NCBI RefSeq assembly: GCF_017794765.1
Contig: NZ_CP051236.1
Coordinates: 2,804,176 to 2,868,175 of the forward strand
DNA length: 64,000 nt
Source of the DNA: Nitratireductor sp.
GTDB taxonomy: Bacteria > Pseudomonadota > Alphaproteobacteria > Rhizobiales > Rhizobiaceae
Reading direction: 5' to 3'
Part shown: in pieces, positions 1 through 64,000 of the stretch
Numbering within the stretch: position 1 is the first letter of the stretch
Layout of the letters: every line of letters begins with the position of its first letter
Notes under the pieces: generated by a model
What the model saw: only the letters and a program-made list of their open reading frames with translations
What the model was told of the DNA's origin: nothing
The model's database searches: none
Program-made: the position numbers and the translations under genes

Positions 1-538
1 AAATGCGCGCAAGCTTCATAAAGTCAATGCTGACGAGCCCGGTAATATCGGCAATCGAATACTCATCACCCGCGATGAATGGGCGATCGGCCAGGGCCTC
101 ATCGAGATAGGTAAGAAACTGCAGGGCCTTGGGTTTGTTTGCTTCCCCCCATTCCGCAACCTGCGGCACCTCCCAGTCCTTCATGGCCGGATGCAGGTGC
201 CGGAAGGCTTGCGCAATGGGATAAAACAGATGCATCTCAACACGGCGCTGCCACATTTCGACTGTGGCGACGCCCAGCGCACCCGTGCCGAAAAGCGCGG
301 GTTCAGGCTGGAGCCCCTCGAAATAGCGGCATATGGCAACGGTTTCGGTCAAAACCGTCCCGTCATCAAGTTCCAGTACGGGCAAGCGCTGCAGCGGGTT
401 GAGACGCGTCAGCGCTTCAGACTTGTGCTCCATGGCTCCCATGTCCACCGGCTCGATGGGCACGTCGATCGCCTTTTCCGCCAGAAATATCCGCACACGC
501 CTAGGGTTGGGCGCCCGGTTACCATCATAGAGCTTCAT
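1..538 (-). CDS. Glutathione S-transferase family protein (3' end outside window)
   Basis: The reading frame starts with ATG at 538 and runs leftward off the window edge, so about 179 N-terminal residues are visible. The start MKLYDG and the following region fit the thioredoxin-like N-terminal GST domain, with the family's TETVAICRYF segment near residue 68 that contacts the gamma-glutamyl part of glutathione. The visible part of the second, helical domain contains the FIAGDEYSIADI segment, a typical GST helix signature. GSTs conjugate glutathione to electrophiles or act as glutathione-dependent reductases or isomerases; the substrate cannot be told from sequence. It is transcribed in the same direction as the nuclease gene just upstream, which ends 7 bases before this start, so the two may be co-transcribed. 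Confidence 0.88.
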   Translation of the reverse strand, partial: MKLYDGNRAPNPRRVRIFLAEKAIDVPIEPVDMGAMEHKSEALTRLNPLQRLPVLELDDGTVLTETVAICRYFEGLQPEPALFGTGALGVATVEMWQRRVEMHLFYPIAQAFRHLHPAMKDWEVPQVAEWGEANKPKALQFLTYLDEALADRPFIAGDEYSIADITGLVSIDFMKLARI

Positions 539-545
539 GTTTCGA

Positions 546-1148
546 TTACTCCTCACCTGAAAACCATCTCACGAGTCGCCCCCAAAGGCGCCTCAACAGA
601 TCGCCGTCACCAGGGCGCGGCTCTCCATGATGCTCCTCGCGCCAGTCGCGTGGCGCTTCGAATCCGCCCCCCCATATGCCGCGCTGTGCCCGGCGTGCCT
701 CCGCTTCGACCGCGTCATAATCGCCATAGGCGAGCGCCCATCCCGCCGCAACGAGCGCTTCGCCAATATCCGTCTCATTCACCTTACAGCGCGCCAGAAG
801 GCGATCATAGCGATCACGCTGAAAGCCTTCGCAGACTACCTCCGCCCCGCCGACCAACCGACGCAAAGCCCGAAGCGCCTCACGCCCGCATGCATATTCC
901 TTGCCCCCTAGGGTGCAGCGTTGCTGGAATTCGGGCGCGTCGATGCCTTCAAGGCGAATGCGCTCGCCTGCGACCGTCAGCGTATCGCCGTCATGAACGA
1001 TCACGACACCTGTCAGTGTCTGGCCCCCAAAGCGCTGCAATCTATCGACCAAGAGCGCTACTCCGCCCAAAAACAGGAGCGTCAGCACCACATCCACGAT
1101 GCGGATTGACCTGCGGCCGCGGCTCCGTCTGTTTCGGCGGCCTCTCAT
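546..1148 (-). CDS. Membrane-anchored thermonuclease-like (SNase family) protein
   Basis: This encodes 200 residues. A basic N-terminus (residues 1-16, rich in Arg) is followed by one hydrophobic segment at about residues 17-36, so the protein is probably tethered to the inner membrane with the rest in the periplasm. The remainder matches the staphylococcal-nuclease fold: HDGDTL, then IRLEGIDAPEF, then YDRLLARC, which carry the acidic and arginine residues used for calcium binding and phosphodiester cleavage in that family. The length is normal for bacterial thermonuclease-like proteins. The C-terminal tail is basic and Trp-rich. Family members cut DNA or RNA, but many such chromosomal copies have no tested role. 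It lies 7 bases upstream of the glutathione S-transferase gene and divergent from the histidine kinase. Confidence 0.85.
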   Translation of the reverse strand: MRGRRNRRSRGRRSIRIVDVVLTLLFLGGVALLVDRLQRFGGQTLTGVVIVHDGDTLTVAGERIRLEGIDAPEFQQRCTLGGKEYACGREALRALRRLVGGAEVVCEGFQRDRYDRLLARCKVNETDIGEALVAAGWALAYGDYDAVEAEARRAQRGIWGGGFEAPRDWREEHHGEPRPGDGDLLRRLWGRLVRWFSGEE

Positions 1149-1217
1149 GTTTTGAAGGGTCTCTTAATCATTCACGAATAAGTTGAGCGGTGAATAGCGG
1201 GAATTCAAAAACGGGTC

Positions 1218-2759
1218 ATGGTGGCGGAAGCGTCAAAATCGGCTGACAAGTTCGCCGACAAGTTCATTGTGGACCGCACCAAGCCGCATCGCAACAGCAA
1301 TGTGGGGCTTGCCGTGCGCCGTACGCGTGACCGGCTGTCTCAAAGCCTCGGCCCCCCCGACTTCAATCGCGACATGCTGAAACTGCACGCGCGCGACATT
1401 CTTTCAAACATCATCAAGCCGACTTTGCTCATCCTGGCGATTAGCCTTGGCGGAATTTATCTCGGGCTTGATCCCCAAGCCACGTCTCTGTGGGCCCTAA
1501 GCTGTCTTGCCGGTTATGTACCACTCATTTTTCTCGCACGTCGTCTGGAGCGGATGCCGGAGAATGAGATTGAAGTCACACGCATGCGGCAATGGCTTTT
1601 CTCCGCCCATTTCACGAGCGGCCTTGGATGGGCGTATTTCGCATTTCTGCCTCTACCCCATGGCCCACTCTCCGAACCACAGATAATGCAGGGTGCGGTT
1701 CTGCTTCTCGTGATCGCGGGAGCCGCCATCGTCACGGCGAACCTTAGCGGTGCGCTGGTGGCCGCATTTGCGCTGCCGGTCTGTCTGTTCGCCTTTAAGG
1801 TCAGCAGTGATCCGACAACGGGTTCGATGATGATGTGTCTGGTTCTGGCCGCCTCGCTCCCCTTCCTCGCCTATGTTGCGCACCATCGAAACCGTGCGGC
1901 GTTGACGCTTCTTTCTTTCCAGAGCGAAAAGAATGCGCTGGTGGGGGAGCTGGAAACGGCCAAATCCATGTCGGACGAAGCCCGCCGCCGCGCAGAAGAA
2001 GCCAACCTGGCAAAATCGCGTTTTCTCGCTTCCATGAGCCATGAGCTTCGAACGCCGCTCAATGCCATTCTCGGTTTCTCAGAAGTTATGGCCAACCAGG
2101 TTCTGGGACCACTCGAGAACTCGACCTATCGCGATTACGCTAATGACATACACAGTTCCGGGAGGCATTTGCTCAGTCTCATCAACGAGATACTCGATCT
2201 TTCGCGCATAGAGGCCGGACGCTACCGGCTCAACGAGGAACCGATCTCCCTCGGCGCTATTGTGGAGGATTGCTGCCGCCTGATGGAAATGAAGGCGCGT
2301 GGCAAGGACATTTCCTTCCGGACCGACGTCGAGCCTACGCTACTGAAACTATTCGCCGATGAACGCGCAGTGCGCCAGATCACCCTCAATCTTCTATCCA
2401 ACGCGATCAAGTTCAGTCCGACGGGCAATTCCGTCCACATCAGGGTCGGCTGGACAGCAGGTGGCGGTCAGTACATCGCCATAAAGGATAATGGTCCCGG
2501 CATCCCGGAAGACGAACTGGCGGTGGTACTCTCTGCATTTGGACAGGGGTCCATAGCCATCAAGAGCGCGGAACAGGGTACCGGGCTCGGTTTGCCCATC
2601 GTGCAGGGCCTGGCAGCCCTGCACAATGGAGTTTTCGAACTCAACTCAAGACTTCGCTCAGGCACCGACGCTATCGTCGCCTTCCCCCGCTCGCGCGTGA
2701 TGGAGGAACTCCCGGCTGTTCCAACCGAACGCAGGCGCGCATCAAGCGGGAGCGCTTGA
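1218..2759 (+). CDS. Membrane sensor histidine kinase (PleC/DivJ/PdhS-like)
   Basis: The product has 513 residues. Residues about 60-222 contain five to six hydrophobic segments and no obvious periplasmic sensor domain. A coiled linker (about 240-270) leads into a HisKA dimerization domain with the H-box SMSHELRTPLNA, putting the phospho-accepting histidine near residue 275. The ATPase domain has the N-box (NLLSNAIKF), G1 (DNGPGIP) and G2 (GTGLGLPI) motifs, so the kinase looks intact. The H-box surroundings (LGFSEVM, LLSLINEILDLSRIEAG) are of the type found in the PleC/DivJ/PdhS kinases that act on DivK and PleD, both encoded 12 kb away here; that partnership is an inference. No response regulator is adjacent. 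The ATG at 1218 has no strong ribosome binding site, so a start slightly downstream is possible. Confidence 0.88.
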   Translation: MVAEASKSADKFADKFIVDRTKPHRNSNVGLAVRRTRDRLSQSLGPPDFNRDMLKLHARDILSNIIKPTLLILAISLGGIYLGLDPQATSLWALSCLAGYVPLIFLARRLERMPENEIEVTRMRQWLFSAHFTSGLGWAYFAFLPLPHGPLSEPQIMQGAVLLLVIAGAAIVTANLSGALVAAFALPVCLFAFKVSSDPTTGSMMMCLVLAASLPFLAYVAHHRNRAALTLLSFQSEKNALVGELETAKSMSDEARRRAEEANLAKSRFLASMSHELRTPLNAILGFSEVMANQVLGPLENSTYRDYANDIHSSGRHLLSLINEILDLSRIEAGRYRLNEEPISLGAIVEDCCRLMEMKARGKDISFRTDVEPTLLKLFADERAVRQITLNLLSNAIKFSPTGNSVHIRVGWTAGGGQYIAIKDNGPGIPEDELAVVLSAFGQGSIAIKSAEQGTGLGLPIVQGLAALHNGVFELNSRLRSGTDAIVAFPRSRVMEELPAVPTERRRASSGSA

Positions 2760-2782
2760 GCCCCCCGGCGGGAGTGTTTCGC

Positions 2783-3739
2783 TTAGCCCAGACGCCGGGC
2801 AACCTCTGCAACCCCACCGGCAAGCGCAGCAGCTGACTTGACAAGACCAGCAGCCACAGCGCCGGCACATCCCGCCTCCCTTGCAATCCGCAGTTCAAGC
2901 AGCGGCTGAAGCTCGACTTGCTGGGCCGCCCATTTCTCAAATGGACTGTGGCAATCTGCGAGAATGCAATGACAAATCGCATGCGGCGCCAACTTGTAGA
3001 GAACCGCAGCCGCTGCCAGAGCCGGCAAACCGTCAAGAATAACAGGGATGTTTTGTGCCCGGGCTGCGAGGATGGCGCCCGTCAGCGCGGCCATATCCCG
3101 TCCCCCCAGCCGCCGGAGCACTTCAAGTGGATCCGTCAGGTGATCGGCGTGAAAGGAGAGCGCCTGGGAAACAACGTCCCGATCAGGCTCGTTTAGTTGT
3201 CCCACCTCTCCTTTCAGAAGGGCGAGAAGCATCGCGCTTGCGACAACCGTGGCCTGCGAGCCCAATGCCCCGACACAGAGTAAATCGACCCCTTCGGCCG
3301 TGGCTTCCATACCGAACGCGATCGTTGCAGCACATGCCCGTTCGTCCAATGAGGCATCCCTGCGCATGTCGCTGGACGGCAAATCAAGCGCCAGATCAAA
3401 AACATTGAGAGAAAGATCATTGGCCACGCACAAATGCGATACCGCAGCAGCCCCGGCTGCGACCGCATCAACCCGCGCCCGCTGCTCGGATTGGTCCTTC
3501 TCTGCAAAGCCATGTGTCGCGGCGTAGAGTGCAACACCGGATTTGCCGATCAAGGGCGGCACCGCGCCACGTGTGCGAGAGAGCCAGACGCCGATCTCGT
3601 GCAACCGTCCCAGTTCTTCCCCGGTGTAACCTGCCCGGGCGAACGCCCTTGCCATCGCTTCGGCTGTTTTGCTGTCAGGCACGTTCAGTTGGGAAAGCAG
3701 AGAGCGGACGTCATCGAAAGGCATTCCGGAAATGGGCAT
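2783..3739 (-). CDS. Divergent CobT-like (nicotinate-nucleotide-dimethylbenzimidazole phosphoribosyltransferase) protein
   Basis: This 318-residue protein is clearly of the CobT family, which makes alpha-ribazole phosphate for the lower ligand of cobalamin. Shared blocks include LNVFDLALDLP, DERACAATIAFGMEA, DPLEVLRRLGGRDMAA and the AILAAR...PVILDG stretch. It is about 20-30 residues shorter than usual, and key motifs have changed: the N-terminal TKPPGSLG block is replaced by TGEELGRL, the GEMGIGNTT block reads GALGSQATV, and the C-terminal GEGSGA block, which carries the family's catalytic glutamate, reads EAGCAG so that alanine aligns with that glutamate. It may be inactive as a transferase or have another role. 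It lies divergent from the DUF1289/aspartic protease pair. Family assignment is firm; enzymatic activity is doubtful. Confidence 0.82.
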   Translation of the reverse strand: MPISGMPFDDVRSLLSQLNVPDSKTAEAMARAFARAGYTGEELGRLHEIGVWLSRTRGAVPPLIGKSGVALYAATHGFAEKDQSEQRARVDAVAAGAAAVSHLCVANDLSLNVFDLALDLPSSDMRRDASLDERACAATIAFGMEATAEGVDLLCVGALGSQATVVASAMLLALLKGEVGQLNEPDRDVVSQALSFHADHLTDPLEVLRRLGGRDMAALTGAILAARAQNIPVILDGLPALAAAAVLYKLAPHAICHCILADCHSPFEKWAAQQVELQPLLELRIAREAGCAGAVAAGLVKSAAALAGGVAEVARRLG

Positions 3740-3869
3740 AAATCTGGTTCCCGTTTGGTGTCGGAAACGAGATAGCCACCAACAGCGTCAAGCGCAATGG
3801 TAGACAGACCGCGCTGATAGCTTGCGTCAATGGACACGATGCCCCATGTCTTGTTGAAACGATGGAAAG

Positions 3870-4106
3870 ATGATGGTCGACATCAGATCCCCCTGCATCC
3901 TTGTCTGCTCGATCGATGTGAAATCCGGGTTTTGTTTTGGTTGCGGGCGCACGCGCGCCGAGATTGCCAGTTGGCTCTCACTGACTTCGCAGGAGCGCGA
4001 TACAATCATGGCTGAACTTCCGAGACGTTTGGAAACGGTGGAACGCAGACCACGCCGCGAAACCCGACGTGCCCGCATCGCTCGCCAGCGACGGGAGGGC
4101 CAATAG
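3870..4106 (+). CDS. DUF1289 domain-containing protein
   Basis: This is a 78-residue protein with the four-cysteine arrangement of DUF1289: Cys9, Cys13, Cys22 and Cys25, within SPCILVC and FCFGCGR, followed by the conserved EIASW segment. The pattern suggests binding of zinc or an iron-sulfur cluster, but no function is established. The C-terminal third is very basic. Two ATG codons stand at 3870 and 3873. The stop lies 2 bases before the start of the aspartic protease gene, so the two are almost certainly one operon. Confidence 0.88.
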   Translation: MMVDIRSPCILVCSIDVKSGFCFGCGRTRAEIASWLSLTSQERDTIMAELPRRLETVERRPRRETRRARIARQRREGQ

Positions 4107-4108
4107 CC

Positions 4109-4810
4109 ATGCGCCTGTTCTGGATATCCATGGCGCTGCTTGGAGGCGGTTTGATCCTTCTGATCGCCAACCATGATTCAGGCCGGGTATTGGGCCTGGA
4201 AAGCTCGGCATTCGCAGCCACCCTGTATCTCGGTCTCTGGGCAGCCGTCCTTCTCGCAGGTTTTTTGGGGTCGGGTATGCGGATCGGGGAAGTTGCAAGA
4301 ACCCTCGCCTTCTGGGCCTTTTTGCTTTTAACGCTGGTCGCGGCCTATCAGTACCGCTACGAGCTTCAGGATATTGCAAGCCGCGTAACGGCTGGCCTGA
4401 TACCCGGCAGCCCTGTGTCCACGGTGGGCAAAGACGGCCAGATAAACGTGATTGTCGAGCGTTCTGCCAGTGGGCACTTCGAGGTTATCGCAAATGTGAA
4501 TGGTACCGATCTGCGCATGCTGATCGACACGGGCGCGAGCAGTATCGTACTGGCGGATGCGGATGCACGCGCGGCAGGTTTCGAGCCGGAGGGATTGCGT
4601 TTCCAGACACCAGTCGCAACTGCCAACGGCACCACTTTGGTAGCCCGCGCCCGTGCTGAAACGATCAGTATAGGAGCCATCTCGCGAAGCGATATGCCGA
4701 TTTACATCGCACAACCGGGACGCCTCGAGCAGAGCCTGCTCGGCATGAGCTTCATAAACACACTGGATGGTTTCGATCTGCGCGGCGACCGCATCGTCCT
4801 TCGCGATTAA
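4109..4810 (+). CDS. TIGR02281-family membrane clan AA aspartic protease
   Basis: The 233-residue protein has three hydrophobic segments (about residues 3-20, 36-53 and 65-80) followed by a periplasmic retropepsin-like domain. The active-site motif is IDTGASSIVL with the catalytic aspartate at residue 140. Retropepsin-type enzymes have one such motif per chain and work as dimers, so a single motif is normal. The C-terminal LLGMSFINTLDGF block is also typical of the family. Substrates are unknown. It follows the DUF1289 gene by 2 bases and ends against a strong inverted repeat shared with the convergent repeat-protein gene. Confidence 0.88.
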   Translation: MRLFWISMALLGGGLILLIANHDSGRVLGLESSAFAATLYLGLWAAVLLAGFLGSGMRIGEVARTLAFWAFLLLTLVAAYQYRYELQDIASRVTAGLIPGSPVSTVGKDGQINVIVERSASGHFEVIANVNGTDLRMLIDTGASSIVLADADARAAGFEPEGLRFQTPVATANGTTLVARARAETISIGAISRSDMPIYIAQPGRLEQSLLGMSFINTLDGFDLRGDRIVLRD

Positions 4811-4831
4811 AAGTGACATGGGAAGCAGAAT

Positions 4832-4864
4832 GTGAACACCCGGATACTGTTTCCGGGTGTTCAC
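4832..4864. terminator. Bidirectional terminator-like hairpin
   Basis: A perfect 12-base inverted repeat (4832-4843 and 4853-4864, GTGAACACCCGG and its complement) with a 9-base loop lies exactly between two convergent genes, 21 bases after the aspartic protease stop and 7 bases after the stop of the gene on the other strand. There is no long T tract on either side, so it may act as a weak intrinsic terminator or as a 3'-end stabilizer. Confidence 0.6.
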
Positions 4865-4870
4865 CAGAGT

Positions 4871-7060
4871 CTATCTATAGACAGCGTTTCTCGCGGGCCT
4901 CGAGCCGCGGGGGGCCTCGGTTTGCACACGCGTTTCGATATCCAGTTGATAGCGCCGACCGACATCACGCCATTCGTTTGCAACCAGTCTGCGCAGCGCA
5001 TTGATACGCCTCTTTGCAAGTCGTCTCCCTTCTCCGCCTTCCGCATAAACAAGACGCAGAACTGAAGGTTCGTGATCCAGAAGATCGATAAGCTGGGAAA
5101 CATGGCCCCGCCACTCGGTCATCAGGTGGTGGGTCCCTGGCACAAAGGCAGCATCCGACAAATCAAGTCGCACCACGCGCCCGATGGAAGCGCCGAACAT
5201 AAACTCCGATGCCTTACCTGCGGTGAGGCGAACAACGCGTGGATTTTCCGTCGTAAGACGATAGCCGGACGGAAGCGAGCGCGGATCAAGCTTCATGATG
5301 TAGTTCGTGCCTATCCGCTGATCGGGCAGATCCGCGCAAGCCACATGAAAACGCCCGTGATCATCTGCCGTCAACAACAATCCTTTGACCGTCGCGATCC
5401 GGACACCGGGCAGACCCGGCTCTCCGGCATCCTGGTATCCATTGCGGTTTCTGTCGTCGAACACCTTTCCGATAATATCACCACAATCAAAAAACGCTTC
5501 AACCATCACCTCGACGGTTGCTGCAGCAATCCGGGACAGGGTCGCGCCGGACAGATCCTCGACCCAAGACTGGTTAACATACTCGCCGGGCTTGGCTGCC
5601 GACGTCACGCCCAGTTCGAGATCAATCGACACCTCTCCTCCCGCGGGCAGCGTCACATTCTCGAATGTCAGCTTTCGCCCTTCCGCTTTGGGAGTGACAG
5701 AACTGCCGTCCAGCATGGCCGATCCGCGCACATAGGTCAGACCGGATGGGGTCATGTCGATGATATTGACAGTGCTTTCCCCTGGAAGCCCCAGGGACTT
5801 CACGCGGATAGTGTATGGCACACGGCCGCCGCGGGCTACTTCTGCCATAGGCGTCACCTTGCTGATCGAATAACCTGGCAGGTCAACGACAGCGTCATCC
5901 TCGGGCGAGTCTACGTCCTGCCCCGAAGGATCGTTGCCTGTTGCGGTCGCCGTGTTCTTTACTCCACCTTCGATACCCTGAGCGGCGTCGATATCATCTT
6001 GTGTCACCGTATACGTCGCCGTGAACGTCTCACTCTCCCCTGCCCCCAGTTCACTGCTGGACGGTGAGAATGATGACAATTCACCACTGCCGGGCTGTCC
6101 ATTGAACCGGGGCCCGGCATCGGATGGCACGACATCCGTAACCGTTACATTGCCGTCATTGGTAACCTCAAACATGTAGAGGATAGTATCGCCCGGTTCA
6201 GCAAACTGTCCGTCCGCCCCCTGGAACCCGCCGGATTTCTCCAGCGCCAGGGAGGCTATTTGCGGCAACGGCGTTGGGGTGGGATCGTCGGGCTCCCCGT
6301 CACTTTCGACATCCAGATCAGCGGCTTCGTCCGGGTCGTCAGATATGTCGGAGACGGGTGTGTTGTTGGGTCCGGTCGCCTCTGCGTTGGCCGTTGCAAC
6401 AATCCCGCCGGCATCTATATCGGCCTGGGTTAGCGTATACGTGGTTGTGAATGTCGTCCTGTCCTCACTACCGGGCAAAAAACCCGACAGGCTACCGCCC
6501 GGAACAGGCGCTGAGGATGGAGATGTGGATGTACTCGAACCGATCAGCAATGATGAGAATGCAACGTTGTCGAGTGTTACATTCCCGGTGTTGCGCACCA
6601 CAAACGTGTAGCTTACCGGCTCACCCGGATCGGGGTACCCGTTTCCGTTTGCGTCGGTCCATTCGTCAATCAGGTCCACTTCGAGGCCGGGATTTGCCTG
6701 GAAAGTGATCACCGTCGGGTCACCGGAAACGCCCTCAATCGCCCTGGATAGCCGCTCAATGTCCAAGCCCTGTGGATCCTTGGCATTTGCCGTTCCCAGA
6801 TTCTCGACGAATCCGTTGTCGATGTCCTGCTGCTCAATCGCATAGACACCGGCCAAATCTGACCGCTTCTCCCCCGGGAGCAGCGAATCGATCGGACTAT
6901 TGGAGACTGCGACCTTGTTATCCGACACGACGATATCCGTGAGCGTCACGTTACCCGTATTCTCTATGCTGAACGTGTAGTTGATCAGCTCCCCGGCATC
7001 CGCCTGACCATTGCCGTTGGAATCTTCCAGTTCCCCTTGCTTCACAAAGTCATAGTCGGG
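4871..7060 (-). repeat. Paralogous block A, copy 1 (partner at 8404-10600)
   Basis: The 3' two-thirds of the shorter repeat-protein gene match the 3' part of the upstream gene in the same order: a DUF7507-like repeat, the DPGEP repeat, the DPTPTPLPQ linker, a further repeat, the SdrD-B-like module and the OmpA-like end. Protein similarity is strongest over the last 350 or so residues, where long stretches are nearly identical (for example LLLTADDHGRFHVACADLP). Limits are approximate. This is evidence of gene duplication. Confidence 0.75.
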
Positions 7061-8314
7061 GCCTGGGGGGATCGACACAGTTGTGGGATTCTCGTCAACC
7101 CCTGCCGTATCGCTGGAAATATCGTTGAAAAGGTTTCCGCTCTCGTCGGTTCCTTCCGCAGTCGCCTGATTAAACAGTCCGCCGGCGTCGATATCTTCCT
7201 GCGTCAACGTGTAGGTTAGCGTGTAAGTGGCTGTTTCCCCCTCAACCAGCGTCCCCTCGGACGAGCCGGATGTAGCGGACACGAATGTCGGACCGCTGTC
7301 GGGTGTCAACGGCGTGCCATCAGCCCGCACCAGATTGTCTTCGCTGATCGAAACGCCGGTCAAAGGGCCAATACCCTGGTTCTCCACCGTCATCGTGAAC
7401 GTCAAAACATCGCCTGGCTTATCGCCTTCCGAAACCGTTTTGATGATCTCGATGACTTCCGCCCCCAACGCGAAGCTGATCAGGCAGTTGGAAGACCCGT
7501 CCGCGGCAACTTCGAGCGTCTGGGAACTCGACACCGCAGTAAAAGCAAACACGGCCTGCCCCCAGGCAGTCGTATCTGGAAACAGAATCGTTTCATCCGT
7601 GCCGCTCGTTGTTAGCTTGAGCCCTTCACAGGCGTTTGGACGCGAACCGGCGGTCGATCCTCGCCCGATCGCATAGAACGGAATTCGGTATGTCCGACCT
7701 GGCACGAGCCCGTTCATGGTGGTGCGAATGGATTCCTGCCAGTCCGGCCCACCAATCATGGAGGTAAAGGTAGTATCCCCTGTCGGTACGACAGGAAGTG
7801 GCGCACTATTCCAGGCATATGAGCCGGCCCATTCGGCTCGCGTTGAACAATCTGGGGTACCTTGCCCGTTCGACCACCCAGGCGGTGTTTGACCGAGCCC
7901 TGGCGTACAGGGTGACGTGGGAGGGATTTCCTGTGCTTTCGCTGGCCCCTCGCCGAGTGCCAGCAATCCTAAGGCAAAAATGAGCGCGAGCAGCATCGTG
8001 CGGATCGCGGCTTGCGCCTTCCCGCTAATCTGCTGCCTGCTGCAGTGTGTAAAGTTGGAACGCCGCTGCAGCTGAGGCAATTTCTTTATCCCTCGCTGGC
8101 CTGTCAAAAGACCGCCTACGGCCCCGGCAAAGCTTTGAAAGGATCTGGATGCGCTTGCCGCACCCTGCGGCTCGAGCGACGTCGTCTGGAGCTTCTTGAA
8201 CATGACAAGCCTCGTCATACTATCGTCCACGGTTCGGTTTCTGATTGGGCCTTCTTGGCCAGACGCGGGAACGAGAGACTGAAACAGCGTTCGCAAATCG
8301 AAGTGTCGGAGCAC
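4871..8314 (-). CDS. Large secreted repeat protein, DUF11/DUF7507-like repeats, SdrD-B-like module and OmpA-like C-terminus (shorter paralogue)
   Basis: The open frame has 1147 residues from ATG 8314. Starts at 8218 and 8203 are also possible, and the ATG at 8203 has the best ribosome binding site (ACGAGG 5-7 bases upstream). A hydrophobic signal segment (about residues 105-128, ending PAKAQ) lies unusually far from the N-terminus whichever start is used. Then come beta-sandwich repeats of the DUF11/DUF7507 type with the recurring NTGNVTLT motif and acidic 12-residue loops such as DSNGNGQADAGE. Near the C-terminus is an SdrD-B-like module (GKVFDDRNRNGYQDAGEPG), then about 110 residues resembling an OmpA-like domain (RVVRLDLSDAAF...PSVLRLVYAEGGE). 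The architecture suggests a Sec-exported surface protein, possibly an adhesin or matrix component; that is inference. It lies 89 bases downstream of its longer paralogue, and their last 2.2 kb are homologous. Confidence 0.8.
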   Translation of the reverse strand: MLRHFDLRTLFQSLVPASGQEGPIRNRTVDDSMTRLVMFKKLQTTSLEPQGAASASRSFQSFAGAVGGLLTGQRGIKKLPQLQRRSNFTHCSRQQISGKAQAAIRTMLLALIFALGLLALGEGPAKAQEIPPTSPCTPGLGQTPPGWSNGQGTPDCSTRAEWAGSYAWNSAPLPVVPTGDTTFTSMIGGPDWQESIRTTMNGLVPGRTYRIPFYAIGRGSTAGSRPNACEGLKLTTSGTDETILFPDTTAWGQAVFAFTAVSSSQTLEVAADGSSNCLISFALGAEVIEIIKTVSEGDKPGDVLTFTMTVENQGIGPLTGVSISEDNLVRADGTPLTPDSGPTFVSATSGSSEGTLVEGETATYTLTYTLTQEDIDAGGLFNQATAEGTDESGNLFNDISSDTAGVDENPTTVSIPPGPDYDFVKQGELEDSNGNGQADAGELINYTFSIENTGNVTLTDIVVSDNKVAVSNSPIDSLLPGEKRSDLAGVYAIEQQDIDNGFVENLGTANAKDPQGLDIERLSRAIEGVSGDPTVITFQANPGLEVDLIDEWTDANGNGYPDPGEPVSYTFVVRNTGNVTLDNVAFSSLLIGSSTSTSPSSAPVPGGSLSGFLPGSEDRTTFTTTYTLTQADIDAGGIVATANAEATGPNNTPVSDISDDPDEAADLDVESDGEPDDPTPTPLPQIASLALEKSGGFQGADGQFAEPGDTILYMFEVTNDGNVTVTDVVPSDAGPRFNGQPGSGELSSFSPSSSELGAGESETFTATYTVTQDDIDAAQGIEGGVKNTATATGNDPSGQDVDSPEDDAVVDLPGYSISKVTPMAEVARGGRVPYTIRVKSLGLPGESTVNIIDMTPSGLTYVRGSAMLDGSSVTPKAEGRKLTFENVTLPAGGEVSIDLELGVTSAAKPGEYVNQSWVEDLSGATLSRIAAATVEVMVEAFFDCGDIIGKVFDDRNRNGYQDAGEPGLPGVRIATVKGLLLTADDHGRFHVACADLPDQRIGTNYIMKLDPRSLPSGYRLTTENPRVVRLTAGKASEFMFGASIGRVVRLDLSDAAFVPGTHHLMTEWRGHVSQLIDLLDHEPSVLRLVYAEGGEGRRLAKRRINALRRLVANEWRDVGRRYQLDIETRVQTEAPRGSRPARNAVYR

Positions 8315-8361
8315 TAGGAGAGATGAACGCGATACGTCAGTTACAGAGAGGTAGTATTACA

Positions 8362-8394
8362 GTTGGTGGTGCTAGCATGGTGTGCACCACCAAC
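8362..8394. repeat. Inverted repeat between the two repeat-protein genes
   Basis: An 11-base perfect inverted repeat (8362-8372 and 8384-8394, GTTGGTGGTGC and its complement) with an 11-base loop sits in the 89-base gap. Read along the coding (minus) strand it lies 10 bases after the stop of the upstream gene. It is not followed by a T run, so it may attenuate or stabilize the transcript rather than end it. The gap is short enough for both genes to be one transcript. Confidence 0.55.
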
Positions 8395-8403
8395 ATTGAG
8401 GGG

Positions 8404-10600
8404 CTACCTGCGATCGAATGCCTTTTGCCGGTCACCGCGTTGAGTGGCTTTGGTTCCCAGCCTCGTTTCGATCTCGAGACGGTACCCGCGGCCGGTCTTG
8501 CGCCACTCAGAAGCGATCTGCCTGCGAATTTCCCGAAGGCGCCTGAGCCCCGCCCGCTGGCTTCCATGAGAGTCCGAATACACCAACCGCAAAACAGACG
8601 GCTCCTGGTCGAGGAGCACAATCATCTGCTTGATGCGCTCACGCCATTCGGGTTTAAGCTCCTGAGAGGTGCCAACAAATGCGGCGTCACTCAGATCAAG
8701 TCGCACAACCCTACCGATCGACGCTCCGAACAGAAATTCCGATGCCTTGCCGGCCGTCAGCCTTACAACACGCGGGTTTTCCGTCGTGAGCCGGTATCCG
8801 GAAGGCAACGAACGCTGATCGAGCTTCATCATGTAGTTCGTGCCGATCTTTTGGTCCGGTAGATCCGCACAGGCCACATGAAACCGCCCGTGGTCATCCG
8901 CCGTAAGCAACAGTCCCTTCAACGTCGCGACACGCACCCCCGGCAGACCGGGCTCGCCCTTGTCCTGGTAACCATTGCGGTTTTTATCGTCAAAAACCTT
9001 TCCGATAATGTCGCCGCAGTCAAAGAGGGCCTCCACCACAACTTCCACCGCTACCGTAGCAACACGAGAGACCATGACACCAGCCGAGGTCTCGACCCAG
9101 GCTCGGTTTACATATTCCCCGGGTTTGGCAGCACCAGTCACGGAGAGTTGGAGCTCGATGATCATCTCGCCCTCAGCGGGCAACACGACATTCTCAAATA
9201 CTAGCCTCCGCCCTTCGGTTTTTGGTTCCACCGCAGCGCCATCCAGCTTTGCGGATCCGCGTACAAAGGTCAGCCCGGGTGGGGTCATATCAACGATGTT
9301 GACTGCAGCATCGCCCACAGAACCGAGCATCTTCACATTGATTGTGTAAGGGACCCGATCACCCCGCCGAACTTCAGCCAAAGAAGTCATTTTGCTGATT
9401 GCGTATCCAGGCAGGTCTACAGCTGCTTCCGCAACAGGCGAAGGTACAGATTGCCCGTTGGGGTCAATACCAGACACCGTCGCCGAATTCTGAATACCGT
9501 CTCTGAGCCCTTGGGCCGCACTGATGTCGCTTTGCGTCACGGCATATTTGGCGGTGAAGGCCACGCTCCCACCCGCACCGAGATCGGCACTCGGCGGGGA
9601 GAACGATGTCATCGTTCCGGTCCCAGGGACCCCACCAAACAGTGGTCCGGAATCTTGAGGCGAGACATTGTAAACAGTTACGTTGCCTTCATTGGTTGCA
9701 GTCAACGTGTAGAGAATGGTGTCGCCTGGTTTCGCGAGCCGGCCAGAAGCTCCCTGAAAAACCCCGGTCTTCTCAAGTCCGAGAGCTGCAACTTGTGGCA
9801 GAGGGGTGGGTGTCGGATCATCCGGCTCACCATCATCTTCAATGTCAATATTGCCGATCTCGGCTGGGTCGTCGGATGCATCCACCACTGGGGTTCCATT
9901 GAGAGCCTGCCCGCCAATGCTTGCTGTCGCAATAATCCTACCAGCATCAATGTCTGCCTGTGTCAAAGGATAGGAAACTGTAGGTAGGGAAACATCCTCA
10001 CTACCGGGCGCAAGCCCCATGAGCACACCGGTAGGAGGAGGAACGGATATAGGTGGTGTTGCACCACCCTCAGGCACCACATTAAGTGAAGCAATTGCAA
10101 GATCCTTCAGCGTCACATTGCCAGTGTTTCGAACCACGAAAGAATAGGTGACTGGCTCTCCAGGATCAGGAAAACCATTTCCATTTGTGTCGTTCCATGA
10201 ACTCTGCAAATCCAGTTCAACCGAAGGGTTGGTGGCGAAAGGTATGATGGTCGCTTCGCCAGGCTGACCATCCGGCGGACGTGCCTCTTTCGGCACATCC
10301 TCACCTTGCGGGTTCTTACCGACGGCGGTTGCTACATTCTCGAAGGAACCACCATCGATATCGTCCTGTGTGATCACATGTGTACCAGTCACGCTGGTAT
10401 CGACTACACCCGGTGCAAGCGTGGCAATTGGACTGCCTGTGATTTCCGCCTTGTCGTCTGTGACCACAACGTCCGTTAATGTGACATTGCCGGTATTGAT
10501 TGTCGTAAACTTATAGTTGATCAACTCACCCGCATCAGCAAACCCGTTACCATTGGCATCGTCCAGCACCGCTTCCTTGACAAAATCGTAGTCAGAAACC
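8404..10600 (-). repeat. Paralogous block A, copy 2 (partner at 4871-7060)
   Basis: This is the 3' part of the longer repeat-protein gene and shares domain order and extensive sequence with the 3' part of the shorter gene. The last kilobase is the most similar. Both copies are in direct orientation about 3.5 kb apart, so homologous recombination between them would fuse the two genes. Limits are approximate because the similarity fades toward the 5' side. Confidence 0.75.
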
Positions 10601-13305
10601 GTAGCAATACCTCCAGGCGGCTGGGTTGGACTACCCTCTTCGCCATCAGGCGGACGAGACTGTTTGGGGACTTCGGTGCCGTTCGGGAGCTTTGCATTTG
10701 ATGAAGCGACATTATCGAGATCACCTGCATCAATATCCGCTTGAACAACGGTGTAGACGCCCGTAACGCTCGTGCTGTCCACTGCTCCCGGTGCCAGTGG
10801 TCCTTCAAGCGGACTGCCCGAAATTGTTGCCCGCGAATCCGTTACGACCACATTGGTAAGCGAGACATTGCCGGTGTTTTCAACGGTAAACTTGTAGTTG
10901 AGCACTTCGCCGGCATCAATCAGGTTGTTACCGTTGGCATCCACATGCTCCACTTCCTTCACAAAATCATAGTCTCCCTCAGTGGGCGTCTCAATGTTCG
11001 TTGTGTCACCTTCCGTGCCATTTGGCGGGCGTGATTGCTTGGGGATGTCATTGCCCTTGGGGTTTTGGGCTATGGCCGATGCAACATTGTCAACACTGCC
11101 CGACGCAAGATCTGCCTCGGTGATCGTATAAACGCCGGTTACGGAGTTCGTATCGATCTCGCCCGGTGCAAGCGATGGGATCGGGCTACCGGAGATCGTC
11201 GCCTTAGAATCGGTCACAACCACATCGGTCAGTGTTACATTGCCGGTATTCTCCACTTTGAACGTGTAGTTGACCACTTCTCCAACATCCGCCCGCCCAT
11301 TCCCGTTCGCGTCGTCATGCGCGGCTTCCTTGACAAAATCATAGTCTGAGACCGGGTCATGATCGCCAGGCGGCCTGGTCGGATCGCCCTCACTACCACC
11401 AGGCGGACGAGACTGTTTGCCGATTTCGCTTCCATTCGGGAGTTTTGCTGTCGATGAGGCAACATTGTCGAGGTCTCCTGCATCGATATCCGCCTGCGTG
11501 ACGGTGTAAGTGCCCGTGACGCTTGTGGTGTCGATTGCCCCCGGCGCCAGCGGGCCGCCCAGCGGACTACCTGAAACCGTTGCTCGCGAATCCGTCACGA
11601 CCACATTGGTCAGTGAGACATTACCCGTGTTTTCGACTGTGAACTTGTAGTTAAGCACCTCCCCCGCATCGATACGCCCGTTGCTGTTTGTATCTGCATG
11701 TACCGCTTCCTTGACGAAATCATACTCGCCCTCCAGCGGCGTTTCGATGCTCGTCGAATCTCCCACCTCGCCATCGAGTGGACGCGACGGCTTCGAGAGT
11801 TCATCGCCATCCGGATCTTTCGCGGTCAATAAGGCAACATTTTCAATGCTCCCGGAGACTAGGTCAGCTTCCGCAATTGTGTAGGTACCAGTCACTGAGG
11901 TGGTATCGATCGCACCGGGAGCCAATGTTGGAATTGGGCTACCGGAAATCGTTGCCTTGGAATCCGTTACAACCACATCGGTCAGGGGCACGTCACCGGT
12001 GTTCTCAACCGTAAAATTGTAGTTGATAGTCTCGCCGACGTCGGCCCGCCCGTTTCCATTGGCATCGTCGTGTACCGCATCCTTGATAAGAGACATCGAG
12101 GCTTCGCGATCGACATCGGAATCGTTGTTGTCCGGCGGGGTAGTGTCTATGATCGTGTCGGGAAGTCTCAACGTTGCCACGTTGGTGAGGTCACCGGAAA
12201 AGTCCGAAGGCACAGGGATCGTAAAGTTGTAGGTAACCGAGCCGCCTACAGGAAGACTGACCGTTTGATTGTCAAGCGCGCCAGTGCCACTCGTGGCATC
12301 GCAGACACCGCCACCAGAGCCGGCGCATGTCCAGCTTGCCGACGTGATACCCGCCGGCAAAGGATCGTCTATTCCGATATCTGTAGCACCGAATGGCCCG
12401 TTGTTCCTTACTGTTATCTGATATGTCACGTCGTCGCCGGGCGTATAGGCTTCCTGCCCATCGGTCTTTGAGATGCTTATATCCGCCTGAAAGCTGAGTT
12501 TTGTGGTAGCGCATTTCAGACCGTCGTTGACTGACGAACCCGGTGCGCTCGAAATGCGGGTCGCCCGTCCGGTTTCGAGATCGAACTCGAAGAAGCCCTC
12601 TCCATCGTTGCCCGAGCCATACACGGCGTTCGGCGCGCCGAACATGGCTCCAAAATTACTAGAGGTGGAAAGACCCGTATTGCCGACATTGGTGACAGCC
12701 CCCGTGACTGGGTTGATAGAAATGAGCTGAGATGAGTTGCCTTCCTTGGAATAAAGGAGGCCATTCGACCACGCCATATCGGAAAGAAAAACACTCCTAC
12801 TTAACGTAATCCTGGTAGCTGACCTTGTAGATATATTTACTTTATATATATATCTATCGTGCGTTCTTCCATAAACGTAATAAGAACCATCATCTGATAT
12901 CTCCCCCGTGTTAACTTTTAATGTGGATGGAACCCCTGATATTGAACCAAGGCTCTGCACGGCACCGTTGGAACCAACTCTATAAAGAATTGGTGAGTTA
13001 TTATTTACCGCATAGCCATAATTATCTATTGGATTGAAGGCGGTTCCATTGTATGCGAACGTTACCCCTCCTTGATTCACAAAAGTGAACGGGTTGGTGG
13101 TTGTATTGATTGCATTAAGGCGGGTCTGATTTCCCTGCGACAGCCACATTCGGGAATCGCATGTTCCGAAATCAGGTGGAGTTTGAGCATCTGCACCGCC
13201 GCCTAACAGTCCTAAAATGACTACTAGAAAGAGGCCCTCCTTAAACAAGGCAGGAAAGAGAGCGCCAAAGAATCCAAATCTTGATGAATAAATAAGTTCT
13301 TTCAT
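8404..13305 (-). CDS. Very large secreted repeat protein, DUF6923-like N-terminal domain, DUF11/DUF7507-like repeats, SdrD-B-like module, OmpA-like C-terminus
   Basis: The product has 1633 residues. A signal peptide (about residues 1-40, ending GGADAQ) is followed by about 230 residues resembling a DUF6923 propeller-like domain, then a DUF11 repeat (about 275-385). Next come five repeats of 123-128 residues, of which repeats 2-5 begin YDFVKE, and a further repeat with the DPGEP loop. They contain acidic 12-residue loops (for example DANGNGRADVGE) with the residue spacing of an EF-hand, so calcium binding is plausible. The end carries the SdrD-B-like module and OmpA-like region shared with the downstream paralogue. 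A surface or adhesion role is inferred from architecture only. The 5' end (about 12800-13310) is notably AT-rich, unlike the rest. The putative Shine-Dalgarno lies in a hairpin (see 13312-13331). Confidence 0.82.
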   Translation of the reverse strand: MKELIYSSRFGFFGALFPALFKEGLFLVVILGLLGGGADAQTPPDFGTCDSRMWLSQGNQTRLNAINTTTNPFTFVNQGGVTFAYNGTAFNPIDNYGYAVNNNSPILYRVGSNGAVQSLGSISGVPSTLKVNTGEISDDGSYYVYGRTHDRYIYKVNISTRSATRITLSRSVFLSDMAWSNGLLYSKEGNSSQLISINPVTGAVTNVGNTGLSTSSNFGAMFGAPNAVYGSGNDGEGFFEFDLETGRATRISSAPGSSVNDGLKCATTKLSFQADISISKTDGQEAYTPGDDVTYQITVRNNGPFGATDIGIDDPLPAGITSASWTCAGSGGGVCDATSGTGALDNQTVSLPVGGSVTYNFTIPVPSDFSGDLTNVATLRLPDTIIDTTPPDNNDSDVDREASMSLIKDAVHDDANGNGRADVGETINYNFTVENTGDVPLTDVVVTDSKATISGSPIPTLAPGAIDTTSVTGTYTIAEADLVSGSIENVALLTAKDPDGDELSKPSRPLDGEVGDSTSIETPLEGEYDFVKEAVHADTNSNGRIDAGEVLNYKFTVENTGNVSLTNVVVTDSRATVSGSPLGGPLAPGAIDTTSVTGTYTVTQADIDAGDLDNVASSTAKLPNGSEIGKQSRPPGGSEGDPTRPPGDHDPVSDYDFVKEAAHDDANGNGRADVGEVVNYTFKVENTGNVTLTDVVVTDSKATISGSPIPSLAPGEIDTNSVTGVYTITEADLASGSVDNVASAIAQNPKGNDIPKQSRPPNGTEGDTTNIETPTEGDYDFVKEVEHVDANGNNLIDAGEVLNYKFTVENTGNVSLTNVVVTDSRATISGSPLEGPLAPGAVDSTSVTGVYTVVQADIDAGDLDNVASSNAKLPNGTEVPKQSRPPDGEEGSPTQPPGGIATVSDYDFVKEAVLDDANGNGFADAGELINYKFTTINTGNVTLTDVVVTDDKAEITGSPIATLAPGVVDTSVTGTHVITQDDIDGGSFENVATAVGKNPQGEDVPKEARPPDGQPGEATIIPFATNPSVELDLQSSWNDTNGNGFPDPGEPVTYSFVVRNTGNVTLKDLAIASLNVVPEGGATPPISVPPPTGVLMGLAPGSEDVSLPTVSYPLTQADIDAGRIIATASIGGQALNGTPVVDASDDPAEIGNIDIEDDGEPDDPTPTPLPQVAALGLEKTGVFQGASGRLAKPGDTILYTLTATNEGNVTVYNVSPQDSGPLFGGVPGTGTMTSFSPPSADLGAGGSVAFTAKYAVTQSDISAAQGLRDGIQNSATVSGIDPNGQSVPSPVAEAAVDLPGYAISKMTSLAEVRRGDRVPYTINVKMLGSVGDAAVNIVDMTPPGLTFVRGSAKLDGAAVEPKTEGRRLVFENVVLPAEGEMIIELQLSVTGAAKPGEYVNRAWVETSAGVMVSRVATVAVEVVVEALFDCGDIIGKVFDDKNRNGYQDKGEPGLPGVRVATLKGLLLTADDHGRFHVACADLPDQKIGTNYMMKLDQRSLPSGYRLTTENPRVVRLTAGKASEFLFGASIGRVVRLDLSDAAFVGTSQELKPEWRERIKQMIVLLDQEPSVLRLVYSDSHGSQRAGLRRLREIRRQIASEWRKTGRGYRLEIETRLGTKATQRGDRQKAFDRR
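10570..12100 (-). repeat. Four tandem coding repeats arranged as two dimers
   Basis: Within the longer gene the start of the YDFVKE-type motif recurs at about 10590, 10975, 11345, 11728 and 12097 on the minus strand, giving units of alternately about 383 and 370 bases. Alternate units resemble each other more than their neighbours: two units share PLAPGA...QADIDAGDLDNVASS, and the other two share SPIP.LAPG...EADL.SGS. This is a higher-order pattern of two duplicated dimers. Confidence 0.7.
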
Positions 13306-13669
13306 AATATATTTCCCGTCATTCCGGGAAAACGCTATTTGTTAATAAATTGATACAAAAGTAACACCTCATTGCACCGTTCAGTTCTGGACAGCTATCG
13401 CCGGGCATCGAAAATCTCTTTCGAAAGTAATGTCGAAAGAGCCATGAGATCGTGGTCAGAAATTTTGATATTTCCCCAACCGCTCAGCTCCTTGTATCGA
13501 TGACTTAAGGGGGAAGGCAGGTCGGTTGAGCACCGTTCCTGCCCGCCACTCGCACAACCCGGCTTGACTTTCCGCGCGTACCCTTTATGTGTCCGCCAGA
13601 CTCTTTAAGCGCTGGTGGAGAGATTCTGCTTTTGCGCGACCGACAAACCACCAGAAACGGACGACAGAT
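13306..13669. other. Intergenic region between the repeat-protein locus and rpmG
   Basis: About 360 bases without a convincing gene separate two divergent genes. The left part is AT-rich and should hold the promoter of the repeat-protein genes, but I cannot pick out clear -35/-10 boxes there. On the plus strand TTGACT at 13564-13569 with TATGTG at 13586-13591 (16-base spacing) is a candidate, rather weak, promoter for rpmG, giving an untranslated leader of about 70 bases. Confidence 0.4.
13312..13331 (-). promoter_or_regulatory. Hairpin covering the ribosome binding site of the large repeat-protein gene
   Basis: On the coding strand TTTCCC (13331-13326) pairs with GGGAAA (13317-13312) around an 8-base loop. 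The 3' arm holds the only Shine-Dalgarno-like bases (GGGA), about 7 bases before the ATG at 13305. The helix could therefore limit translation initiation. The base pairing is visible in the sequence; a regulatory effect is inferred. Confidence 0.4.
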
Positions 13670-13837
13670 ATGGCGAAGGCCACGACCATCAAGATCAAGC
13701 TCCAGTCGACGGCGGACACGGGCTTCTTCTACGTCACGAAGAAGAATAGCCGCACGATGACAGACAAGATGACCAAGCGGAAATACGACCCCATCGCCAA
13801 GAAGCATGTGGAGTTTAAGGAAACCAAGATCAAATAG
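13670..13837 (+). CDS. rpmG: 50S ribosomal protein L33
   Basis: This is a 55-residue protein starting [11 protein letters not shown] at the ATG of 13670, the usual start and length for alphaproteobacterial L33. The [17 protein letters not shown] and [16 protein letters not shown] blocks are diagnostic. L33 is a small protein of the large ribosomal subunit near the E site. The cysteine pairs found in zinc-binding L33 forms are absent, so this is the zinc-independent type. An intrinsic terminator follows 25 bases later. rpmG close to pleD-divK is, from memory, common in this order. Confidence 0.96.
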
Positions 13838-13861
13838 ATCCGGTTTCACCGTATTGCATTG

Positions 13862-13892
13862 AAACGCCACCTTCGGGTGGCGTTTTCTTTTT
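13862..13892 (+). terminator. Intrinsic terminator of rpmG
   Basis: A 10-base stem AAACGCCACC (13862-13871) with its complement (13876-13885), a TTCG tetraloop and a following T-rich tract (TTTTCTTTTT) form a textbook rho-independent terminator. Confidence 0.92.
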
Positions 13893-14392
13893 GAGAAATC
13901 AGCATCCCGCGAGACCCGAAGACTGCGCGTTGCAGAAAACCTTCCGAGAACCCCGGAAGCCGAAGATCATGATTTGAAGAAACTGGGGGCCGGTCGGCAA
14001 ACTGGCAGCGGTACGAGGAGGCCACTATCAACCAGCGCCGGCCGGCCGACCCCACGGACCCAGGAGATGCGGCGGACCTGAGCATCATGGGGTATCCCGA
14101 GACGGCTGCCCGGCAACGCCGAGACGTAAACCCGCCCCTTTCGGCCGAGAGATTTGCGCAGGGCGGTCAGAAAATCAATACTTACTTAACCATTCCCGCC
14201 AACTCACTGGCGTTAGGGTTAAATATGGGGCGCATGTGGCGTTCCGTCAGCCCCCAAATTGGTGGAATGCATCATCACTCTTTCGTGCTGCAGCGTACCC
14301 GCAATGCGCAAGGGAATGACGCTCCCTCCAAAACCTGAAGGCAGGGCTATCAACTACCACCGGACCTGTGGTGGCTTTCTCTGTGGCGGGCT
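13893..14392. other. 500-base intergenic stretch between rpmG and pleD
   Basis: I find no gene here that I can support. Notable items are a TTAACCAT octamer at 14186-14193, which matches the CtrA half-site, a 37-codon frame starting ATGGGGCGC near 14225 with no ribosome binding site, and a weak CCACC/GGTGG hairpin followed by CTTTCT near 14355-14380 on the plus strand. Together these could mark a short plus-strand transcript, but each element alone is weak. Confidence 0.35.
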
Positions 14393-15757
14393 TCAGGCGG
14401 CAGAAGCCACCACGCGATTGCGACCTTTGCTCTTCGCATCATAGAGCGCAATGTCCGCGCGCTTTATCAGATCAGCCGGATCATCATTGCCATCTGCGCA
14501 ACCGACAACCCCCACGCTCGTGGTAACGGCAATCGCATTTTTGCCTCCGTCGACCGTGAAGGGTTCGCTGGCAATGGCAACCCGCAGGCGCTCCGCCACC
14601 ATCTCTGCCACGTCATGCTCGGTATCCGGCATCACCACAACGAACTCTTCGCCGCCGAACCGGCAAATCAGGTCAATACCGCGGATATTCTGGCGTAACC
14701 GGTCGGCGAACTCGCGCAACACATCATCACCACTGGGATGACCCCAGCGATCGTTGATTGCCTTGAACCGATCTATATCGGCCATCATCACCGACAAAGG
14801 CCGTCGCCGCGCGACGGCGCGCGCCAGGAGCTTCGGCAAGTGTGTTTCGAGATAACGGCGATTGTGAAGGCCCGTCAGTGGATCGGTGACGGCCATACGA
14901 AAACTCTGACTGACGCTCGAGCGCAAACGATCATTGTAGCGCTTGCGCCTCAGCTGTGTCCGCAGACGCGCCTGCAGTTCCTGCTCGTCAACCGGGCGGA
15001 CAATATAGTCGTTCACTCCCAGTTCCAGCGCCCGCGCAATCATCGCCTCCTCTTCCCTTTCGACCACCAGCATCACCGGAAGAAGCCGGGTGCGATCCAG
15101 CGCCCGCAGCTGGGCACAAAGCCGCAGCGGATCATAGGTCGTGTAGTTGGAGGTCACCAGAACGCATTCATAACCGCCTTCGGCAGCACGAAACAATCCG
15201 GCCTGCGGATCGTCCTCCACATCCAGAGAGAAACGTCCCTGCAGCATGGCAGAAACCGCGGAAGAAGAGCGGATATCCTCATCGATCAACAGAATGGGAG
15301 GCACGCCGCGCCGGTCGTCCTCCATACCCGGTTCAAAACCCACATTGTCGATCGTCTCGGTGCGCAGCCGCAACTCGTCCGTGAGCATTTTCAGACGAAC
15401 CAGGCTTTTTACTCGCGTCACCAGCTGGAGGTCGTCCACCGGCTTTGAAAGGAAGTCGTCAGCGCCGGCCTCCAGCCCTCGTACCCGATCCGATGTTTCG
15501 CCAAGTGTTGTCACCATCACGACCGGGATGTGCTGCGTGGCATCGTCCGATTTGAGCCTGCGGCAGACCTCAAAGCCATCCATTTCCGGCATCATGACGT
15601 CCAACAGGACGACATCCACCGTCCCACCGGAGCAGATTTTAAGCGCCTCTGCCCCGCTATGGGCGCAGACAACCTCGAAATACTCGGCCAGGAGCCGGCT
15701 TTCGAGCAGCTTCACATTGGACGGGACGTCGTCGACAACCAGAATGCGCGCGGTCAT
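14393..15757 (-). CDS. pleD: PleD-like response regulator diguanylate cyclase
   Basis: Translation from the ATG at 15757 (MTARILVVDD) gives 454 residues, the usual PleD length; a longer frame upstream would overlap divK. The first receiver domain (about 1-120) has the acidic pair Asp9/Asp10 and phospho-acceptor Asp53 (VLLDVMMPEMDG). A second, adaptor-type receiver follows (about 155-275). The C-terminal GGDEF domain has an intact RFGGEEF active site and, five residues before GGEEF, an RxxD inhibitory site (RGID). PleD makes cyclic di-GMP when phosphorylated and controls polar development in Caulobacter and relatives. It lies 43 bases downstream of divK in the same direction, the arrangement expected for an operon. 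Confidence 0.96.
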   Translation of the reverse strand: MTARILVVDDVPSNVKLLESRLLAEYFEVVCAHSGAEALKICSGGTVDVVLLDVMMPEMDGFEVCRRLKSDDATQHIPVVMVTTLGETSDRVRGLEAGADDFLSKPVDDLQLVTRVKSLVRLKMLTDELRLRTETIDNVGFEPGMEDDRRGVPPILLIDEDIRSSSAVSAMLQGRFSLDVEDDPQAGLFRAAEGGYECVLVTSNYTTYDPLRLCAQLRALDRTRLLPVMLVVEREEEAMIARALELGVNDYIVRPVDEQELQARLRTQLRRKRYNDRLRSSVSQSFRMAVTDPLTGLHNRRYLETHLPKLLARAVARRRPLSVMMADIDRFKAINDRWGHPSGDDVLREFADRLRQNIRGIDLICRFGGEEFVVVMPDTEHDVAEMVAERLRVAIASEPFTVDGGKNAIAVTTSVGVVGCADGNDDPADLIKRADIALYDAKSKGRNRVVASAA

Positions 15758-15800
15758 GGCCGGCTCCTCACGAATGTCTTCGGGAAGCCAACCGTAGGCA

Positions 15801-16172
15801 TCAGGCATCCCCCAGATAGGATTTGATCGTTTCGATGAAATTCGGCACGGAAATCGGCTTCGAGATATAGGCTTCGCATCCGCCCTGCCGGATGCGCTCC
15901 TCATCGCCTTTCATTGCGAAGGCCGTCACTGCAATAACGGGGATCGCATGGAGGTCATCATCCTGCTTGAGCCATTTCGTGACCTCAAGCCCAGAAACCT
16001 CCGGCAACTGGATATCCATCAGAATAAGGTCCGGGCGGTGCTCGCGTGCAAGGTCGAGCGCATGCAGCCCGTCACGGGTCCGCACAGTGTCATAGCCGCT
16101 TGCCTCGATAAGATCGCGAAAGAGCTTCATGTTGAGCTCGTTGTCTTCGACGATCATGACTTTCTTCGGCAT
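15801..16172 (-). CDS. divK: DivK cell-cycle response regulator
   Basis: The 123-residue single-domain receiver begins [14 protein letters not shown] at 16172, preceded by a GGTGAG ribosome binding site. It has the phospho-acceptor Asp53 ([12 protein letters not shown]), the conserved Thr/Ala switch region ([13 protein letters not shown]) and the lysine of YISKPI. DivK receives phosphate from DivJ- or PdhS-type kinases and, through DivL/CckA in Caulobacter, lowers CtrA activity. It is followed by pleD. Two GAATC (GANTC, CcrM methylation) sites lie upstream at about 16289 and 16310, which would fit cell-cycle control but could be chance. Confidence 0.96.
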
Positions 16173-16407
16173 CTCACCCCGTCCCACTCAACCCCGCGTC
16201 GCCGCTTGTCACCAGCCCTCGCCGACACCACTTCAAACCGCGTCAAACCGCGAAATTTCCGGCCCCACCCTTGCACGATTTGATTTATGAATCGGTAATG
16301 GGCGCCTGCGAATCGTAGCTTTACAGCATAGCGCCCCAGGATCGGCGCGCAATTCGTCTGATCGACAGGCCACAATGGCTTTTCATGTCCAATGAAGAGG
16401 TTCTACC

Positions 16408-16692
16408 ATGCAACGAGAGGACGCCGAGACCATCGCCGTTTCCGCCCTTGCTTTTATTGCGGCAGACGATCAGCTCCTCCCCCGGTTTCTCTCACTTACC
16501 GGTATCGAGGCAAACCAGATCCGCGTGGTGGCAGCCGAACCAGGTTTTTTGGCGGGGGTCTTGCAATTCGTCCTCGCGCACGAACCGACTCTGCTGCGTT
16601 TTTCCGAGGAAAGCGGCATCGCTCCGGAGATCGTTGCGCGAGCACCATCCTTCCTGCCGCATGGCAACACATTCTACGACATCCAGCCTTAA
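16408..16692 (+). CDS. DUF3572 family protein
   Basis: This encodes 94 residues, matching the length of DUF3572 proteins, which are almost confined to alphaproteobacteria and have no assigned function. Recognizable features are AETIAVSALAFIAADD near the N-terminus and the PGFLAGVLQFVLAHE helix. The protein is predicted helical and cytoplasmic, with no signal peptide. It is divergent from divK and lies 21 bases upstream of the HAD-like gene, suggesting co-transcription. Confidence 0.82.
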   Translation: MQREDAETIAVSALAFIAADDQLLPRFLSLTGIEANQIRVVAAEPGFLAGVLQFVLAHEPTLLRFSEESGIAPEIVARAPSFLPHGNTFYDIQP

Positions 16693-16713
16693 TACCACTT
16701 TGGACAAAAACAC

Positions 16714-17367
16714 ATGACGATTGATCCTGAAACCGCCAGGCAGATTGACGAACTATCCCTAAGCAACGACCCTCTCCTTGTGCTGGACGTTGACGACGTG
16801 ATCCTGGAGTTCATCAGACCGTTTCCGGAATACCTGCGCACCCGCGGCTTCGAACTGAAGCTAGAAAGTTTCGGCTTGAACGGAAACGTCGTCGACCTGT
16901 CCTCTGGTAAGCGCGCCAACGACGAAACGGTTGCACAGCTCGTCGATTCCTTCTTCGAGGTTCAGCACGACTGGCAGAAACTCGCCGAAGATGCGTCAGA
17001 AACCATCGCGCGCCTTTCCACTTCGAGCCAGGTTGTGCTCCTGACCGCCATGCCACACCGGTATAGGCAGACGCGGCGCACCTTGCTCGATCAACTTGAA
17101 ATGCACTATCCGCTGCTGACGACTGAACGCGCCAAGGGTCCTGCGATCAAGCGCTTGCGTGGAGAGCATCCCCGCCCCGTCGCCTTCGTGGATGACATGT
17201 ATTACAACCTCGTTTCCGTGCGCGACACGGTCGAGGATGCTCATCTTTTTCATCTCATGGCCGACAATTCCGTCCGCGCGCTCATGCCGCCAATCCCCGA
17301 GGGGATCACGGTGGTGGAGCACTGGAAGGAGGCCGGTGAAAAGATCGCCCGCTCGCTCGCGCTGTAG
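16714..17367 (+). CDS. HAD-like hydrolase-fold protein of unknown substrate
   Basis: The 217-residue protein carries the four landmarks of a HAD phosphohydrolase: LDVDDVIL with the nucleophile aspartate near residue 25, a threonine in VVLLTAMPH (motif II), a lysine in TERAKGPAI (motif III) and the acidic VAFVDDMYYN (motif IV). This suggests an intact phosphatase or phosphotransferase active site. I do not recognize a named subfamily and cannot assign a substrate. It follows the DUF3572 gene closely. Confidence 0.7.
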   Translation: MTIDPETARQIDELSLSNDPLLVLDVDDVILEFIRPFPEYLRTRGFELKLESFGLNGNVVDLSSGKRANDETVAQLVDSFFEVQHDWQKLAEDASETIARLSTSSQVVLLTAMPHRYRQTRRTLLDQLEMHYPLLTTERAKGPAIKRLRGEHPRPVAFVDDMYYNLVSVRDTVEDAHLFHLMADNSVRALMPPIPEGITVVEHWKEAGEKIARSLAL

Positions 17368-17463
17368 CCAAGAAGCTTTCTCACATGGTCATTCGCGGTC
17401 GGAAGCGCTTCGTGCGCCGCCGGAATCTGTTTCGGGCGCGACCTGATGGTACAGCCAGGACGG

Positions 17464-18048
17464 CTACGGAGATTGCAGTGTCAGCCGCATGAGAGGGCGG
17501 CCTGCCTTGCGCTCCACAACCGTCTTGAAACCTGCCTTTTCAAAGACCCGTGTCGCCCCGACGAACAGACCGATGGAGCGCGAATCCTTGGAGTGGGATA
17601 TCGGACAGGCTTCCAGAATACGGGCTCCTTCAAGTCGGGCATGCTTGATCCCCGCAGCAACGAGCTGATGTGACAGCCCCTTTCGTCGCACAGACGGTCT
17701 CAGGAAAAAACAGGATATCGCCCAGACTTCGGGATCTCCGGCATCGCCATCCTCCACCGGTGCTGAAACCCGGCCCCTGTTGTTCCATTCCGGAACGTCA
17801 CCGCGAGGGCCGATCTGCATCCAGCCATCGGCACGGCCGTTCTCAATCAGTAGCAGTCCGGGTGGCGGACCAGCTTCGATCCGCGCCTTGATGTGATCCT
17901 TGTTGCGCTCGCGATTGTTCTCGCGCCGCACCGCCGGCGGCAGCCGGAAATGCGTACACCAGCACCCGTAGCAGGCCCCCTGTTTGCCAAACAGTTCCTC
18001 AAATACCGGTCATCTCTCCGGTGACAGAGGCGCGACTTCATAGACCAC
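17464..18048 (-). pseudogene. GNAT family N-acetyltransferase interrupted by an in-frame stop codon
   Basis: The reading frame can be followed from a GTG at 18048, preceded 5 bases upstream by a strong GGAGGAGG ribosome binding site, through [12 protein letters not shown] to a TGA at 18010-18012, and then without shift through [23 protein letters not shown] into a 155-residue open part (17464-17931). The post-stop peptide continues the normal N-terminus of this acetyltransferase family; the stop stands where a Trp (TGG) would be expected. The rest has the acetyl-CoA binding segment LRPSVRRKGLSHQLV and the C-terminal FEKAGF motif. Without the Cys-rich N-terminal block an internally started protein would be incomplete, so I call it a recent pseudogene. 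Sequencing error or readthrough are alternatives. Confidence 0.7.
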
Positions 18049-18071
18049 CCGGCCCTCCTCCACGCCGCAAC

Positions 18072-18100
18072 TTGTGCTGCGCCGGCGTTTCCAGTAATAT
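18072..18100 (+). promoter_or_regulatory. Candidate dinB promoter
   Basis: TTGTGC (18072-18077) and TAATAT (18095-18100) are separated by 17 bases, a good sigma-70-type arrangement. Transcription would start near 18107, inside the SOS box that follows, giving a leader of about 25 bases before the dinB ATG. Confidence 0.55.
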
Positions 18101-18104
18101 GCAT

Positions 18105-18119
18105 GTTCACTTTATGTTC
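18105..18119 (+). promoter_or_regulatory. LexA (SOS) operator of dinB
   Basis: GTTC at 18105-18108 and GTTC at 18116-18119 are separated by exactly 7 bases. This is a perfect match to the alphaproteobacterial LexA direct-repeat operator GTTC-N7-GTTC. It lies 12 bases before the chosen dinB start and covers the predicted transcription start, so LexA would block initiation. Confidence 0.85.
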
Positions 18120-18131
18120 ACATGGTCCGCC

Positions 18132-19442
18132 ATGCCTGTCAACGCCCTTCCGCACGGCCTTTGTCGTGATTGCCTGAGCCCGGCGCAGACTGCGTCCAGG
18201 CGTTGCCGGTCATGCGGCAGTCCGCGCATACTCGACCATGTGGAACTGGAAAATCTTTTCCTGGCCCATATCGATTGCGATGCCTTTTACGCTGCAGTCG
18301 AAAAGCGTGACAATCCGGCGCTGCGCGACAGGCCCGTTATCATCGGTGGCGGGAAACGGGGGGTCGTGTCGACAGCCTGCTACATTGCCAGGATCAACGG
18401 CGTACGCTCTGCGATGCCCATGTTCAAAGCTCTTGAAGCTTGCCCGGAAGCCATCGTCATCAAGCCCGACATGGAAAAATATGCGCGCGTCGGCCGCCAG
18501 GTACGCTCGATGATGGAAGCGCTCACCCCGATGGTCGAGCCCATTTCCATCGACGAAGCCTTTCTTGACCTTTCCGGTACCGAGAAACTGCACGGCGCTC
18601 CACCGGCACTGGTGCTCGCCCGCTTTGCTCGCCAGGTGGAAGAAGATGTCGGCATCACTGTTTCGGTCGGGCTTTCCTATTGCAAATTCCTGGCCAAGGT
18701 CGCCTCCGATCTGGACAAGCCGAGAGGCTTCTCGGTCATCGGCAAAGCAGAAGCTTTCTCCTTTCTCTCACAAAAGCCTGTAACCCTGATCTGGGGTGTG
18801 GGAAAGGCTTTTGCCGCAACGCTGGCGCGGGACGGACTGAACACCATTGGGCAATTGCAGACCATGGAGCGCGGCGACCTCATGCGCCGCTATGGAACCA
18901 TGGGAGATCGTCTTTATCACCTGTCGCGCGGACTGGACGACCGTAGCGTAAAGCCACGCAGTGAGGCGAAAAGCGTTTCTTCGGAAACCACGTTCAATAT
19001 CGACCTGTCGACTGCGGAGGATCTGGTTCCGGTGCTGCGTGCGCTTTCGGAGCGGGTTTCAGCGCGCCTCAAGAAAGCGGATATTGCAGGCCGTACGATT
19101 GTCCTAAAACTCAAAACCGCCGACTTCCGTATCCGTACGCGCAACCGACAACTGGGAGACCCGACCCGGTTGGCCGACCGGATTTTTCATACCGGGCTCG
19201 AACTGCTGAAGCGCGAAATCGACGGCACTCGCTTTCGCCTGCTCGGCATTGGGGTGAGTGATCTTACGGATGCAGCCAAGGCCGATCCGCCCGATCTTGT
19301 AGACCGCCTTTCCCACAAACGTGCCCTCGCAGAGGGTGCAATGGACAGTCTGCGCGAGAAATTCGGCAAACAGGCCGTTGAGACCGGCTACACTTTCCGA
19401 CAGGGAAAGGCTGGCCGGCCGCAGCGTGATGAAGAGGATTGA
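18132..19442 (+). CDS. dinB: DNA polymerase IV (Y family) with N-terminal Cys4 motif
   Basis: The 436-residue product starts MPVNALPHG at 18132, just after the SOS box. It begins with a short extension holding two CxxC pairs (CRDC and CRSC, about residues 11-32), a zinc-ribbon-like addition found in rhizobial-type Pol IV proteins. The Y-family core follows: [13 protein letters not shown] and SIDEAFLDL carry the three catalytic acidic residues. Then come the helix-hairpin-helix thumb ([16 protein letters not shown]) and the little-finger domain. Pol IV performs translesion synthesis and can introduce mutations. The operator shows induction by DNA damage. The C-terminus shows no clear beta-clamp motif that I can identify with confidence. 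Confidence 0.93.
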
Positions 19443-19503
19443 AAGCCAGGCAGATTGCCGGCTTTTCCTTCTGCGCTCCGCCCGGCTCGGCGGCAATCAG
19501 ACC

Positions 19504-23028
<3,525 letters not shown>

Positions 23029-23130
23029 GAATCGATGCCGTCTCTTTCCTGAAGACTCAGATCGACATTGTTCCGTATTGAGCATCGAGCGTAAAGGCCG
23101 ACGCTCGGCCGCCAACGACTTATTCAGGGG

Positions 23131-23817
23131 TCAGATCGCCGGTGCAGGTACCAGAACCCGATCGATCGCAGAGGTAAGCTGCGAAAGCCGCTCCACAACA
23201 GCCACTGCACCAGCCTCTTCGAGTTCAGCCCTGTCACCGAACCCCCACAATACGCCGATGGTCGGAACGCCGTTGGCATTGCCACCGGCGACATCATGAA
23301 GCCGGTCTCCGATCATGACGACGTTTGACGGATCGATGGGTTCGGTCGCCAGAATATGCCGGATCAGGTCCGCCTTGTTTGAGTTACTCCCATCGGGCGC
23401 GGAACCATGAATGGCATGAAAATATTCCGAGAGGCCGAAATGGGCGATGATGTCTTTGCTGTAACGCTCCAGCTTCGATGTCGCCACCGACAGAAAATAC
23501 CCCGCCTCAACGCAATGGGCGAGCACATCCTTGATGCCGGGGATCAGTTCGTTTTCGAACTTACCGATCCGCTGATAGCGTTCACGATAGTGCCCGACCG
23601 CCTCCCATATGCGCGCGTTGTCATCCGTTTCCAGAAAGTCGGCGAATGTTACCTGCAAGGGCGGTCCGATGTGAGATCGGATCGCATCATCATCCGGAGC
23701 CCTGCATCCCATCTTCTCCATCGCATGGCGGATACAGTTCGATATTCCTGCGAACGGGTTGGTCAACGTGCCATCGAGATCGAACAGCACCGCTGCCCGC
23801 ATGGTTCCTTCCGCCAT
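23131..23817 (-). CDS. HAD family hydrolase (phosphoglycolate phosphatase-like)
   Basis: The frame encodes 228 residues from ATG 23817; the second ATG at 23802 begins MRAAVLFDLDG and may be the true start. The motifs are FDLDGTLTNP with the nucleophile aspartate, VATSKLERY (motif II/III region) and MIGDRLHDVAGG (motif IV), with the alpha-helical cap of the Gph type between the first two. Members remove phosphate from phosphoglycolate or related small metabolites; the substrate here is not certain. The stop of the upstream carboxylase gene is 13 bases from this start, implying co-transcription. Confidence 0.87.
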   Translation of the reverse strand: MAEGTMRAAVLFDLDGTLTNPFAGISNCIRHAMEKMGCRAPDDDAIRSHIGPPLQVTFADFLETDDNARIWEAVGHYRERYQRIGKFENELIPGIKDVLAHCVEAGYFLSVATSKLERYSKDIIAHFGLSEYFHAIHGSAPDGSNSNKADLIRHILATEPIDPSNVVMIGDRLHDVAGGNANGVPTIGVLWGFGDRAELEEAGAVAVVERLSQLTSAIDRVLVPAPAI

Positions 23818-23830
23818 TCAGAAAAAGCTC

Positions 23831-25843
23831 CTATTCGAATTCCATGATGACCGCGTCCACGGCGAGACTGTCACCCGGCGCAGCGTTGATCTTCGATACC
23901 GTGGCATCACGCTCCGCACGCAGCACGTTTTCCATCTTCATCGCTTCCACAACCGCCAGTGTCTCACCGGCTTTGACCTCCTGCCCCTCGCTCACCGCGA
24001 TGGATACCACGAGCCCCGGCATCGGGCAGAGCAGCATCTTCGATGTATCCGGCGCTTCACGCACCGGCATCAACCGATCGAGTTCAGCAATTCTTGGCAA
24101 CATGACGCGAGCGTCGGCAGAGACACCCTGCCACGCGAGCTTCACACCATTCAGAATAGGCCGCACCTGAACGGCAACGGCACGGCCATTGACCTCCCCT
24201 TCCCAGACCGGCTCTCCAGGTCGCCAACTGGAGCGCACCGTCAGTGGATCAGCACCGTCGATTTGAATGTCCATTTCCAGCGGGATCGAAATCATGCCTT
24301 CGACAACACTGACGGAAAGGTAATCGTCGTCCAGTCGCACCACCCAATCCCGCTTCAACTCGCCCGAGTGAGGCGCCAGCCGGTCAGCCAGTCGGTCCAG
24401 CCGGTCACGCCGCAGAAGTTCCACGGCGAGCGCCACTGCGGCGAGGACCACCCGCTCCCCTGCCATGGGACGAGGTGGCGAGAATCCCTCAGAGAACTCC
24501 TCGGCGATAAAGCCCGTCGACAGGCGTCCCTCACGCCAGCGTGGATGGCTCATCAGCGCGGCAAGAAAAGGAATGTTGTGTTCGATACCGTCGATGACAA
24601 AACGATCCAGCGCTTCACTCATCGCGTTGATCGCGTCCAGGCGTTCGGGTGCCCAGGTGCACAGCTTGGCGATCATCGGGTCGTAGAACATGGAGATTTC
24701 CGAGCCCTCGGTGACACCAGTGTCGTTACGCAGCACTGCGTCCCCAAAGCGCCCTTCCCGTGGTGGGCGATACCGTGTCAACCGGCCGATGGAAGGCAGA
24801 AAGTTGCGCACCGGATCCTCGGCATAGATACGGCTTTCAATGGCCCAGCCATTGAGCTTTACATCCGCCTGTCCAAAGGACAGCGCCTCTCCCGCCGCCA
24901 CCCGCAGCATCTGCTCCACCAGATCGATGCCGGTGACAAGCTCTGTCACGGGATGTTCCACCTGAAGGCGTGTGTTCATTTCCAGAAAATAGAAATTCCG
25001 GTTCTTGTCGACGATGAACTCGACCGTGCCAGCACTCTGATAATCAACGGCTTTTGCGAGCGCCACCGATTGTGCACCCATGGCAGCGCGGGTCTCCGCA
25101 TCGAGAAATGGGGACGGCGCTTCCTCCACCACTTTCTGATTGCGGCGCTGAATGGAGCATTCGCGCTCACCGAGGTAAAGGCAGTTGCCATGCGCGTCGG
25201 CCAACACCTGAATTTCAATGTGCCGCGGCTCTTCGACAAACTTTTCGATGAAAATGCGGTCATCGCCGAAAGACGATGCTGCCTCTGATTTCGAGCGTTC
25301 AAAACCTTCACGCGCTTCCGCATCGTTCCACGCGATCCGCATGCCCTTGCCGCCACCGCCCGCCGATGCCTTGATCATCACCGGATAACCGATTTCACCG
25401 GCGATCTTCACCGCATGTTCGGCGTCTTCGATCAGGCCCATGAAACCCGGAACCGTTGACACCCCGGCCTCTGCGGCAATCTTCTTGGACGTGATCTTGT
25501 CGCCCATGGCCTGAATGGCCTTCGGTTTGGGTCCGATGAAAACAATCCCCTCCGCCTCAAGCTTCTCGCAGAAGGCGGCATTTTCGGACAGAAACCCGTA
25601 ACCCGGATGAACGGCTTCAGCGCCGGTTTGCTTGCATGCGGCAATGATCCGTTCACCCAACAGATAGCTCTGATTGGCGGCGGCCGGGCCGATATGCACC
25701 GCCTCGTCTGCCATCTCCACATGTACGGCGTCCGCATCGGCATCGGAATAGACTGCAACGGTCGCTATGCCCATGCGCTTTGCTGTCTTCATCACCCGGC
25801 AGGCGATTTCACCGCGGTTGGCAACGAGGATCTTCTTGAACAT
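23831..25843 (-). CDS. pccA: Acyl-CoA carboxylase biotin-containing alpha subunit (probably propionyl-CoA carboxylase)
   Basis: The 670-residue protein has the fused biotin carboxylase and biotin carrier layout. It starts [17 protein letters not shown], then has the ATP-grasp lid [14 protein letters not shown], the [14 protein letters not shown] catalytic block, a BT-linker region, and a C-terminal biotinyl domain with the lysine in EAMKMENV. Its length and domain set match PccA, which carboxylates propionyl-CoA to methylmalonyl-CoA together with a PccB subunit encoded elsewhere; methylcrotonyl-CoA carboxylase alpha is the main alternative. Odd-chain fatty acid and amino acid breakdown would supply substrate. 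It is divergent from frmA, with a perfect palindrome in the gap. Confidence 0.9.
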
Positions 25844-25919
25844 GAACGGTGTTTCCCCCCAGCGAACAGCTTTGTCACTGTTCTATGGCCTTGCATGCTC
25901 GTGCTCAAGCGTTTCCCGA

Positions 25920-25937
25920 GCTTCTCGCACGAGAAGC
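25920..25937. promoter_or_regulatory. Palindromic operator-like site between pccA and frmA
   Basis: GCTTCTCG (25920-25927), a 2-base centre and CGAGAAGC (25930-25937) form a perfect 18-base palindrome in the 196-base divergent intergenic region. A second, degenerate element at 25944-25959 shares the core TTCTCGCA when read on the minus strand. Two adjacent dyads between divergent genes suggest a repressor or activator binding region; the protein is unknown. Confidence 0.4.
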
Positions 25938-26039
25938 GGGTTTGTCTCTTTGCGAGAACCTGCTGCCCGATCGGGCTTGCGGTCCAAAACGATTCCTGAA
26001 ACTTTCGTTGTAGATTCCGGACTTGCAGGAGAAGTGTCC

Positions 26040-27167
26040 ATGAAATCCCGTGCCGCTGTTGCCGTTCAGGCAGGAAAACCACTTGAAGTCATGGAAGTGG
26101 ACCTCGATGGTCCTCGCCACGGCGAAGTGTTGATCGAGGTGAAGGCAACCGGCATCTGCCATACGGATGAATTCACTCTGTCGGGCGCCGATCCCGAAGG
26201 CATTTTCCCGGCGATTCTGGGCCATGAAGGTGCTGGCATTGTCGTCGATGTAGGCCCTGGCGTGACAAGCCTCAAAAAGGGCGATCACGTCATCCCGCTC
26301 TACACGCCCGAGTGCCGTGAATGCCCGTCCTGCCTGTCGCAGAAAACCAATCTTTGCACCGCTATCCGCTCCACCCAGGGCCAGGGGCTGATGCCGGATG
26401 GCACGAGCCGATTCTCCATCAACGGCGAGAAATTGCATCACTATATGGGCTGCTCGACATTCTCGAACTTCACTGTGCTGCCCGAGATCGCGGTGGCGAA
26501 GGTCAATCCCGACGCCCCCTTTGACAAGATCTGCTATATCGGCTGCGGCGTGACCACGGGTGTCGGCGCCGTCATCAACACGGCCAGGGTGGAAATCGGC
26601 GCGACCGCCATCGTGTTCGGCCTCGGCGGCATCGGCCTCAATGTCATTCAGGGCCTGCGGCTTGCCGGAGCCGACATGATCATTGGCGTCGACCTCAACA
26701 ATGACAAGAAGCCGTGGGGCGAAAAATTCGGCATGACGCATTTCGTCAATCCGAAGGAAGTCGGCGAAGACCTCGTTCCATATCTCGTCAACCTGACCAG
26801 GCGCGGCGCGGATCAGATCGGCGGCGCGGACTACACGTTCGATTGCACGGGCAATGTCCATGTCATGCGTCAGGCGCTGGAAAGCGCGCATCGCGGCTGG
26901 GGCGAGTCCATCATCATCGGCGTGGCCGGCGCGGGTCAGGAAATCTCCACCCGTCCCTTTCAGCTCGTCACCGGTCGCACCTGGAAAGGCACTGCCTTCG
27001 GTGGCGCGCGCGGCCGCACCGACGTGCCCAAGATCGTCGACTGGTACATGGAGGGCAAGATCGACATCGACCCGATGATCACGCACACGCTTTCGCTCGA
27101 CGAGATCAACAAGGGCTTCGATCTCATGCATGCGGGCGAATCCATCCGCTCCGTGGTGGTCTACTGA
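26040..27167 (+). CDS. frmA: S-(hydroxymethyl)glutathione dehydrogenase / class III alcohol dehydrogenase
   Basis: Translation from ATG 26040, with AGGAGA about 8 bases upstream, gives 375 residues, the standard class III length. The catalytic zinc ligands lie in [20 protein letters not shown] and the later IGCGVTTG block. The structural zinc cysteines are in [15 protein letters not shown], and the NAD-binding fold has [12 protein letters not shown]. The enzyme oxidizes S-hydroxymethylglutathione, formed from formaldehyde and glutathione, to S-formylglutathione, and can also reduce S-nitrosoglutathione. The next-but-one gene, fghA, encodes the following step, so this is the glutathione-dependent formaldehyde detoxification operon. 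Confidence 0.96.
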
Positions 27168-27177
27168 GGCCATCACC

Positions 27178-27636
27178 TTGACCACCATCTATGTGGATGC
27201 AGATGCCTGTCCGGTGAAGCCGGAAGCAGCCCGTGTCGCCGAGCGGCACGGGCTTGTCATCGTCTATGTCTCGAATGGCGGGCTGCGCCCTTCACGCGAT
27301 CCCATGGTGCGGCATGTGGTGGTGCCCGGCACCGCCGACGCCGCCGACGACTGGATCGCGGAGAATGCCGTTAAGGGCGACATCGCCATCACGGCCGATG
27401 TGCCGCTGGCCGCCCGCCTCGTTCAAAGGGACGTGCATGTGCTTGGCCCCACCGGCCGGCCGTTCACGCCAGAAACCATCGGCATGGCGGTTGCCATGCG
27501 CAACCTCAAGCAGGATCTCCGCGAATCCGGAGAGATCAAGGGATACAACCCCGGTTTCACCGCCCGCGACCGCTCCGATTTTCTGCAGGCGCTCGACCGC
27601 ACCGTGCGGCGCGCCGTGAAAGAACAAAGGGACTGA
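27178..27636 (+). CDS. YaiI/YqxD family (DUF188) protein
   Basis: The most likely start is the TTG at 27178 (MTTIYVDADACPVK), after TGAGG, giving 152 residues as usual for the family; an in-frame ATG at 27130 lies inside frmA. The DADACPVK start and the PTGRPFTPETIGMAVAMRNL block are diagnostic. The fold is thought to be PIN-like, and no function is proven. It sits 10 bases after frmA and 4 bases before fghA, so all three genes are one operon. Confidence 0.9.
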   Translation: MTTIYVDADACPVKPEAARVAERHGLVIVYVSNGGLRPSRDPMVRHVVVPGTADAADDWIAENAVKGDIAITADVPLAARLVQRDVHVLGPTGRPFTPETIGMAVAMRNLKQDLRESGEIKGYNPGFTARDRSDFLQALDRTVRRAVKEQRD

Positions 27637-27640
27637 ACCT

Positions 27641-28480
27641 ATGAAAACCGTCTCCACCGCCCGCTCGCACGGCGGGGTTCAGGGCGTTTACAGCCATGCA
27701 TCTAAGACCTGCCAGTGCGACATGACCTTCGCCGTCTTCATGCCTCCTCAGTCCGCTGATGGTCCCCGCCCCGTTCTGTGGTATCTGTCCGGCCTCACCT
27801 GCACGCATGCGAATGTCATGGACAAGGGCGAATACCGGCGCATGGCGGCAGAGCACGGCCTGATCATCGTCTGCCCGGACACGAGCCCGCGCGGCGATCA
27901 CGTGCCGGACGAGGCGGACAACTGGCAATTCGGCGAAGGTGCCGGGTTCTACGTGGACGCCACACAGGAGCCTTTCGCCCAGAACTACCGCATGTATTCC
28001 TACATCACAGAGGAACTGCCGGCGCTGATCGCAAAGAAATTCCCGGCTGATATGAGCCACCAGGGCATTTTCGGCCACTCCATGGGCGGGCACGGCGCGC
28101 TGACCATCGCGCTTAAAAACCCCGACCGGTTCAAAAGCTGCTCTGCCTTCGCTCCCATCGTCGAACCCTCGACAGCAGACTGGTCGAAACCGGCTCTTGA
28201 AAAATATCTCGGAGAGGACCCGGCGGTTTGGCGCCAATACGACGCCTGCGCACTTGTGGCCGATGGCGCACGCTTTCCCGAACTCCTCATCGATCAGGGT
28301 TCGGCAGACGGTTTCCTTGACGAGGGTCTGCGGCCATGGCTGTTCGAAAAGGCATGCGCGAAGGCGGGCATTCCGCTCACGCTCAACATGCGCGAGGGCT
28401 ATGACCACTCCTATTTGTTTATCTCGACCTTCATGAATGACCACCTCGACTGGCACGCCAGGCGCCTTGCTGGCGATTGA
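27641..28480 (+). CDS. fghA: S-formylglutathione hydrolase
   Basis: The 279-residue esterase D family protein hydrolyses S-formylglutathione to formate and glutathione. The nucleophile serine is in the elbow FGHSMGGHGAL, with the acid near DQGSADGFL and the histidine in YDHSYLFI completing the triad. The N-terminal SGLTCTHANVMDKGEYRR block is typical of the family. A ribosome binding site AAAGGGA precedes the ATG. Position downstream of frmA and yaiI supports the assignment. Confidence 0.96.
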   Translation: MKTVSTARSHGGVQGVYSHASKTCQCDMTFAVFMPPQSADGPRPVLWYLSGLTCTHANVMDKGEYRRMAAEHGLIIVCPDTSPRGDHVPDEADNWQFGEGAGFYVDATQEPFAQNYRMYSYITEELPALIAKKFPADMSHQGIFGHSMGGHGALTIALKNPDRFKSCSAFAPIVEPSTADWSKPALEKYLGEDPAVWRQYDACALVADGARFPELLIDQGSADGFLDEGLRPWLFEKACAKAGIPLTLNMREGYDHSYLFISTFMNDHLDWHARRLAGD

Positions 28481-28690
28481 GCTGATTCAACGCATGAAAC
28501 CCATGAATCATCCTCTTACCTTTTTTACCTAAATCACTGTCACAAAAAGCGTTTTAGCCTCACGACAAGCGGCGCGGCGACACAAACTTGTGCCGGCGCG
28601 TCGCTTCCGGCATGCTTCCTCGCGAAATCCCGCCATCAGGCGGGGGCATCCAGCCAACGATGTTCGTTTAAAAATCGGAGGTGCCGACTG

Positions 28691-29074
28691 GTGCAGGACA
28701 CCGCACACATCTATGCAGAGTCACCCGACCGGGACACGATGGGGGGGCGTCTTTCCAGGGCTCGCGACGCCATGGGCCTCTCGGTTTCAGAGCTTGCCCG
28801 TCGCCTCGGCGTCAAGGCCGCGACGATCCAGGCGTGGGAAAGCGATCGATCTCAGCCCCGTGCCAACCGTCTGGCCATGCTCGCAGGCGTTCTGAATGTA
28901 AGCCTTTCCTGGCTCCTGCACGGCGTCGGCGTCTCGCCTGTTGACGAAAGCCGCTCGGAACTCGTGAACGCGGTTTCAGCCAATCTGAAACGCATCCGCA
29001 AGCTCCAGGAAGAAACCAATCGTATCATCGCCCGGATCGAGACGGATCTTGCCCGTGCGCAAGGCGCCGGCTGA
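28691..29074 (+). CDS. XRE-type helix-turn-helix transcriptional regulator
   Basis: Translation starts at GTG 28691, with GGAGGTG about 7 bases upstream, and gives 127 residues. Residues about 19-73 form a Cro/C1-type DNA-binding domain (LSVSELARRLGVKAATIQAWESDRSQPR). The C-terminal part (about 95-122) looks like a short coiled coil that could mediate dimerization. No ligand domain is visible. It stands alone, upstream of the glycine riboswitch. It may control its own gene or nearby genes, but nothing in the sequence shows its target. Confidence 0.85.
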   Translation: MQDTAHIYAESPDRDTMGGRLSRARDAMGLSVSELARRLGVKAATIQAWESDRSQPRANRLAMLAGVLNVSLSWLLHGVGVSPVDESRSELVNAVSANLKRIRKLQEETNRIIARIETDLARAQGAG

Positions 29075-29204
29075 CCCAGGAATGCAGGTCGGTGAGGCAT
29101 TGTGCACAGAAAGCGTGATGCCAAAACAACAGTCAGCGTTATGGCAGGTGACAAACACCGCGGCCTGCGCTAGTTTCCAGCCGTCGAGGGCAGAAGCCCT
29201 GCCT

Positions 29205-29400
29205 GTCTGCGGGAGAGAGCCAAACCGGCATGTGCCGGAGCGGACGCCGAAGGGGAAATCGCCCGAAATCTCTCAGGCAAAAGAACCGTAGGCGGGCCAA
29301 GACACTCTGGAAAGTCGGGGAGCGATCCCCGCGCCGAAGGTGTAAGCGTGGTCGACAGGGTTCCGGCTGCGCGAGTCTCTCAGGCTTCCGACAGAGGGGC
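29205..29400 (+). ncRNA. Tandem glycine riboswitch upstream of gcvT
   Basis: Two consecutive glycine aptamers can be recognized. The first (about 29205-29292) has GGGAGAGA, the GCCGAAGGGGAAA core and CTCTCAGGCAAAAG. The second (about 29301-29400) has ACTCTGGAAAGTC, GCGCCGAAGGTG and TCTCTCAGGC. The conserved strands and tandem layout match the known class that turns on glycine cleavage genes when glycine is abundant. It ends about 45 bases before gcvT, so switching could act on transcription or on the gcvT ribosome binding site. Confidence 0.93.
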
Positions 29401-29443
29401 ACGAACATGTCGCTGATCGCGGCATGCGTGCGATTCTGGAGGA

Positions 29444-30550
29444 ATGATGAGCGACACGAAACCTCAGAAACATCTGCCGCTGGAAGCGTTGCATGAAGAG
29501 GCAAACGCCCGGTTCGGCACGTTTGCCGGCTGGCGCATGCCGCTGACCTATCCTGCCGGCGTGATGAAAGAGCATCTTCACACGCGCGAAAGCGCGGGGC
29601 TCTTCGACATTTCCCACATGCAGCTTTTCGAGGTTGAAGGCTCAGATGCTGGCGAATTCCTGTCGCGCGCCTGCCCCCTCGACGCAGCCGCCCTGAAGGA
29701 AGGCCAGTCGAAATACACCGTTCTTCTCAACGAGAACGCCGGCATCATTGACGATCTGATTGTCACCCGCCTTGGCGAAAACCGCTTTATGGTGGTTGCC
29801 AATGCCGGCAATGCGGACAAGGACGAAGCGCATTTCCGCGCCATTGCTACCGAGTTCGAGGTTTCGTTCACCCCGCTTGAACGTGTGCTCCTGGCGCTAC
29901 AGGGGCCCGAAGCCGAGGCCGTCATGATTGCAGCCGGGCTCGATCTGAGCGACCTCACCTTCATGACCGGCACAGAACCCCGCGAGGGCTGGTTCGCAGC
30001 CCGCTCGGGCTATACCGGTGAAGACGGTTTCGAGGTCGCCCTGCCCCTCGATGAAGCCGAGCGCTTCGCCCGCACGCTGCTCGACGATGAACGCGTCCAT
30101 TGGGTCGGTCTTGCCGCCCGCGACAGCCTGCGCCTGGAAGCAGGCCTGTGCCTGCATGGTCAGGATCTTGACGAAAACACCGATCCGGCAAGTGCAGCCA
30201 TCCTCTGGGCCGTCCCGAAGGCACTGCGAGAAGAAGGCAAATTCATCGGCGCGCAGGCATTGCAGAAAATCATCGCGGACGGCGCAGTGGAAAAGCGCGT
30301 CGGTCTGAAGCCGGAAGGGCGTCAGCCGGTCCGTGCCGGTGCACTGTTGATCAGCGACGCGGGCGAGACGGTCGGTCGCGTCACATCCGGCGGGTTTGGC
30401 CCATCGGCTGGGCATCCGGTGGCCATGGGCTATGTGGCCAGATCGCTCTCTGAACCCGGCACCCGTCTTTTTACCGAAGTGCGCGGCAACCGCATCGCAC
30501 TCGATGTTCATCCCCTTCCCTTCACGCCGCAGCGCTACAAAAAAGGATAA
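29444..30550 (+). CDS. gcvT: Glycine cleavage system T protein (aminomethyltransferase)
   Basis: Two ATG codons (29444 and 29447) follow GGAGGA directly; the second, with 3 bases of spacing, may be preferred. The product is about 368 residues. [16 protein letters not shown], the [11 protein letters not shown] motif and the [18 protein letters not shown] block with its tetrahydrofolate-contacting residues identify the T protein. It releases ammonia from the aminomethyl group carried by GcvH and passes the one-carbon unit to tetrahydrofolate. It is the first gene of gcvT-gcvH-gcvP and is controlled by the glycine riboswitch. Confidence 0.96.
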
Positions 30551-30557
30551 CAGCCAG

Positions 30558-30926
30558 ATGAGCCAGACCTACTTCACCGAAGACCACGAGTGGATCAAAG
30601 TCGAGAACGGCGTCGCAACCGTCGGCATCACCGACTATGCGCAGGAACAACTCGGCGATCTGGTTTTCGTGGAACTGCCCGAAACCGGCGCGACGCTTTC
30701 AAAGGGCGACACAGCCGTTGTGGTGGAATCCGTGAAAGCTGCATCCGACGTGTACGCGCCCGCCGACGGCGAGATTTCCGAGGTGAACGATGCTCTTGCG
30801 AGCGACCCCGCGCTTATCAACTCCGCCCCAACCGGCGATGGCTGGCTTTGGAAGATGAAGCTCTCCGACGAAAGCCAGCTTGAAGGCCTGATGGACGAAG
30901 CCGCCTACAAGGCGTCGATTGCCTGA
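30558..30926 (+). CDS. gcvH: Glycine cleavage system H protein
   Basis: This 122-residue lipoyl carrier starts [14 protein letters not shown], 7 bases after gcvT. The lipoylation lysine is Lys60 in [15 protein letters not shown]. It shuttles the aminomethyl intermediate between the P, T and L proteins. Its length and hairpin position are standard. gcvP follows after 9 bases. Confidence 0.97.
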
Positions 30927-30935
30927 GGAAACACC

Positions 30936-33737
30936 ATGCCCGCCAAATCGCTCCCTTTTGCCGCCCGCCATATCGGCCCGCGCGGTGAGGAAACCAAGGC
31001 CATGCTGGCCACGCTTGGTGTTCCCTCACTGGAAACGCTGATCACGCAGGCGGTGCCAAATTCCATCCGCTTCGACCGCCCGCTCGACCTGCCGCAGGCA
31101 GCCAGCGAAACCGAAGCCCTCAACGAGCTCGGCGCCGCCATGCGCCAGAACAAGGTGCTGAAGAGCTTTATCGGGACCGGCTATCACGGCGTGAAGGTGC
31201 CGCCGGTCATACAGCGCAATCTGTTCGAAAATCCGGCCTGGTATACGGCGTACACGCCCTATCAGTCGGAAATCAGCCAGGGCCGCCTGGAGCTTTTGTT
31301 CCACTTCCAGACACTGGTGACGGAACTGACTGGCCTGCCTGTCGCCTCGGCGTCACTTCTGGATGAGGGATCGGCAGTGGCTGAGGCCGTGGGCATTGCC
31401 TGGCGGCACCATCGCTCCAGACGCAACAGGCTGGCACTCGCCGGTGAACTCCATCCGCAAACGCATGATGTGGTCGTCACCCGCGCCGAACCATTGGGCA
31501 TCGAGGTCGACGGCAACACGATCGACGAAGACACATTCGCCCTTATCGTGCCTTGGGCGGATACATATGGCGTCTATGGCGACCACGGCGCACTCATCGC
31601 CGAAGCCAAAGACAAGGGCGCCATTGTCATCATGGTGGCTGATCCTCTTGGCCTCCTTCTCAGCGAAACGCCGGCATCGCTCGATGCAGACATCGCGGTG
31701 GGCTCGATGCAGCGTTTCGGCGTCCCCATGGGTTTCGGCGGACCGCACGCAGCTTACTGCGCCGTTTCCGACAAGCTCACGCGCCTGATGCCGGGTCGCC
31801 TTGTCGGCCAATCCGTCGATGCACATGGCCGTCCGGGCTACCGCCTCGCACTGCAGACCCGCGAGCAGCACATTCGCCGCGACAAGGCGACCTCCAACAT
31901 CTGCACTGCGCAAGCCCTGCTTGCCAATATGGCAGCAGCCTTTGCCATATGGCACGGACCGGAAGGGCTCGTTGCCATTGCCGAAGGCATCCACGCGCGT
32001 GCGTCACGTCTTCATGCAGCGCTGAAAGCCGCAGGCATCGGGCTTGCGGGCGACACGATCTTCGATACGGTGACCGCCATCGTTCCGGGCAAGGCCGAGG
32101 AAATCGCCCAGAAAGCCGAGGCTGGCGGCCGTCTCCTTCGCGTAATCGACGCGGATCGGATCGGGATCAATATCGACGAGACCACCGACGAAGATGATCT
32201 TGCAGCCCTTGCCGCCCTGTTCGGCGCGAAACTGCCGGATGATGCACCGCGGCTCGCGCCGTCAAAAGCGCGCGACGAAGGCTTTCTCACCCAGCCCGAC
32301 TTCCATGCCCACCGCTCGGAAACGGAAATGATGCGCTTCCTGCGCCGGCTCGCCGACAAGGATCTGGCACTGGACCGCGCCATGATCCCGCTCGGCTCCT
32401 GCACCATGAAGCTCAACGCTGCAGCCGAGATGATGCCCGTGAGCTGGCCGGAAGTGGCAGGCCTGCATCCGTTTGCTCCGACCGAGCACACGGCAGGCTA
32501 TCGCCGGATGATCGATGATCTCGACCGCTGGCTGTCGGAAATCACGGGCTTCGATGCGGTCTCGCTTCAGCCCAATGCCGGCAGCCAGGGCGAATATGCC
32601 GGGCTTCTGGCGATCCGCCGCTATCATGCCGAGCGCGGCGAGGCCGATCGCGATATCTGCCTCATCCCCTCCTCCGCCCATGGCACCAATCCTGCGTCTG
32701 CCTCCATGGCGGGTATGCGGGTGGTGGTCGTGCGCTGCACCGACGATGGCAATATCGACCAGGACGATCTGAAGGCGAAGGCGGCGGAACATTCAGACAG
32801 GCTTGCCGCTCTCATGCTCACCTACCCGTCAACCCACGGCGTGTTCGAGGAGGGCGTGCGCGACATGTGCGCGGTCATCCACGAGCATGGCGGCCAGGTC
32901 TATTTCGACGGCGCCAACCTCAACGCCATGGTCGGTCTTGCCCGTCCGGGCGATCTGGGCGCGGATGTCTGCCATCTGAACCTGCACAAAACCTTCTGTA
33001 TTCCCCACGGCGGCGGAGGGCCGGGTGTCGGACCCATCGGCGTCAAGGCACATCTGAAGCCGTTCGTGCCGGGCCATGTGGCTCTGGGCAGCGGCCAGGC
33101 GGTGGCGGCCGCGCCCTATGGCAGCGCGTCGATCCTGCCGATCACGTGGATGTATATCCGCATGATGGGTGGAGACGGACTCAAACGGGCGACGGAAATG
33201 GCAATCCTCAACGCCAACTACATCGCTCACAGGCTGAAGGAGCACTACCCCGTGCTCTATAAGGGCCGCAATGACCGGGTCGCGCATGAGTGCATTCTCG
33301 ACACGCGCGTTTTCAAGGATCGTGCCGGCATCACCGTCGACGACATCGCCAAGCGGCTCATCGACTATGGCTTCCACGCCCCCACCATGAGCTTTCCCGT
33401 TGCGGGAACACTGATGGTGGAGCCGACGGAATCGGAGCCGAAGAGCGAGGTTGATCGCTTCTGCCAGGCGATGATCTCCATCGCCAGGGAAGCAACGAAA
33501 GTGGAAAAGGGCGAGTGGCCCAGGGACGACAATCCGCTGGTCAACGCTCCGCACACCGCCATGGAGCTGATGGGCGACGAGTGGACACACCCCTACAGCC
33601 GCAGTGAAGCCGCCTTCCCCGAAGGTTCGCTCGCTTCCGCTTCCAAATACTGGCCGCCAGTATCACGGGTGGACAATGTCGGTGGCGACCGCAATCTGGT
33701 CTGCGCCTGCCCGCCCATCGAAGCGCTGGCAAGCTGA
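30936..33737 (+). CDS. gcvP: Glycine cleavage system P protein (glycine decarboxylase)
   Basis: The 933-residue protein is the full-length, single-chain form in which the two halves found separately in some bacteria are joined. The pyridoxal-phosphate lysine lies in [18 protein letters not shown] in the C-terminal half, and the N-terminal half includes the [12 protein letters not shown] block. It decarboxylates glycine and loads the aminomethyl group onto GcvH. It is the last gene of the riboswitch-controlled operon and is followed by a strong hairpin. The L protein is not encoded here. Confidence 0.97.
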
Positions 33738-33750
33738 CGCTTGCCCCACA

Positions 33751-33779
33751 GATCATCTCCCCGCGATGGGGAGATGATC
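33751..33779 (+). terminator. Terminator-like hairpin after gcvP
   Basis: A perfect 12-base inverted repeat (GATCATCTCCCC at 33751-33762 and its complement at 33768-33779) with a 5-base loop starts 14 bases after the gcvP stop. Only a short T stretch follows (CATTTTG), so termination may be partial. Confidence 0.65.
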
Positions 33780-33929
33780 GCTCATTTTGCCTACGGCTCT
33801 TGGCTGGGCCCCGCGCTTTCTGTTAAAGCGTCGTCTACACACTCCGAACGGAACCGGAACAGGCTTCGCTTTGCCTTGGAAACCATGGCAAACTGCGATG
33901 TGATTCGCGGACAGGACACCACACGCTTC

Positions 33930-35987
33930 ATGGACGACAACAACGACCTCTTCGCCGGAATGCCCGCAAATGTGGAACGTGCGAAAGCACCGGAGCCGGC
34001 AGCACCGGCGCGCAAGGCCGCATCGCGGCCCGCGCCTTCTGCCTCATCCGTGAGCTCCAGCGAGGGTTATAGCGCCGCAGACATCGAGGTTCTGGAAGGA
34101 CTTGAGCCCGTTCGCCGACGTCCCGGCATGTATATCGGCGGCACCGACGACAAGGCGTTGCATCACCTCTTCGCCGAAGTCATCGACAACTCGATGGACG
34201 AGGCGGTGGCCGGTCATGCCACCTTCATCGAAGTGGAGCTTGACGCGGAAGGCTTTCTCTCCGTCACCGACAACGGCCGCGGCATCCCGGTCGACCCGCA
34301 CCCGAAGTTCAGGGACAAATCGGCGCTCGAAGTCATCATGACCACGCTGCACGCTGGCGGAAAATTCGATTCCAAGGTCTACGAGACCTCCGGCGGTCTG
34401 CATGGCGTCGGCGTTTCTGTCGTGAATGCACTCTCCGAACTCCTCGAAGTCGAAGTGGCGCGCAATCGCCAGCTCTTCCGTCAGACCTTTTCGCGCGGCC
34501 TGCCGCAGGGCGGGCTCGAAAAGCTCGGCGACGTTCACAACCGTCGCGGCACGAAGGTGCGCTTCAAGCCGGATGAGCAGATCTTCGGCAAGGGCGCCAG
34601 GTTCGAACCTGCGCGCCTCTACCGCATGGCACGGTCCAAGGCGTATCTTTTCGGTGGTGTCGAGATCCGCTGGGTCTGTGCACCCGAACTGATCGGTGAA
34701 AAGGACCAGACACCGGACAAGGCCACCTTCCACTTCCCCGGCGGTCTGAAGGACTATCTGATCGCCTCGCTTGACGGGCAGTTTCAGGTCACGAAGGAAG
34801 TCTTTTCCGGCCGTAGCGAGAAAACCTCAGGACATGGCGCAGTCGAATGGGCCATCACCTGGTATGGCGGCGACGCCATGCTCAATTCCTATTGTAACAC
34901 GGTGCCCACGCCCGAAGGCGGAACCCACGAAACCGGCTTCCGCAACGCGCTCCTGCGCGGTCTTCGCGGCTATGCCGAGCTCACCGGCAACAAGCGCGCT
35001 TCCATCATCACCTCCGAAGACGTGATGATCTCGGCCGCCGGCATGCTCTCCGTCTTCGTGCGCGAGCCGGAGTTCGTTGGCCAGACCAAGGACAAGCTCG
35101 CAACGGCTGCCGCCATGCGCATCGTTGAAAACGCCGTGCGCGATCCGTTCGATCACTGGTTGGCCGAAAACCCGCAGGAAGCCTCGAAGCTTCTCGACTG
35201 GGTTGTCGCGCGCGCCGACGAGCGACTTCGCCGCCGTCAGGAGCGGGAGGTCAGCCGCAAGAGTGCGGTGCGCAAGCTGCGCCTTCCCGGAAAGCTCGCC
35301 GACTGCACCATGGGAGCTGCAGCGGGCGCTGAAATCTTCATCGTTGAGGGCGACTCGGCCGGCGGCTCCGCCAAGCAGGCTCGCAACCGCGCCAGTCAGG
35401 CCGTTCTGCCACTACGCGGCAAGATTTTGAACGTGGCAAGTGCGGGCACGGGAAAGCTCGCCGCCAACCAGCAAATCTCCGACATCGTTCAGGCGCTCGG
35501 CTGTGGCACCAGGTCGAAATACCGAGAAGACGATCTGCGCTACGATCGCGTGATCATCATGACGGACGCCGATGTCGACGGCGCGCATATCGCCTCTCTG
35601 CTGATCACCTTCTTTTACCAGGAGATGCCGCAGCTTATCGAGAACGGGCATCTCTACATGGCCGTACCCCCGCTCTACCGCATCAGCCAGGGCGGCAAGA
35701 CCATGTATGCGCGCGATGATGCGCATAAGGACGAGCTTCTGGAAACGGAATTCACGGGACGCGGCAAAGTCGAGATCGGGCGCTTCAAGGGTCTTGGCGA
35801 GATGATGGCGAGCCAACTCAAGGAAACGACCATGGATCCGGCCAAACGCACATTGCTGCGCGTGTCGGTTCTCGATGGCGAGGAAGCGACAAAGAGCGCC
35901 ATCGATTCCCTGATGGGCACCAAACCGGAAGCGCGTTTCCGCTTTATTCAGGAAAACGCAGAGTTCGCCGACGAGCTGGATATCTAA
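33930..35987 (+). CDS. parE: DNA topoisomerase IV subunit B
   Basis: The preferred start is ATG 33930 (MDDNNDLFAGMP), giving 685 residues; earlier in-frame starts at 33741 and 33885 would add unrelated residues overlapping the terminator region. The ATPase domain shows VIDNSMDEA, DNGRGIPVD and the GGLHGVGVSVVNAL loop. The TOPRIM part has FIVEGDSAGGSA and MTDADVDGAHI. The lack of the long GyrB insertion and the substitution pattern (SAGGSAKQARNRASQAVLPLRGKILNV) favour ParE over GyrB. With ParC it unlinks daughter chromosomes. A proline/alanine-rich, probably flexible stretch lies at residues about 18-45. Confidence 0.93.
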   Translation: MDDNNDLFAGMPANVERAKAPEPAAPARKAASRPAPSASSVSSSEGYSAADIEVLEGLEPVRRRPGMYIGGTDDKALHHLFAEVIDNSMDEAVAGHATFIEVELDAEGFLSVTDNGRGIPVDPHPKFRDKSALEVIMTTLHAGGKFDSKVYETSGGLHGVGVSVVNALSELLEVEVARNRQLFRQTFSRGLPQGGLEKLGDVHNRRGTKVRFKPDEQIFGKGARFEPARLYRMARSKAYLFGGVEIRWVCAPELIGEKDQTPDKATFHFPGGLKDYLIASLDGQFQVTKEVFSGRSEKTSGHGAVEWAITWYGGDAMLNSYCNTVPTPEGGTHETGFRNALLRGLRGYAELTGNKRASIITSEDVMISAAGMLSVFVREPEFVGQTKDKLATAAAMRIVENAVRDPFDHWLAENPQEASKLLDWVVARADERLRRRQEREVSRKSAVRKLRLPGKLADCTMGAAAGAEIFIVEGDSAGGSAKQARNRASQAVLPLRGKILNVASAGTGKLAANQQISDIVQALGCGTRSKYREDDLRYDRVIIMTDADVDGAHIASLLITFFYQEMPQLIENGHLYMAVPPLYRISQGGKTMYARDDAHKDELLETEFTGRGKVEIGRFKGLGEMMASQLKETTMDPAKRTLLRVSVLDGEEATKSAIDSLMGTKPEARFRFIQENAEFADELDI

Positions 35988-36000
35988 TCCGCCCGATTCT

Positions 36001-37146
36001 TCAGGCCGCTGCTATCGCCTGCGCCTGAATGCGCGCATTTTCGCGCAGGGCATCGAGATGAATGGACCGCAAGAGACCGGCCAGTTCTGCAGCATCTGCT
36101 GCAGGGCCGCCCTGTCCCGGCGTTGCACCGATGCTCTCAAGCATCAGCCAGGAAACTTCCTGGGCGCCCGCTACCCTTTTGCCCAGCGCAACCTCACGCC
36201 ACACGGCCAAGGCTCGAGTGATCGGTGCATGAACAGGCTTTGCGAGACCTGCTTTCTTAAAAAGCGCGGCCAACGGTAAATCCCGTCCGTTCACCAGAAG
36301 CCCCCCGATCCGTGCCAGAGACTCCCCTGTCAACGTTGCGAGTACATGACCGAAAAAGTCGATCTTCCCATGGGCAACAAGTCGGACGATGAAGCTGGTT
36401 GTCAGCTCCCCCTGAATGCGGAGGTGCTCGACCATTGCCCCATGCTCTTCAGCCTCAATGGTCTCGATCAGCGTAAGCGAAGCACGGATACATGCATCCC
36501 GGGTGAGCTTTTCCGCCCGCGCCGCGCCCACCAGCGCTCGCACGAAAGGAGCGTCACGCAAGGTTTCACCCAGCTGTCGCAAGAGCACGTGACGGCAATC
36601 CGATGGCAAACGAGGGTCCGCAGCCAGTTTTTCGCGCAGGCGCGCGTCGTGTCCATGGCGTTCGATCATGCGGCGGAAACTCACGGCCGCGATGTCCGCG
36701 CTCGAATTTTCCGCCAGTGCCAGACAAGCCTCGAGCGCCCCAACCTCCGCAATGGCGGCCGAAACACTCATACTCAGATGTGCACGGCGCGCTATAAGGC
36801 ATTGGGTGGCCTCTCTCTCGTCCGCGACCCGATCGATGAGATCGGTGTCGGACAAAACCGGCGAGCGCGCCAGGATCGGCGCGGCAACGTCGGGCTGATC
36901 GGAGGCAAGAGCCGCCACGACCTGTACGGGTGCGTGCCGGCTCATGGAAAGCGCCTCTGCGAGCGCGAATCGCACCTTGGAAGATGGATCGTCGAGCAAA
37001 GCCGTTAGCGCGGCTTCGGCCGCGTAGCGATCATCGAACGGCAGTTCTCCATCGAGATAAGCTCTGGCGAGGGCCGCCGCCGCGCCCGCTCGTTCGGCCA
37101 CTTTTGCCGTCTGCGTCCATTTGAGAAAATGCTGAACCACCTGCAC
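36001..37146 (-). CDS. DUF2336 domain-containing protein
   Basis: This 381-residue protein is mainly helical and repetitive, with HEAT-like repeats in the N-terminal half (ALLDDPSSKVRFALAEALS, VAALASDQPDVAAPILARSP). That fits DUF2336, an alphaproteobacterial family of unknown function. There is no signal peptide or membrane segment. It converges on parE with only 13 bases between the stop codons. HEAT-like surfaces usually bind other proteins; the partner is unknown. Confidence 0.85.
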   Translation of the reverse strand: MQVVQHFLKWTQTAKVAERAGAAAALARAYLDGELPFDDRYAAEAALTALLDDPSSKVRFALAEALSMSRHAPVQVVAALASDQPDVAAPILARSPVLSDTDLIDRVADEREATQCLIARRAHLSMSVSAAIAEVGALEACLALAENSSADIAAVSFRRMIERHGHDARLREKLAADPRLPSDCRHVLLRQLGETLRDAPFVRALVGAARAEKLTRDACIRASLTLIETIEAEEHGAMVEHLRIQGELTTSFIVRLVAHGKIDFFGHVLATLTGESLARIGGLLVNGRDLPLAALFKKAGLAKPVHAPITRALAVWREVALGKRVAGAQEVSWLMLESIGATPGQGGPAADAAELAGLLRSIHLDALRENARIQAQAIAAA

Positions 37147-37283
37147 GAAGTCACACTCCCGCCCTGACTAAGTCAAACCTAGCGTGAATTCGTATAGGAA
37201 ACGTTTACCATAAGTGCCGACTTGCGGCCTGCGCCCGCCCCCCCTATCAAGAGACAGATCATGCTTTGGACGGGAGGAGCCCA

Positions 37284-37736
37284 ATGGCGGGCCTTTATCT
37301 TGAGGAATTCCAGCCAGGACAGGTGTTTCAACACACACTGCGCAAAAGCGTCACCGAAAGCGACAACGTGCTGTTTTCAACCATGACGCTGAACCCTCAG
37401 CCCTTGCACATCGATTTTGATTTTGCACAGAAAACTGAATGGGGCAAACCTCTGGTCAACTCACTCTTCACCCTCGGTCTGATGATCGGAATCTCGGTCC
37501 ACGACACCACGCTCGGCACAACGATAGCCAACCTTGGAATGACCGACACCAGTTTTCCGAACCCGGTGTTCCACGGCGACACCATCCGCGTCGAGACGGA
37601 GGTGAAGTCGGTGCGTGAATCGAAATCAAAACCCGATCGGGGCATCGTGGAGTTTGAGCATCGCGCCTTCAATCAGGACGACAAGCTCGTGGCCCGCTGT
37701 CTGCGCCAGGCGATGATCCTCAAGAAGAATGCTTGA
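37284..37736 (+). CDS. MaoC family dehydratase
   Basis: The 150-residue hot-dog-fold protein starts at ATG 37284, 5 bases after a GGAGGAG ribosome binding site. Features include the N-terminal DNVLFSTMTLNPQPLHID block, where the family's catalytic Asp/His pair lies, and NPVFHGDTIRVETEV. MaoC-type enzymes hydrate enoyl-CoA thioesters. The CoA-lyase gene begins 3 bases after this gene, implying consecutive steps on CoA thioesters such as mesaconyl- and malyl-type compounds; the exact substrate is uncertain. Confidence 0.88.
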   Translation: MAGLYLEEFQPGQVFQHTLRKSVTESDNVLFSTMTLNPQPLHIDFDFAQKTEWGKPLVNSLFTLGLMIGISVHDTTLGTTIANLGMTDTSFPNPVFHGDTIRVETEVKSVRESKSKPDRGIVEFEHRAFNQDDKLVARCLRQAMILKKNA

Positions 37737-37738
37737 AC

Positions 37739-38617
37739 ATGCGCTCTCTGCTCTTTGTTCCAGGGGATTCTGATCGCAAGCTTGAAAAGGCTCTGCACAC
37801 GTCGTGCGACGTTCTGATCGCTGATCTGGAAGATTCTGTAGGTCTAGACAAGAAGGAAGAAGCTCGTCGCGTCACCGCGGTATTTCTGGAACACGCGCGA
37901 GCGCACACAAAAGCCCGGCTCTTTGTGCGCGTGAATGACCTGACCTCCGGATTGATCAATGATGATCTCGCAGGCGTCATGAAAGCCAAACCGGATGGCA
38001 TCATGCTGCCCAAGGCCGAAGGCGGCGGCGACGTGGCGCGTCTTGCAACGGCGCTGCGCGTTCACGAGGCGGAAATCGGGGTTGCAGACGGACAAACACG
38101 CATTCTGCCGATTATCACGGAAACGGCGCTGGGTGTTCTGAGTGCAGCCAGCTATCGCAACTCCAGTCCACGCCTTTGCGGGCTCACCTGGGGAGCCGAA
38201 GATCTCTCCGCACATATCGGCGCGCTTACCGCTCGCCATGAAGACGGCAGCTATACACCACTATTCCAGCTCGCACGCAGCATAACGCTTCTGGCTGCGG
38301 CGGCAGCGGGAGTTCCGGCCATTGACACCGTGTTTCCCAATTTCTCCGACACAGAAGCATTTGAGAGAGAATGCCGCACAGCCGCACGCGATGGTTTCGT
38401 CGCCAAGATGGCTATTCATCCAGCCCAGATCGAGCCCATCAACGACATCTTCACCCCCTCCGCTCGAGAGGTAGAGGAAGCGCGCGCGGTGGTGGAGGCA
38501 TTTTCGGCCGCAGGCAATGCAGGCGTGGTCAACATCGGTGGACGCATGTACGACCGCCCGCACCTCGCCCTTGCCAAACGCGTGCTTGAACGTGCCGCGC
38601 AGGTTTCAACGGTTTGA
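37739..38617 (+). CDS. HpcH/HpaI aldolase/CitE-like CoA ester lyase
   Basis: Translation from ATG 37739 gives 292 residues. RSLLFVPGDSDRKLEKA at the N-terminus, the DLEDSV metal-site motif, the LPKAEGGGDV strand and the LTWGAEDLSAHIG block identify the CitE-like branch of the TIM-barrel aldolases. These cleave or hydrolyse 3-hydroxy-acyl-CoA esters such as malyl-CoA, beta-methylmalyl-CoA or citramalyl-CoA. Close coupling to the MaoC gene (3-base gap) points to a shared pathway. I cannot choose between lyase and thioesterase from sequence alone. Confidence 0.88.
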   Translation: MRSLLFVPGDSDRKLEKALHTSCDVLIADLEDSVGLDKKEEARRVTAVFLEHARAHTKARLFVRVNDLTSGLINDDLAGVMKAKPDGIMLPKAEGGGDVARLATALRVHEAEIGVADGQTRILPIITETALGVLSAASYRNSSPRLCGLTWGAEDLSAHIGALTARHEDGSYTPLFQLARSITLLAAAAAGVPAIDTVFPNFSDTEAFERECRTAARDGFVAKMAIHPAQIEPINDIFTPSAREVEEARAVVEAFSAAGNAGVVNIGGRMYDRPHLALAKRVLERAAQVSTV

Positions 38618-38627
38618 TCGAGGAAGT

Positions 38628-39239
38628 TCAGTCACCCTTCCATTGAGGCCGTGTCATCTCGAAAGTCTCGGTGACAGCCGCATAATCGCGATAGCCCAGA
38701 CGCGCCAGATTGCTTGCGGCGACGGCATCGAACTGGCCATTCTTCAGCACGGCCTCGCTGATATGCACTCCCACCACCTCACCGGTAACCACAATCACGC
38801 CTGCCGGAGATCCGTCGAGACCCAGCGGGCGTCGGATCTCGGTTACCCTGCATTCAAGCGCCGCATGACATTCAGCCACGCGCGGCGGCCTTACAAGCTT
38901 TGAAGGAGCTTCTGTGAGCCCCGCATAGGCAAATTCATTGACACCGCGTGGTGCATCGACCGAGCTGGCGTTCAGTTGCTCCGCAAGATGTCGGCTGGCG
39001 AGATTGACGACGAACTCACCATTCTCCTCGGCGTGCGTCGCGCTATCTTTCGCTCCTTCGGAGGAAAAAAACACCAGATGCGGATTGGACGAGATCGCGT
39101 TGAAGAAGGAATAGGGAGCGAGATTGGCTATCCCCTCCTGCGACAGCGTGGAAATCCAGCCAATGGGGCGCGGCGATACAATAGCCTTGAACGGGTCGTG
39201 GGGAAGCCCATGCCCCTTGGACGGTTCGTAAAACATCAT
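38628..39239 (-). CDS. Flavin reductase-like protein
   Basis: The ATG at 39239 overlaps the stop of the upstream nitroreductase gene (ATGA), and the next codon but one can also start, so the product is about 203 residues. The FMN-binding split-barrel motifs are VSPRPIGWISTLSQEG, NLAPYSFFNAISSNPHLVFF and GEFVVNLASRHLAEQ. Such proteins reduce or bind FMN and often serve a partner oxygenase or reductase. Overlap with the nitroreductase gene indicates translational coupling and a functional link. Confidence 0.87.
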   Translation of the reverse strand: MMFYEPSKGHGLPHDPFKAIVSPRPIGWISTLSQEGIANLAPYSFFNAISSNPHLVFFSSEGAKDSATHAEENGEFVVNLASRHLAEQLNASSVDAPRGVNEFAYAGLTEAPSKLVRPPRVAECHAALECRVTEIRRPLGLDGSPAGVIVVTGEVVGVHISEAVLKNGQFDAVAASNLARLGYRDYAAVTETFEMTRPQWKGD

Positions 39240-39820
39240 GCCTCCCACGGTCCGGTATACTCGGAGACAATATCAACAAGGTCCGGACGCGGGCGCTCCT
39301 GAAGTTCCCCCTCATAGGAGCCAATATGCACAAAGCCAACCACGCGCTCCTGCGGCGCAAGCCCCAGTATGCGGCGTCCTTCGGCATCATCCGAATACCA
39401 GTTCGTGATGAGATTGGTCCCATAACCCAGCGCGTTGGCGGCAATCATCAGGTTCATTGCAGCCATGCCGCCGGAGAGGAACATCTCCCATTCGGGAATT
39501 GTCGGGCTGTCCTTCGGGACACAAATCACGCCAATGACCAGCGGGGCCCGCGAAAAGCGGGTCCGCTCCTGCTCGATTCGTGCCTCTGGCAAGTCCGGTT
39601 CCCGCTCCATCGCGCGAGCCGCCAAAGCCTCACCCACCTGATTTCTGACATCGCCCCGGTAAAGGATGAAACGCCAGGGTGTTAACCGACCATGATCGGG
39701 CACCCGCGAGGCCACCTTCAATATGGTCTCGATTTCCTTGTCGGACGGAGCCGGTTCCGCAAGATCCTTCACCGGCGTCGAGCGGCGCGCAAGCATGAAA
39801 TCAAGCACGGATGGGTGCAA
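39236..39820 (-). CDS. Nitroreductase family protein (YdjA-like)
   Basis: The 194-residue protein has the FMN-binding nitroreductase fold: ARRSTPVKDL at the N-terminus, PDHGRLTPWRFI for FMN contacts, GGMAAMNLMIAANALGYGTN in the dimer core and ERVVGFVHIG near the end. The size and PDHGRL motif resemble the small YdjA group. It would use NAD(P)H to reduce nitro- or quinone-like compounds; the natural substrate is unknown. It is the first gene of a two-gene unit with the flavin reductase-like gene. Confidence 0.88.
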   Translation of the reverse strand: MHPSVLDFMLARRSTPVKDLAEPAPSDKEIETILKVASRVPDHGRLTPWRFILYRGDVRNQVGEALAARAMEREPDLPEARIEQERTRFSRAPLVIGVICVPKDSPTIPEWEMFLSGGMAAMNLMIAANALGYGTNLITNWYSDDAEGRRILGLAPQERVVGFVHIGSYEGELQERPRPDLVDIVSEYTGPWEA

Positions 39821-39937
39821 TTTTCTGTCTCCTGTAGGATATGATGGCCTGAATCAGGCAGAGTGTTCTGCGAGAGCTTTCGTTTCGTGGAATTCAGATC
39901 GCACAATCGCCTTGAAATTGCCACCGCCTTGGGCTTC

Positions 39938-40915
39938 ATGTCAGACATGCGCAGTCCTTTAAGATCGATACTTTCCTGTTTTGCCCTGTGTGCTTCTCCG
40001 CTGATGGCGTTTTCCGCTCATGCACAGGAAGACGCGGCAGAAAAAGTCGACGGTCTTCTACGCCTGCCCGGCCTCAATAACTATGCACCGGCCTCAGTGG
40101 ACGACGCCCTCGCCACTGCGGAGACCGGTGAGGTAACACTTGTCGCACATCTGCAAGAAGGTGGTGATGAGATCCCGAATGGTCTCGTGTGGCGCATTTT
40201 TGGCACGCAACCAGGAGCCGATGAGAAGCTTCCGCTTGTGGCAACCGCACGTGGCGGCAACACTGTTTTCCAGCTCGCCCCCGGGAGCTATCTGGTTCAT
40301 GCAGCCTACGGCCGAGCCGGTGTCACAAAGAGGATAACGGTCGGACGTGAGCCGATGCGTGAGGATCTGTTCCTCGATGCGGGTGGCCTAAAGCTGAACG
40401 CAATCCTCCCCGGCGGCGTAAGAATTCCCCAGAATCAACTCCGCTTCTCAATCTATGAAGCAGGCGAGGACAATATCGGGGACGGCACCCTGATCCTGCC
40501 AGACGTTGAGCCTGGCAGCATCGTGCGTCTCAATGCAGGCACATATCATGTGGTCGCGAAATACGGCGCCATGAACGCCGTCATCCGCTCCGATATTCGT
40601 GTCGAAGCCGGAAAACTCACGGAGGCAACGGTCGAGCACCGCGCTGCCGATCTCACGATGAAGCTCGTGCGCGAACGCGGCGGCGAAGCCATTGCCGACA
40701 CCGCTTGGTCGGTGCTTACCGACACGGGTGAGATCGTCTACGAAACCGTCAGCGCCTATGCGTCCATGGTACTCGCCGAGGGTGATTACACCATTGTCGC
40801 CAAGAACCGTGACAGAATCTATCAACGAGATTTTTCTGTCATCCCCGGCCGTAACCAGGACGTGGAACTCCTTCCCACAGACCTGCTGGACACGCGCAAC
40901 CAGTTTCCGGATTGA
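39938..40915 (+). CDS. Conserved periplasmic protein of unknown function
   Basis: The likely start, ATG 39938 (MSDMRSPLRS), leads straight into a signal peptide (about residues 8-28, ending FSAHAQ), so the protein should be exported; the mature part is about 295 residues. It is rich in short beta-strand patterns that recur roughly every 90 residues (VWRIFGTQPGADEK..., LRFSIYEAGEDN..., AWSVLTDTGE...), each followed by a G-[ST]-Y or G-[DT]-Y turn (PGSYLVHAAYG, AGTYHVVAKYG, EGDYTIVAKN). This suggests about three similar beta-sandwich domains. I do not recognize a named family. It is divergent from the nitroreductase gene and ends at a hairpin shared with thrS. Confidence 0.75.
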   Translation: MSDMRSPLRSILSCFALCASPLMAFSAHAQEDAAEKVDGLLRLPGLNNYAPASVDDALATAETGEVTLVAHLQEGGDEIPNGLVWRIFGTQPGADEKLPLVATARGGNTVFQLAPGSYLVHAAYGRAGVTKRITVGREPMREDLFLDAGGLKLNAILPGGVRIPQNQLRFSIYEAGEDNIGDGTLILPDVEPGSIVRLNAGTYHVVAKYGAMNAVIRSDIRVEAGKLTEATVEHRAADLTMKLVRERGGEAIADTAWSVLTDTGEIVYETVSAYASMVLAEGDYTIVAKNRDRIYQRDFSVIPGRNQDVELLPTDLLDTRNQFPD

Positions 40916-40937
40916 TCCGGCTTTCACTGCATATGAA

Positions 40938-40965
40938 AAAAGCCGCGCAGTGTGGCACGGCTTTT
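40938..40965. terminator. Bidirectional intrinsic terminator between the periplasmic protein gene and thrS
   Basis: AAAAGCCG (40938-40945) and CGGCTTTT (40958-40965) form an 8-base stem with a 12-base loop. An A run precedes and a T run closes the stem, so it can work on both strands for the two convergent genes. Confidence 0.85.
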
Positions 40966-40988
40966 CCGGAATGACGCGCTGAATGGCC

Positions 40989-42977
40989 TCAGGCAGCCGC
41001 CACCTTCGCAGCCTTGCGCTTGAGGTCAGGCGGTGTTGCCTCATCCGCCAGCATCGCTGTCACATCAGCCAGCGACATGGATGCCTGGTCGCGGCTGCCA
41101 AGACGGCGGATATTGACCGTGCCTTCTTCCGCCTCACGCTTGCCACAGACGAGGATGACCGGGACCTTGGCCAACGAATGTTCGCGGACCTTGTAGTTGA
41201 TCTTCTCGTTGCGCAGATCCGCTTCCGCAAGCAGCCCTGCTTCCTTCAGCGTCTCCGTCACTTTGAGCGCATACTCATCGGCATCGGAGGTGATCGTTGC
41301 CACAACCACCTGCACAGGCGCGAACCACAGCGGGAAATGTCCTGCATAGTTTTCGATCAAAATGCCAAGGAAGCGCTCCATCGACCCGCAGATCGCCCGG
41401 TGAACCATCACCGGTTGCTTCTTCTCCGAATCCTGATCGATATAGAACGCGCCAAAGCGCTCCGGCAGGTTGAAGTCGATCTGTGTTGTGCCGCACTGCC
41501 ACTGGCGGCCAATGGCGTCCTTCAGCACATAATCGAACTTCGGACCATAAAACGCTCCGTCGCCAGGATTGATCGCCGTCTTGATCCGTCCGCCCGACTG
41601 CTCGGCGATCTGCACCAAAACCTTGCTCATTATTTCCTCGGCGTGATCCCATAGCGCATCGGAACCGACACGTTTCTCAGGCCGCGTGGAAAAATAGACC
41701 GTGATCTCCTCAAAGCCGAAATCGGCATAGGTGGACAGAATCAGATCGTTGATCTTGAGGCACTCGGCGGCGAGCTGCTCTTCCGTGCAGAAGATGTGGG
41801 CATCGTCCTGCGTGAAGCCGCGCACGCGCATCAGCCCGTGTAGCGCGCCGGACGGCTCATAGCGATGCACATTGCCGAATTCAGCCAGACGAATGGGCAG
41901 GTCGCGATAGGATTTTAGGCCATGCTTGAAGATCTGCACGTGACCGGGGCAGTTCATCGGCTTCAGCGCGAACGTACGGGTGTCTTCCGCCTCGTCGTCC
42001 GCGCACTCGACCTTGAACATGTTTTCCTTGTACCAGCCCCAGTGGCCAGACGTCTCCCAGAGGCTCTTGTCGAGCACCTGCGGCGCATTCACCTCGTCAT
42101 AGCCATCGGTCGCGAGCCTGCGGCGCATATAGCTGACAAGGTTCTGGAACATGCGCCAGCCCTTGGAATGCCAGAAGACAACGCCCGGACCCTCTTCCTG
42201 GAAATGGAAAAGGTCCATCTCGCGTCCGAGACGACGGTGATCGCGTTTTTCGGCCTCTTCCAGCATATGAAGATACTGGTCGAGCTCCTCCTGGGTTTGC
42301 CAGGCCGTACCATAGATGCGGGTCAGCATCGGATTGTTGGCATCGCCGCGCCAATAGGCGCCGGCCACCTTCATCAGCTTGAATGCCTTGCCGATCTGGC
42401 CAGTCGAGACCATGTGCGGACCGCGGCAAAGGTCGAACCAGTCGCCCTGCGCATAGATCTTGACATCCTGATCCTCGGGGATCGCATCAATTAGTTCGAC
42501 CTTGTAGCTCTCGCCCTTCTCGGAAAACACCTTCTTTGCCTTTTCACGCGACCAGACTTCCTTTGTGAAAGGCTTGTTGCGCGCAATGATCTCCGCCATC
42601 TTCTTCTCGATAACCGGCAGGTCCTCGGGCGTGAAAGGCTCATTGCGGGCGAAATCGTAATAAAAACCGTTCTCGATCACCGGGCCGATGGTGACCTGCG
42701 TGCCGGGCCACAATTCCTGTACGGCTTCTGCAAGCACATGGGCTGCATCATGCCGGATGAGCTCCAGCGCGCGTGGATCGTCACGAGTGATGATCTCGAT
42801 GTCGCCGGACTTGCCGACGGGATCGGACAGGTCGCGAACGGTTCCGTTCAGCGCATAGGCGACGGACTTCTTGGCAAGCGATTTGGAAATGCCGCCGGCA
42901 ATATCGGCACCGGTCGTTGCCGCGTCATAGTCGCGAACGGATCCATCGGGAAATTTCAGGGAAACGGCTTCGGCCAT
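40989..42977 (-). CDS. thrS: Threonine-tRNA ligase
   Basis: The start is taken at ATG 42977 ([13 protein letters not shown]), with AAGGAGAAG as ribosome binding site, giving 662 residues; an upstream in-frame ATG at 43007 lacks such a site. The domain order is an N-terminal TGS domain (about 1-65), the editing domain with the [16 protein letters not shown] zinc-type motif, the class II catalytic core with [17 protein letters not shown] and [13 protein letters not shown], and a C-terminal anticodon-binding domain. It charges tRNA-Thr and edits Ser-tRNA-Thr. No T-box or other leader structure was evident. Confidence 0.97.
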
Positions 42978-43088
42978 CAGAGACTTCTCCTTATCCAGTC
43001 CCGCCAACGAGCGCGGGTGGTCTTGGTGTATGTAAGCAAGGGGCGTTTAGCGCCATCAGCCCGGGGCGTAAACCCCTTTTCGGGTCGT

Positions 43089-43406
43089 TTAAAGCCGCCA
43101 GTAGCGCCACGGTGTCCACCATTTCAGGCGGTTCCCTAGACGATCCGGCACCGGATCGACACCGTGGGTACCGCCCGGCCCGCAGCGCAAGAGGCGAAAA
43201 AGCCCCATCCAGCCGCCAGCCCACAGACCATGGCGCGCAATCGCCTCATAAGCATATTCGGAACAGGTGGGGAAATGCCGGCAGGAATTGCCGATGAAAC
43301 CCGACAGAGTGAGCTGGTAGAACCGCACCAGCGCCGTGCCCACCACACGCCCCGGGGTTTTGGGCCAGGGACCCTGCCAGTTTCGGCTTCGCGCGGCGTC
43401 TGACAT
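43089..43406 (-). CDS. yidD: Membrane protein insertion efficiency factor YidD
   Basis: The 105-residue protein from ATG 43406 has the full YidD signature: YQLTLSGFIGNSCRHFPTCSEYAYEAI, with the conserved cysteines, then HGLWAGGWMGLFRLLRCGP. YidD assists YidC-dependent insertion of inner-membrane proteins. The gene is not next to rpmH/rnpA here; it starts 4 bases after the iron-sulfur scaffold gene, in the arrangement I recall from other rhizobia. Confidence 0.93.
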   Translation of the reverse strand: MSDAARSRNWQGPWPKTPGRVVGTALVRFYQLTLSGFIGNSCRHFPTCSEYAYEAIARHGLWAGGWMGLFRLLRCGPGGTHGVDPVPDRLGNRLKWWTPWRYWRL

Positions 43407-43410
43407 ACTG

Positions 43411-43857
43411 TCAGGCGGCAGCGCCCGCGCGCGCCTTCTCGATCTGGTCGATCGCATCCACCACCGCATCGAACGTCAGCAGCGTGGACGCATGACGTGC
43501 CTTGTAGCCACGCACCGGCTCCAGATATTTCAGGTCTTCAAAACGACCGGATGGCGGTGCACCCTCTTCCTTGAGCATGGCGTACATTTGTTCACGGACC
43601 TGCCGCAACTCGCCGAAACTCGCTCCCAGCACATGAGCAGCCATAATTGACGATGAAGCCTGTCCAAGAGCGCAGGCTTTTACTTCATGTGCGAAATCGA
43701 CCACCGTGTCATCTTCAACCCTGAGGTCGACCACAACAGTCGAACCACAAAGCTTGGAATGCGCCTTCGCAGAAGCATCCGGCGCTTCCAGCCGCCCGAT
43801 GCGCTGAATATTGCCGGCAAAACCAAGAATCTTCGCGTTGTAGACGTCATCGAGCAT
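43411..43857 (-). CDS. Iron-sulfur cluster assembly scaffold (IscU/SufU-like) protein
   Basis: Translation from ATG 43857 (MLDDVYNAKIL) gives 148 residues. Two of the three usual cluster cysteines are in SKLCGSTVV and KACALGQASSS. The third, normally in an R-x-x-C-x-x-L pattern, is replaced in GYKARHASTLLTF by Ala/Ser/His. The fold and overall match still place it with IscU/SufU scaffolds. The changed third ligand may mean a different cluster site or a regulatory role. It is followed at 4 bases by yidD and divergent from folE. Confidence 0.8.
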   Translation of the reverse strand: MLDDVYNAKILGFAGNIQRIGRLEAPDASAKAHSKLCGSTVVVDLRVEDDTVVDFAHEVKACALGQASSSIMAAHVLGASFGELRQVREQMYAMLKEEGAPPSGRFEDLKYLEPVRGYKARHASTLLTFDAVVDAIDQIEKARAGAAA

Positions 43858-43931
43858 GGAATTTCCGTTCTGCCGCAACCGAAACACATCAAAGTCGCTT
43901 CGGCACCTTCCCTTCTGCCTCAAGCCACTTA

Positions 43932-43937
43932 TATAAT
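43932..43937 (+). promoter_or_regulatory. Candidate -10 box upstream of folE
   Basis: A perfect TATAAT lies 163 bases before folE. The -35 region at 17-18 bases spacing (TTCCCT) is a weak match. If used, the folE leader would be about 155 bases and include a small CCCTG/CAGGG hairpin near 44067-44083. Confidence 0.35.
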
Positions 43938-44099
43938 GAACGCTGTGGGCCCACGACAAGGCATGATGCCGTTGTGGGTGCCAGTTTCGCGCACGCCGCT
44001 GTCGGGCCGGGCTGAGATTTTTCTCCATTACCCGCTGGATAAGGCCGTGAACCGTTCAACTCGTCCCTGCCGAGACAGGGACTACGGGAGACGCCTTCT

Positions 44100-44765
44100 A
44101 TGGACGCTGTTATCAAGAATTTTCCGCCTCATGCCGAGAAGGGTGAGAAAATCGCGGAGACAAAATCTTACATGGACAAGCCGGCTACTGATCGTCCATC
44201 TCAAGAAGAGGTGGAAAACGCTGTGCGCACCCTTTTGCGCTGGACCGGTGACGACATCGCCCGTGAGGGCCTTGTCGAAACGCCCAAGCGCGTGGCCAAG
44301 GCCTACCGCGAGATGTTCTCCGGTTACGATCAGTGCCCCGCCGAGGAACTGGGGCGAACCTTTGAAGAGGTGCAGGGCTACAACGACATGGTCCTTATCA
44401 AGGACATCTCGTTCCACTCGCACTGCGAACATCATATGGTGCCGATCATCGGCAAGGCGCACGTAGCCTATTTGCCGGATGGGAAGGTGGTCGGCCTGTC
44501 CAAGATCGCCCGCGTCGTCGACATCTTCGCGCGCCGCCTGCAGACGCAGGAAGCCATGACCGCGCAGATTGCCCATGTGATCCAGGATGTTCTGAAACCA
44601 CGCGGCGTGGCCGTTCTGGTTGAGGCCGAGCACATGTGCATGGCCATGCGCGGTATCCGCAAGCAGGGCTCCGTCACGCTCACCACCACGTTTACGGGCG
44701 CATATCGAGAAGATCTTCAGGAGCAGGCGCGCTTCATGACCATGCTGCGCGACAATCACCGCTGA
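44100..44765 (+). CDS. folE: GTP cyclohydrolase I
   Basis: The 221-residue protein opens the GTP ring to give dihydroneopterin triphosphate for tetrahydrofolate synthesis. The zinc ligands are in SHCEHHMVP and the later AEHMCM, and the [13 protein letters not shown] and [16 protein letters not shown] blocks are diagnostic of the canonical FolE (type IA). The ATG is preceded by GGGAGA. The stop overlaps the hisI start by one base (TGATG), so the two are coupled. Confidence 0.97.
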
Positions 44766-45211
44766 TGACGACATTGAGCTTTCCTCCGGCCCCATCCGAC
44801 AAGGCCGCGCTTGAAGAAGGCGCGGCTTTTTCGCCGCGCTTTGACGCCAACGGCCTTCTTACGGCGGTGGTAACGGATGCCGAAACCAACGCAATCCTGA
44901 TGGTTGCACACATGAATGCCGAGGCATTGGCGATGACACTACAGACCGGCATTGCCCATTACTGGTCGCGCTCGCGAGGTCAGCTCTGGAAGAAGGGCGA
45001 GACCTCCGGCAACGTCCAGCACATTGTCTCCATCGCCACGGACTGCGATCAGGATGCGGTGCATTTGAGCGTGAAGGTTGCCGGCGATGGCGCAACCTGC
45101 CACACCGGCCGGCGTTCCTGTTTCTACAGAAACGTCTCCGTGCGTGATGGCAAGGCGGTTCTGATCGACCTCGGCATGAAGCCTTTGGATCACAAAGACG
45201 GACACGCTTGA
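44765..45211 (+). CDS. hisI: Phosphoribosyl-AMP cyclohydrolase
   Basis: This 148-residue histidine biosynthesis enzyme opens the adenine ring of phosphoribosyl-AMP. The motifs [27 protein letters not shown] with metal ligands, and [10 protein letters not shown] with the zinc cysteines are all intact. No HisE domain is fused. It overlaps folE by one base; both enzymes act on purine rings with zinc, but the pairing is probably just operon structure. Confidence 0.97.
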
Positions 45212-45403
45212 CCAAAAGTCGGTCTCGATTTCTTGATCGCCTGCGGCGTAGACTTTCTTCTCGGGAACGCACATCTAGAGTCTGGCATATCCGCCAGGTT
45301 CCCCGGTGAGGCAGCGTTGAACCGTTCGGTTCGCCAAAGCGACGCATATTCACCAATTTGATACAGTTCCCGGGCATGATGCCAAGGGGACGAGGAGATG
45401 ATC

Positions 45404-46384
45404 ATGCTCGATTGGGCATCTCTACGCAGGAAGCAAGACAGCAGGCAGGGCGACTTGGGTTCGCCTGAACCACCCGTGGCCGAGCGGGTGCCTGCACCAA
45501 ATCCTCGCAACGGTATCGCCCTTGCCCTCGGCGGCGGCGCTGCACGCGGCTGGGCCCATATCGGTGTACTGCGCGCGCTCGACGAAGCGAACATCCCCAT
45601 TGGCATGATTGCCGGCACCTCCATCGGCGCGCTGGTGGGTGGCTGTTATCTGGCGGGAAAGCTGGATGAACTGGAAGATTTTGCCCGCTCCCTGACCAAG
45701 CGGCGTATCTTCGGATTGCTCGATATCAATTTCGGCGGCAGCGGTCTGTTTGGCGGCATGAAGCTCACGGCGCGCATGGAAGAGCATCTACGGGGCGTGA
45801 CCTTTGACGATCTCTCAAAGCCGTTTGTCTGCGTCGCAGCGGAAATTCGCACCGGCCACGAGATCTGGCTATCGAGCGGGTCGCTGATCACCGCGATGCG
45901 AGCCTCCTACGCCTTGCCTGGCGTTTTCGAACCAGTCACTTGCAACGGTCGAGTGCTTGTTGACGGTGCACTCGTCAACCCGGTCCCTGTTTCTGCCTGC
46001 CGAACCTACGAGCAGCCTCTCGTCATGGCCGTCAACCTCCATTACGATCTGTTTGGACGCGCGGCAGTCATCAAGCATGCAGCAGATATGCCCCGGGAAA
46101 CGGAGCAAGGCGACAAAGCTCCGCTTGTGGTGGAAAAGGGCCCGCATCAGCGCGATCAGCGGCTCGGCATTACCGGTGTGATGGTCGAAGCCTTCAACAT
46201 CATTCAGGATCGAATTTCGCGCGCCCGTATGGCGGGCGACCCGCCGGACCTGTCGCTCCAGCCCAAGCTCGGCCACATCGGCCTTACGGAGTTCCACCGT
46301 GCCGATGAAGCCATTGCGATCGGCTACGAGACCACCCAGGCCCGCCTCTCAGAGCTCGACCGGATCATCACCGTCCTGGGGTGA
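45404..46384 (+). CDS. Patatin-like phospholipase family protein
   Basis: The ATG at 45404 is 6 bases after GAGGAG and is preferred over the one at 45398; the product has about 326 residues. The oxyanion hole (LALGGGAARGWAHIG), the nucleophile elbow GTSIG and the catalytic aspartate in VDGALVNP form a complete Ser-Asp dyad. This fits RssA-like bacterial patatins, which hydrolyse phospholipids or other acyl esters. There is no signal peptide, so it is probably cytoplasmic or peripheral to the membrane. It converges on recJ with 9 bases between stops. Confidence 0.9.
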   Translation: MLDWASLRRKQDSRQGDLGSPEPPVAERVPAPNPRNGIALALGGGAARGWAHIGVLRALDEANIPIGMIAGTSIGALVGGCYLAGKLDELEDFARSLTKRRIFGLLDINFGGSGLFGGMKLTARMEEHLRGVTFDDLSKPFVCVAAEIRTGHEIWLSSGSLITAMRASYALPGVFEPVTCNGRVLVDGALVNPVPVSACRTYEQPLVMAVNLHYDLFGRAAVIKHAADMPRETEQGDKAPLVVEKGPHQRDQRLGITGVMVEAFNIIQDRISRARMAGDPPDLSLQPKLGHIGLTEFHRADEAIAIGYETTQARLSELDRIITVLG

Positions 46385-46393
46385 CCCGCGCTT

Positions 46394-48175
46394 TCATGCG
46401 CTGGCCGCATCCTGAAGCCGCATCTGGATGCGCTTCGTTCCATTCCAGTGATTGGCCGCCAGCGTCCCCGCAACGTGGATCGTCGCGCCGCGGTTGGCGA
46501 AAAGGAAATTGCCGAGGTCAGTTTCGGCGGCCCGGAAGGCAATGGCCTCCATACGCGCACCTGTCTGGGAGCGCAGATCAACACGCACATGACCGTTGCC
46601 CACGATGCGCGCATCGGCCAGGCGGTGGCGCGGCAGCGCCAGAACCGGTGTCGAGTGACCAGAACCAAATGGCCCAGCGGTCTCCAACGCATCGAGCAGC
46701 GCAAAATTCGCCCCATCGGCAGAGAGTGCAGCATCGATCTTCAGGCTTTCGGCATCCCTCAGCTTCTTCACCGCGCTAGCGGCTCGCTCCTCGAAATACG
46801 CCCGAAGCGGCCCGAGCTTATCGCGCTCGATGGTAATCCCGGCAGCCATGGCATGGCCGCCGCCTTTGACCAGCAGCCCTTCGGAGACGGCTTCACGAAC
46901 AATTTTGCCCAGATCGAAACCCGGAATCGAGCGCCCGGAGCCTGTGCCCTTGCCGCTCGGATCGAAAGCGATCGCAAAGGTCGGTCGCCTTGCATGGTCC
47001 TTGAGACGAGACGCCAGAAGACCGACGATGCCCGGATGCCAGCGATCGCTCGCGGTAACAAGCACGGCGGGCCCCTCACCGGCCATCAACTCCGCGTCCG
47101 CCTCGGCCTTCGCCTCCGCGAGCATCACCGTTTCCATGTCCTGACGCTCGGTGTTCAGCCGGTCGAGTGTCTCTGCGATTTTCGCGGCTTCGGCCGGATC
47201 GTCGCTGGCGAGCAGATTGCTGCCCAGAGCCGCGTTGCCTATACGGCCACCGGCATTGATGCGCGGCCCGATCATGAAGCCGAGATGGTAAGGGTTGAGT
47301 GGTTCGCCGATGCGCGACACGCGTGCCAGCGCTGCCAGTCCCGGCGTTTTCATCTGACGCGCGGCCAAGAGCCCCTTCACCACGAAGGCGCGGTTGACAC
47401 CCACGAGCGGCACCACATCGCACACCGTTCCAAGCGCCACGAGATCAAGAAGCCCCAGCAGATCCGGCGCTGCCTTGGGCGCCCTCTCCTGGCGAAGACG
47501 TTTAACCGTTTGCACCAAAGCCAGGAACACAACCCCGGCGGCACACAAGAAGCCCTGCCCCGATAGATCATCTTCCCGGTTCGGGTTCACCACCGCGACC
47601 GCCTCCGGCAACTCGCCGCCTACCTGGTGATGATCGAGAACCACCACGTCGGCGCCCGCCTCAGTCGCCGCTGCGATGGCGGCGGCGCTGTTGACCCCGC
47701 AGTCGACGGTGACAATCAGGCTCGCCCTGCCAGCGAGCTCTCTCATCGCCTCGGGATTTGGTCCATAGCCCTCGAAAATCCTGTCCGGAATGTAGATTTC
47801 GGATGCAATGCCGTAGTGCGCCAGAAAGCGCTTCATCATGGCCGAGGAAACAGCGCCATCGACATCGTAGTCGCCGAAGATCGCGACCCTCTCGCCGTGC
47901 TGAACAGCGCGAGCCAGCCTTTCGGCGGCTTTCTCCATGTCGGTCAGGCTCGCTGGATCGGGCAGGAGATCACGAATTGTGGGGTCGAGAAACCGCTTGG
48001 CCTCGTCCATCTCCACCCCGCGGCCAGCCAGAACGCGCGCAACGATTTCGGGAATACCATGGGTCTGCGCCATCGCCAGCGCGACATTCTCGCCGCGCAG
48101 GTCCAGCCGATGTTCCCACGCAAGGCCGCGTGCAGAGTGCCGTACATCCAGGAAGTATCGCTTGTCGCCAGTCAT
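46394..48175 (-). CDS. recJ: Single-stranded-DNA-specific exonuclease RecJ
   Basis: The 593-residue protein has the DHH/DHHA1 layout: FGDYDVDGAVSSAMM, VDCGVN, LDHHQVGGELP and later PRINAGGRIG and the KGGGHAMAAG block in DHHA1, then an OB domain at the C-terminus. These supply the manganese-binding residues for 5'-3' digestion of single-stranded DNA in recombination and mismatch repair. It is the last gene of the leftward run aminotransferase-hom-glpX-recJ, 51 bases after glpX. Confidence 0.96.
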   Translation of the reverse strand: MTGDKRYFLDVRHSARGLAWEHRLDLRGENVALAMAQTHGIPEIVARVLAGRGVEMDEAKRFLDPTIRDLLPDPASLTDMEKAAERLARAVQHGERVAIFGDYDVDGAVSSAMMKRFLAHYGIASEIYIPDRIFEGYGPNPEAMRELAGRASLIVTVDCGVNSAAAIAAATEAGADVVVLDHHQVGGELPEAVAVVNPNREDDLSGQGFLCAAGVVFLALVQTVKRLRQERAPKAAPDLLGLLDLVALGTVCDVVPLVGVNRAFVVKGLLAARQMKTPGLAALARVSRIGEPLNPYHLGFMIGPRINAGGRIGNAALGSNLLASDDPAEAAKIAETLDRLNTERQDMETVMLAEAKAEADAELMAGEGPAVLVTASDRWHPGIVGLLASRLKDHARRPTFAIAFDPSGKGTGSGRSIPGFDLGKIVREAVSEGLLVKGGGHAMAAGITIERDKLGPLRAYFEERAASAVKKLRDAESLKIDAALSADGANFALLDALETAGPFGSGHSTPVLALPRHRLADARIVGNGHVRVDLRSQTGARMEAIAFRAAETDLGNFLFANRGATIHVAGTLAANHWNGTKRIQMRLQDAASA

Positions 48176-48226
48176 CGCCGACTAGGTTTCACAGAGGACG
48201 AACAATGGCAAGCGGCCTTGAGGTTC

Positions 48227-49204
48227 TCAGAACTTGTCCAGGTCCTGATGACGGGCGATGATCTCGCGCACCGTCTGAGAGGAGGAACGCATGACAATGG
48301 TGTGCGTGGATATCTGGTCCCGGCCGAACTTGACGCCGGAAAGCAGGTTGCCATCCGTCACACCGGTTGCGGCAAACAACACATCTCCCTTAGCCATCTC
48401 ATCCATGCGATAGACCTTGTTTGGGTCTGAAATGCCCATCTTCGCCGCGCGCGCGATCTTTTCCTCGGTATTGAGTTGCAGGCGTCCCTGCATCTGCCCC
48501 CCGATACAGCGCAATGCGGCTGCCGCCAGAACACCCTCAGGCGCACCGCCGATGCCAAGATAAATATCGATCCCGGTTTCATCCGGATCGGTCGTATGAA
48601 TCACGCCGGCCACGTCACCGTCGCCGATCAGCCGGATCGCAGCACCCGTTCCGCGCACTTCCTCGATCAGACGCGCATGGCGGGGCCGGTCGAGAATGCA
48701 GGCAGTGATCTCGTTGACTGGCACACCCTTGGCCTTTGCCAGCGCCTCGATATTTTCCACGGCGGGAGCATCGAGATCGACGACGCCTTCGGGATAACCG
48801 GGACCGACAGCGATTTTTTCCATGTAGACGTCGGGCGCGTAAAGCAGGCTGCCTCGCTCGGCGATGGCGATTACCGCCAGAGAGTTGGGCAGGTTCTTGG
48901 CGCAGATCGTGGTGCCCTCAAGCGGATCGAGCGCGATATCGACCTCAGGACCTTCGCCCACACCCACTTCTTCTCCGATATAGAGCATCGGCGCTTCATC
49001 GCGCTCGCCTTCGCCAATCACCACAGTGCCCTTGATCGGCAGGCGGTTGAGCTCCGAGCGCATCGCATCTACGGCAACCTGATCGGCCGCTTTTTCGTCG
49101 CCACGGCCACGCAGCCTTGCCGCAGCCACAGCCGCGCGCTCCGTCACACGAACGAGTTCCAGTGTGAGTATGCGGTCGAGACCCGCCTGCGTGGCTTTCA
49201 ACAT
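48227..49204 (-). CDS. glpX: Class II fructose-1,6-bisphosphatase
   Basis: The 325-residue GlpX protein contains VVIGEGERDEAPML, the metal-binding DPLEGTTICAKN and GIGGAPEGVLAAAALRCIGG. It removes the 1-phosphate of fructose 1,6-bisphosphate in gluconeogenesis, using manganese. It lies between hom and recJ, an order I recall as conserved in rhizobia. Confidence 0.96.
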   Translation of the reverse strand: MLKATQAGLDRILTLELVRVTERAAVAAARLRGRGDEKAADQVAVDAMRSELNRLPIKGTVVIGEGERDEAPMLYIGEEVGVGEGPEVDIALDPLEGTTICAKNLPNSLAVIAIAERGSLLYAPDVYMEKIAVGPGYPEGVVDLDAPAVENIEALAKAKGVPVNEITACILDRPRHARLIEEVRGTGAAIRLIGDGDVAGVIHTTDPDETGIDIYLGIGGAPEGVLAAAALRCIGGQMQGRLQLNTEEKIARAAKMGISDPNKVYRMDEMAKGDVLFAATGVTDGNLLSGVKFGRDQISTHTIVMRSSSQTVREIIARHQDLDKF

Positions 49205-49341
49205 GTATCCAGATCCTGATGTTCACCGCCTTCCATGGGCGGCGGCTTCTTGTGGCAAAGACGGCGCGGCACGGCAAGACCCCGGTCGCCCCGTCAAAAA
49301 CATGAATCGATTGAATAAATGTGACAGGCTCGAAATGTGCG

Positions 49342-50655
49342 TCAGGCTGCCCGCTCGATGCGGATAACTTGCGGCTTGTCCACGAGATGACCGTCCTTCA
49401 TCACACCGTCAACCGCTTTGCGAACGGCCGCTTCCGTTGTCTCATGAGTGACGAGAATCACGTTCTTCTGCTCGTCCGGCAGGCCGCCATCGGCATGCTG
49501 GACGATCGATTCGAGCGAAATCTCGTTATCGGCCATGCGCTTGGCAATGGCCGCGAACACACCGGCGCGGTCATGCACCGTCATACGGATGAAGTACCCT
49601 CCCTCGTGCGAGCGCATTCGCGCCCGCTTGTAGGGTTTCAGCTTGGCCGCCGGACGCCCGAAGACCGGACCGTGCTGAAAACCCGGGCGGCTCTTCGCAA
49701 TGTCGGCCATATCGCCGATGACCGCAGAGGCTGTAGCATTTCCGCCTGCGCCAGGTCCTGAAAGCAGAAGCTCGCCAAGCACATCGGTTTCGATCGCCAC
49801 GGCATTGGTCACGCCATGCACCTGCGCGATCACCGAGTGCGTGGGAACCATCGTCGGATGGACCCGTTGCTCGATCCCGCTCTCGGTCTTGACGGCGACG
49901 CCCAGCAACTTGATGCGATAGCCAAGTTCGCTCGCAGCCCGGATATCTGCCTGGCTGATATTGGAGATGCCCTCCATGTAGATGTCGTCAGCAGAGATCT
50001 GACAGCCGAAAGCGAGACTCGTAAGGATCGAGAGTTTATGTGCCGTGTCGTGTCCCTCGATATCGAAGGTGGGATCGGCTTCGGCATATCCAAGGCGCTG
50101 CGCTTCTGAGAGACAGTCTTCAAAGGAGAGCCCTTCTTCCTCCATGCGTGTCAGAATGTAGTTCGCCGTGCCGTTCATGATGCCGAACACACGGCTCACT
50201 TCATTCCCGGCGAGCGCTTCACGCATGGTCTTGATAACGGGGATGCCGCCGGCCACTGCGGCTTCGTAGTTGAGAAGAACGCCCTTCTCCTCCGCGATCG
50301 CCGCCAGCGCGACACCGTGTTTGGACAGCAATGCCTTGTTCGCCGTCACCACGTGACGCCCCGCCTCCAATGCCGTCTTCACGGAATCATAGGCAGCACC
50401 GCTGTCGCCACCGATCAGTTCGACGAACACGTCGATCTCGGCGGATCCGGCCAGCTCGACCGGGTCGTCAAACCATTGCGCATTGCCCAGTTCGATGCCG
50501 CGGTCGCGATTGCGGTCACGTGCAGAAACTGCAGTCAGGGCCATTGTGCGTCCGCATTGCCTGGTCAGTTCCGCTTCCTTGTCCGTCATGCAACGCACGA
50601 CGGAAGCGCCTACGGTTCCCAAACCCGCAATTCCAATACGCAACGCTTCGGCCAT
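49342..50655 (-). CDS. hom: Homoserine dehydrogenase
   Basis: The 437-residue enzyme reduces aspartate semialdehyde to homoserine for threonine, methionine and isoleucine synthesis. It has the NAD(P)-binding start IAGLGTVGASVV, the catalytic NGTANYILTRMEEEG and AEADPTFDIEGHD blocks, and a C-terminal ACT domain (about 345-430, YFIRMTVHDRAGVFAAIA) that would allow threonine feedback. It is not fused to an aspartokinase. It lies 40 bases downstream of the aminotransferase gene. Confidence 0.96.
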   Translation of the reverse strand: MAEALRIGIAGLGTVGASVVRCMTDKEAELTRQCGRTMALTAVSARDRNRDRGIELGNAQWFDDPVELAGSAEIDVFVELIGGDSGAAYDSVKTALEAGRHVVTANKALLSKHGVALAAIAEEKGVLLNYEAAVAGGIPVIKTMREALAGNEVSRVFGIMNGTANYILTRMEEEGLSFEDCLSEAQRLGYAEADPTFDIEGHDTAHKLSILTSLAFGCQISADDIYMEGISNISQADIRAASELGYRIKLLGVAVKTESGIEQRVHPTMVPTHSVIAQVHGVTNAVAIETDVLGELLLSGPGAGGNATASAVIGDMADIAKSRPGFQHGPVFGRPAAKLKPYKRARMRSHEGGYFIRMTVHDRAGVFAAIAKRMADNEISLESIVQHADGGLPDEQKNVILVTHETTEAAVRKAVDGVMKDGHLVDKPQVIRIERAA

Positions 50656-50695
50656 GATGCGGCGTGCTCCTTCTCGATAGTTCAGTGATTAAGAC

Positions 50696-51919
50696 TCAGC
50701 GTCGGGCGCCGAGCGGGATGACGTTGTCAGTGTTTTCCGGTGCGGTTGCAAGGAAGCGCTTGATGCTGCGAGCAGCCTGCCGGATCCGGTGCTCGTTTTC
50801 CACCAGCGCGATACGCACATACTGGTCCCCGAACTCACCAAAACCGATGCCAGGTGCAACCGCCACCTCGGCCTTTTCCACCAGAAGCTTGGAAAACTCC
50901 AAAGAGCCAAGTTCACTGTAGGCATCCGGGATCGGCACCCACGCAAACATGGTAGCTGGCGGAGGCGGCACGTCCCAGCCGGCGCGGCCAAACGATTCCA
51001 CTAGCACATCTCGGCGGCGACGATAGACTTCGCGGACCTCTTCAATCTCCGTGCCATCGGAATTCAAAGCAGCCGCAGCCGCCACCTGAATCGGTGTGAA
51101 CGCCCCATAATCCAGATAGGATTTGACGCGCGACAACGCAGCGATCAGCCGCTCATTGCCGACCGCAAACCCCATGCGCCAGCCCGGCATGGAAAAAGTC
51201 TTGGACATGGAGGTGAACTCCACCGTGACGTCCATCGCGCCGGGCACTTCCAGAACGGAAGGCGGCGGATTACCCTCGAAATAGATCTCCGAATAGGCAA
51301 GATCAGAAAGGATGATCAGATCGTTTCTGCGCGCAAACGCGACCACATCCTTGTAAAAATCCAGCGACGCCATGCAGGCTGTCGGATTCGACGGGTAATT
51401 GAGGATGAGCGCGATAGGCTTCGGCGTCGAATAGCGCACGGCACGTTCGAGCGCCGGAATGAAATTCGTGTCAGGTTCGGCGGGGATGGCACGCACAACG
51501 CCACCCGACATAATGAAACCGAAAGCGTGAATTGGGTAAGTCGGATTGGGACACAGGACCACATCGCCCGGCGCAGTGATCGCCTGGGCCATATTCGCAA
51601 ACCCCTCCTTCGACCCCAGGGTCGCGACCACCTGGGTTTCAGGGTTGAGCTTTACGCCGAACCGACGCTCGTAATAGGCCGCTTGCGCCCGCCGAAGACC
51701 GGGAATGCCGCGCGAAGAAGAATAGCGATGTGTACGCGGATCGCGCACGACGTCACACAGTTTGTCAACAATGGCCTGAGGGGTTGGAAGATCGGGATTT
51801 CCCATGCCGAGATCGATGATGTCGGCACCGCGCGAACGCGCACTCGCCTTGAGGCGATTCACCTGCTCGAAAACATAGGGCGGGAGCCGACGGATTTTAT
51901 GAAATTCTTCCATCATCAT
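50696..51919 (-). CDS. Class I/II pyridoxal-phosphate aminotransferase (AlaC-like)
   Basis: The 407-residue protein has the PLP-lysine motif SMSKTFSMPGWRMGF, the NYPSNPTACMA cofactor-contact block and the LGMGNPDLPTP start typical of the AlaC group of alanine or glutamate-pyruvate aminotransferases. Rhizobial copies are often labelled LL-diaminopimelate aminotransferase, which is less certain. The start has three successive Met codons; the exact one is unclear. It is first in a leftward run with hom, where supplying an amino acid for the aspartate family would make sense. Confidence 0.88.
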   Translation of the reverse strand: MMMEEFHKIRRLPPYVFEQVNRLKASARSRGADIIDLGMGNPDLPTPQAIVDKLCDVVRDPRTHRYSSSRGIPGLRRAQAAYYERRFGVKLNPETQVVATLGSKEGFANMAQAITAPGDVVLCPNPTYPIHAFGFIMSGGVVRAIPAEPDTNFIPALERAVRYSTPKPIALILNYPSNPTACMASLDFYKDVVAFARRNDLIILSDLAYSEIYFEGNPPPSVLEVPGAMDVTVEFTSMSKTFSMPGWRMGFAVGNERLIAALSRVKSYLDYGAFTPIQVAAAAALNSDGTEIEEVREVYRRRRDVLVESFGRAGWDVPPPPATMFAWVPIPDAYSELGSLEFSKLLVEKAEVAVAPGIGFGEFGDQYVRIALVENEHRIRQAARSIKRFLATAPENTDNVIPLGARR

Positions 51920-52002
51920 ACCTCGATGCAGGTGACGCGAGACCGGTGACCGGTCCTCATATACCCATTCCCTCGACTGGTCGAGGGGAAGGAGAGCAGA
52001 GG

Positions 52003-52425
52003 TTATTCGCTCTTTTCGATTTCCTCGAGCTGCCGCTCGGCATGCGTTTTGGCAAGTCGGCGCAGACGTGCCGCCTCGGCTTCGGCGTTGTTGCCTGGAG
52101 CGCGGACAGCCAGACGTTCCCGCACAGCGGAGAGATCGCGCGTGAGCGCGTCCTTCTCGGTGGCATCAATCGGCGTCGCTGCCGATTCCGGCGGGATGTT
52201 GAGATCGGGATAAGCGCCGGTATTGCGCACAGCAGGGGCGGACGTTACCTCTGGCGCGGGCTGCGACCCAGGCCTCGGCAAGGGTGTTGGCGTCCTGATC
52301 GCCGCGGATGGCACAGCGTCTTCCAGACTTGCGCTGACACATCCACCGAGCGTCAGCGAGAGGGAAACCGCCAGGCCAAGTACTTCGGTGATGCGAAAAA
52401 AACCGCGGTGAGCTCTGATTTTCAT
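52003..52425 (-). CDS. Small putative lipoprotein
   Basis: The 140-residue product has a signal peptide with a lipobox (LTLGGC), so Cys29 should be lipid-modified after export. The mature part is Pro- and Ala-rich, then a charged, probably helical C-terminal half (about residues 90-138, AEAEAARLRRLAKTHAERQLEEIEKSE in part). I do not recognize a family. It is divergent from phaC across 113 bases, and follows the aminotransferase gene's upstream side in the same direction, 83 bases away. Confidence 0.7.
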   Translation of the reverse strand: MKIRAHRGFFRITEVLGLAVSLSLTLGGCVSASLEDAVPSAAIRTPTPLPRPGSQPAPEVTSAPAVRNTGAYPDLNIPPESAATPIDATEKDALTRDLSAVRERLAVRAPGNNAEAEAARLRRLAKTHAERQLEEIEKSE

Positions 52426-52538
52426 ATTCTCTTCCGATTCAAGCCACTACCATGCATGATGGTCGCGGGGGAGCCTCCCGTGAGATTACGTTAACACCGC
52501 GCCGCTTGAAAGGCGCGTTCAGGTTGCAGGCGCAAATT

Positions 52539-54368
52539 ATGGCTCAGGAAAAGCAGACCAACGGCGCAGGAAACCACGCAGACTCAACGCTCCAGCAGTA
52601 TTTCGCAAAAGATCCCGAACGTCTGGCGCAAAATTTGGCGCGCGCGCTTGAGGAACTCGGCAAGGCTGCGGCCTCCTGGACGCAAGCGAGAGAAAAGGGC
52701 GAGACGAGCGACATAACGGCCGCGCCGATTGCCGACATGATCAGGACATTCTCGCGGGTTAGTGAATATTGGCTGGGCGACCCCACTCGTGCGCTGGAAG
52801 CTCAGACACGTCTCTTCGCCGAATTCATGGGCATCTGGGCAAATGCCATCCGCCGGCTGAGCGAAGAGAACGTCGGTGACTACGTTCCGACCCCAGCCAC
52901 CGACAAGCGTTTCCAGGACCCCGAATGGGCGCGCAACGCCTTTTTCAGTTTTCTCAAGCAGGCCTATCTCGTAACCGCACGTTGGGCCGCCGAGCTGGTG
53001 GATGGCGCTGATGAGCTCGATGACATAACGCGCCACAAGGCGCGGTTCTACGTCGAGCAGATGAGTCAGGCCCTGTCACCGTCGAATTTTCTCCTGACGA
53101 ATCCCGAGCTCTATCGCGAGACAATGGCGAGCGATGGGGAAAACCTCGTGCGCGGCATGCGCATGCTTGCCGAAGACATTGCCGCTGGAAAAGGCGATCT
53201 CAAACTCCGCCAGTCCGACAGTTCCAAATTCGAGATCGGCGAGAATCTGGCTACGACGCCGGGCAAAGTCGTTGCCCGCAACGATCTGGTCGAAGTCCTC
53301 CAATACGCCCCTGCGACGAAGAATGTATTGAAGCGGCCACTCCTCATCGTCCCCCCCTGGATCAACAAATTCTACATCCTCGACCTCAATCCCAGACGTT
53401 CCTTCATTCGCTGGGCGGTTGAGCAGGGACATACGGTTTTTGTCATTTCCTGGATCAATCCTGACGAACGCCACGCACGTTACGACTGGGCAGATTATAT
53501 CGACCGGGGCATAAAGTTTGCCCTCGACACCATCCAAGCCGCGACAGGAGAAAAACAGGTCAATGCCATGGGGTATTGCGTCGGCGGAACGCTGCTGGCA
53601 GCCTGCCTTGCCCTGATGGCCAACGAGGGCGATGACCGCATTGCCAGCGCCACCTTTCTAACCACACAGGTGGATTTCACCTTTGCAGGAGACCTAAAGG
53701 TCTTCGTCGACGAAGAGCAGATCCAGGCGCTGGACTCGGCAATGCGCGAACGGGGGTACCTGGACGCGACACGCATGGCTACCGCATTCAACATGCTACG
53801 CGCCGGCGATCTGATCTGGCCCTATGTCGTCAACAATTACTTGCGCGGCCAGGCTCCGCTGCCCTTCGACCTCCTTTACTGGAATTCCGATTCCACCCGG
53901 CTTGCAGCCGCCAACCACTCCTACTACCTGCGCAACTGCTATCTTGAGAACAACCTTTCGCGCGGCCGCGCTGTCCTGCGCGGCAAAACCCTTCGTCTCG
54001 AAGATATAAAAATCCCGATTTTCAACCTTGCCACGCGTGAGGATCATATAGCGCCTGCGAAATCCGTCTTCCTTGGCAGCCGGTTTTTCGGAGGGCCGGT
54101 CGAGTTCGTTCTTGCAGGTTCAGGGCACATAGCAGGCGTCATCAATCCGCCCGAAATGAAAAAGTACCAGTTCTGGACCGGCCGGGAGCCCCGTGGCGAA
54201 TTTGATGAATGGATGGCAGATGCCCGGGAGCATGGCGGCTCCTGGTGGCCCCAATGGCAACGCTGGATGATGTCGCAGGACAGCCGACAGGTGAAAGCCC
54301 GTAACCCTGCGAAGAACAAGAAGACGCTTGGCGATGCCCCCGGAGAATACGTGCGCATCCGCGCGTAA
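52539..54368 (+). CDS. phaC: Class I poly(3-hydroxyalkanoate) synthase
   Basis: The ATG at 52539 (MAQEKQTNG) gives 609 residues, normal for class I PhaC; an in-frame ATG at 52452 adds 29 atypical residues. The lipase-like box is GYCVGGT with the catalytic cysteine, followed by the aspartate and histidine region around GSGHIAGVINPP. It polymerizes 3-hydroxybutyryl-CoA into storage granules. phaA/phaB are not in the window. Position next to the aminotransferase-hom-glpX-recJ run agrees with rhizobial genomes as I recall them. Confidence 0.96.
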   Translation: MAQEKQTNGAGNHADSTLQQYFAKDPERLAQNLARALEELGKAAASWTQAREKGETSDITAAPIADMIRTFSRVSEYWLGDPTRALEAQTRLFAEFMGIWANAIRRLSEENVGDYVPTPATDKRFQDPEWARNAFFSFLKQAYLVTARWAAELVDGADELDDITRHKARFYVEQMSQALSPSNFLLTNPELYRETMASDGENLVRGMRMLAEDIAAGKGDLKLRQSDSSKFEIGENLATTPGKVVARNDLVEVLQYAPATKNVLKRPLLIVPPWINKFYILDLNPRRSFIRWAVEQGHTVFVISWINPDERHARYDWADYIDRGIKFALDTIQAATGEKQVNAMGYCVGGTLLAACLALMANEGDDRIASATFLTTQVDFTFAGDLKVFVDEEQIQALDSAMRERGYLDATRMATAFNMLRAGDLIWPYVVNNYLRGQAPLPFDLLYWNSDSTRLAAANHSYYLRNCYLENNLSRGRAVLRGKTLRLEDIKIPIFNLATREDHIAPAKSVFLGSRFFGGPVEFVLAGSGHIAGVINPPEMKKYQFWTGREPRGEFDEWMADAREHGGSWWPQWQRWMMSQDSRQVKARNPAKNKKTLGDAPGEYVRIRA

Positions 54369-54621
54369 TCACACAAAATGACAGCATGAAACAATGCTTT
54401 TAGGGGCCTTGAATGAACTTTGACGTAGTCTCGTGATGAAACATGTTCTTGCCTCAATTGTTTTCTAACGCCTATATGGTTCTTCATCGGGCTGGGATTC
54501 GCAGGCAAGACAAGCACTTGCTACAGATTTGCGATCCGAATTCGGTTCACCGTTGCGTGCTTAATACAACCAATTGAGGGGCATATTTCTGTTGTTGGGG
54601 GACGAGAGCGGAAAACGCTGT

Positions 54622-55773
54622 ATGACGGTGTTGGGCCATGGTCGGATCAGTCTGACAGGTGTAATTTGCGCGCTGTTTCTGGCCTCCTGCTCCACCACGT
54701 CTGACCCCGTAACCCAACTTGGCCTCGCGCCGACTGCGCTGCAGAGCGGCGACAGCGGGCCTGATCTGTCAACCAGCGATGGCGTCCTGTTTGCAGCCGC
54801 CGACGGCGCTGACGGATCGGAAACCTCGGGTTCGGTACCTCTCCCCTCCGAACGTCCTGGCCAAAAAGAAGAGGTGGCGTCCACCGAAGAGGTTTCGGCA
54901 GAGACAGCAGCGGCTGCGCAGGAGGAATCTGTCTCGGCAACCGAGACTGCCGCCGCCGGGAGCCCGTCAGAGGAAACCGCCTCTCCGACCGAGAGTGCCC
55001 CTACACAGACGGCAACCGCCTCTCCTGTTCCGGAAGACACTTCCGATGAGGTCTCAGCAGCCGATGCAACACCGCCGCCCGAAAGCGAATCAGCGTCCAA
55101 GCGACAGAGTTTCCTTTCAGCCTTCTTCTCTGCCAAGGAACCGAAAGCCGCAAAAGCAGCGGAGAAAGCCACTCGCCCCCTGATCGACACGAGCAAAGCC
55201 AAGCCCGCGGAGACGTCGAAGGTTATGCTCGCCTCGGCTTCACCCGACACGAAGCCCGTGCAGGCATCGGTCAATATGGGCTCAGCGCTCCCTGGGGTAC
55301 GGCAGGGCGAAAGCCTGTTCGAGTTCTCAAGCAAGACAGGCAGCGGTGATGCCGACGCAGATATTTACGAGGAGGAGCCAGCTTACCAGGTCGCCTCGGC
55401 TGCCGGTATGGCGAGACTTGCTCCCAATGGTCTCCTCAAACAGCGTGAAAGCGTTGATACCGCCTGTCTGAAACCTGCCCTGGTCGGCATGCTCAAGGCG
55501 ATCGAACGGCATTACGGCAAACGAATCGTCGTCACATCGGGTTATCGCAGCCCCAGTTACAATCGCCGTGTACGCGGCGCCCGTAAGTCTCTCCACATGT
55601 ATTGCGCCGCCGCCGACATCCAGATTGATGGCGTCAGCAAGTGGGAACTGGCCAAATATGTCCGCTCTATGCCCGGTCGTGGTGGCGTGGGCACCTATTG
55701 TCATACAAAATCGGTGCATGTGGACGTCGGCCCGGAGCGCGACTGGAACTGGCGCTGCCGTCGCAGAAAATAA
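54622..55773 (+). CDS. Lipoprotein with C-terminal peptidase M15-like (YcbK/DUF882-type) domain
   Basis: From ATG 54622 the product has 383 residues. A lipobox (LFLASC) near residue 23 indicates a lipid-anchored protein. A long low-complexity linker rich in Ala, Glu, Ser and Pro (about 40-235) follows. The C-terminal 120 residues form an M15-like domain: VTSGYRSPSYNRRV, the zinc-site HMYCAAADIQ, and SVHVDVG with the last histidine. Such domains cut peptide crosslinks or stems in peptidoglycan, so an anchored wall enzyme is likely. An in-frame TTG at 54574 is a less likely start. Confidence 0.85.
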   Translation: MTVLGHGRISLTGVICALFLASCSTTSDPVTQLGLAPTALQSGDSGPDLSTSDGVLFAAADGADGSETSGSVPLPSERPGQKEEVASTEEVSAETAAAAQEESVSATETAAAGSPSEETASPTESAPTQTATASPVPEDTSDEVSAADATPPPESESASKRQSFLSAFFSAKEPKAAKAAEKATRPLIDTSKAKPAETSKVMLASASPDTKPVQASVNMGSALPGVRQGESLFEFSSKTGSGDADADIYEEEPAYQVASAAGMARLAPNGLLKQRESVDTACLKPALVGMLKAIERHYGKRIVVTSGYRSPSYNRRVRGARKSLHMYCAAADIQIDGVSKWELAKYVRSMPGRGGVGTYCHTKSVHVDVGPERDWNWRCRRRK

Positions 55774-55853
55774 ATCACAAAAAAAGCATGGAACCATCAC
55801 AAGACGGGTTGCCCCCGGCAACGAAGCTCACTATAAGCCGGATCGTCTTGAGC

Positions 55854-55929
55854 GCGCCCATCGTCTAGCGGTCTAGGACGCCGCCCTTTCACGGCGGAAA
55901 CACGGGTTCGAGTCCCGTTGGGCGTGCCA
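55854..55929 (+). tRNA. tRNA-Glu (anticodon TTC)
   Basis: The 76-base sequence folds as a cloverleaf: acceptor GCGCCCA pairs with TGGGCGT, the anticodon stem CCGCC/GGCGG encloses CTTTCAC with anticodon TTC, and the T loop reads GGGTTCGAGTCCC. The 3' CCA is encoded. Confidence 0.97.
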
Positions 55930-56071
55930 GTTTTACCTCCTGACATCGTAGATCGGCCAATGGAATTCCTTGGCGTTTGACCCGACCTGCCAGCCCGCGT
56001 ACTTCTCGCTCATGGTTTGTTGAGCGATGGTGGCGTAACGGTTTCACCGGCATGAGCAGGAAGGCAGTGAA

Positions 56072-57046
56072 ATGCAGGGCCCGTTGATTGTTGCCGAAAA
56101 GGCGCTTGGTTTTGCCGCCTCGCGCGCCCGGTTCTTCCTCATCGCAGGGCTATTGGTCGGCACCGCCTCGCCGGCAGCTGCGCACGCGGCAAAACCCTGG
56201 ATCGCCGAAATGATTGCAGCTTTGCTCTTTCTGGCAGCCCTGAGGGTGGGACCGAAGGCCCTTGTCGGTGCGCTCGGTGAGCTGCGCCACTCGCTTGCTG
56301 CCACCCTCGCCTTTCAATTGTTTTTACCCATCAGCTTCGCGCTGGTGTTCCTGGCGACCGGCTGGGAAGGCGTCCTGCCTACGGCGCTGGTGTTGATGGC
56401 AGCTGCTGCTCCGGTTTCCGGGAGCCCGCATCTGGCGATCATGACCGGCAATGATCCTGCCCCAGCCATGCGGGTTATGACGCTTGGAACCGCACTCTTG
56501 CCGCTGACGGTTCTGCCCGTCTTCTGGCTCACACCCGCGCTTGGCAGCGCAGACGTGATTTTGGCGGCCGCCGGCCGGCTTCTGGCTGTCATCGTGCTTG
56601 CCGTGTCCGCAGCTTTTATTCTTCGCCGTTTCGCATTCGCAAACCCGACGCCGGTTGCGATCCGGTCGATTGACGGTCTTTCTGCCATTCTCATGAGTGT
56701 TGTGGTGATCGGTCTCATGTCGGCGGTCGGTGAGACGATTTTTGTTGATCCGGCACGGGTAGGCCTCAATCTCGCGATTGCCTTTGCGGCCAATTTCCTG
56801 TTGCAGATCGGCGTAACGGTCCTGCTCGAACGTTTTGGCTGGAAGACAATTGCAGCGCCATTGGGGATTGCTGCTGGTAACCGCAATATTGGCCTCTTCT
56901 TGACCGCCCTCCCCGCCGGCGTGACCGATTCGCTTCTGCTGTTCATCGGTTGCTACCAGATACCCATGTATCTGACGCCACTGGTCCTCGGCCCATACTA
57001 TCGAAAACGCGCTGCCGCGCTGTCCCGGCATCCGGCGCGCAACTGA
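56072..57046 (+). CDS. BASS-like (bile acid:sodium symporter superfamily) membrane protein
   Basis: The 324-residue protein has eight to ten hydrophobic segments spread over its length and no soluble domain. The [29 protein letters not shown] region and the C-terminal [17 protein letters not shown] segment resemble the two discontinuous-helix motifs of BASS-type transporters. The substrate is unknown. AGGAAGG precedes the ATG. It stands between tRNA-Glu and sfsA. Confidence 0.72.
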
Positions 57047-57098
57047 TCAACCTGCAAAGACACCGCAATCCCAAGCAGATACGCATCGAAAGGCCCTC

Positions 57099-57800
57099 AT
57101 GGAATTTTCAGCACCGCTGATCGAGGCACGCCTGGTCCGCCGCTACAAGCGCTTCCTGGCAGATGTCATGCTCATGGACGGCACTGAGCTCACGGTCTCG
57201 GTACCGAACACCGGTTCCATGCTCGGGCTGACGGCCAGGGGATCGCGCGTCTATCTCTCCCACTCCGATGATCCGAAGCGCAAATATCGCCACCGTCTGG
57301 AGATCGTGGAGGCTGACGGCACCCTGGTCGGGATAAACACGGGACTGCCCAATAGACTTGCCGAGGAAGCAATCCATGCAGGCCTGGTCTCCGACCTTGC
57401 CACATACGACACTTTAAAGCGCGAACAGCGCTACGGGGAACGCTCCCGCATCGACATGCTTCTGGAAGATCCTCGGCGTCCCCGCGCCTATGTGGAGGTG
57501 AAGAATGTGCATTTCATGCGCGAAGAAGGTCTCGCGGAATTCCCCGATACAGTGACGGAGCGCGGAGCACGGCATCTGCACGAACTTGCCGCTATGCGCC
57601 AGGCAGGCCATCGGGCGGTCATGATCTATCTGGTACAAAGAGGCGACTGCCAGCGCTTTCGTTTGTGCGGCGATCTCGATCCTGCTTACGCAAAGGCTTT
57701 TGCACTCGCTGACAAGGCCGGGGTTGAAGCTTACGCCATCAAGTGCCAAATCACCCCTGAAGCAATCAAGCCCGATCGTCTGATAGACATCGTGCAATAA
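57099..57800 (+). CDS. sfsA: DNA/RNA nuclease SfsA
   Basis: The 233-residue protein starts [23 protein letters not shown] and has the SfsA hallmark [10 protein letters not shown], then the nuclease-like block [11 protein letters not shown] and [14 protein letters not shown]. It has an N-terminal OB-like domain and a PD-(D/E)XK-type core. SfsA was first linked to sugar fermentation in E. coli and later described as a nuclease. It is followed 54 bases later by map. Confidence 0.95.
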
Positions 57801-57854
57801 AAACAGCAAAATCCGGCAACCATATCCAATCGAAGTGCAAGCGATTCAAACCTC

Positions 57855-58682
57855 ATGGTCACCTACCTCGAAGCAGACTCCGCCCCGATGCGAAACACTG
57901 GCCAGATTCGCCTGTACGGCGAGGAAGGCTTCGAAGGCATGCGCCGGGCATCGAACCTGACCGCACGCTGCCTGGACGAGCTTGCAGGCCGGGTTGCACC
58001 AGGTGTGACCACCAATGAGATTGACAGGTTTGTTTTTGAATTCGGTATGGATCACGGAGCGATCCCCGCGACGTTGAACTATCGCGGTTACACAAAATCC
58101 ACCTGCACCTCCATCAATCACGTGGTTTGCCATGGGATTCCGGATGATAAACCGCTGCGCGATGGCGATATCGTCAACATCGATGTCACCTATATCCTCG
58201 ACGGTTGGCATGGAGATTCGAGCCGCATGTATCCCGTCGGCACGATCAAGCGCGCCGCCGAACGGCTCCTCGAGGTCACCCATGAGTGCCTTATGCGCGG
58301 CATCGCCGCAGTAAAGCCCGGTGCACGCACGGGCGCGATCGGAGCGGCCATCCAGTCTTATGCGGAGGGAGAACGCTGTTCGGTTGTGCGCGACTTTTGC
58401 GGCCACGGGGTCGGTCAGTTGTTCCATGACGCACCCAACATCCTGCATTATGGCAGTGTGAACGAAGGTGTCGAAATGCGTCCCGGCATGATCTTCACCA
58501 TTGAACCGATGATCAATCTCGGTCGCCCGCACGTGAAGGTTTTGTCTGATGGCTGGACTGCGGTGACCCGCGATCGTTCACTGTCAGCCCAGTACGAGCA
58601 CTCGATCGGTGTCACAGAGACCGGCTGCGAAATTTTCACGCTTTCGCCCGCGGGGCTCGACCGGCCCGGTCTCCCGGCCTAG
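57855..58682 (+). CDS. map: Methionine aminopeptidase, type I
   Basis: The 275-residue enzyme removes the initiator methionine. Metal ligands are in GDIVNIDVTYILDGWHGDSSRM (two aspartates), the histidine of CGHGVGQLFHDAP and the glutamates of TIEPMINL and QYEHSI. All five positions are intact. The usual type I length is 255-275. sfsA lies 54 bases upstream and radC 66 bases downstream in the same direction. Confidence 0.96.
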   Translation: MVTYLEADSAPMRNTGQIRLYGEEGFEGMRRASNLTARCLDELAGRVAPGVTTNEIDRFVFEFGMDHGAIPATLNYRGYTKSTCTSINHVVCHGIPDDKPLRDGDIVNIDVTYILDGWHGDSSRMYPVGTIKRAAERLLEVTHECLMRGIAAVKPGARTGAIGAAIQSYAEGERCSVVRDFCGHGVGQLFHDAPNILHYGSVNEGVEMRPGMIFTIEPMINLGRPHVKVLSDGWTAVTRDRSLSAQYEHSIGVTETGCEIFTLSPAGLDRPGLPA

Positions 58683-58748
58683 ACTGCCATCAGGACGTGC
58701 GTCATCGGCAAACCGCACGTTCCCATGGAACAGTGGCGGGGACATTTC

Positions 58749-59489
58749 ATGGAAGAGGACGACGACCACGGTTTTCTGGCCGAACGGCCGCTTGTACCCA
58801 CTCGAAAATCCGGCATGAAGCCGCATTATCATGGACATCGGGACCGCTTGAGGCAGCGCTTCGCAGAAGCTGGCAGCACGGCGCTTTCCGATTATGAGTT
58901 ACTGGAACTCTTTTTGTTCCGCTCGATACCGCGTGCAGATACGAAAGGTCCGGCAAAAGCCTTGCTGGAACGCTTCGGCTCGCTTCCCGAGATTTTCGGC
59001 GCCCCGGAGCGCCTGCTGCAGGAAGTCGACGGTATAGGAGAGGCCGCCGCCCGCGATATCAAGGTGGCCGCTGCCCTGGCTCAGCGGATGCTTAAGGCAG
59101 ACTTGCGCGACCGCCAGCTCCTGACCTCATGGTCACAGGTGATTGAATATTGCACCGCGGTAATGGCCCATGAGAGCCGAGAGCAATTCCGCGTCCTTTT
59201 CCTCGACAAGAAGAACCAGCTTATTGCCGACGAGGTTCAGCAGACCGGCACCGTTGATCATACGCCGGTCTATCCGCGAGAGCTGGTTCGTCGCGCCCTG
59301 GAGCTCGCCGCCACGGCGGTCATTCTCGTTCACAACCACCCTTCAGGCGACCCGACGCCCTCCCGCGCCGATATCGACATGACGAAAACCATCGTCGACA
59401 CCGCCAAACCATTGGGCATCACGGTTCACGATCACATCATCATTGGCAAAAAGGGACATGCGAGTTTCAAGGGGCTTCGTCTTATCTGA
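58749..59489 (+). CDS. radC: RadC family JAB-domain protein
   Basis: From ATG 58749, 8 bases after GGCGGGG, the product has 246 residues; an ATG at 58725 is in frame. A helix-hairpin-helix region ([30 protein letters not shown]) precedes the JAB/MPN domain with the metal motif [19 protein letters not shown]. Despite the name, a DNA repair role in E. coli has been withdrawn and the function is not settled. It ends at a terminator shared with tig. Confidence 0.93.
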
Positions 59490-59520
59490 TCGTGCCGCAA
59501 GAGAATATCCCTCAAAGGTA

Positions 59521-59546
59521 AAAGGCCGCTCATGGAGCGGCCTTTT
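59521..59546. terminator. Bidirectional intrinsic terminator between radC and tig
   Basis: AAAGGCCGCTC (59521-59531) and its complement (59535-59545) form a perfect 11-base stem with a 3-base loop, followed by T residues on the plus strand and flanked by A residues that give T residues on the minus strand. Confidence 0.88.
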
Positions 59547-59572
59547 CTGATCGTCCGATTAAAGAAGAAGGA

Positions 59573-61009
59573 TTACTCGCCTTCTTCCTTCTTCTTGGCC
59601 GCAGCCTTCTTCGGAGCGGCTTTCTTCTTCGGAGCAGCCTTCTCCTTTTTTGCCGGCTTTGCCTCGGCCTCGTCTTCGTCGTCCGCCATCAATTCGTCGC
59701 GCGAAACCTTTTCGTCAGTGACGGAGATTTCACCGAGCAGATGGTCTATAACCTTCTCCTCGAACAGCGGCGCACGGATGTTGGCCATCGCCTGCGGGTT
59801 CTGACGATAGAACTCGTAGATTTCCTGCTGCTGATGCGGCGGGTAGCGGCGGATCGATTCGATGAGTGCACGCTGCATCTCTTCATCGCTGACCTTTACC
59901 TCGGCCTTCTCGCCAATCTCCGAAAGTACGAGCCCCAGACGCACGCGACGTTCGGCCAGGCGCTGATACTCTTCGCGCGCCTCGTCCTCGGTCGTGTCCT
60001 CGTCTTCGAAGGTCCGGCCGGCGGCCTCGAGATCGCGGGTCACCTGGTTCCAGATGTTCTCGAACTCGGCTTCCACCAGCTTGGACGGTGCTTCGAACTT
60101 GTAGGCGTCATCCAGTGCATCGAGAATCTGCCGCTTAGCCTTCTGGCGCGTCACCTGGCCGAACTGGTTCTCGAGCTGCCCGCGAACGATCTCACGAAGC
60201 TTGTCGGCAGATTCCAGCCCCAGCTGCTTTGCGGTCTCGTCATTGATCTCCAGCTCGTTCGGTTTGGAGATCTCTTTGACCTTGATATCGAATTCGGCTT
60301 CCTTACCGGCCAGATGCGCAGCCGCATATTCTTCCGGGAAGGTTACCTTGATCGTGGTCTCATCGCCGGCCTTGAGCCCAACAAGCTGCTCTTCGAAACC
60401 AGCGATGAACTGGTTCATGCCGATAACGACTTCGGAATCCTCGGCGGCGCCGCCATCGAAAGGCTCACCATCGATTTTTCCGAGATAGTCGAGCTTGACC
60501 TTGTCGCCTTCGGCCGCCTTGCCCTTCTTCACCTCATAGGTGCGGGCAGAATCGGCAACGCGTCGGACCTGCTCCTCGACTTCTTCGTCCGTCACGTCAT
60601 AAACCTGACGTGTGATCTTGATATCGGAGAAGCTCTTGAGTTCGATCGGCGGGATAACTTCGTAAGACATCGAGAATTCGAAGTCGGCGTTCCCGGACAG
60701 AACCTTTTCGGCTTCCTTCTCGTCCTCGGTCATTGAGATTTCCGGCTGAATGGCCGGCTTCTCGCCGCGGTCCGACAGGATGCTCTGCGTGTCCGCAAGT
60801 ATCTCGTTCACGACCTCAGCCATGAAGGATTTGCCATAGACGCGGCGCAGGTGCTGTGCGGGCACTTTGCCGGGGCGGAACCCCTTGAGGTTGACCTTGC
60901 CCTTAGCGTCATCGAGACGCTGGCTAAGGCGCGCCTCCATGTCCTTTGCAGGAACGACGACCTTAAGTTCGCGCTTGAGCCCTGAGTTGAGAGTTTCGGT
61001 TACCTGCAT
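59573..61009 (-). CDS. tig: Trigger factor
   Basis: The 478-residue ribosome-bound chaperone has the N-terminal ribosome-docking signature GFRPGKVP, a central FKBP-type prolyl isomerase domain (about 150-245, including [17 protein letters not shown]) and a helical C-terminal cradle. The tail beyond about residue 445 is an unusually Lys/Ala-rich low-complexity stretch. It helps nascent proteins fold. The leftward tRNA-Leu lies about 90 bases upstream, so the two could be co-transcribed. Confidence 0.96.
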
Positions 61010-61097
61010 CCATCATACCTTTGTATTCGCTTTTGCCGCCGCTTTCACGGCGCCCACCGCTCTTCCTGTCGGGGAATCTTACCGGGAATGGCCCTTC

Positions 61098-61182
61098 TGG
61101 TGCGGGTGGAGGGACTTGAACCCCCACGGCTTGCGCCACAGGAACCTAAATCCTGCGTGTCTACCAATTCCACCACACCCGC
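61098..61182 (-). tRNA. tRNA-Leu (anticodon TAG)
   Basis: The 85-base gene folds with acceptor GCGGGTG/CACCCGC, anticodon stem CAGGA/TCCTG around TTTAGGT (anticodon TAG), a long variable arm typical of leucine tRNAs and a TTCAAGTCC T loop. CCA is encoded at 61100-61098. Confidence 0.96.
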
Positions 61183-61440
61183 TTCGAAAAACCCAAGGAG
61201 CGCCCTAAGCTTCCGAAAGCGCGGGTTCTATATCACCTGCACCTAGTCTATCAAAGCAAAATTGGCAAGATTCAGGGCTTTTTTATGCCTTTCTCCGATC
61301 GGCCGGACATGAACAGGGCGCGCGCTTTTCCGCACTCATTTATAAACCGATTATATCCCGGCCGAACATCGGCCACAACGCAGCCGCAAAAGCGCCATGC
61401 TGCATTGCACAAATCGCATTGCTGTCATGCAACATTGGCA
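61183..61440. other. Non-coding stretch between tRNA-Leu and the DUF1127 promoter
   Basis: This part of a 330-base gap has no supportable gene. It should contain the tRNA-Leu promoter on the minus strand. I see no strong hairpins or repeats in it. Confidence 0.5.
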
Positions 61441-61469
61441 CTTCAAAGCTGAGCGGTAAGGGACTATCT
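61441..61469 (+). promoter_or_regulatory. RpoH-like promoter of the DUF1127/small RNA transcript
   Basis: CTTCAA (61441-61446) and CTATCT (61464-61469) are separated by 17 bases. This is close to the alphaproteobacterial RpoH consensus (CTTG at -35, CYATNT at -10), with a perfect -10 match and one mismatch in the CTTG core. Transcription would start near 61476, about 40 bases before the DUF1127 ATG. Confidence 0.6.
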
Positions 61470-61515
61470 CAGGCTCAACAAACGAACACGGAATTCAAAC
61501 GAAGCGAGCACTGAG

Positions 61516-61656
61516 ATGAACATCATCCGCAATTACCGCAACTGGCGCCGTTACCGTCAGACCGTCACCGAGCTGAGCCGCCTCTCCAATCGTGAGCTGA
61601 ACGATCTGGGCATCTCCCGCGGCGACATCCCCTTCGTGGCGCGCAAGTCCCTCTAA
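61516..61656 (+). CDS. DUF1127 micro-protein (46 residues)
   Basis: A short frame from ATG 61516 to TAA 61654-61656 encodes MNIIRNYRNWRRYRQTVTEL followed by SRLSNRELNDLGISRGDIPF and VARKSL. This is the classic DUF1127 pattern: basic, Tyr/Arg-rich N-terminus and the L-x-x-L-[ST]-[ND]-R-x-L-x-D-[IL]-G-[IL] motif. Such proteins bind RNA or act in phosphate, carbon or stress responses in the few cases studied. In Rhodobacter a DUF1127 gene is co-transcribed with the CcsR small RNAs; the same arrangement is seen here, with the first RNA hairpin 21 bases after the stop. Confidence 0.92.
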   Translation: MNIIRNYRNWRRYRQTVTELSRLSNRELNDLGISRGDIPFVARKSL

Positions 61657-61676
61657 GGGCATTCGAGATTTCGAGT

Positions 61677-61789
61677 TTCGCCAGGGTCACCTCCTCCCGA
61701 TCCTGACGAATATGACCGACAACCTCCTCCTCCCAATTGTCGGTCACCCAAAACAACACCTGCCGGATCTCCTCCCCCGGCAGGTGTTG
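61677..61789 (+). ncRNA. Cuckoo-type (CcsR-like) small RNA, unit 1
   Basis: Three consecutive hairpins each expose a CU-rich loop. Hairpin A (61677-61710) pairs TTCG-CAGG with CCTG-CGAA around CCTCCTCCC. Hairpin B (61714-61745) pairs GACCGAC with GTCGGTC around a loop with CCTCCTCCTCCC. Hairpin C (61754-61789) has a perfect 13-base stem around ATCTCCTCCC. No T run follows, so unit 1 is probably released by processing. The loops are complementary to GGAGG Shine-Dalgarno sequences. A small GAAA-loop hairpin (61802-61817) separates this unit from the next. Confidence 0.85.
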
Positions 61790-61837
61790 AAACGGGCGGC
61801 AGAGCCGGAAACGGCTCGCCACACAGAGTTTTAGAGT

Positions 61838-61953
61838 TTCCTTTGGGGTTATCCTCCTCCCAATCCCGAAGGAACCGACCGGCAACCTCCTCCTCCCAAT
61901 TGCCGGTCATCCCAAAACGACACCCGCCGAACCTCCTCCCTCGGCGGGTGTTG
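61838..61953 (+). ncRNA. Cuckoo-type (CcsR-like) small RNA, unit 2
   Basis: This unit repeats the plan of unit 1. Hairpin A (61838-61874) pairs TTCCTT with AAGGAA around CCTCCTCCC. Hairpin B (61877-61908) pairs GACCGGC with GCCGGTC. Hairpin C (61918-61953) pairs ACACCCGCCGA with its complement around ACCTCCTCCC. Stem sequences differ from unit 1 with compensating changes, for example GACCGAC/GTCGGTC against GACCGGC/GCCGGTC, while the loops are unchanged. That is strong evidence for conserved RNA structure. Confidence 0.85.
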
Positions 61954-62007
61954 TTTCCGGGCAGAAGCCTCCTATATGGGGCCTGTCAGGATTTGAGTTT
62001 CATAGAT

Positions 62008-62131
62008 TTCGCTTGGGTTACCTCCTCCCAACCCTGGCGAATAGACCGGCAACCTCCTCCTCCCAAAATTGCCGGTCATCCCATAACGACATCCGCCGAA
62101 CCTCCTCCCTCGGCGGGTGTCGTTTTTTTTT
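62008..62131 (+). ncRNA. Cuckoo-type (CcsR-like) small RNA, unit 3 with terminator
   Basis: Hairpin A (62008-62041) pairs TTCGC and GGGT with ACCC and GCGAA around ACCTCCTCCC. Hairpin B (62044-62077) pairs GACCGGC with GCCGGTC. Hairpin C (62087-62122) has a 13-base stem around ACCTCCTCCC and is followed by nine T residues (62123-62131), making it the rho-independent terminator of the whole DUF1127-RNA transcript. Units 1 and 2 lack such a T run. Confidence 0.87.
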
Positions 62132-62137
62132 CGTCCC

Positions 62138-62710
62138 TCAGCGTTCCCCGCGCACACCGCGTTTTTTCCATTCGGTCAGTCTCATGATGTCCGGCGTGCC
62201 TCCGGCCGGCTCAAACCAGCTATCCACCGCCCAATCCTCACCGCTCTTCGTTCGAAGCACGGCTGTCGCATGCGGGTAACGCACGTCGAGGAAGAATCCG
62301 CGCGCGGAGTTTCGCCGGACTGTGTGATGACGAAGAAGCCCATGCCGCTCCAGATAGCGCAGGAGCGTATGCGTGTTTCGCGACTCGTCGATGCAATCCA
62401 TCTGGCCATAGACATGAGCACCGCCGGGTGCCGATTTCGGATCGTCCCTCACTCCGATAACCCGCGTTGCCAAAGTTTCGAAATAGCGCACCGCCTTTGC
62501 CACGGCTGCCCGTTCAGCTCTCGCAGACGCTTTGCCTGATGCCATGATGGCAATCAGTCTCCGCCTGACCCCGGCGTCGATCGTCATGCTTTTCTTGTAA
62601 AAGCAGCCATAACCGCTGCACACATACAGTCGCTCCGCCTTCGCTCCGCCTGCCCAGAGGAGTGCCAACGCAACGCAAACCGATACAACACGTAAAATTT
62701 CAAGCCCCAT
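62138..62710 (-). CDS. Conserved exported protein of unknown function
   Basis: The 190-residue protein has a signal peptide (about 1-25, ending GGAKAE) and a pair of cysteines soon after (VCSGYGCFYKK), which could form a disulfide, with a further Cys in YGQMDCIDESRNT. The rest contains conserved-looking blocks such as DVRYPHATAV and WAVDSWFEPAGG. I do not recognize a named family, although similar proteins seem common in rhizobia. It converges on the small RNA array, ending 7 bases after the array's terminator T run, and is divergent from trmFO. Confidence 0.75.
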   Translation of the reverse strand: MGLEILRVVSVCVALALLWAGGAKAERLYVCSGYGCFYKKSMTIDAGVRRRLIAIMASGKASARAERAAVAKAVRYFETLATRVIGVRDDPKSAPGGAHVYGQMDCIDESRNTHTLLRYLERHGLLRHHTVRRNSARGFFLDVRYPHATAVLRTKSGEDWAVDSWFEPAGGTPDIMRLTEWKKRGVRGER

Positions 62711-62832
62711 GCACGTAGTTTAAGCTGCGTTTATTCACGAGGGAAGCGCTCCCGACGGCACGCTGCATATTTGGTTAGCGCTCCTCGTCCTATGGCGTTG
62801 CATTCCCCGGCATGGCAGCTTATCTCCTCCCC

Positions 62833-64000
62833 ATGAAACCGATACACATCATTGGCGGCGGTCTTGCCGGTTCAGAAGCTGCCTGGCAGATCGCACAGGC
62901 GGGAATTCCCGCAATTTTGCATGAGATGCGACCGGTGCGCGGCACCGATGCTCACAAGACCGACAGCTTGGCCGAGCTGGTCTGTTCCAATTCCTTCCGT
63001 TCCGATGACGCAGAGACCAATGCGGTCGGCCTGCTCCACGCGGAAATGCGATTGGCGGGTTCGCTCATCATGCGTTCGGGCGACGCCAATCAGGTGCCGG
63101 CCGGCGGTGCGCTTGCAGTGGATCGTGACGGCTTCTCACAAGCCGTTACGGCAGAGCTTGAGGCCCACCCGTTGATCACCATCGAACGCGAAGAGATCAC
63201 CGGCCTACCGCCCGAGGACTGGGACCTGGCAATTATTGCCACGGGTCCCTTGACCGCACCGGCACTTGCAGAAGCGATCTCGCAGGCTACCGGCGCCGAA
63301 TCTCTCGCATTCTTTGACGCCATCGCCCCCATCGTTCATTTCGATTCCATCGATCTGAACGTGGCATGGTTCCAGTCTCGCTATGACAAGGTCGGCCCCG
63401 GCGGTACGGGCAAGGACTACATCAACTGTCCCATGGACAGGGCGCAGTACGAAGCATTCATTCAAGCTTTGCTCGATGGCGGCAAGACCGAATTCAAGGA
63501 GTGGGAAGGCACGCCCTATTTCGACGGCTGCCTCCCGATCGAGGTAATGGCGGAGCGAGGCCCCGAAACGCTCCGTCATGGTCCGATGAAACCTATGGGG
63601 CTGACCAATGCGCATATGCCCGATCAGAAGCCCTACGCGGTGGTCCAACTGCGGCAGGACAATGCGCTGGGCACGCTCTACAATATGGTCGGATTTCAGA
63701 CGAAGCTGAAGTATGGTGAGCAAACTCGCATTTTCCGTATGATCCCTGGTCTGGAAAACGCCGAGTTCGCCCGCCTCGGTGGGCTGCATCGCAACACTTA
63801 TCTGAATTCTCCGACCCTTCTGGACGGCACTTTGCAGCTGAAGAGCCGTCCAGGACTTCGTTTTGCCGGCCAGATCACCGGCTGCGAAGGCTACGTGGAA
63901 AGCGCGTCCATGGGATTGATCGCTGGTCGCTTTGCTGCTGCCGAACGCTTGGGCCGCCCTATTCCCGTGCCACCAGCGACCACCGCTTTCGGTGCCCTGC
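62833..64000 (+). CDS. trmFO: Methylenetetrahydrofolate-tRNA-(uracil-54-C5)-methyltransferase (3' end outside window)
   Basis: The frame is open to the window edge with about 389 residues visible of the usual 450-475. It starts with the FAD-binding motif [40 protein letters not shown] and [15 protein letters not shown] are TrmFO signatures, including the cysteine of the CSNSF block. The enzyme uses methylenetetrahydrofolate and FADH2 to make ribothymidine at position 54 of tRNAs. An in-frame ATG at 62812 could add 7 residues; neither start has a clear ribosome binding site. Confidence 0.94.

Follow-up and report, generated by a model that had tools for sequence, protein, structure and literature searches.

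Cuckoo RNAs range from two to four hairpins. Hairpin numbers of 2, 3, and 4 are given for the group in PMC3927594, and the alpha-r14 family is defined by three hairpins, each with a CCUCCUCCC loop (PMC10746234, PMC3927594). The founder of this family, NfeR1 of Sinorhizobium meliloti, is described as being activated by LsrB, with TGCA-N6-GCAT as the LsrB motif of its promoter, and as silencing ntrB through a predicted eight-base contact that any of its three loops can make; the loops are reported to be redundant, and silencing is lost when all three are mutated (PMC10746234). Six genome copies of NfeR1 are reported, of which one was seen expressed (PMC7143759). In Rhodobacter, processing of such RNAs by RNase E is described as being aided by the DUF1127 protein CcaF1 (PMC10253847). 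LsrB is reported to transduce the redox state (PMC8844928), and the box bound by VtlR/LsrB in front of abcR1 is given as GCAT-N3-TG-N3-T (PMC8844928, PMC7486931). VtlR is reported to activate three DUF1127 genes in Brucella and, directly, their Agrobacterium kin atu1667, described as a small hypothetical protein and as an ortholog of two of the three. A statement of 2020 on Agrobacterium leaves unsettled whether it is the protein or a small RNA through which atu1667 acts, and AbcR1 does not account for more than 210 of the genes in the VtlR regulon (PMC7486931). DUF1127 proteins in Agrobacterium are described as acting on the sensor kinase PhoR, and RNA binding was reportedly not seen with Salmonella YjiS (PMC12501420); RNA binding by the DUF1127 proteins of the present group is therefore referred to here as putative.

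Organization of the Locus

The DNA analyzed here, referred to as the window, is a stretch of 64,000 nucleotides from the genome of Nitratireductor sp., which is a single contig of 3.70 Mb; the trigger factor encoded in the window shares 98% identity with its counterpart in Nitratireductor sp. B36. An earlier note on this DNA had described three cuckoo-type RNAs arrayed after a DUF1127 gene of 46 codons. The array and its setting have the following features.

59573..61009, - strand: tig (trigger factor), divergent neighbor and synteny anchor (Pfam Trigger_N, Trigger_C, FKBP_C)
61098..61182, - strand: tRNA-Leu, in the interval between tig and the putative operon (ARAGORN; Rfam tRNA, 56.9 bits)
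61516..61656, + strand: DUF1127 gene, 46 aa, arginine-rich (Pfam PF06568, E 1.9e-18)
61672..61792, + strand: ar14 unit 1; hairpins A 61677-61710, B 61713-61746, C 61754-61789 (Rfam RF02344, 91.9 bits; fold z -7.8)
61690-61698, 61726-61734, 61769-61776, + strand: loops of unit 1 (loop comparison)
61834..61956, + strand: ar14 unit 2; hairpins A 61838-61874, B 61877-61908, C 61915-61956 (Rfam RF02344, 99.5 bits; fold z -8.6)
61853-61861, 61889-61897, 61932-61940, + strand: loops of unit 2 (loop comparison)
61957..62003, + strand: spacer 2; its CCTATATGG may be an internal -10 serving unit 3 (CTATAT in relatives)
62004..62125, + strand: ar14 unit 3; hairpins A 62008-62041, B 62044-62077, C 62085-62124 (Rfam RF02344, 84.5 bits; fold z -9.1)
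62021-62029, 62056-62064, 62101-62109, + strand: loops of unit 3 (loop comparison)
62085..62131, + strand: hairpin C of unit 3 with nine T, the likely terminator of the array (sequence; comparison of T-runs of last and inner units)
62833..63999, + strand: trmFO-like gene, downstream anchor, cut at the window end (Pfam GIDA, 331.6 bits)

The GIDA-domain gene at 62833 is the one that we take to be trmFO. A reading frame of 190 aa at 62138-62710, opposed to the direction of the array, has no match in Pfam or NCBIfam.

The DUF1127 gene reported earlier is recovered with its 46 codons by PF06568, and its pattern of change marks the frame as a genuine gene. Compared with eight Nitratireductor loci (L036-L043), it differs by 4-14 bases each, with no amino acid change in six of the eight and two in the other two (these figures come from among the 14 of 61 sequences listed and do not include N. 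arenosus, L068, whose DUF1127 gene has 24 base changes). Over 61 full-length DUF1127 sequences, 1004 of 1597 base changes fall in third positions.

Family and Fold of the Units

All three units exceed the Rfam gathering cut-off for ar14 (58.8 bits), with scores of 84.5-99.5 bits and E values of 8e-14 to 4e-17, so that the earlier description as tandem cuckoo-type RNAs holds; it had put their length at about 115 bases, and the units measure 121-123 bases. When folded separately, units 1, 2, and 3 give -52.1, -58.8, and -54.8 kcal/mol, unit 3 being folded with its T-run included (62004-62130), and each forms the three hairpins that had been predicted for it (z -7.8, -8.6, and -9.1, respectively), with none of 200 shuffles folding as well as the real unit. 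The nine anti-Shine-Dalgarno loops are also as described: CCTCCTCCC is exact in eight of them, and the ninth, in hairpin C of unit 1, is the variant TCTCCTCCC.

The compensating stem changes on which the earlier reading had been staked were recovered in relatives. In a structure alignment of 65 of the 112 units found at tig loci (see below), pairing holds in 96.5% of cells, two-sided changes are seen for 20 of the 32 pairs, and the covariation score is 0.375 as compared with 0.197 in shuffles, none of 500 of which scored as high. It should be noted that kinship alone can raise this score above that of shuffles; slid structures serve as the control, and pairing falls to 32-50% of cells when the structure is moved by one to three columns. 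Two-sided changes are present in 9 of the 11 pairs of hairpin A and, in a set of 33 units of which 29 are from other genera, in 21 of the 23 predicted pairs of hairpins B and C. Across the 65 units, 25 of the 27 columns of the loop motifs are invariant and the stems are variable. The fold, the covariation, and the Rfam scores together place the array far beyond chance.

The units thus have the adjacent hairpins, CCUCCUCCC loops, and variable stems of cuckoo RNAs, as well as the three hairpins of alpha-r14, each with an unpaired anti-Shine-Dalgarno motif, and by their sequence they are tandem ar14 RNAs (alpha-r14, founder NfeR1), members of the cuckoo group. Hairpin A, which the earlier note took to be a lineage-specific addition, is not a novelty because three hairpins are the standard layout of alpha-r14 (PMC10746234, PMC3927594), the two-hairpin RNA being the shorter Rhodobacter form (PMC3927594). 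The kinship with the CcsR RNAs and the association with DUF1127 that were suggested there agree with the assignment to Rfam ar14 and with what is published for the CIN1 locus (PMC10253847).

Conservation of the Locus among Relatives

Genomes were searched with the trigger factor of the window, and the best 80 of 311 loci were kept. In 64 of these 80, a DUF1127-ar14 cluster lies between tig and trmFO. Once the window is counted as well, 65 of 81 stretches show both DUF1127 and ar14 units on the strand pointing away from tig; in one further locus (L080), the cluster is on the other strand of the stretch. DUF1127 precedes the first unit by 0-700 bases in all 65, and neither DUF1127 without ar14 nor ar14 without DUF1127 was found in this place in any of the 81 stretches. 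The gap between tig and DUF1127 is <1 kb in 21 of 64 loci and at least 1 kb in 43, and other genes may lie between the two in many relatives. trmFO starts 0-3 kb past the last unit in all 64 loci that hold both. In a separate set of relatives, ar14 was found at E 1e-3 or better in 44 of 60 genomes, our own included, and trmFO in 26 of 80 stretches, nearly all of them around ar14 matches.

The tig set gave 116 model matches, of which four were dropped (two in L080 and two weak ones). The 65 stretches contain one unit in 31 cases, two in 22, three in 11, and four in 1; partial units are counted in these numbers, namely the second unit of L073 and one of the four in L042. The last of these is N. 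indicus, with an extra unit, and N. arenosus (L068) has one unit. Other loci gave 108 model matches, and the 15 below 30 bits were dropped. They include 27 more DUF1127-ar14 units, of which 26 belong to other genera and families and one (L193) is a Nitratireductor locus that is also in the tig set, and 45 ar14 units without DUF1127, five of which are from the same genus; ar14 RNAs are also found behind phasin genes.

Upstream Element and LsrB

The strongest conserved block upstream of DUF1127 is an element of 31 bases, followed by a putative core promoter.

61401..61431, + strand: ultraconserved element, putative LsrB/VtlR operator, TGCATTGCACAAATCGCATTGCTGTCATGCA (25 upstream regions aligned, 65 used for counts)
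61406-61419 and 61416-61428, + strand: TGCA-N6-GCAT and GCAT-N3-TG-N3-T, respectively, inside the 31-base element (published motifs)
61441..61469, + strand: putative core promoter CTTCAA-N17-CTATCT (sequence; -10 conserved in relatives)

With up to 3 mismatches allowed, the genome has a single copy of the element, and no element of this type was found in the stretches surrounding the other three DUF1127 genes. The two published motifs were overlapped, with A or T permitted at two places, to give the joint motif TGCA-N6-GCAW-N3-WG-N3-T, which is present no more than 200 bases from the start of DUF1127 in 61 of the 65 upstream regions at tig loci, as compared with an average of 0.005 expected in single-base shuffles, it being understood that these loci are mutually related and do not amount to 65 independent events. 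The four without it are L064, L096, L099, and L103. The joint motif also occurs with 16 of the 27 other DUF1127-ar14 units in genomes of the family and order (11 are without it) and, within 160 bases, with 5 of the 45 ar14 units without DUF1127 (0.01 expected; 40 are without it). The exact GCAT-N3-TG-N3-T is present in 49 of 65 upstream regions. This short box was rejected as a marker when taken alone, having 8 occurrences in the window against 9.58 expected, as was a pattern of 16 bases, which has 517 sites in the genome when up to 2 mismatches are allowed; because the short box occurs at chance level, only the joint motif and its conservation are used here.

A generic scan for sigma-70 promoters found none. 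The putative core promoter CTTCAA-N17-CTATCT fits the consensus sequences quoted in PMC8844928 for sigma-70 (CTTGAC-N17-CTATAT) and RpoH1 (CTTGAA-N16-CCTATAT) about equally. In the 25 upstream regions that were aligned, out of 65, CTTC or CTTT predominates at the -35 and its ends vary, as is expected where an activator does the work. The start of transcription, as judged from the -10, would be near 61476, which places the LsrB box near -60, upstream of the promoter, as in direct targets of LsrB/VtlR.

The genome also encodes a likely regulator. One ar15 (AbcR) RNA is present, outside the locus in the window, and a LysR protein of 296 aa is encoded between the end of trxB, the thioredoxin reductase gene, and abcR. 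This protein has no NCBIfam match above cut-off among the matches listed (25 of 55) and matches PDB 9HH1, described as the LsrB structure of Agrobacterium tumefaciens (PMC11975290), over its full length with an E value of 1e-138; it is named LsrB on the basis of this match and of its trxB and abcR neighbors. In front of the AbcR RNA, the published box spans -62 to -50 relative to the model start, comparable with the position near -60 in the window. The upstream element points to likely control of the DUF1127-ar14 cluster by LsrB/VtlR.

Spacers, Terminators, and Unit Number

The nine T residues reported to close the last hairpin are present at 62123-62131. Units 1, 2, and 3 of the window are followed by 0, 3, and 9 T residues, respectively, and among relatives a T-run of at least 6 follows 12 of 34 last units of multi-unit arrays and none of 47 inner units, as well as 16 of 31 single units. 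In nine multi-unit Nitratireductor arrays, the last unit is followed by 5-9 T and inner units by at most 4. A generic terminator scan, restricted to loops of 3-8, did not list the likely terminator after unit 3, and its one terminator-like site was not above the level of shuffles. The spacers of Nitratireductor arrays are about 40-48 bases long, with one of 143 in N. indicus. CTATAT is present in spacer 2 of six of the eight Nitratireductor arrays examined; a conserved CTATAT was not found in spacer 1, and the LsrB motif was found in none of 47 spacers.

In the eight three-unit Nitratireductor arrays, with the four-unit locus of N. indicus (L042) and the single unit of N. arenosus (L068) left out, units of different species are 0.891 identical when they are at the same position and 0.823 identical when at different positions. 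The three units have thus been kept as distinct, position-specific copies. Because their loops are nearly constant while the stems vary, the number of units is read as a matter of dose.

Predicted Targets

The complement of the loops is GGGAGGAGG. In the genome, GGGAGGA-N4-10-ATG occurs 93 times and AAGGAGG-N4-10-ATG 76 times. Among the first 30 sites of each, a frame of at least 60 aa follows in 23 and 14 cases, respectively, and transporter genes account for 10 of the 23 and 2 of the 14 (p 0.067); as evidence standing alone, this excess was set aside, p being 0.06-0.07 and not significant. Genome-wide, GGGAGGA-N4-10-ATG precedes 7 of 25 DctP genes and 3 of 14 SBP_bac_8 genes, as compared with none of these 39 for AAGGAGG. 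The corresponding p of 3e-8 assumes 3600 genes, and it should be recognized that the DctP and SBP_bac_8 families were selected after inspection of the first 30 sites; in the part of the genome beyond those sites, a hand count gives 5 of 22 (p 1.4e-4, 2570 genes assumed). The loop complement is thus enriched at the start codons of solute-binding protein genes. Because abundant solute-binding proteins may themselves select for a strong Shine-Dalgarno sequence, the enrichment supports targeting and does not prove it.

A further candidate is a gene in front of ntrC that encodes PAS and histidine kinase domains and has AGGAGGAG shortly before its start codon. Its leader can pair over 8 bases with each hairpin B loop and over 7 with the other loops. 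The best NCBIfam match of the protein is NR(II), at 184 bits against a cut-off of 240, and the name ntrB is given because ntrC, which is above its NCBIfam cut-off, is next door. The competition for ribosome-binding sites that the earlier note had suggested is supported by these target-side results and by the analogy with NfeR1, and the ar14 loops are predicted to silence many nutrient-uptake genes at once.

Proposed Mechanism and Alternatives

The upstream motifs, the presence of an LsrB gene beside abcR, and the lack of a terminator T-run after inner units suggest that the DUF1127 gene and the ar14 cluster most likely form a single LsrB-activated transcript. In the proposed mechanism, LsrB would bind the upstream element and activate one RNA composed of DUF1127 and the three ar14 units; RNase E, aided by the DUF1127 protein, would cut this transcript into the mRNA and the small RNAs, and the loops would then cover the ribosome-binding sites of uptake and nitrogen-control mRNAs. 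We infer LsrB binding, cotranscription, processing, and target silencing from sequence, and we regard it as probable, taking these steps together, that one LsrB/VtlR-activated RNA of DUF1127 and three ar14 RNAs is cut up to provide nine loops that block ribosome binding, chiefly on mRNAs for solute uptake.

The structure of the transcript could be different if each unit, or at least unit 3, had its own promoter and the DUF1127 gene were a separate gene merely in front, an arrangement suggested by the CCTATATGG of spacer 2, with CTATAT in six of eight Nitratireductor arrays, and by the promoter that NfeR1 itself has (PMC10746234). Spacers of about 40-48 bases (143 in one case, in N. indicus), the lack of the LsrB motif in all 47 spacers and of a conserved CTATAT in spacer 1, and the absence of T-runs from inner units argue against it, and we consider it unlikely. 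The promoter might also be of another kind, since CcsR1-4 and ccaF1 are reported to follow an RpoHI/RpoHII promoter (PMC10253847) and CTTCAA-N17-CTATCT is as near to the RpoH1 consensus (PMC8844928) as to that of sigma-70; the locus might then be a Rhodobacter-style stress unit, with DUF1127 and the RNAs under an RpoH-type promoter and some other factor acting at the upstream element. However, the best conserved upstream block is the 31-base element containing both published LsrB motifs, whereas the -35 has varied ends in the 25 aligned upstream regions, which makes this Rhodobacter-style reading rather improbable.

Two other readings concern the function of the hairpins. Nine near-identical C-rich loops per RNA resemble a sponge, and they might titrate a protein or the ribosome platform instead of pairing with chosen mRNAs; the earlier note had raised titration of an RNA-binding protein, for which no support was obtained here. 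The loops match the anti-Shine-Dalgarno core, the triple-loop mutant of NfeR1 is reported to lose ntrB silencing (PMC10746234), and the loop complement is enriched at solute-binding protein genes, so that titration appears very unlikely. It is scarcely credible that the hairpins are merely a stabilizing 3' UTR of the DUF1127 mRNA: they do start just past its stop codon and end in a T-run, but 25 of 27 loop columns are invariant in 65 units while the stems change, the number of units varies from one to four, and ar14 RNAs also occur without DUF1127 and behind phasin genes.

Under the preferred reading of one LsrB-activated RNA, a wider proposal can be made, which we offer tentatively and with slightly more doubt than confidence. 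The DUF1127 target of LsrB/VtlR, long unexplained, would be the head gene of a cuckoo RNA operon, in which a redox-sensing LysR promoter makes both a small, arginine-rich, putatively RNA-binding protein and a set of anti-Shine-Dalgarno loops, nine in this case; the protein would mature or deliver the RNAs, and LsrB would dim solute uptake as well as nitrogen control as a self-contained system throughout Hyphomicrobiales. If this is true, the operon would explain much of the LsrB regulon outside the reach of AbcR1, and work on RNA maturation by DUF1127 proteins and on the silencing of nutrient uptake by alpha-r14 would be united in one transcription unit. If DUF1127 heads an LsrB-driven cuckoo operon, the mode of action of atu1667 and the AbcR1-independent part of the regulon become directly testable. 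Nitratireductor is a genus outside the usual models, and the variation from one to four units between loci is a natural dose series.

Comparison with Known Systems

The closest relative of the units, NfeR1/alpha-r14 (RF02344, S. meliloti), shares with them the three hairpins and the CCUCCUCCC loops, in units that are 121-123 bases long here, as well as TGCA-N6-GCAT upstream of the transcription unit and an ntrB leader complementary to the loops. NfeR1 is described as a single RNA with its own promoter (PMC10746234), whereas the window has three tandem units after DUF1127 and the putative operator before that gene. The CcsR1-4/ccaF1 cluster of Rhodobacter sphaeroides (CIN1) is reported to have tandem anti-Shine-Dalgarno RNAs after DUF1127 and a terminator at the end (PMC10253847), and a short DUF1127 gene beside CcsR-like RNAs is likewise present here. 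However, the Rhodobacter RNA is described as having two hairpins (PMC3927594), in contrast to three in each unit of the window, the cluster is reported to have an RpoHI/RpoHII promoter (PMC10253847), where the window has an LsrB-type element, and the DUF1127 protein has 71 residues there and 46 here.

Brucella BAB1_0914, BAB2_0512, and BAB2_0574 and Agrobacterium atu1667 resemble the locus in having this type of operator before a DUF1127 gene, but the accounts consulted describe them as a gene or "putative sRNA" and, in the passages that concern them, do not mention cuckoo RNAs. AbcR1/AbcR2 (ar15) have anti-Shine-Dalgarno motifs, LsrB control in the case of AbcR1, and transporter targets in common with the array (PMC7143759, PMC8844928); they differ in being a separate family, bound by Hfq and adjoining lsrB. 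A literature search on small RNAs of Nitratireductor gave nothing usable, and in the literature searched no paper was found that brings LsrB/VtlR together with DUF1127 and cuckoo RNAs in a single operon. The RNA family and its layout of three hairpins, the anti-Shine-Dalgarno action, the association with DUF1127, and the occurrence of tandem copies are already published, as is, separately, the control of NfeR1 by LsrB and of DUF1127 genes by VtlR; what the present locus would add is the joining of both controls in one putative operon, with a shared putative operator and a conserved location between tig and trmFO.

Spacers of the Array and the Opposing Gene

Small hairpins can form in both spacers of the array of three ar14 RNA units, and the spacer between units 2 and 3 contains the motif CTATAT in six of eight Nitratireductor arrays.

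61957-62003, spacer 2, containing CCTATATGG
62138-62710, minus strand, reading frame of 190 amino acids

The 190-residue frame, which runs against the array, is without a match in Pfam or NCBIfam, and relatives of it are found in 33 of the 80 tig loci (the best 80 of 311 from the trigger factor search). The gap between array and trmFO falls into two size classes, of 69-168 bases or of at least 695 bases, and this frame explains the division. Hairpin C of unit 1 (61754-61789) has a terminator-like score on the minus strand, although shuffled sequences also yield one such site; the array might additionally terminate transcripts of the opposing gene.

Other Structured RNAs in the Window

Further Rfam matches over the cut-off in the window are the following.

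13983-14095, minus strand, EcpR1 (Atu_C6)
29200-29298, plus strand, glycine riboswitch
44052-44090, plus strand, THF-II riboswitch

ar14 RNAs in Other Genomes and behind Phasin Genes

In another genome, G032, five consecutive ar14 matches lie beside trmFO at one contig end (L171), and two more lie behind DUF1127 and tig at a different contig end (L170); these are perhaps one larger array of the tig-trmFO locus, divided by the assembly. An ar14 RNA is also present in a strongly reduced genome of 1.1 Mb from the same family as the Nitratireductor genome (G015, stretch L126), with a relaxed form of the LsrB-type box 55 bases upstream of it.

L004:905-1607 (C1:1405086-1405788), phasin gene (PF09361) and fourth ar14 RNA of the Nitratireductor genome

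This fourth RNA starts 17 bases behind the phasin stop codon, and the same order recurs, at distances of 9-28 bases from the stop, in five more stretches (L128, L130, L148, L189, and L191). The phasin-linked ar14 RNA is a cuckoo RNA of the 3' UTR type, belonging to a polyhydroxybutyrate granule gene.
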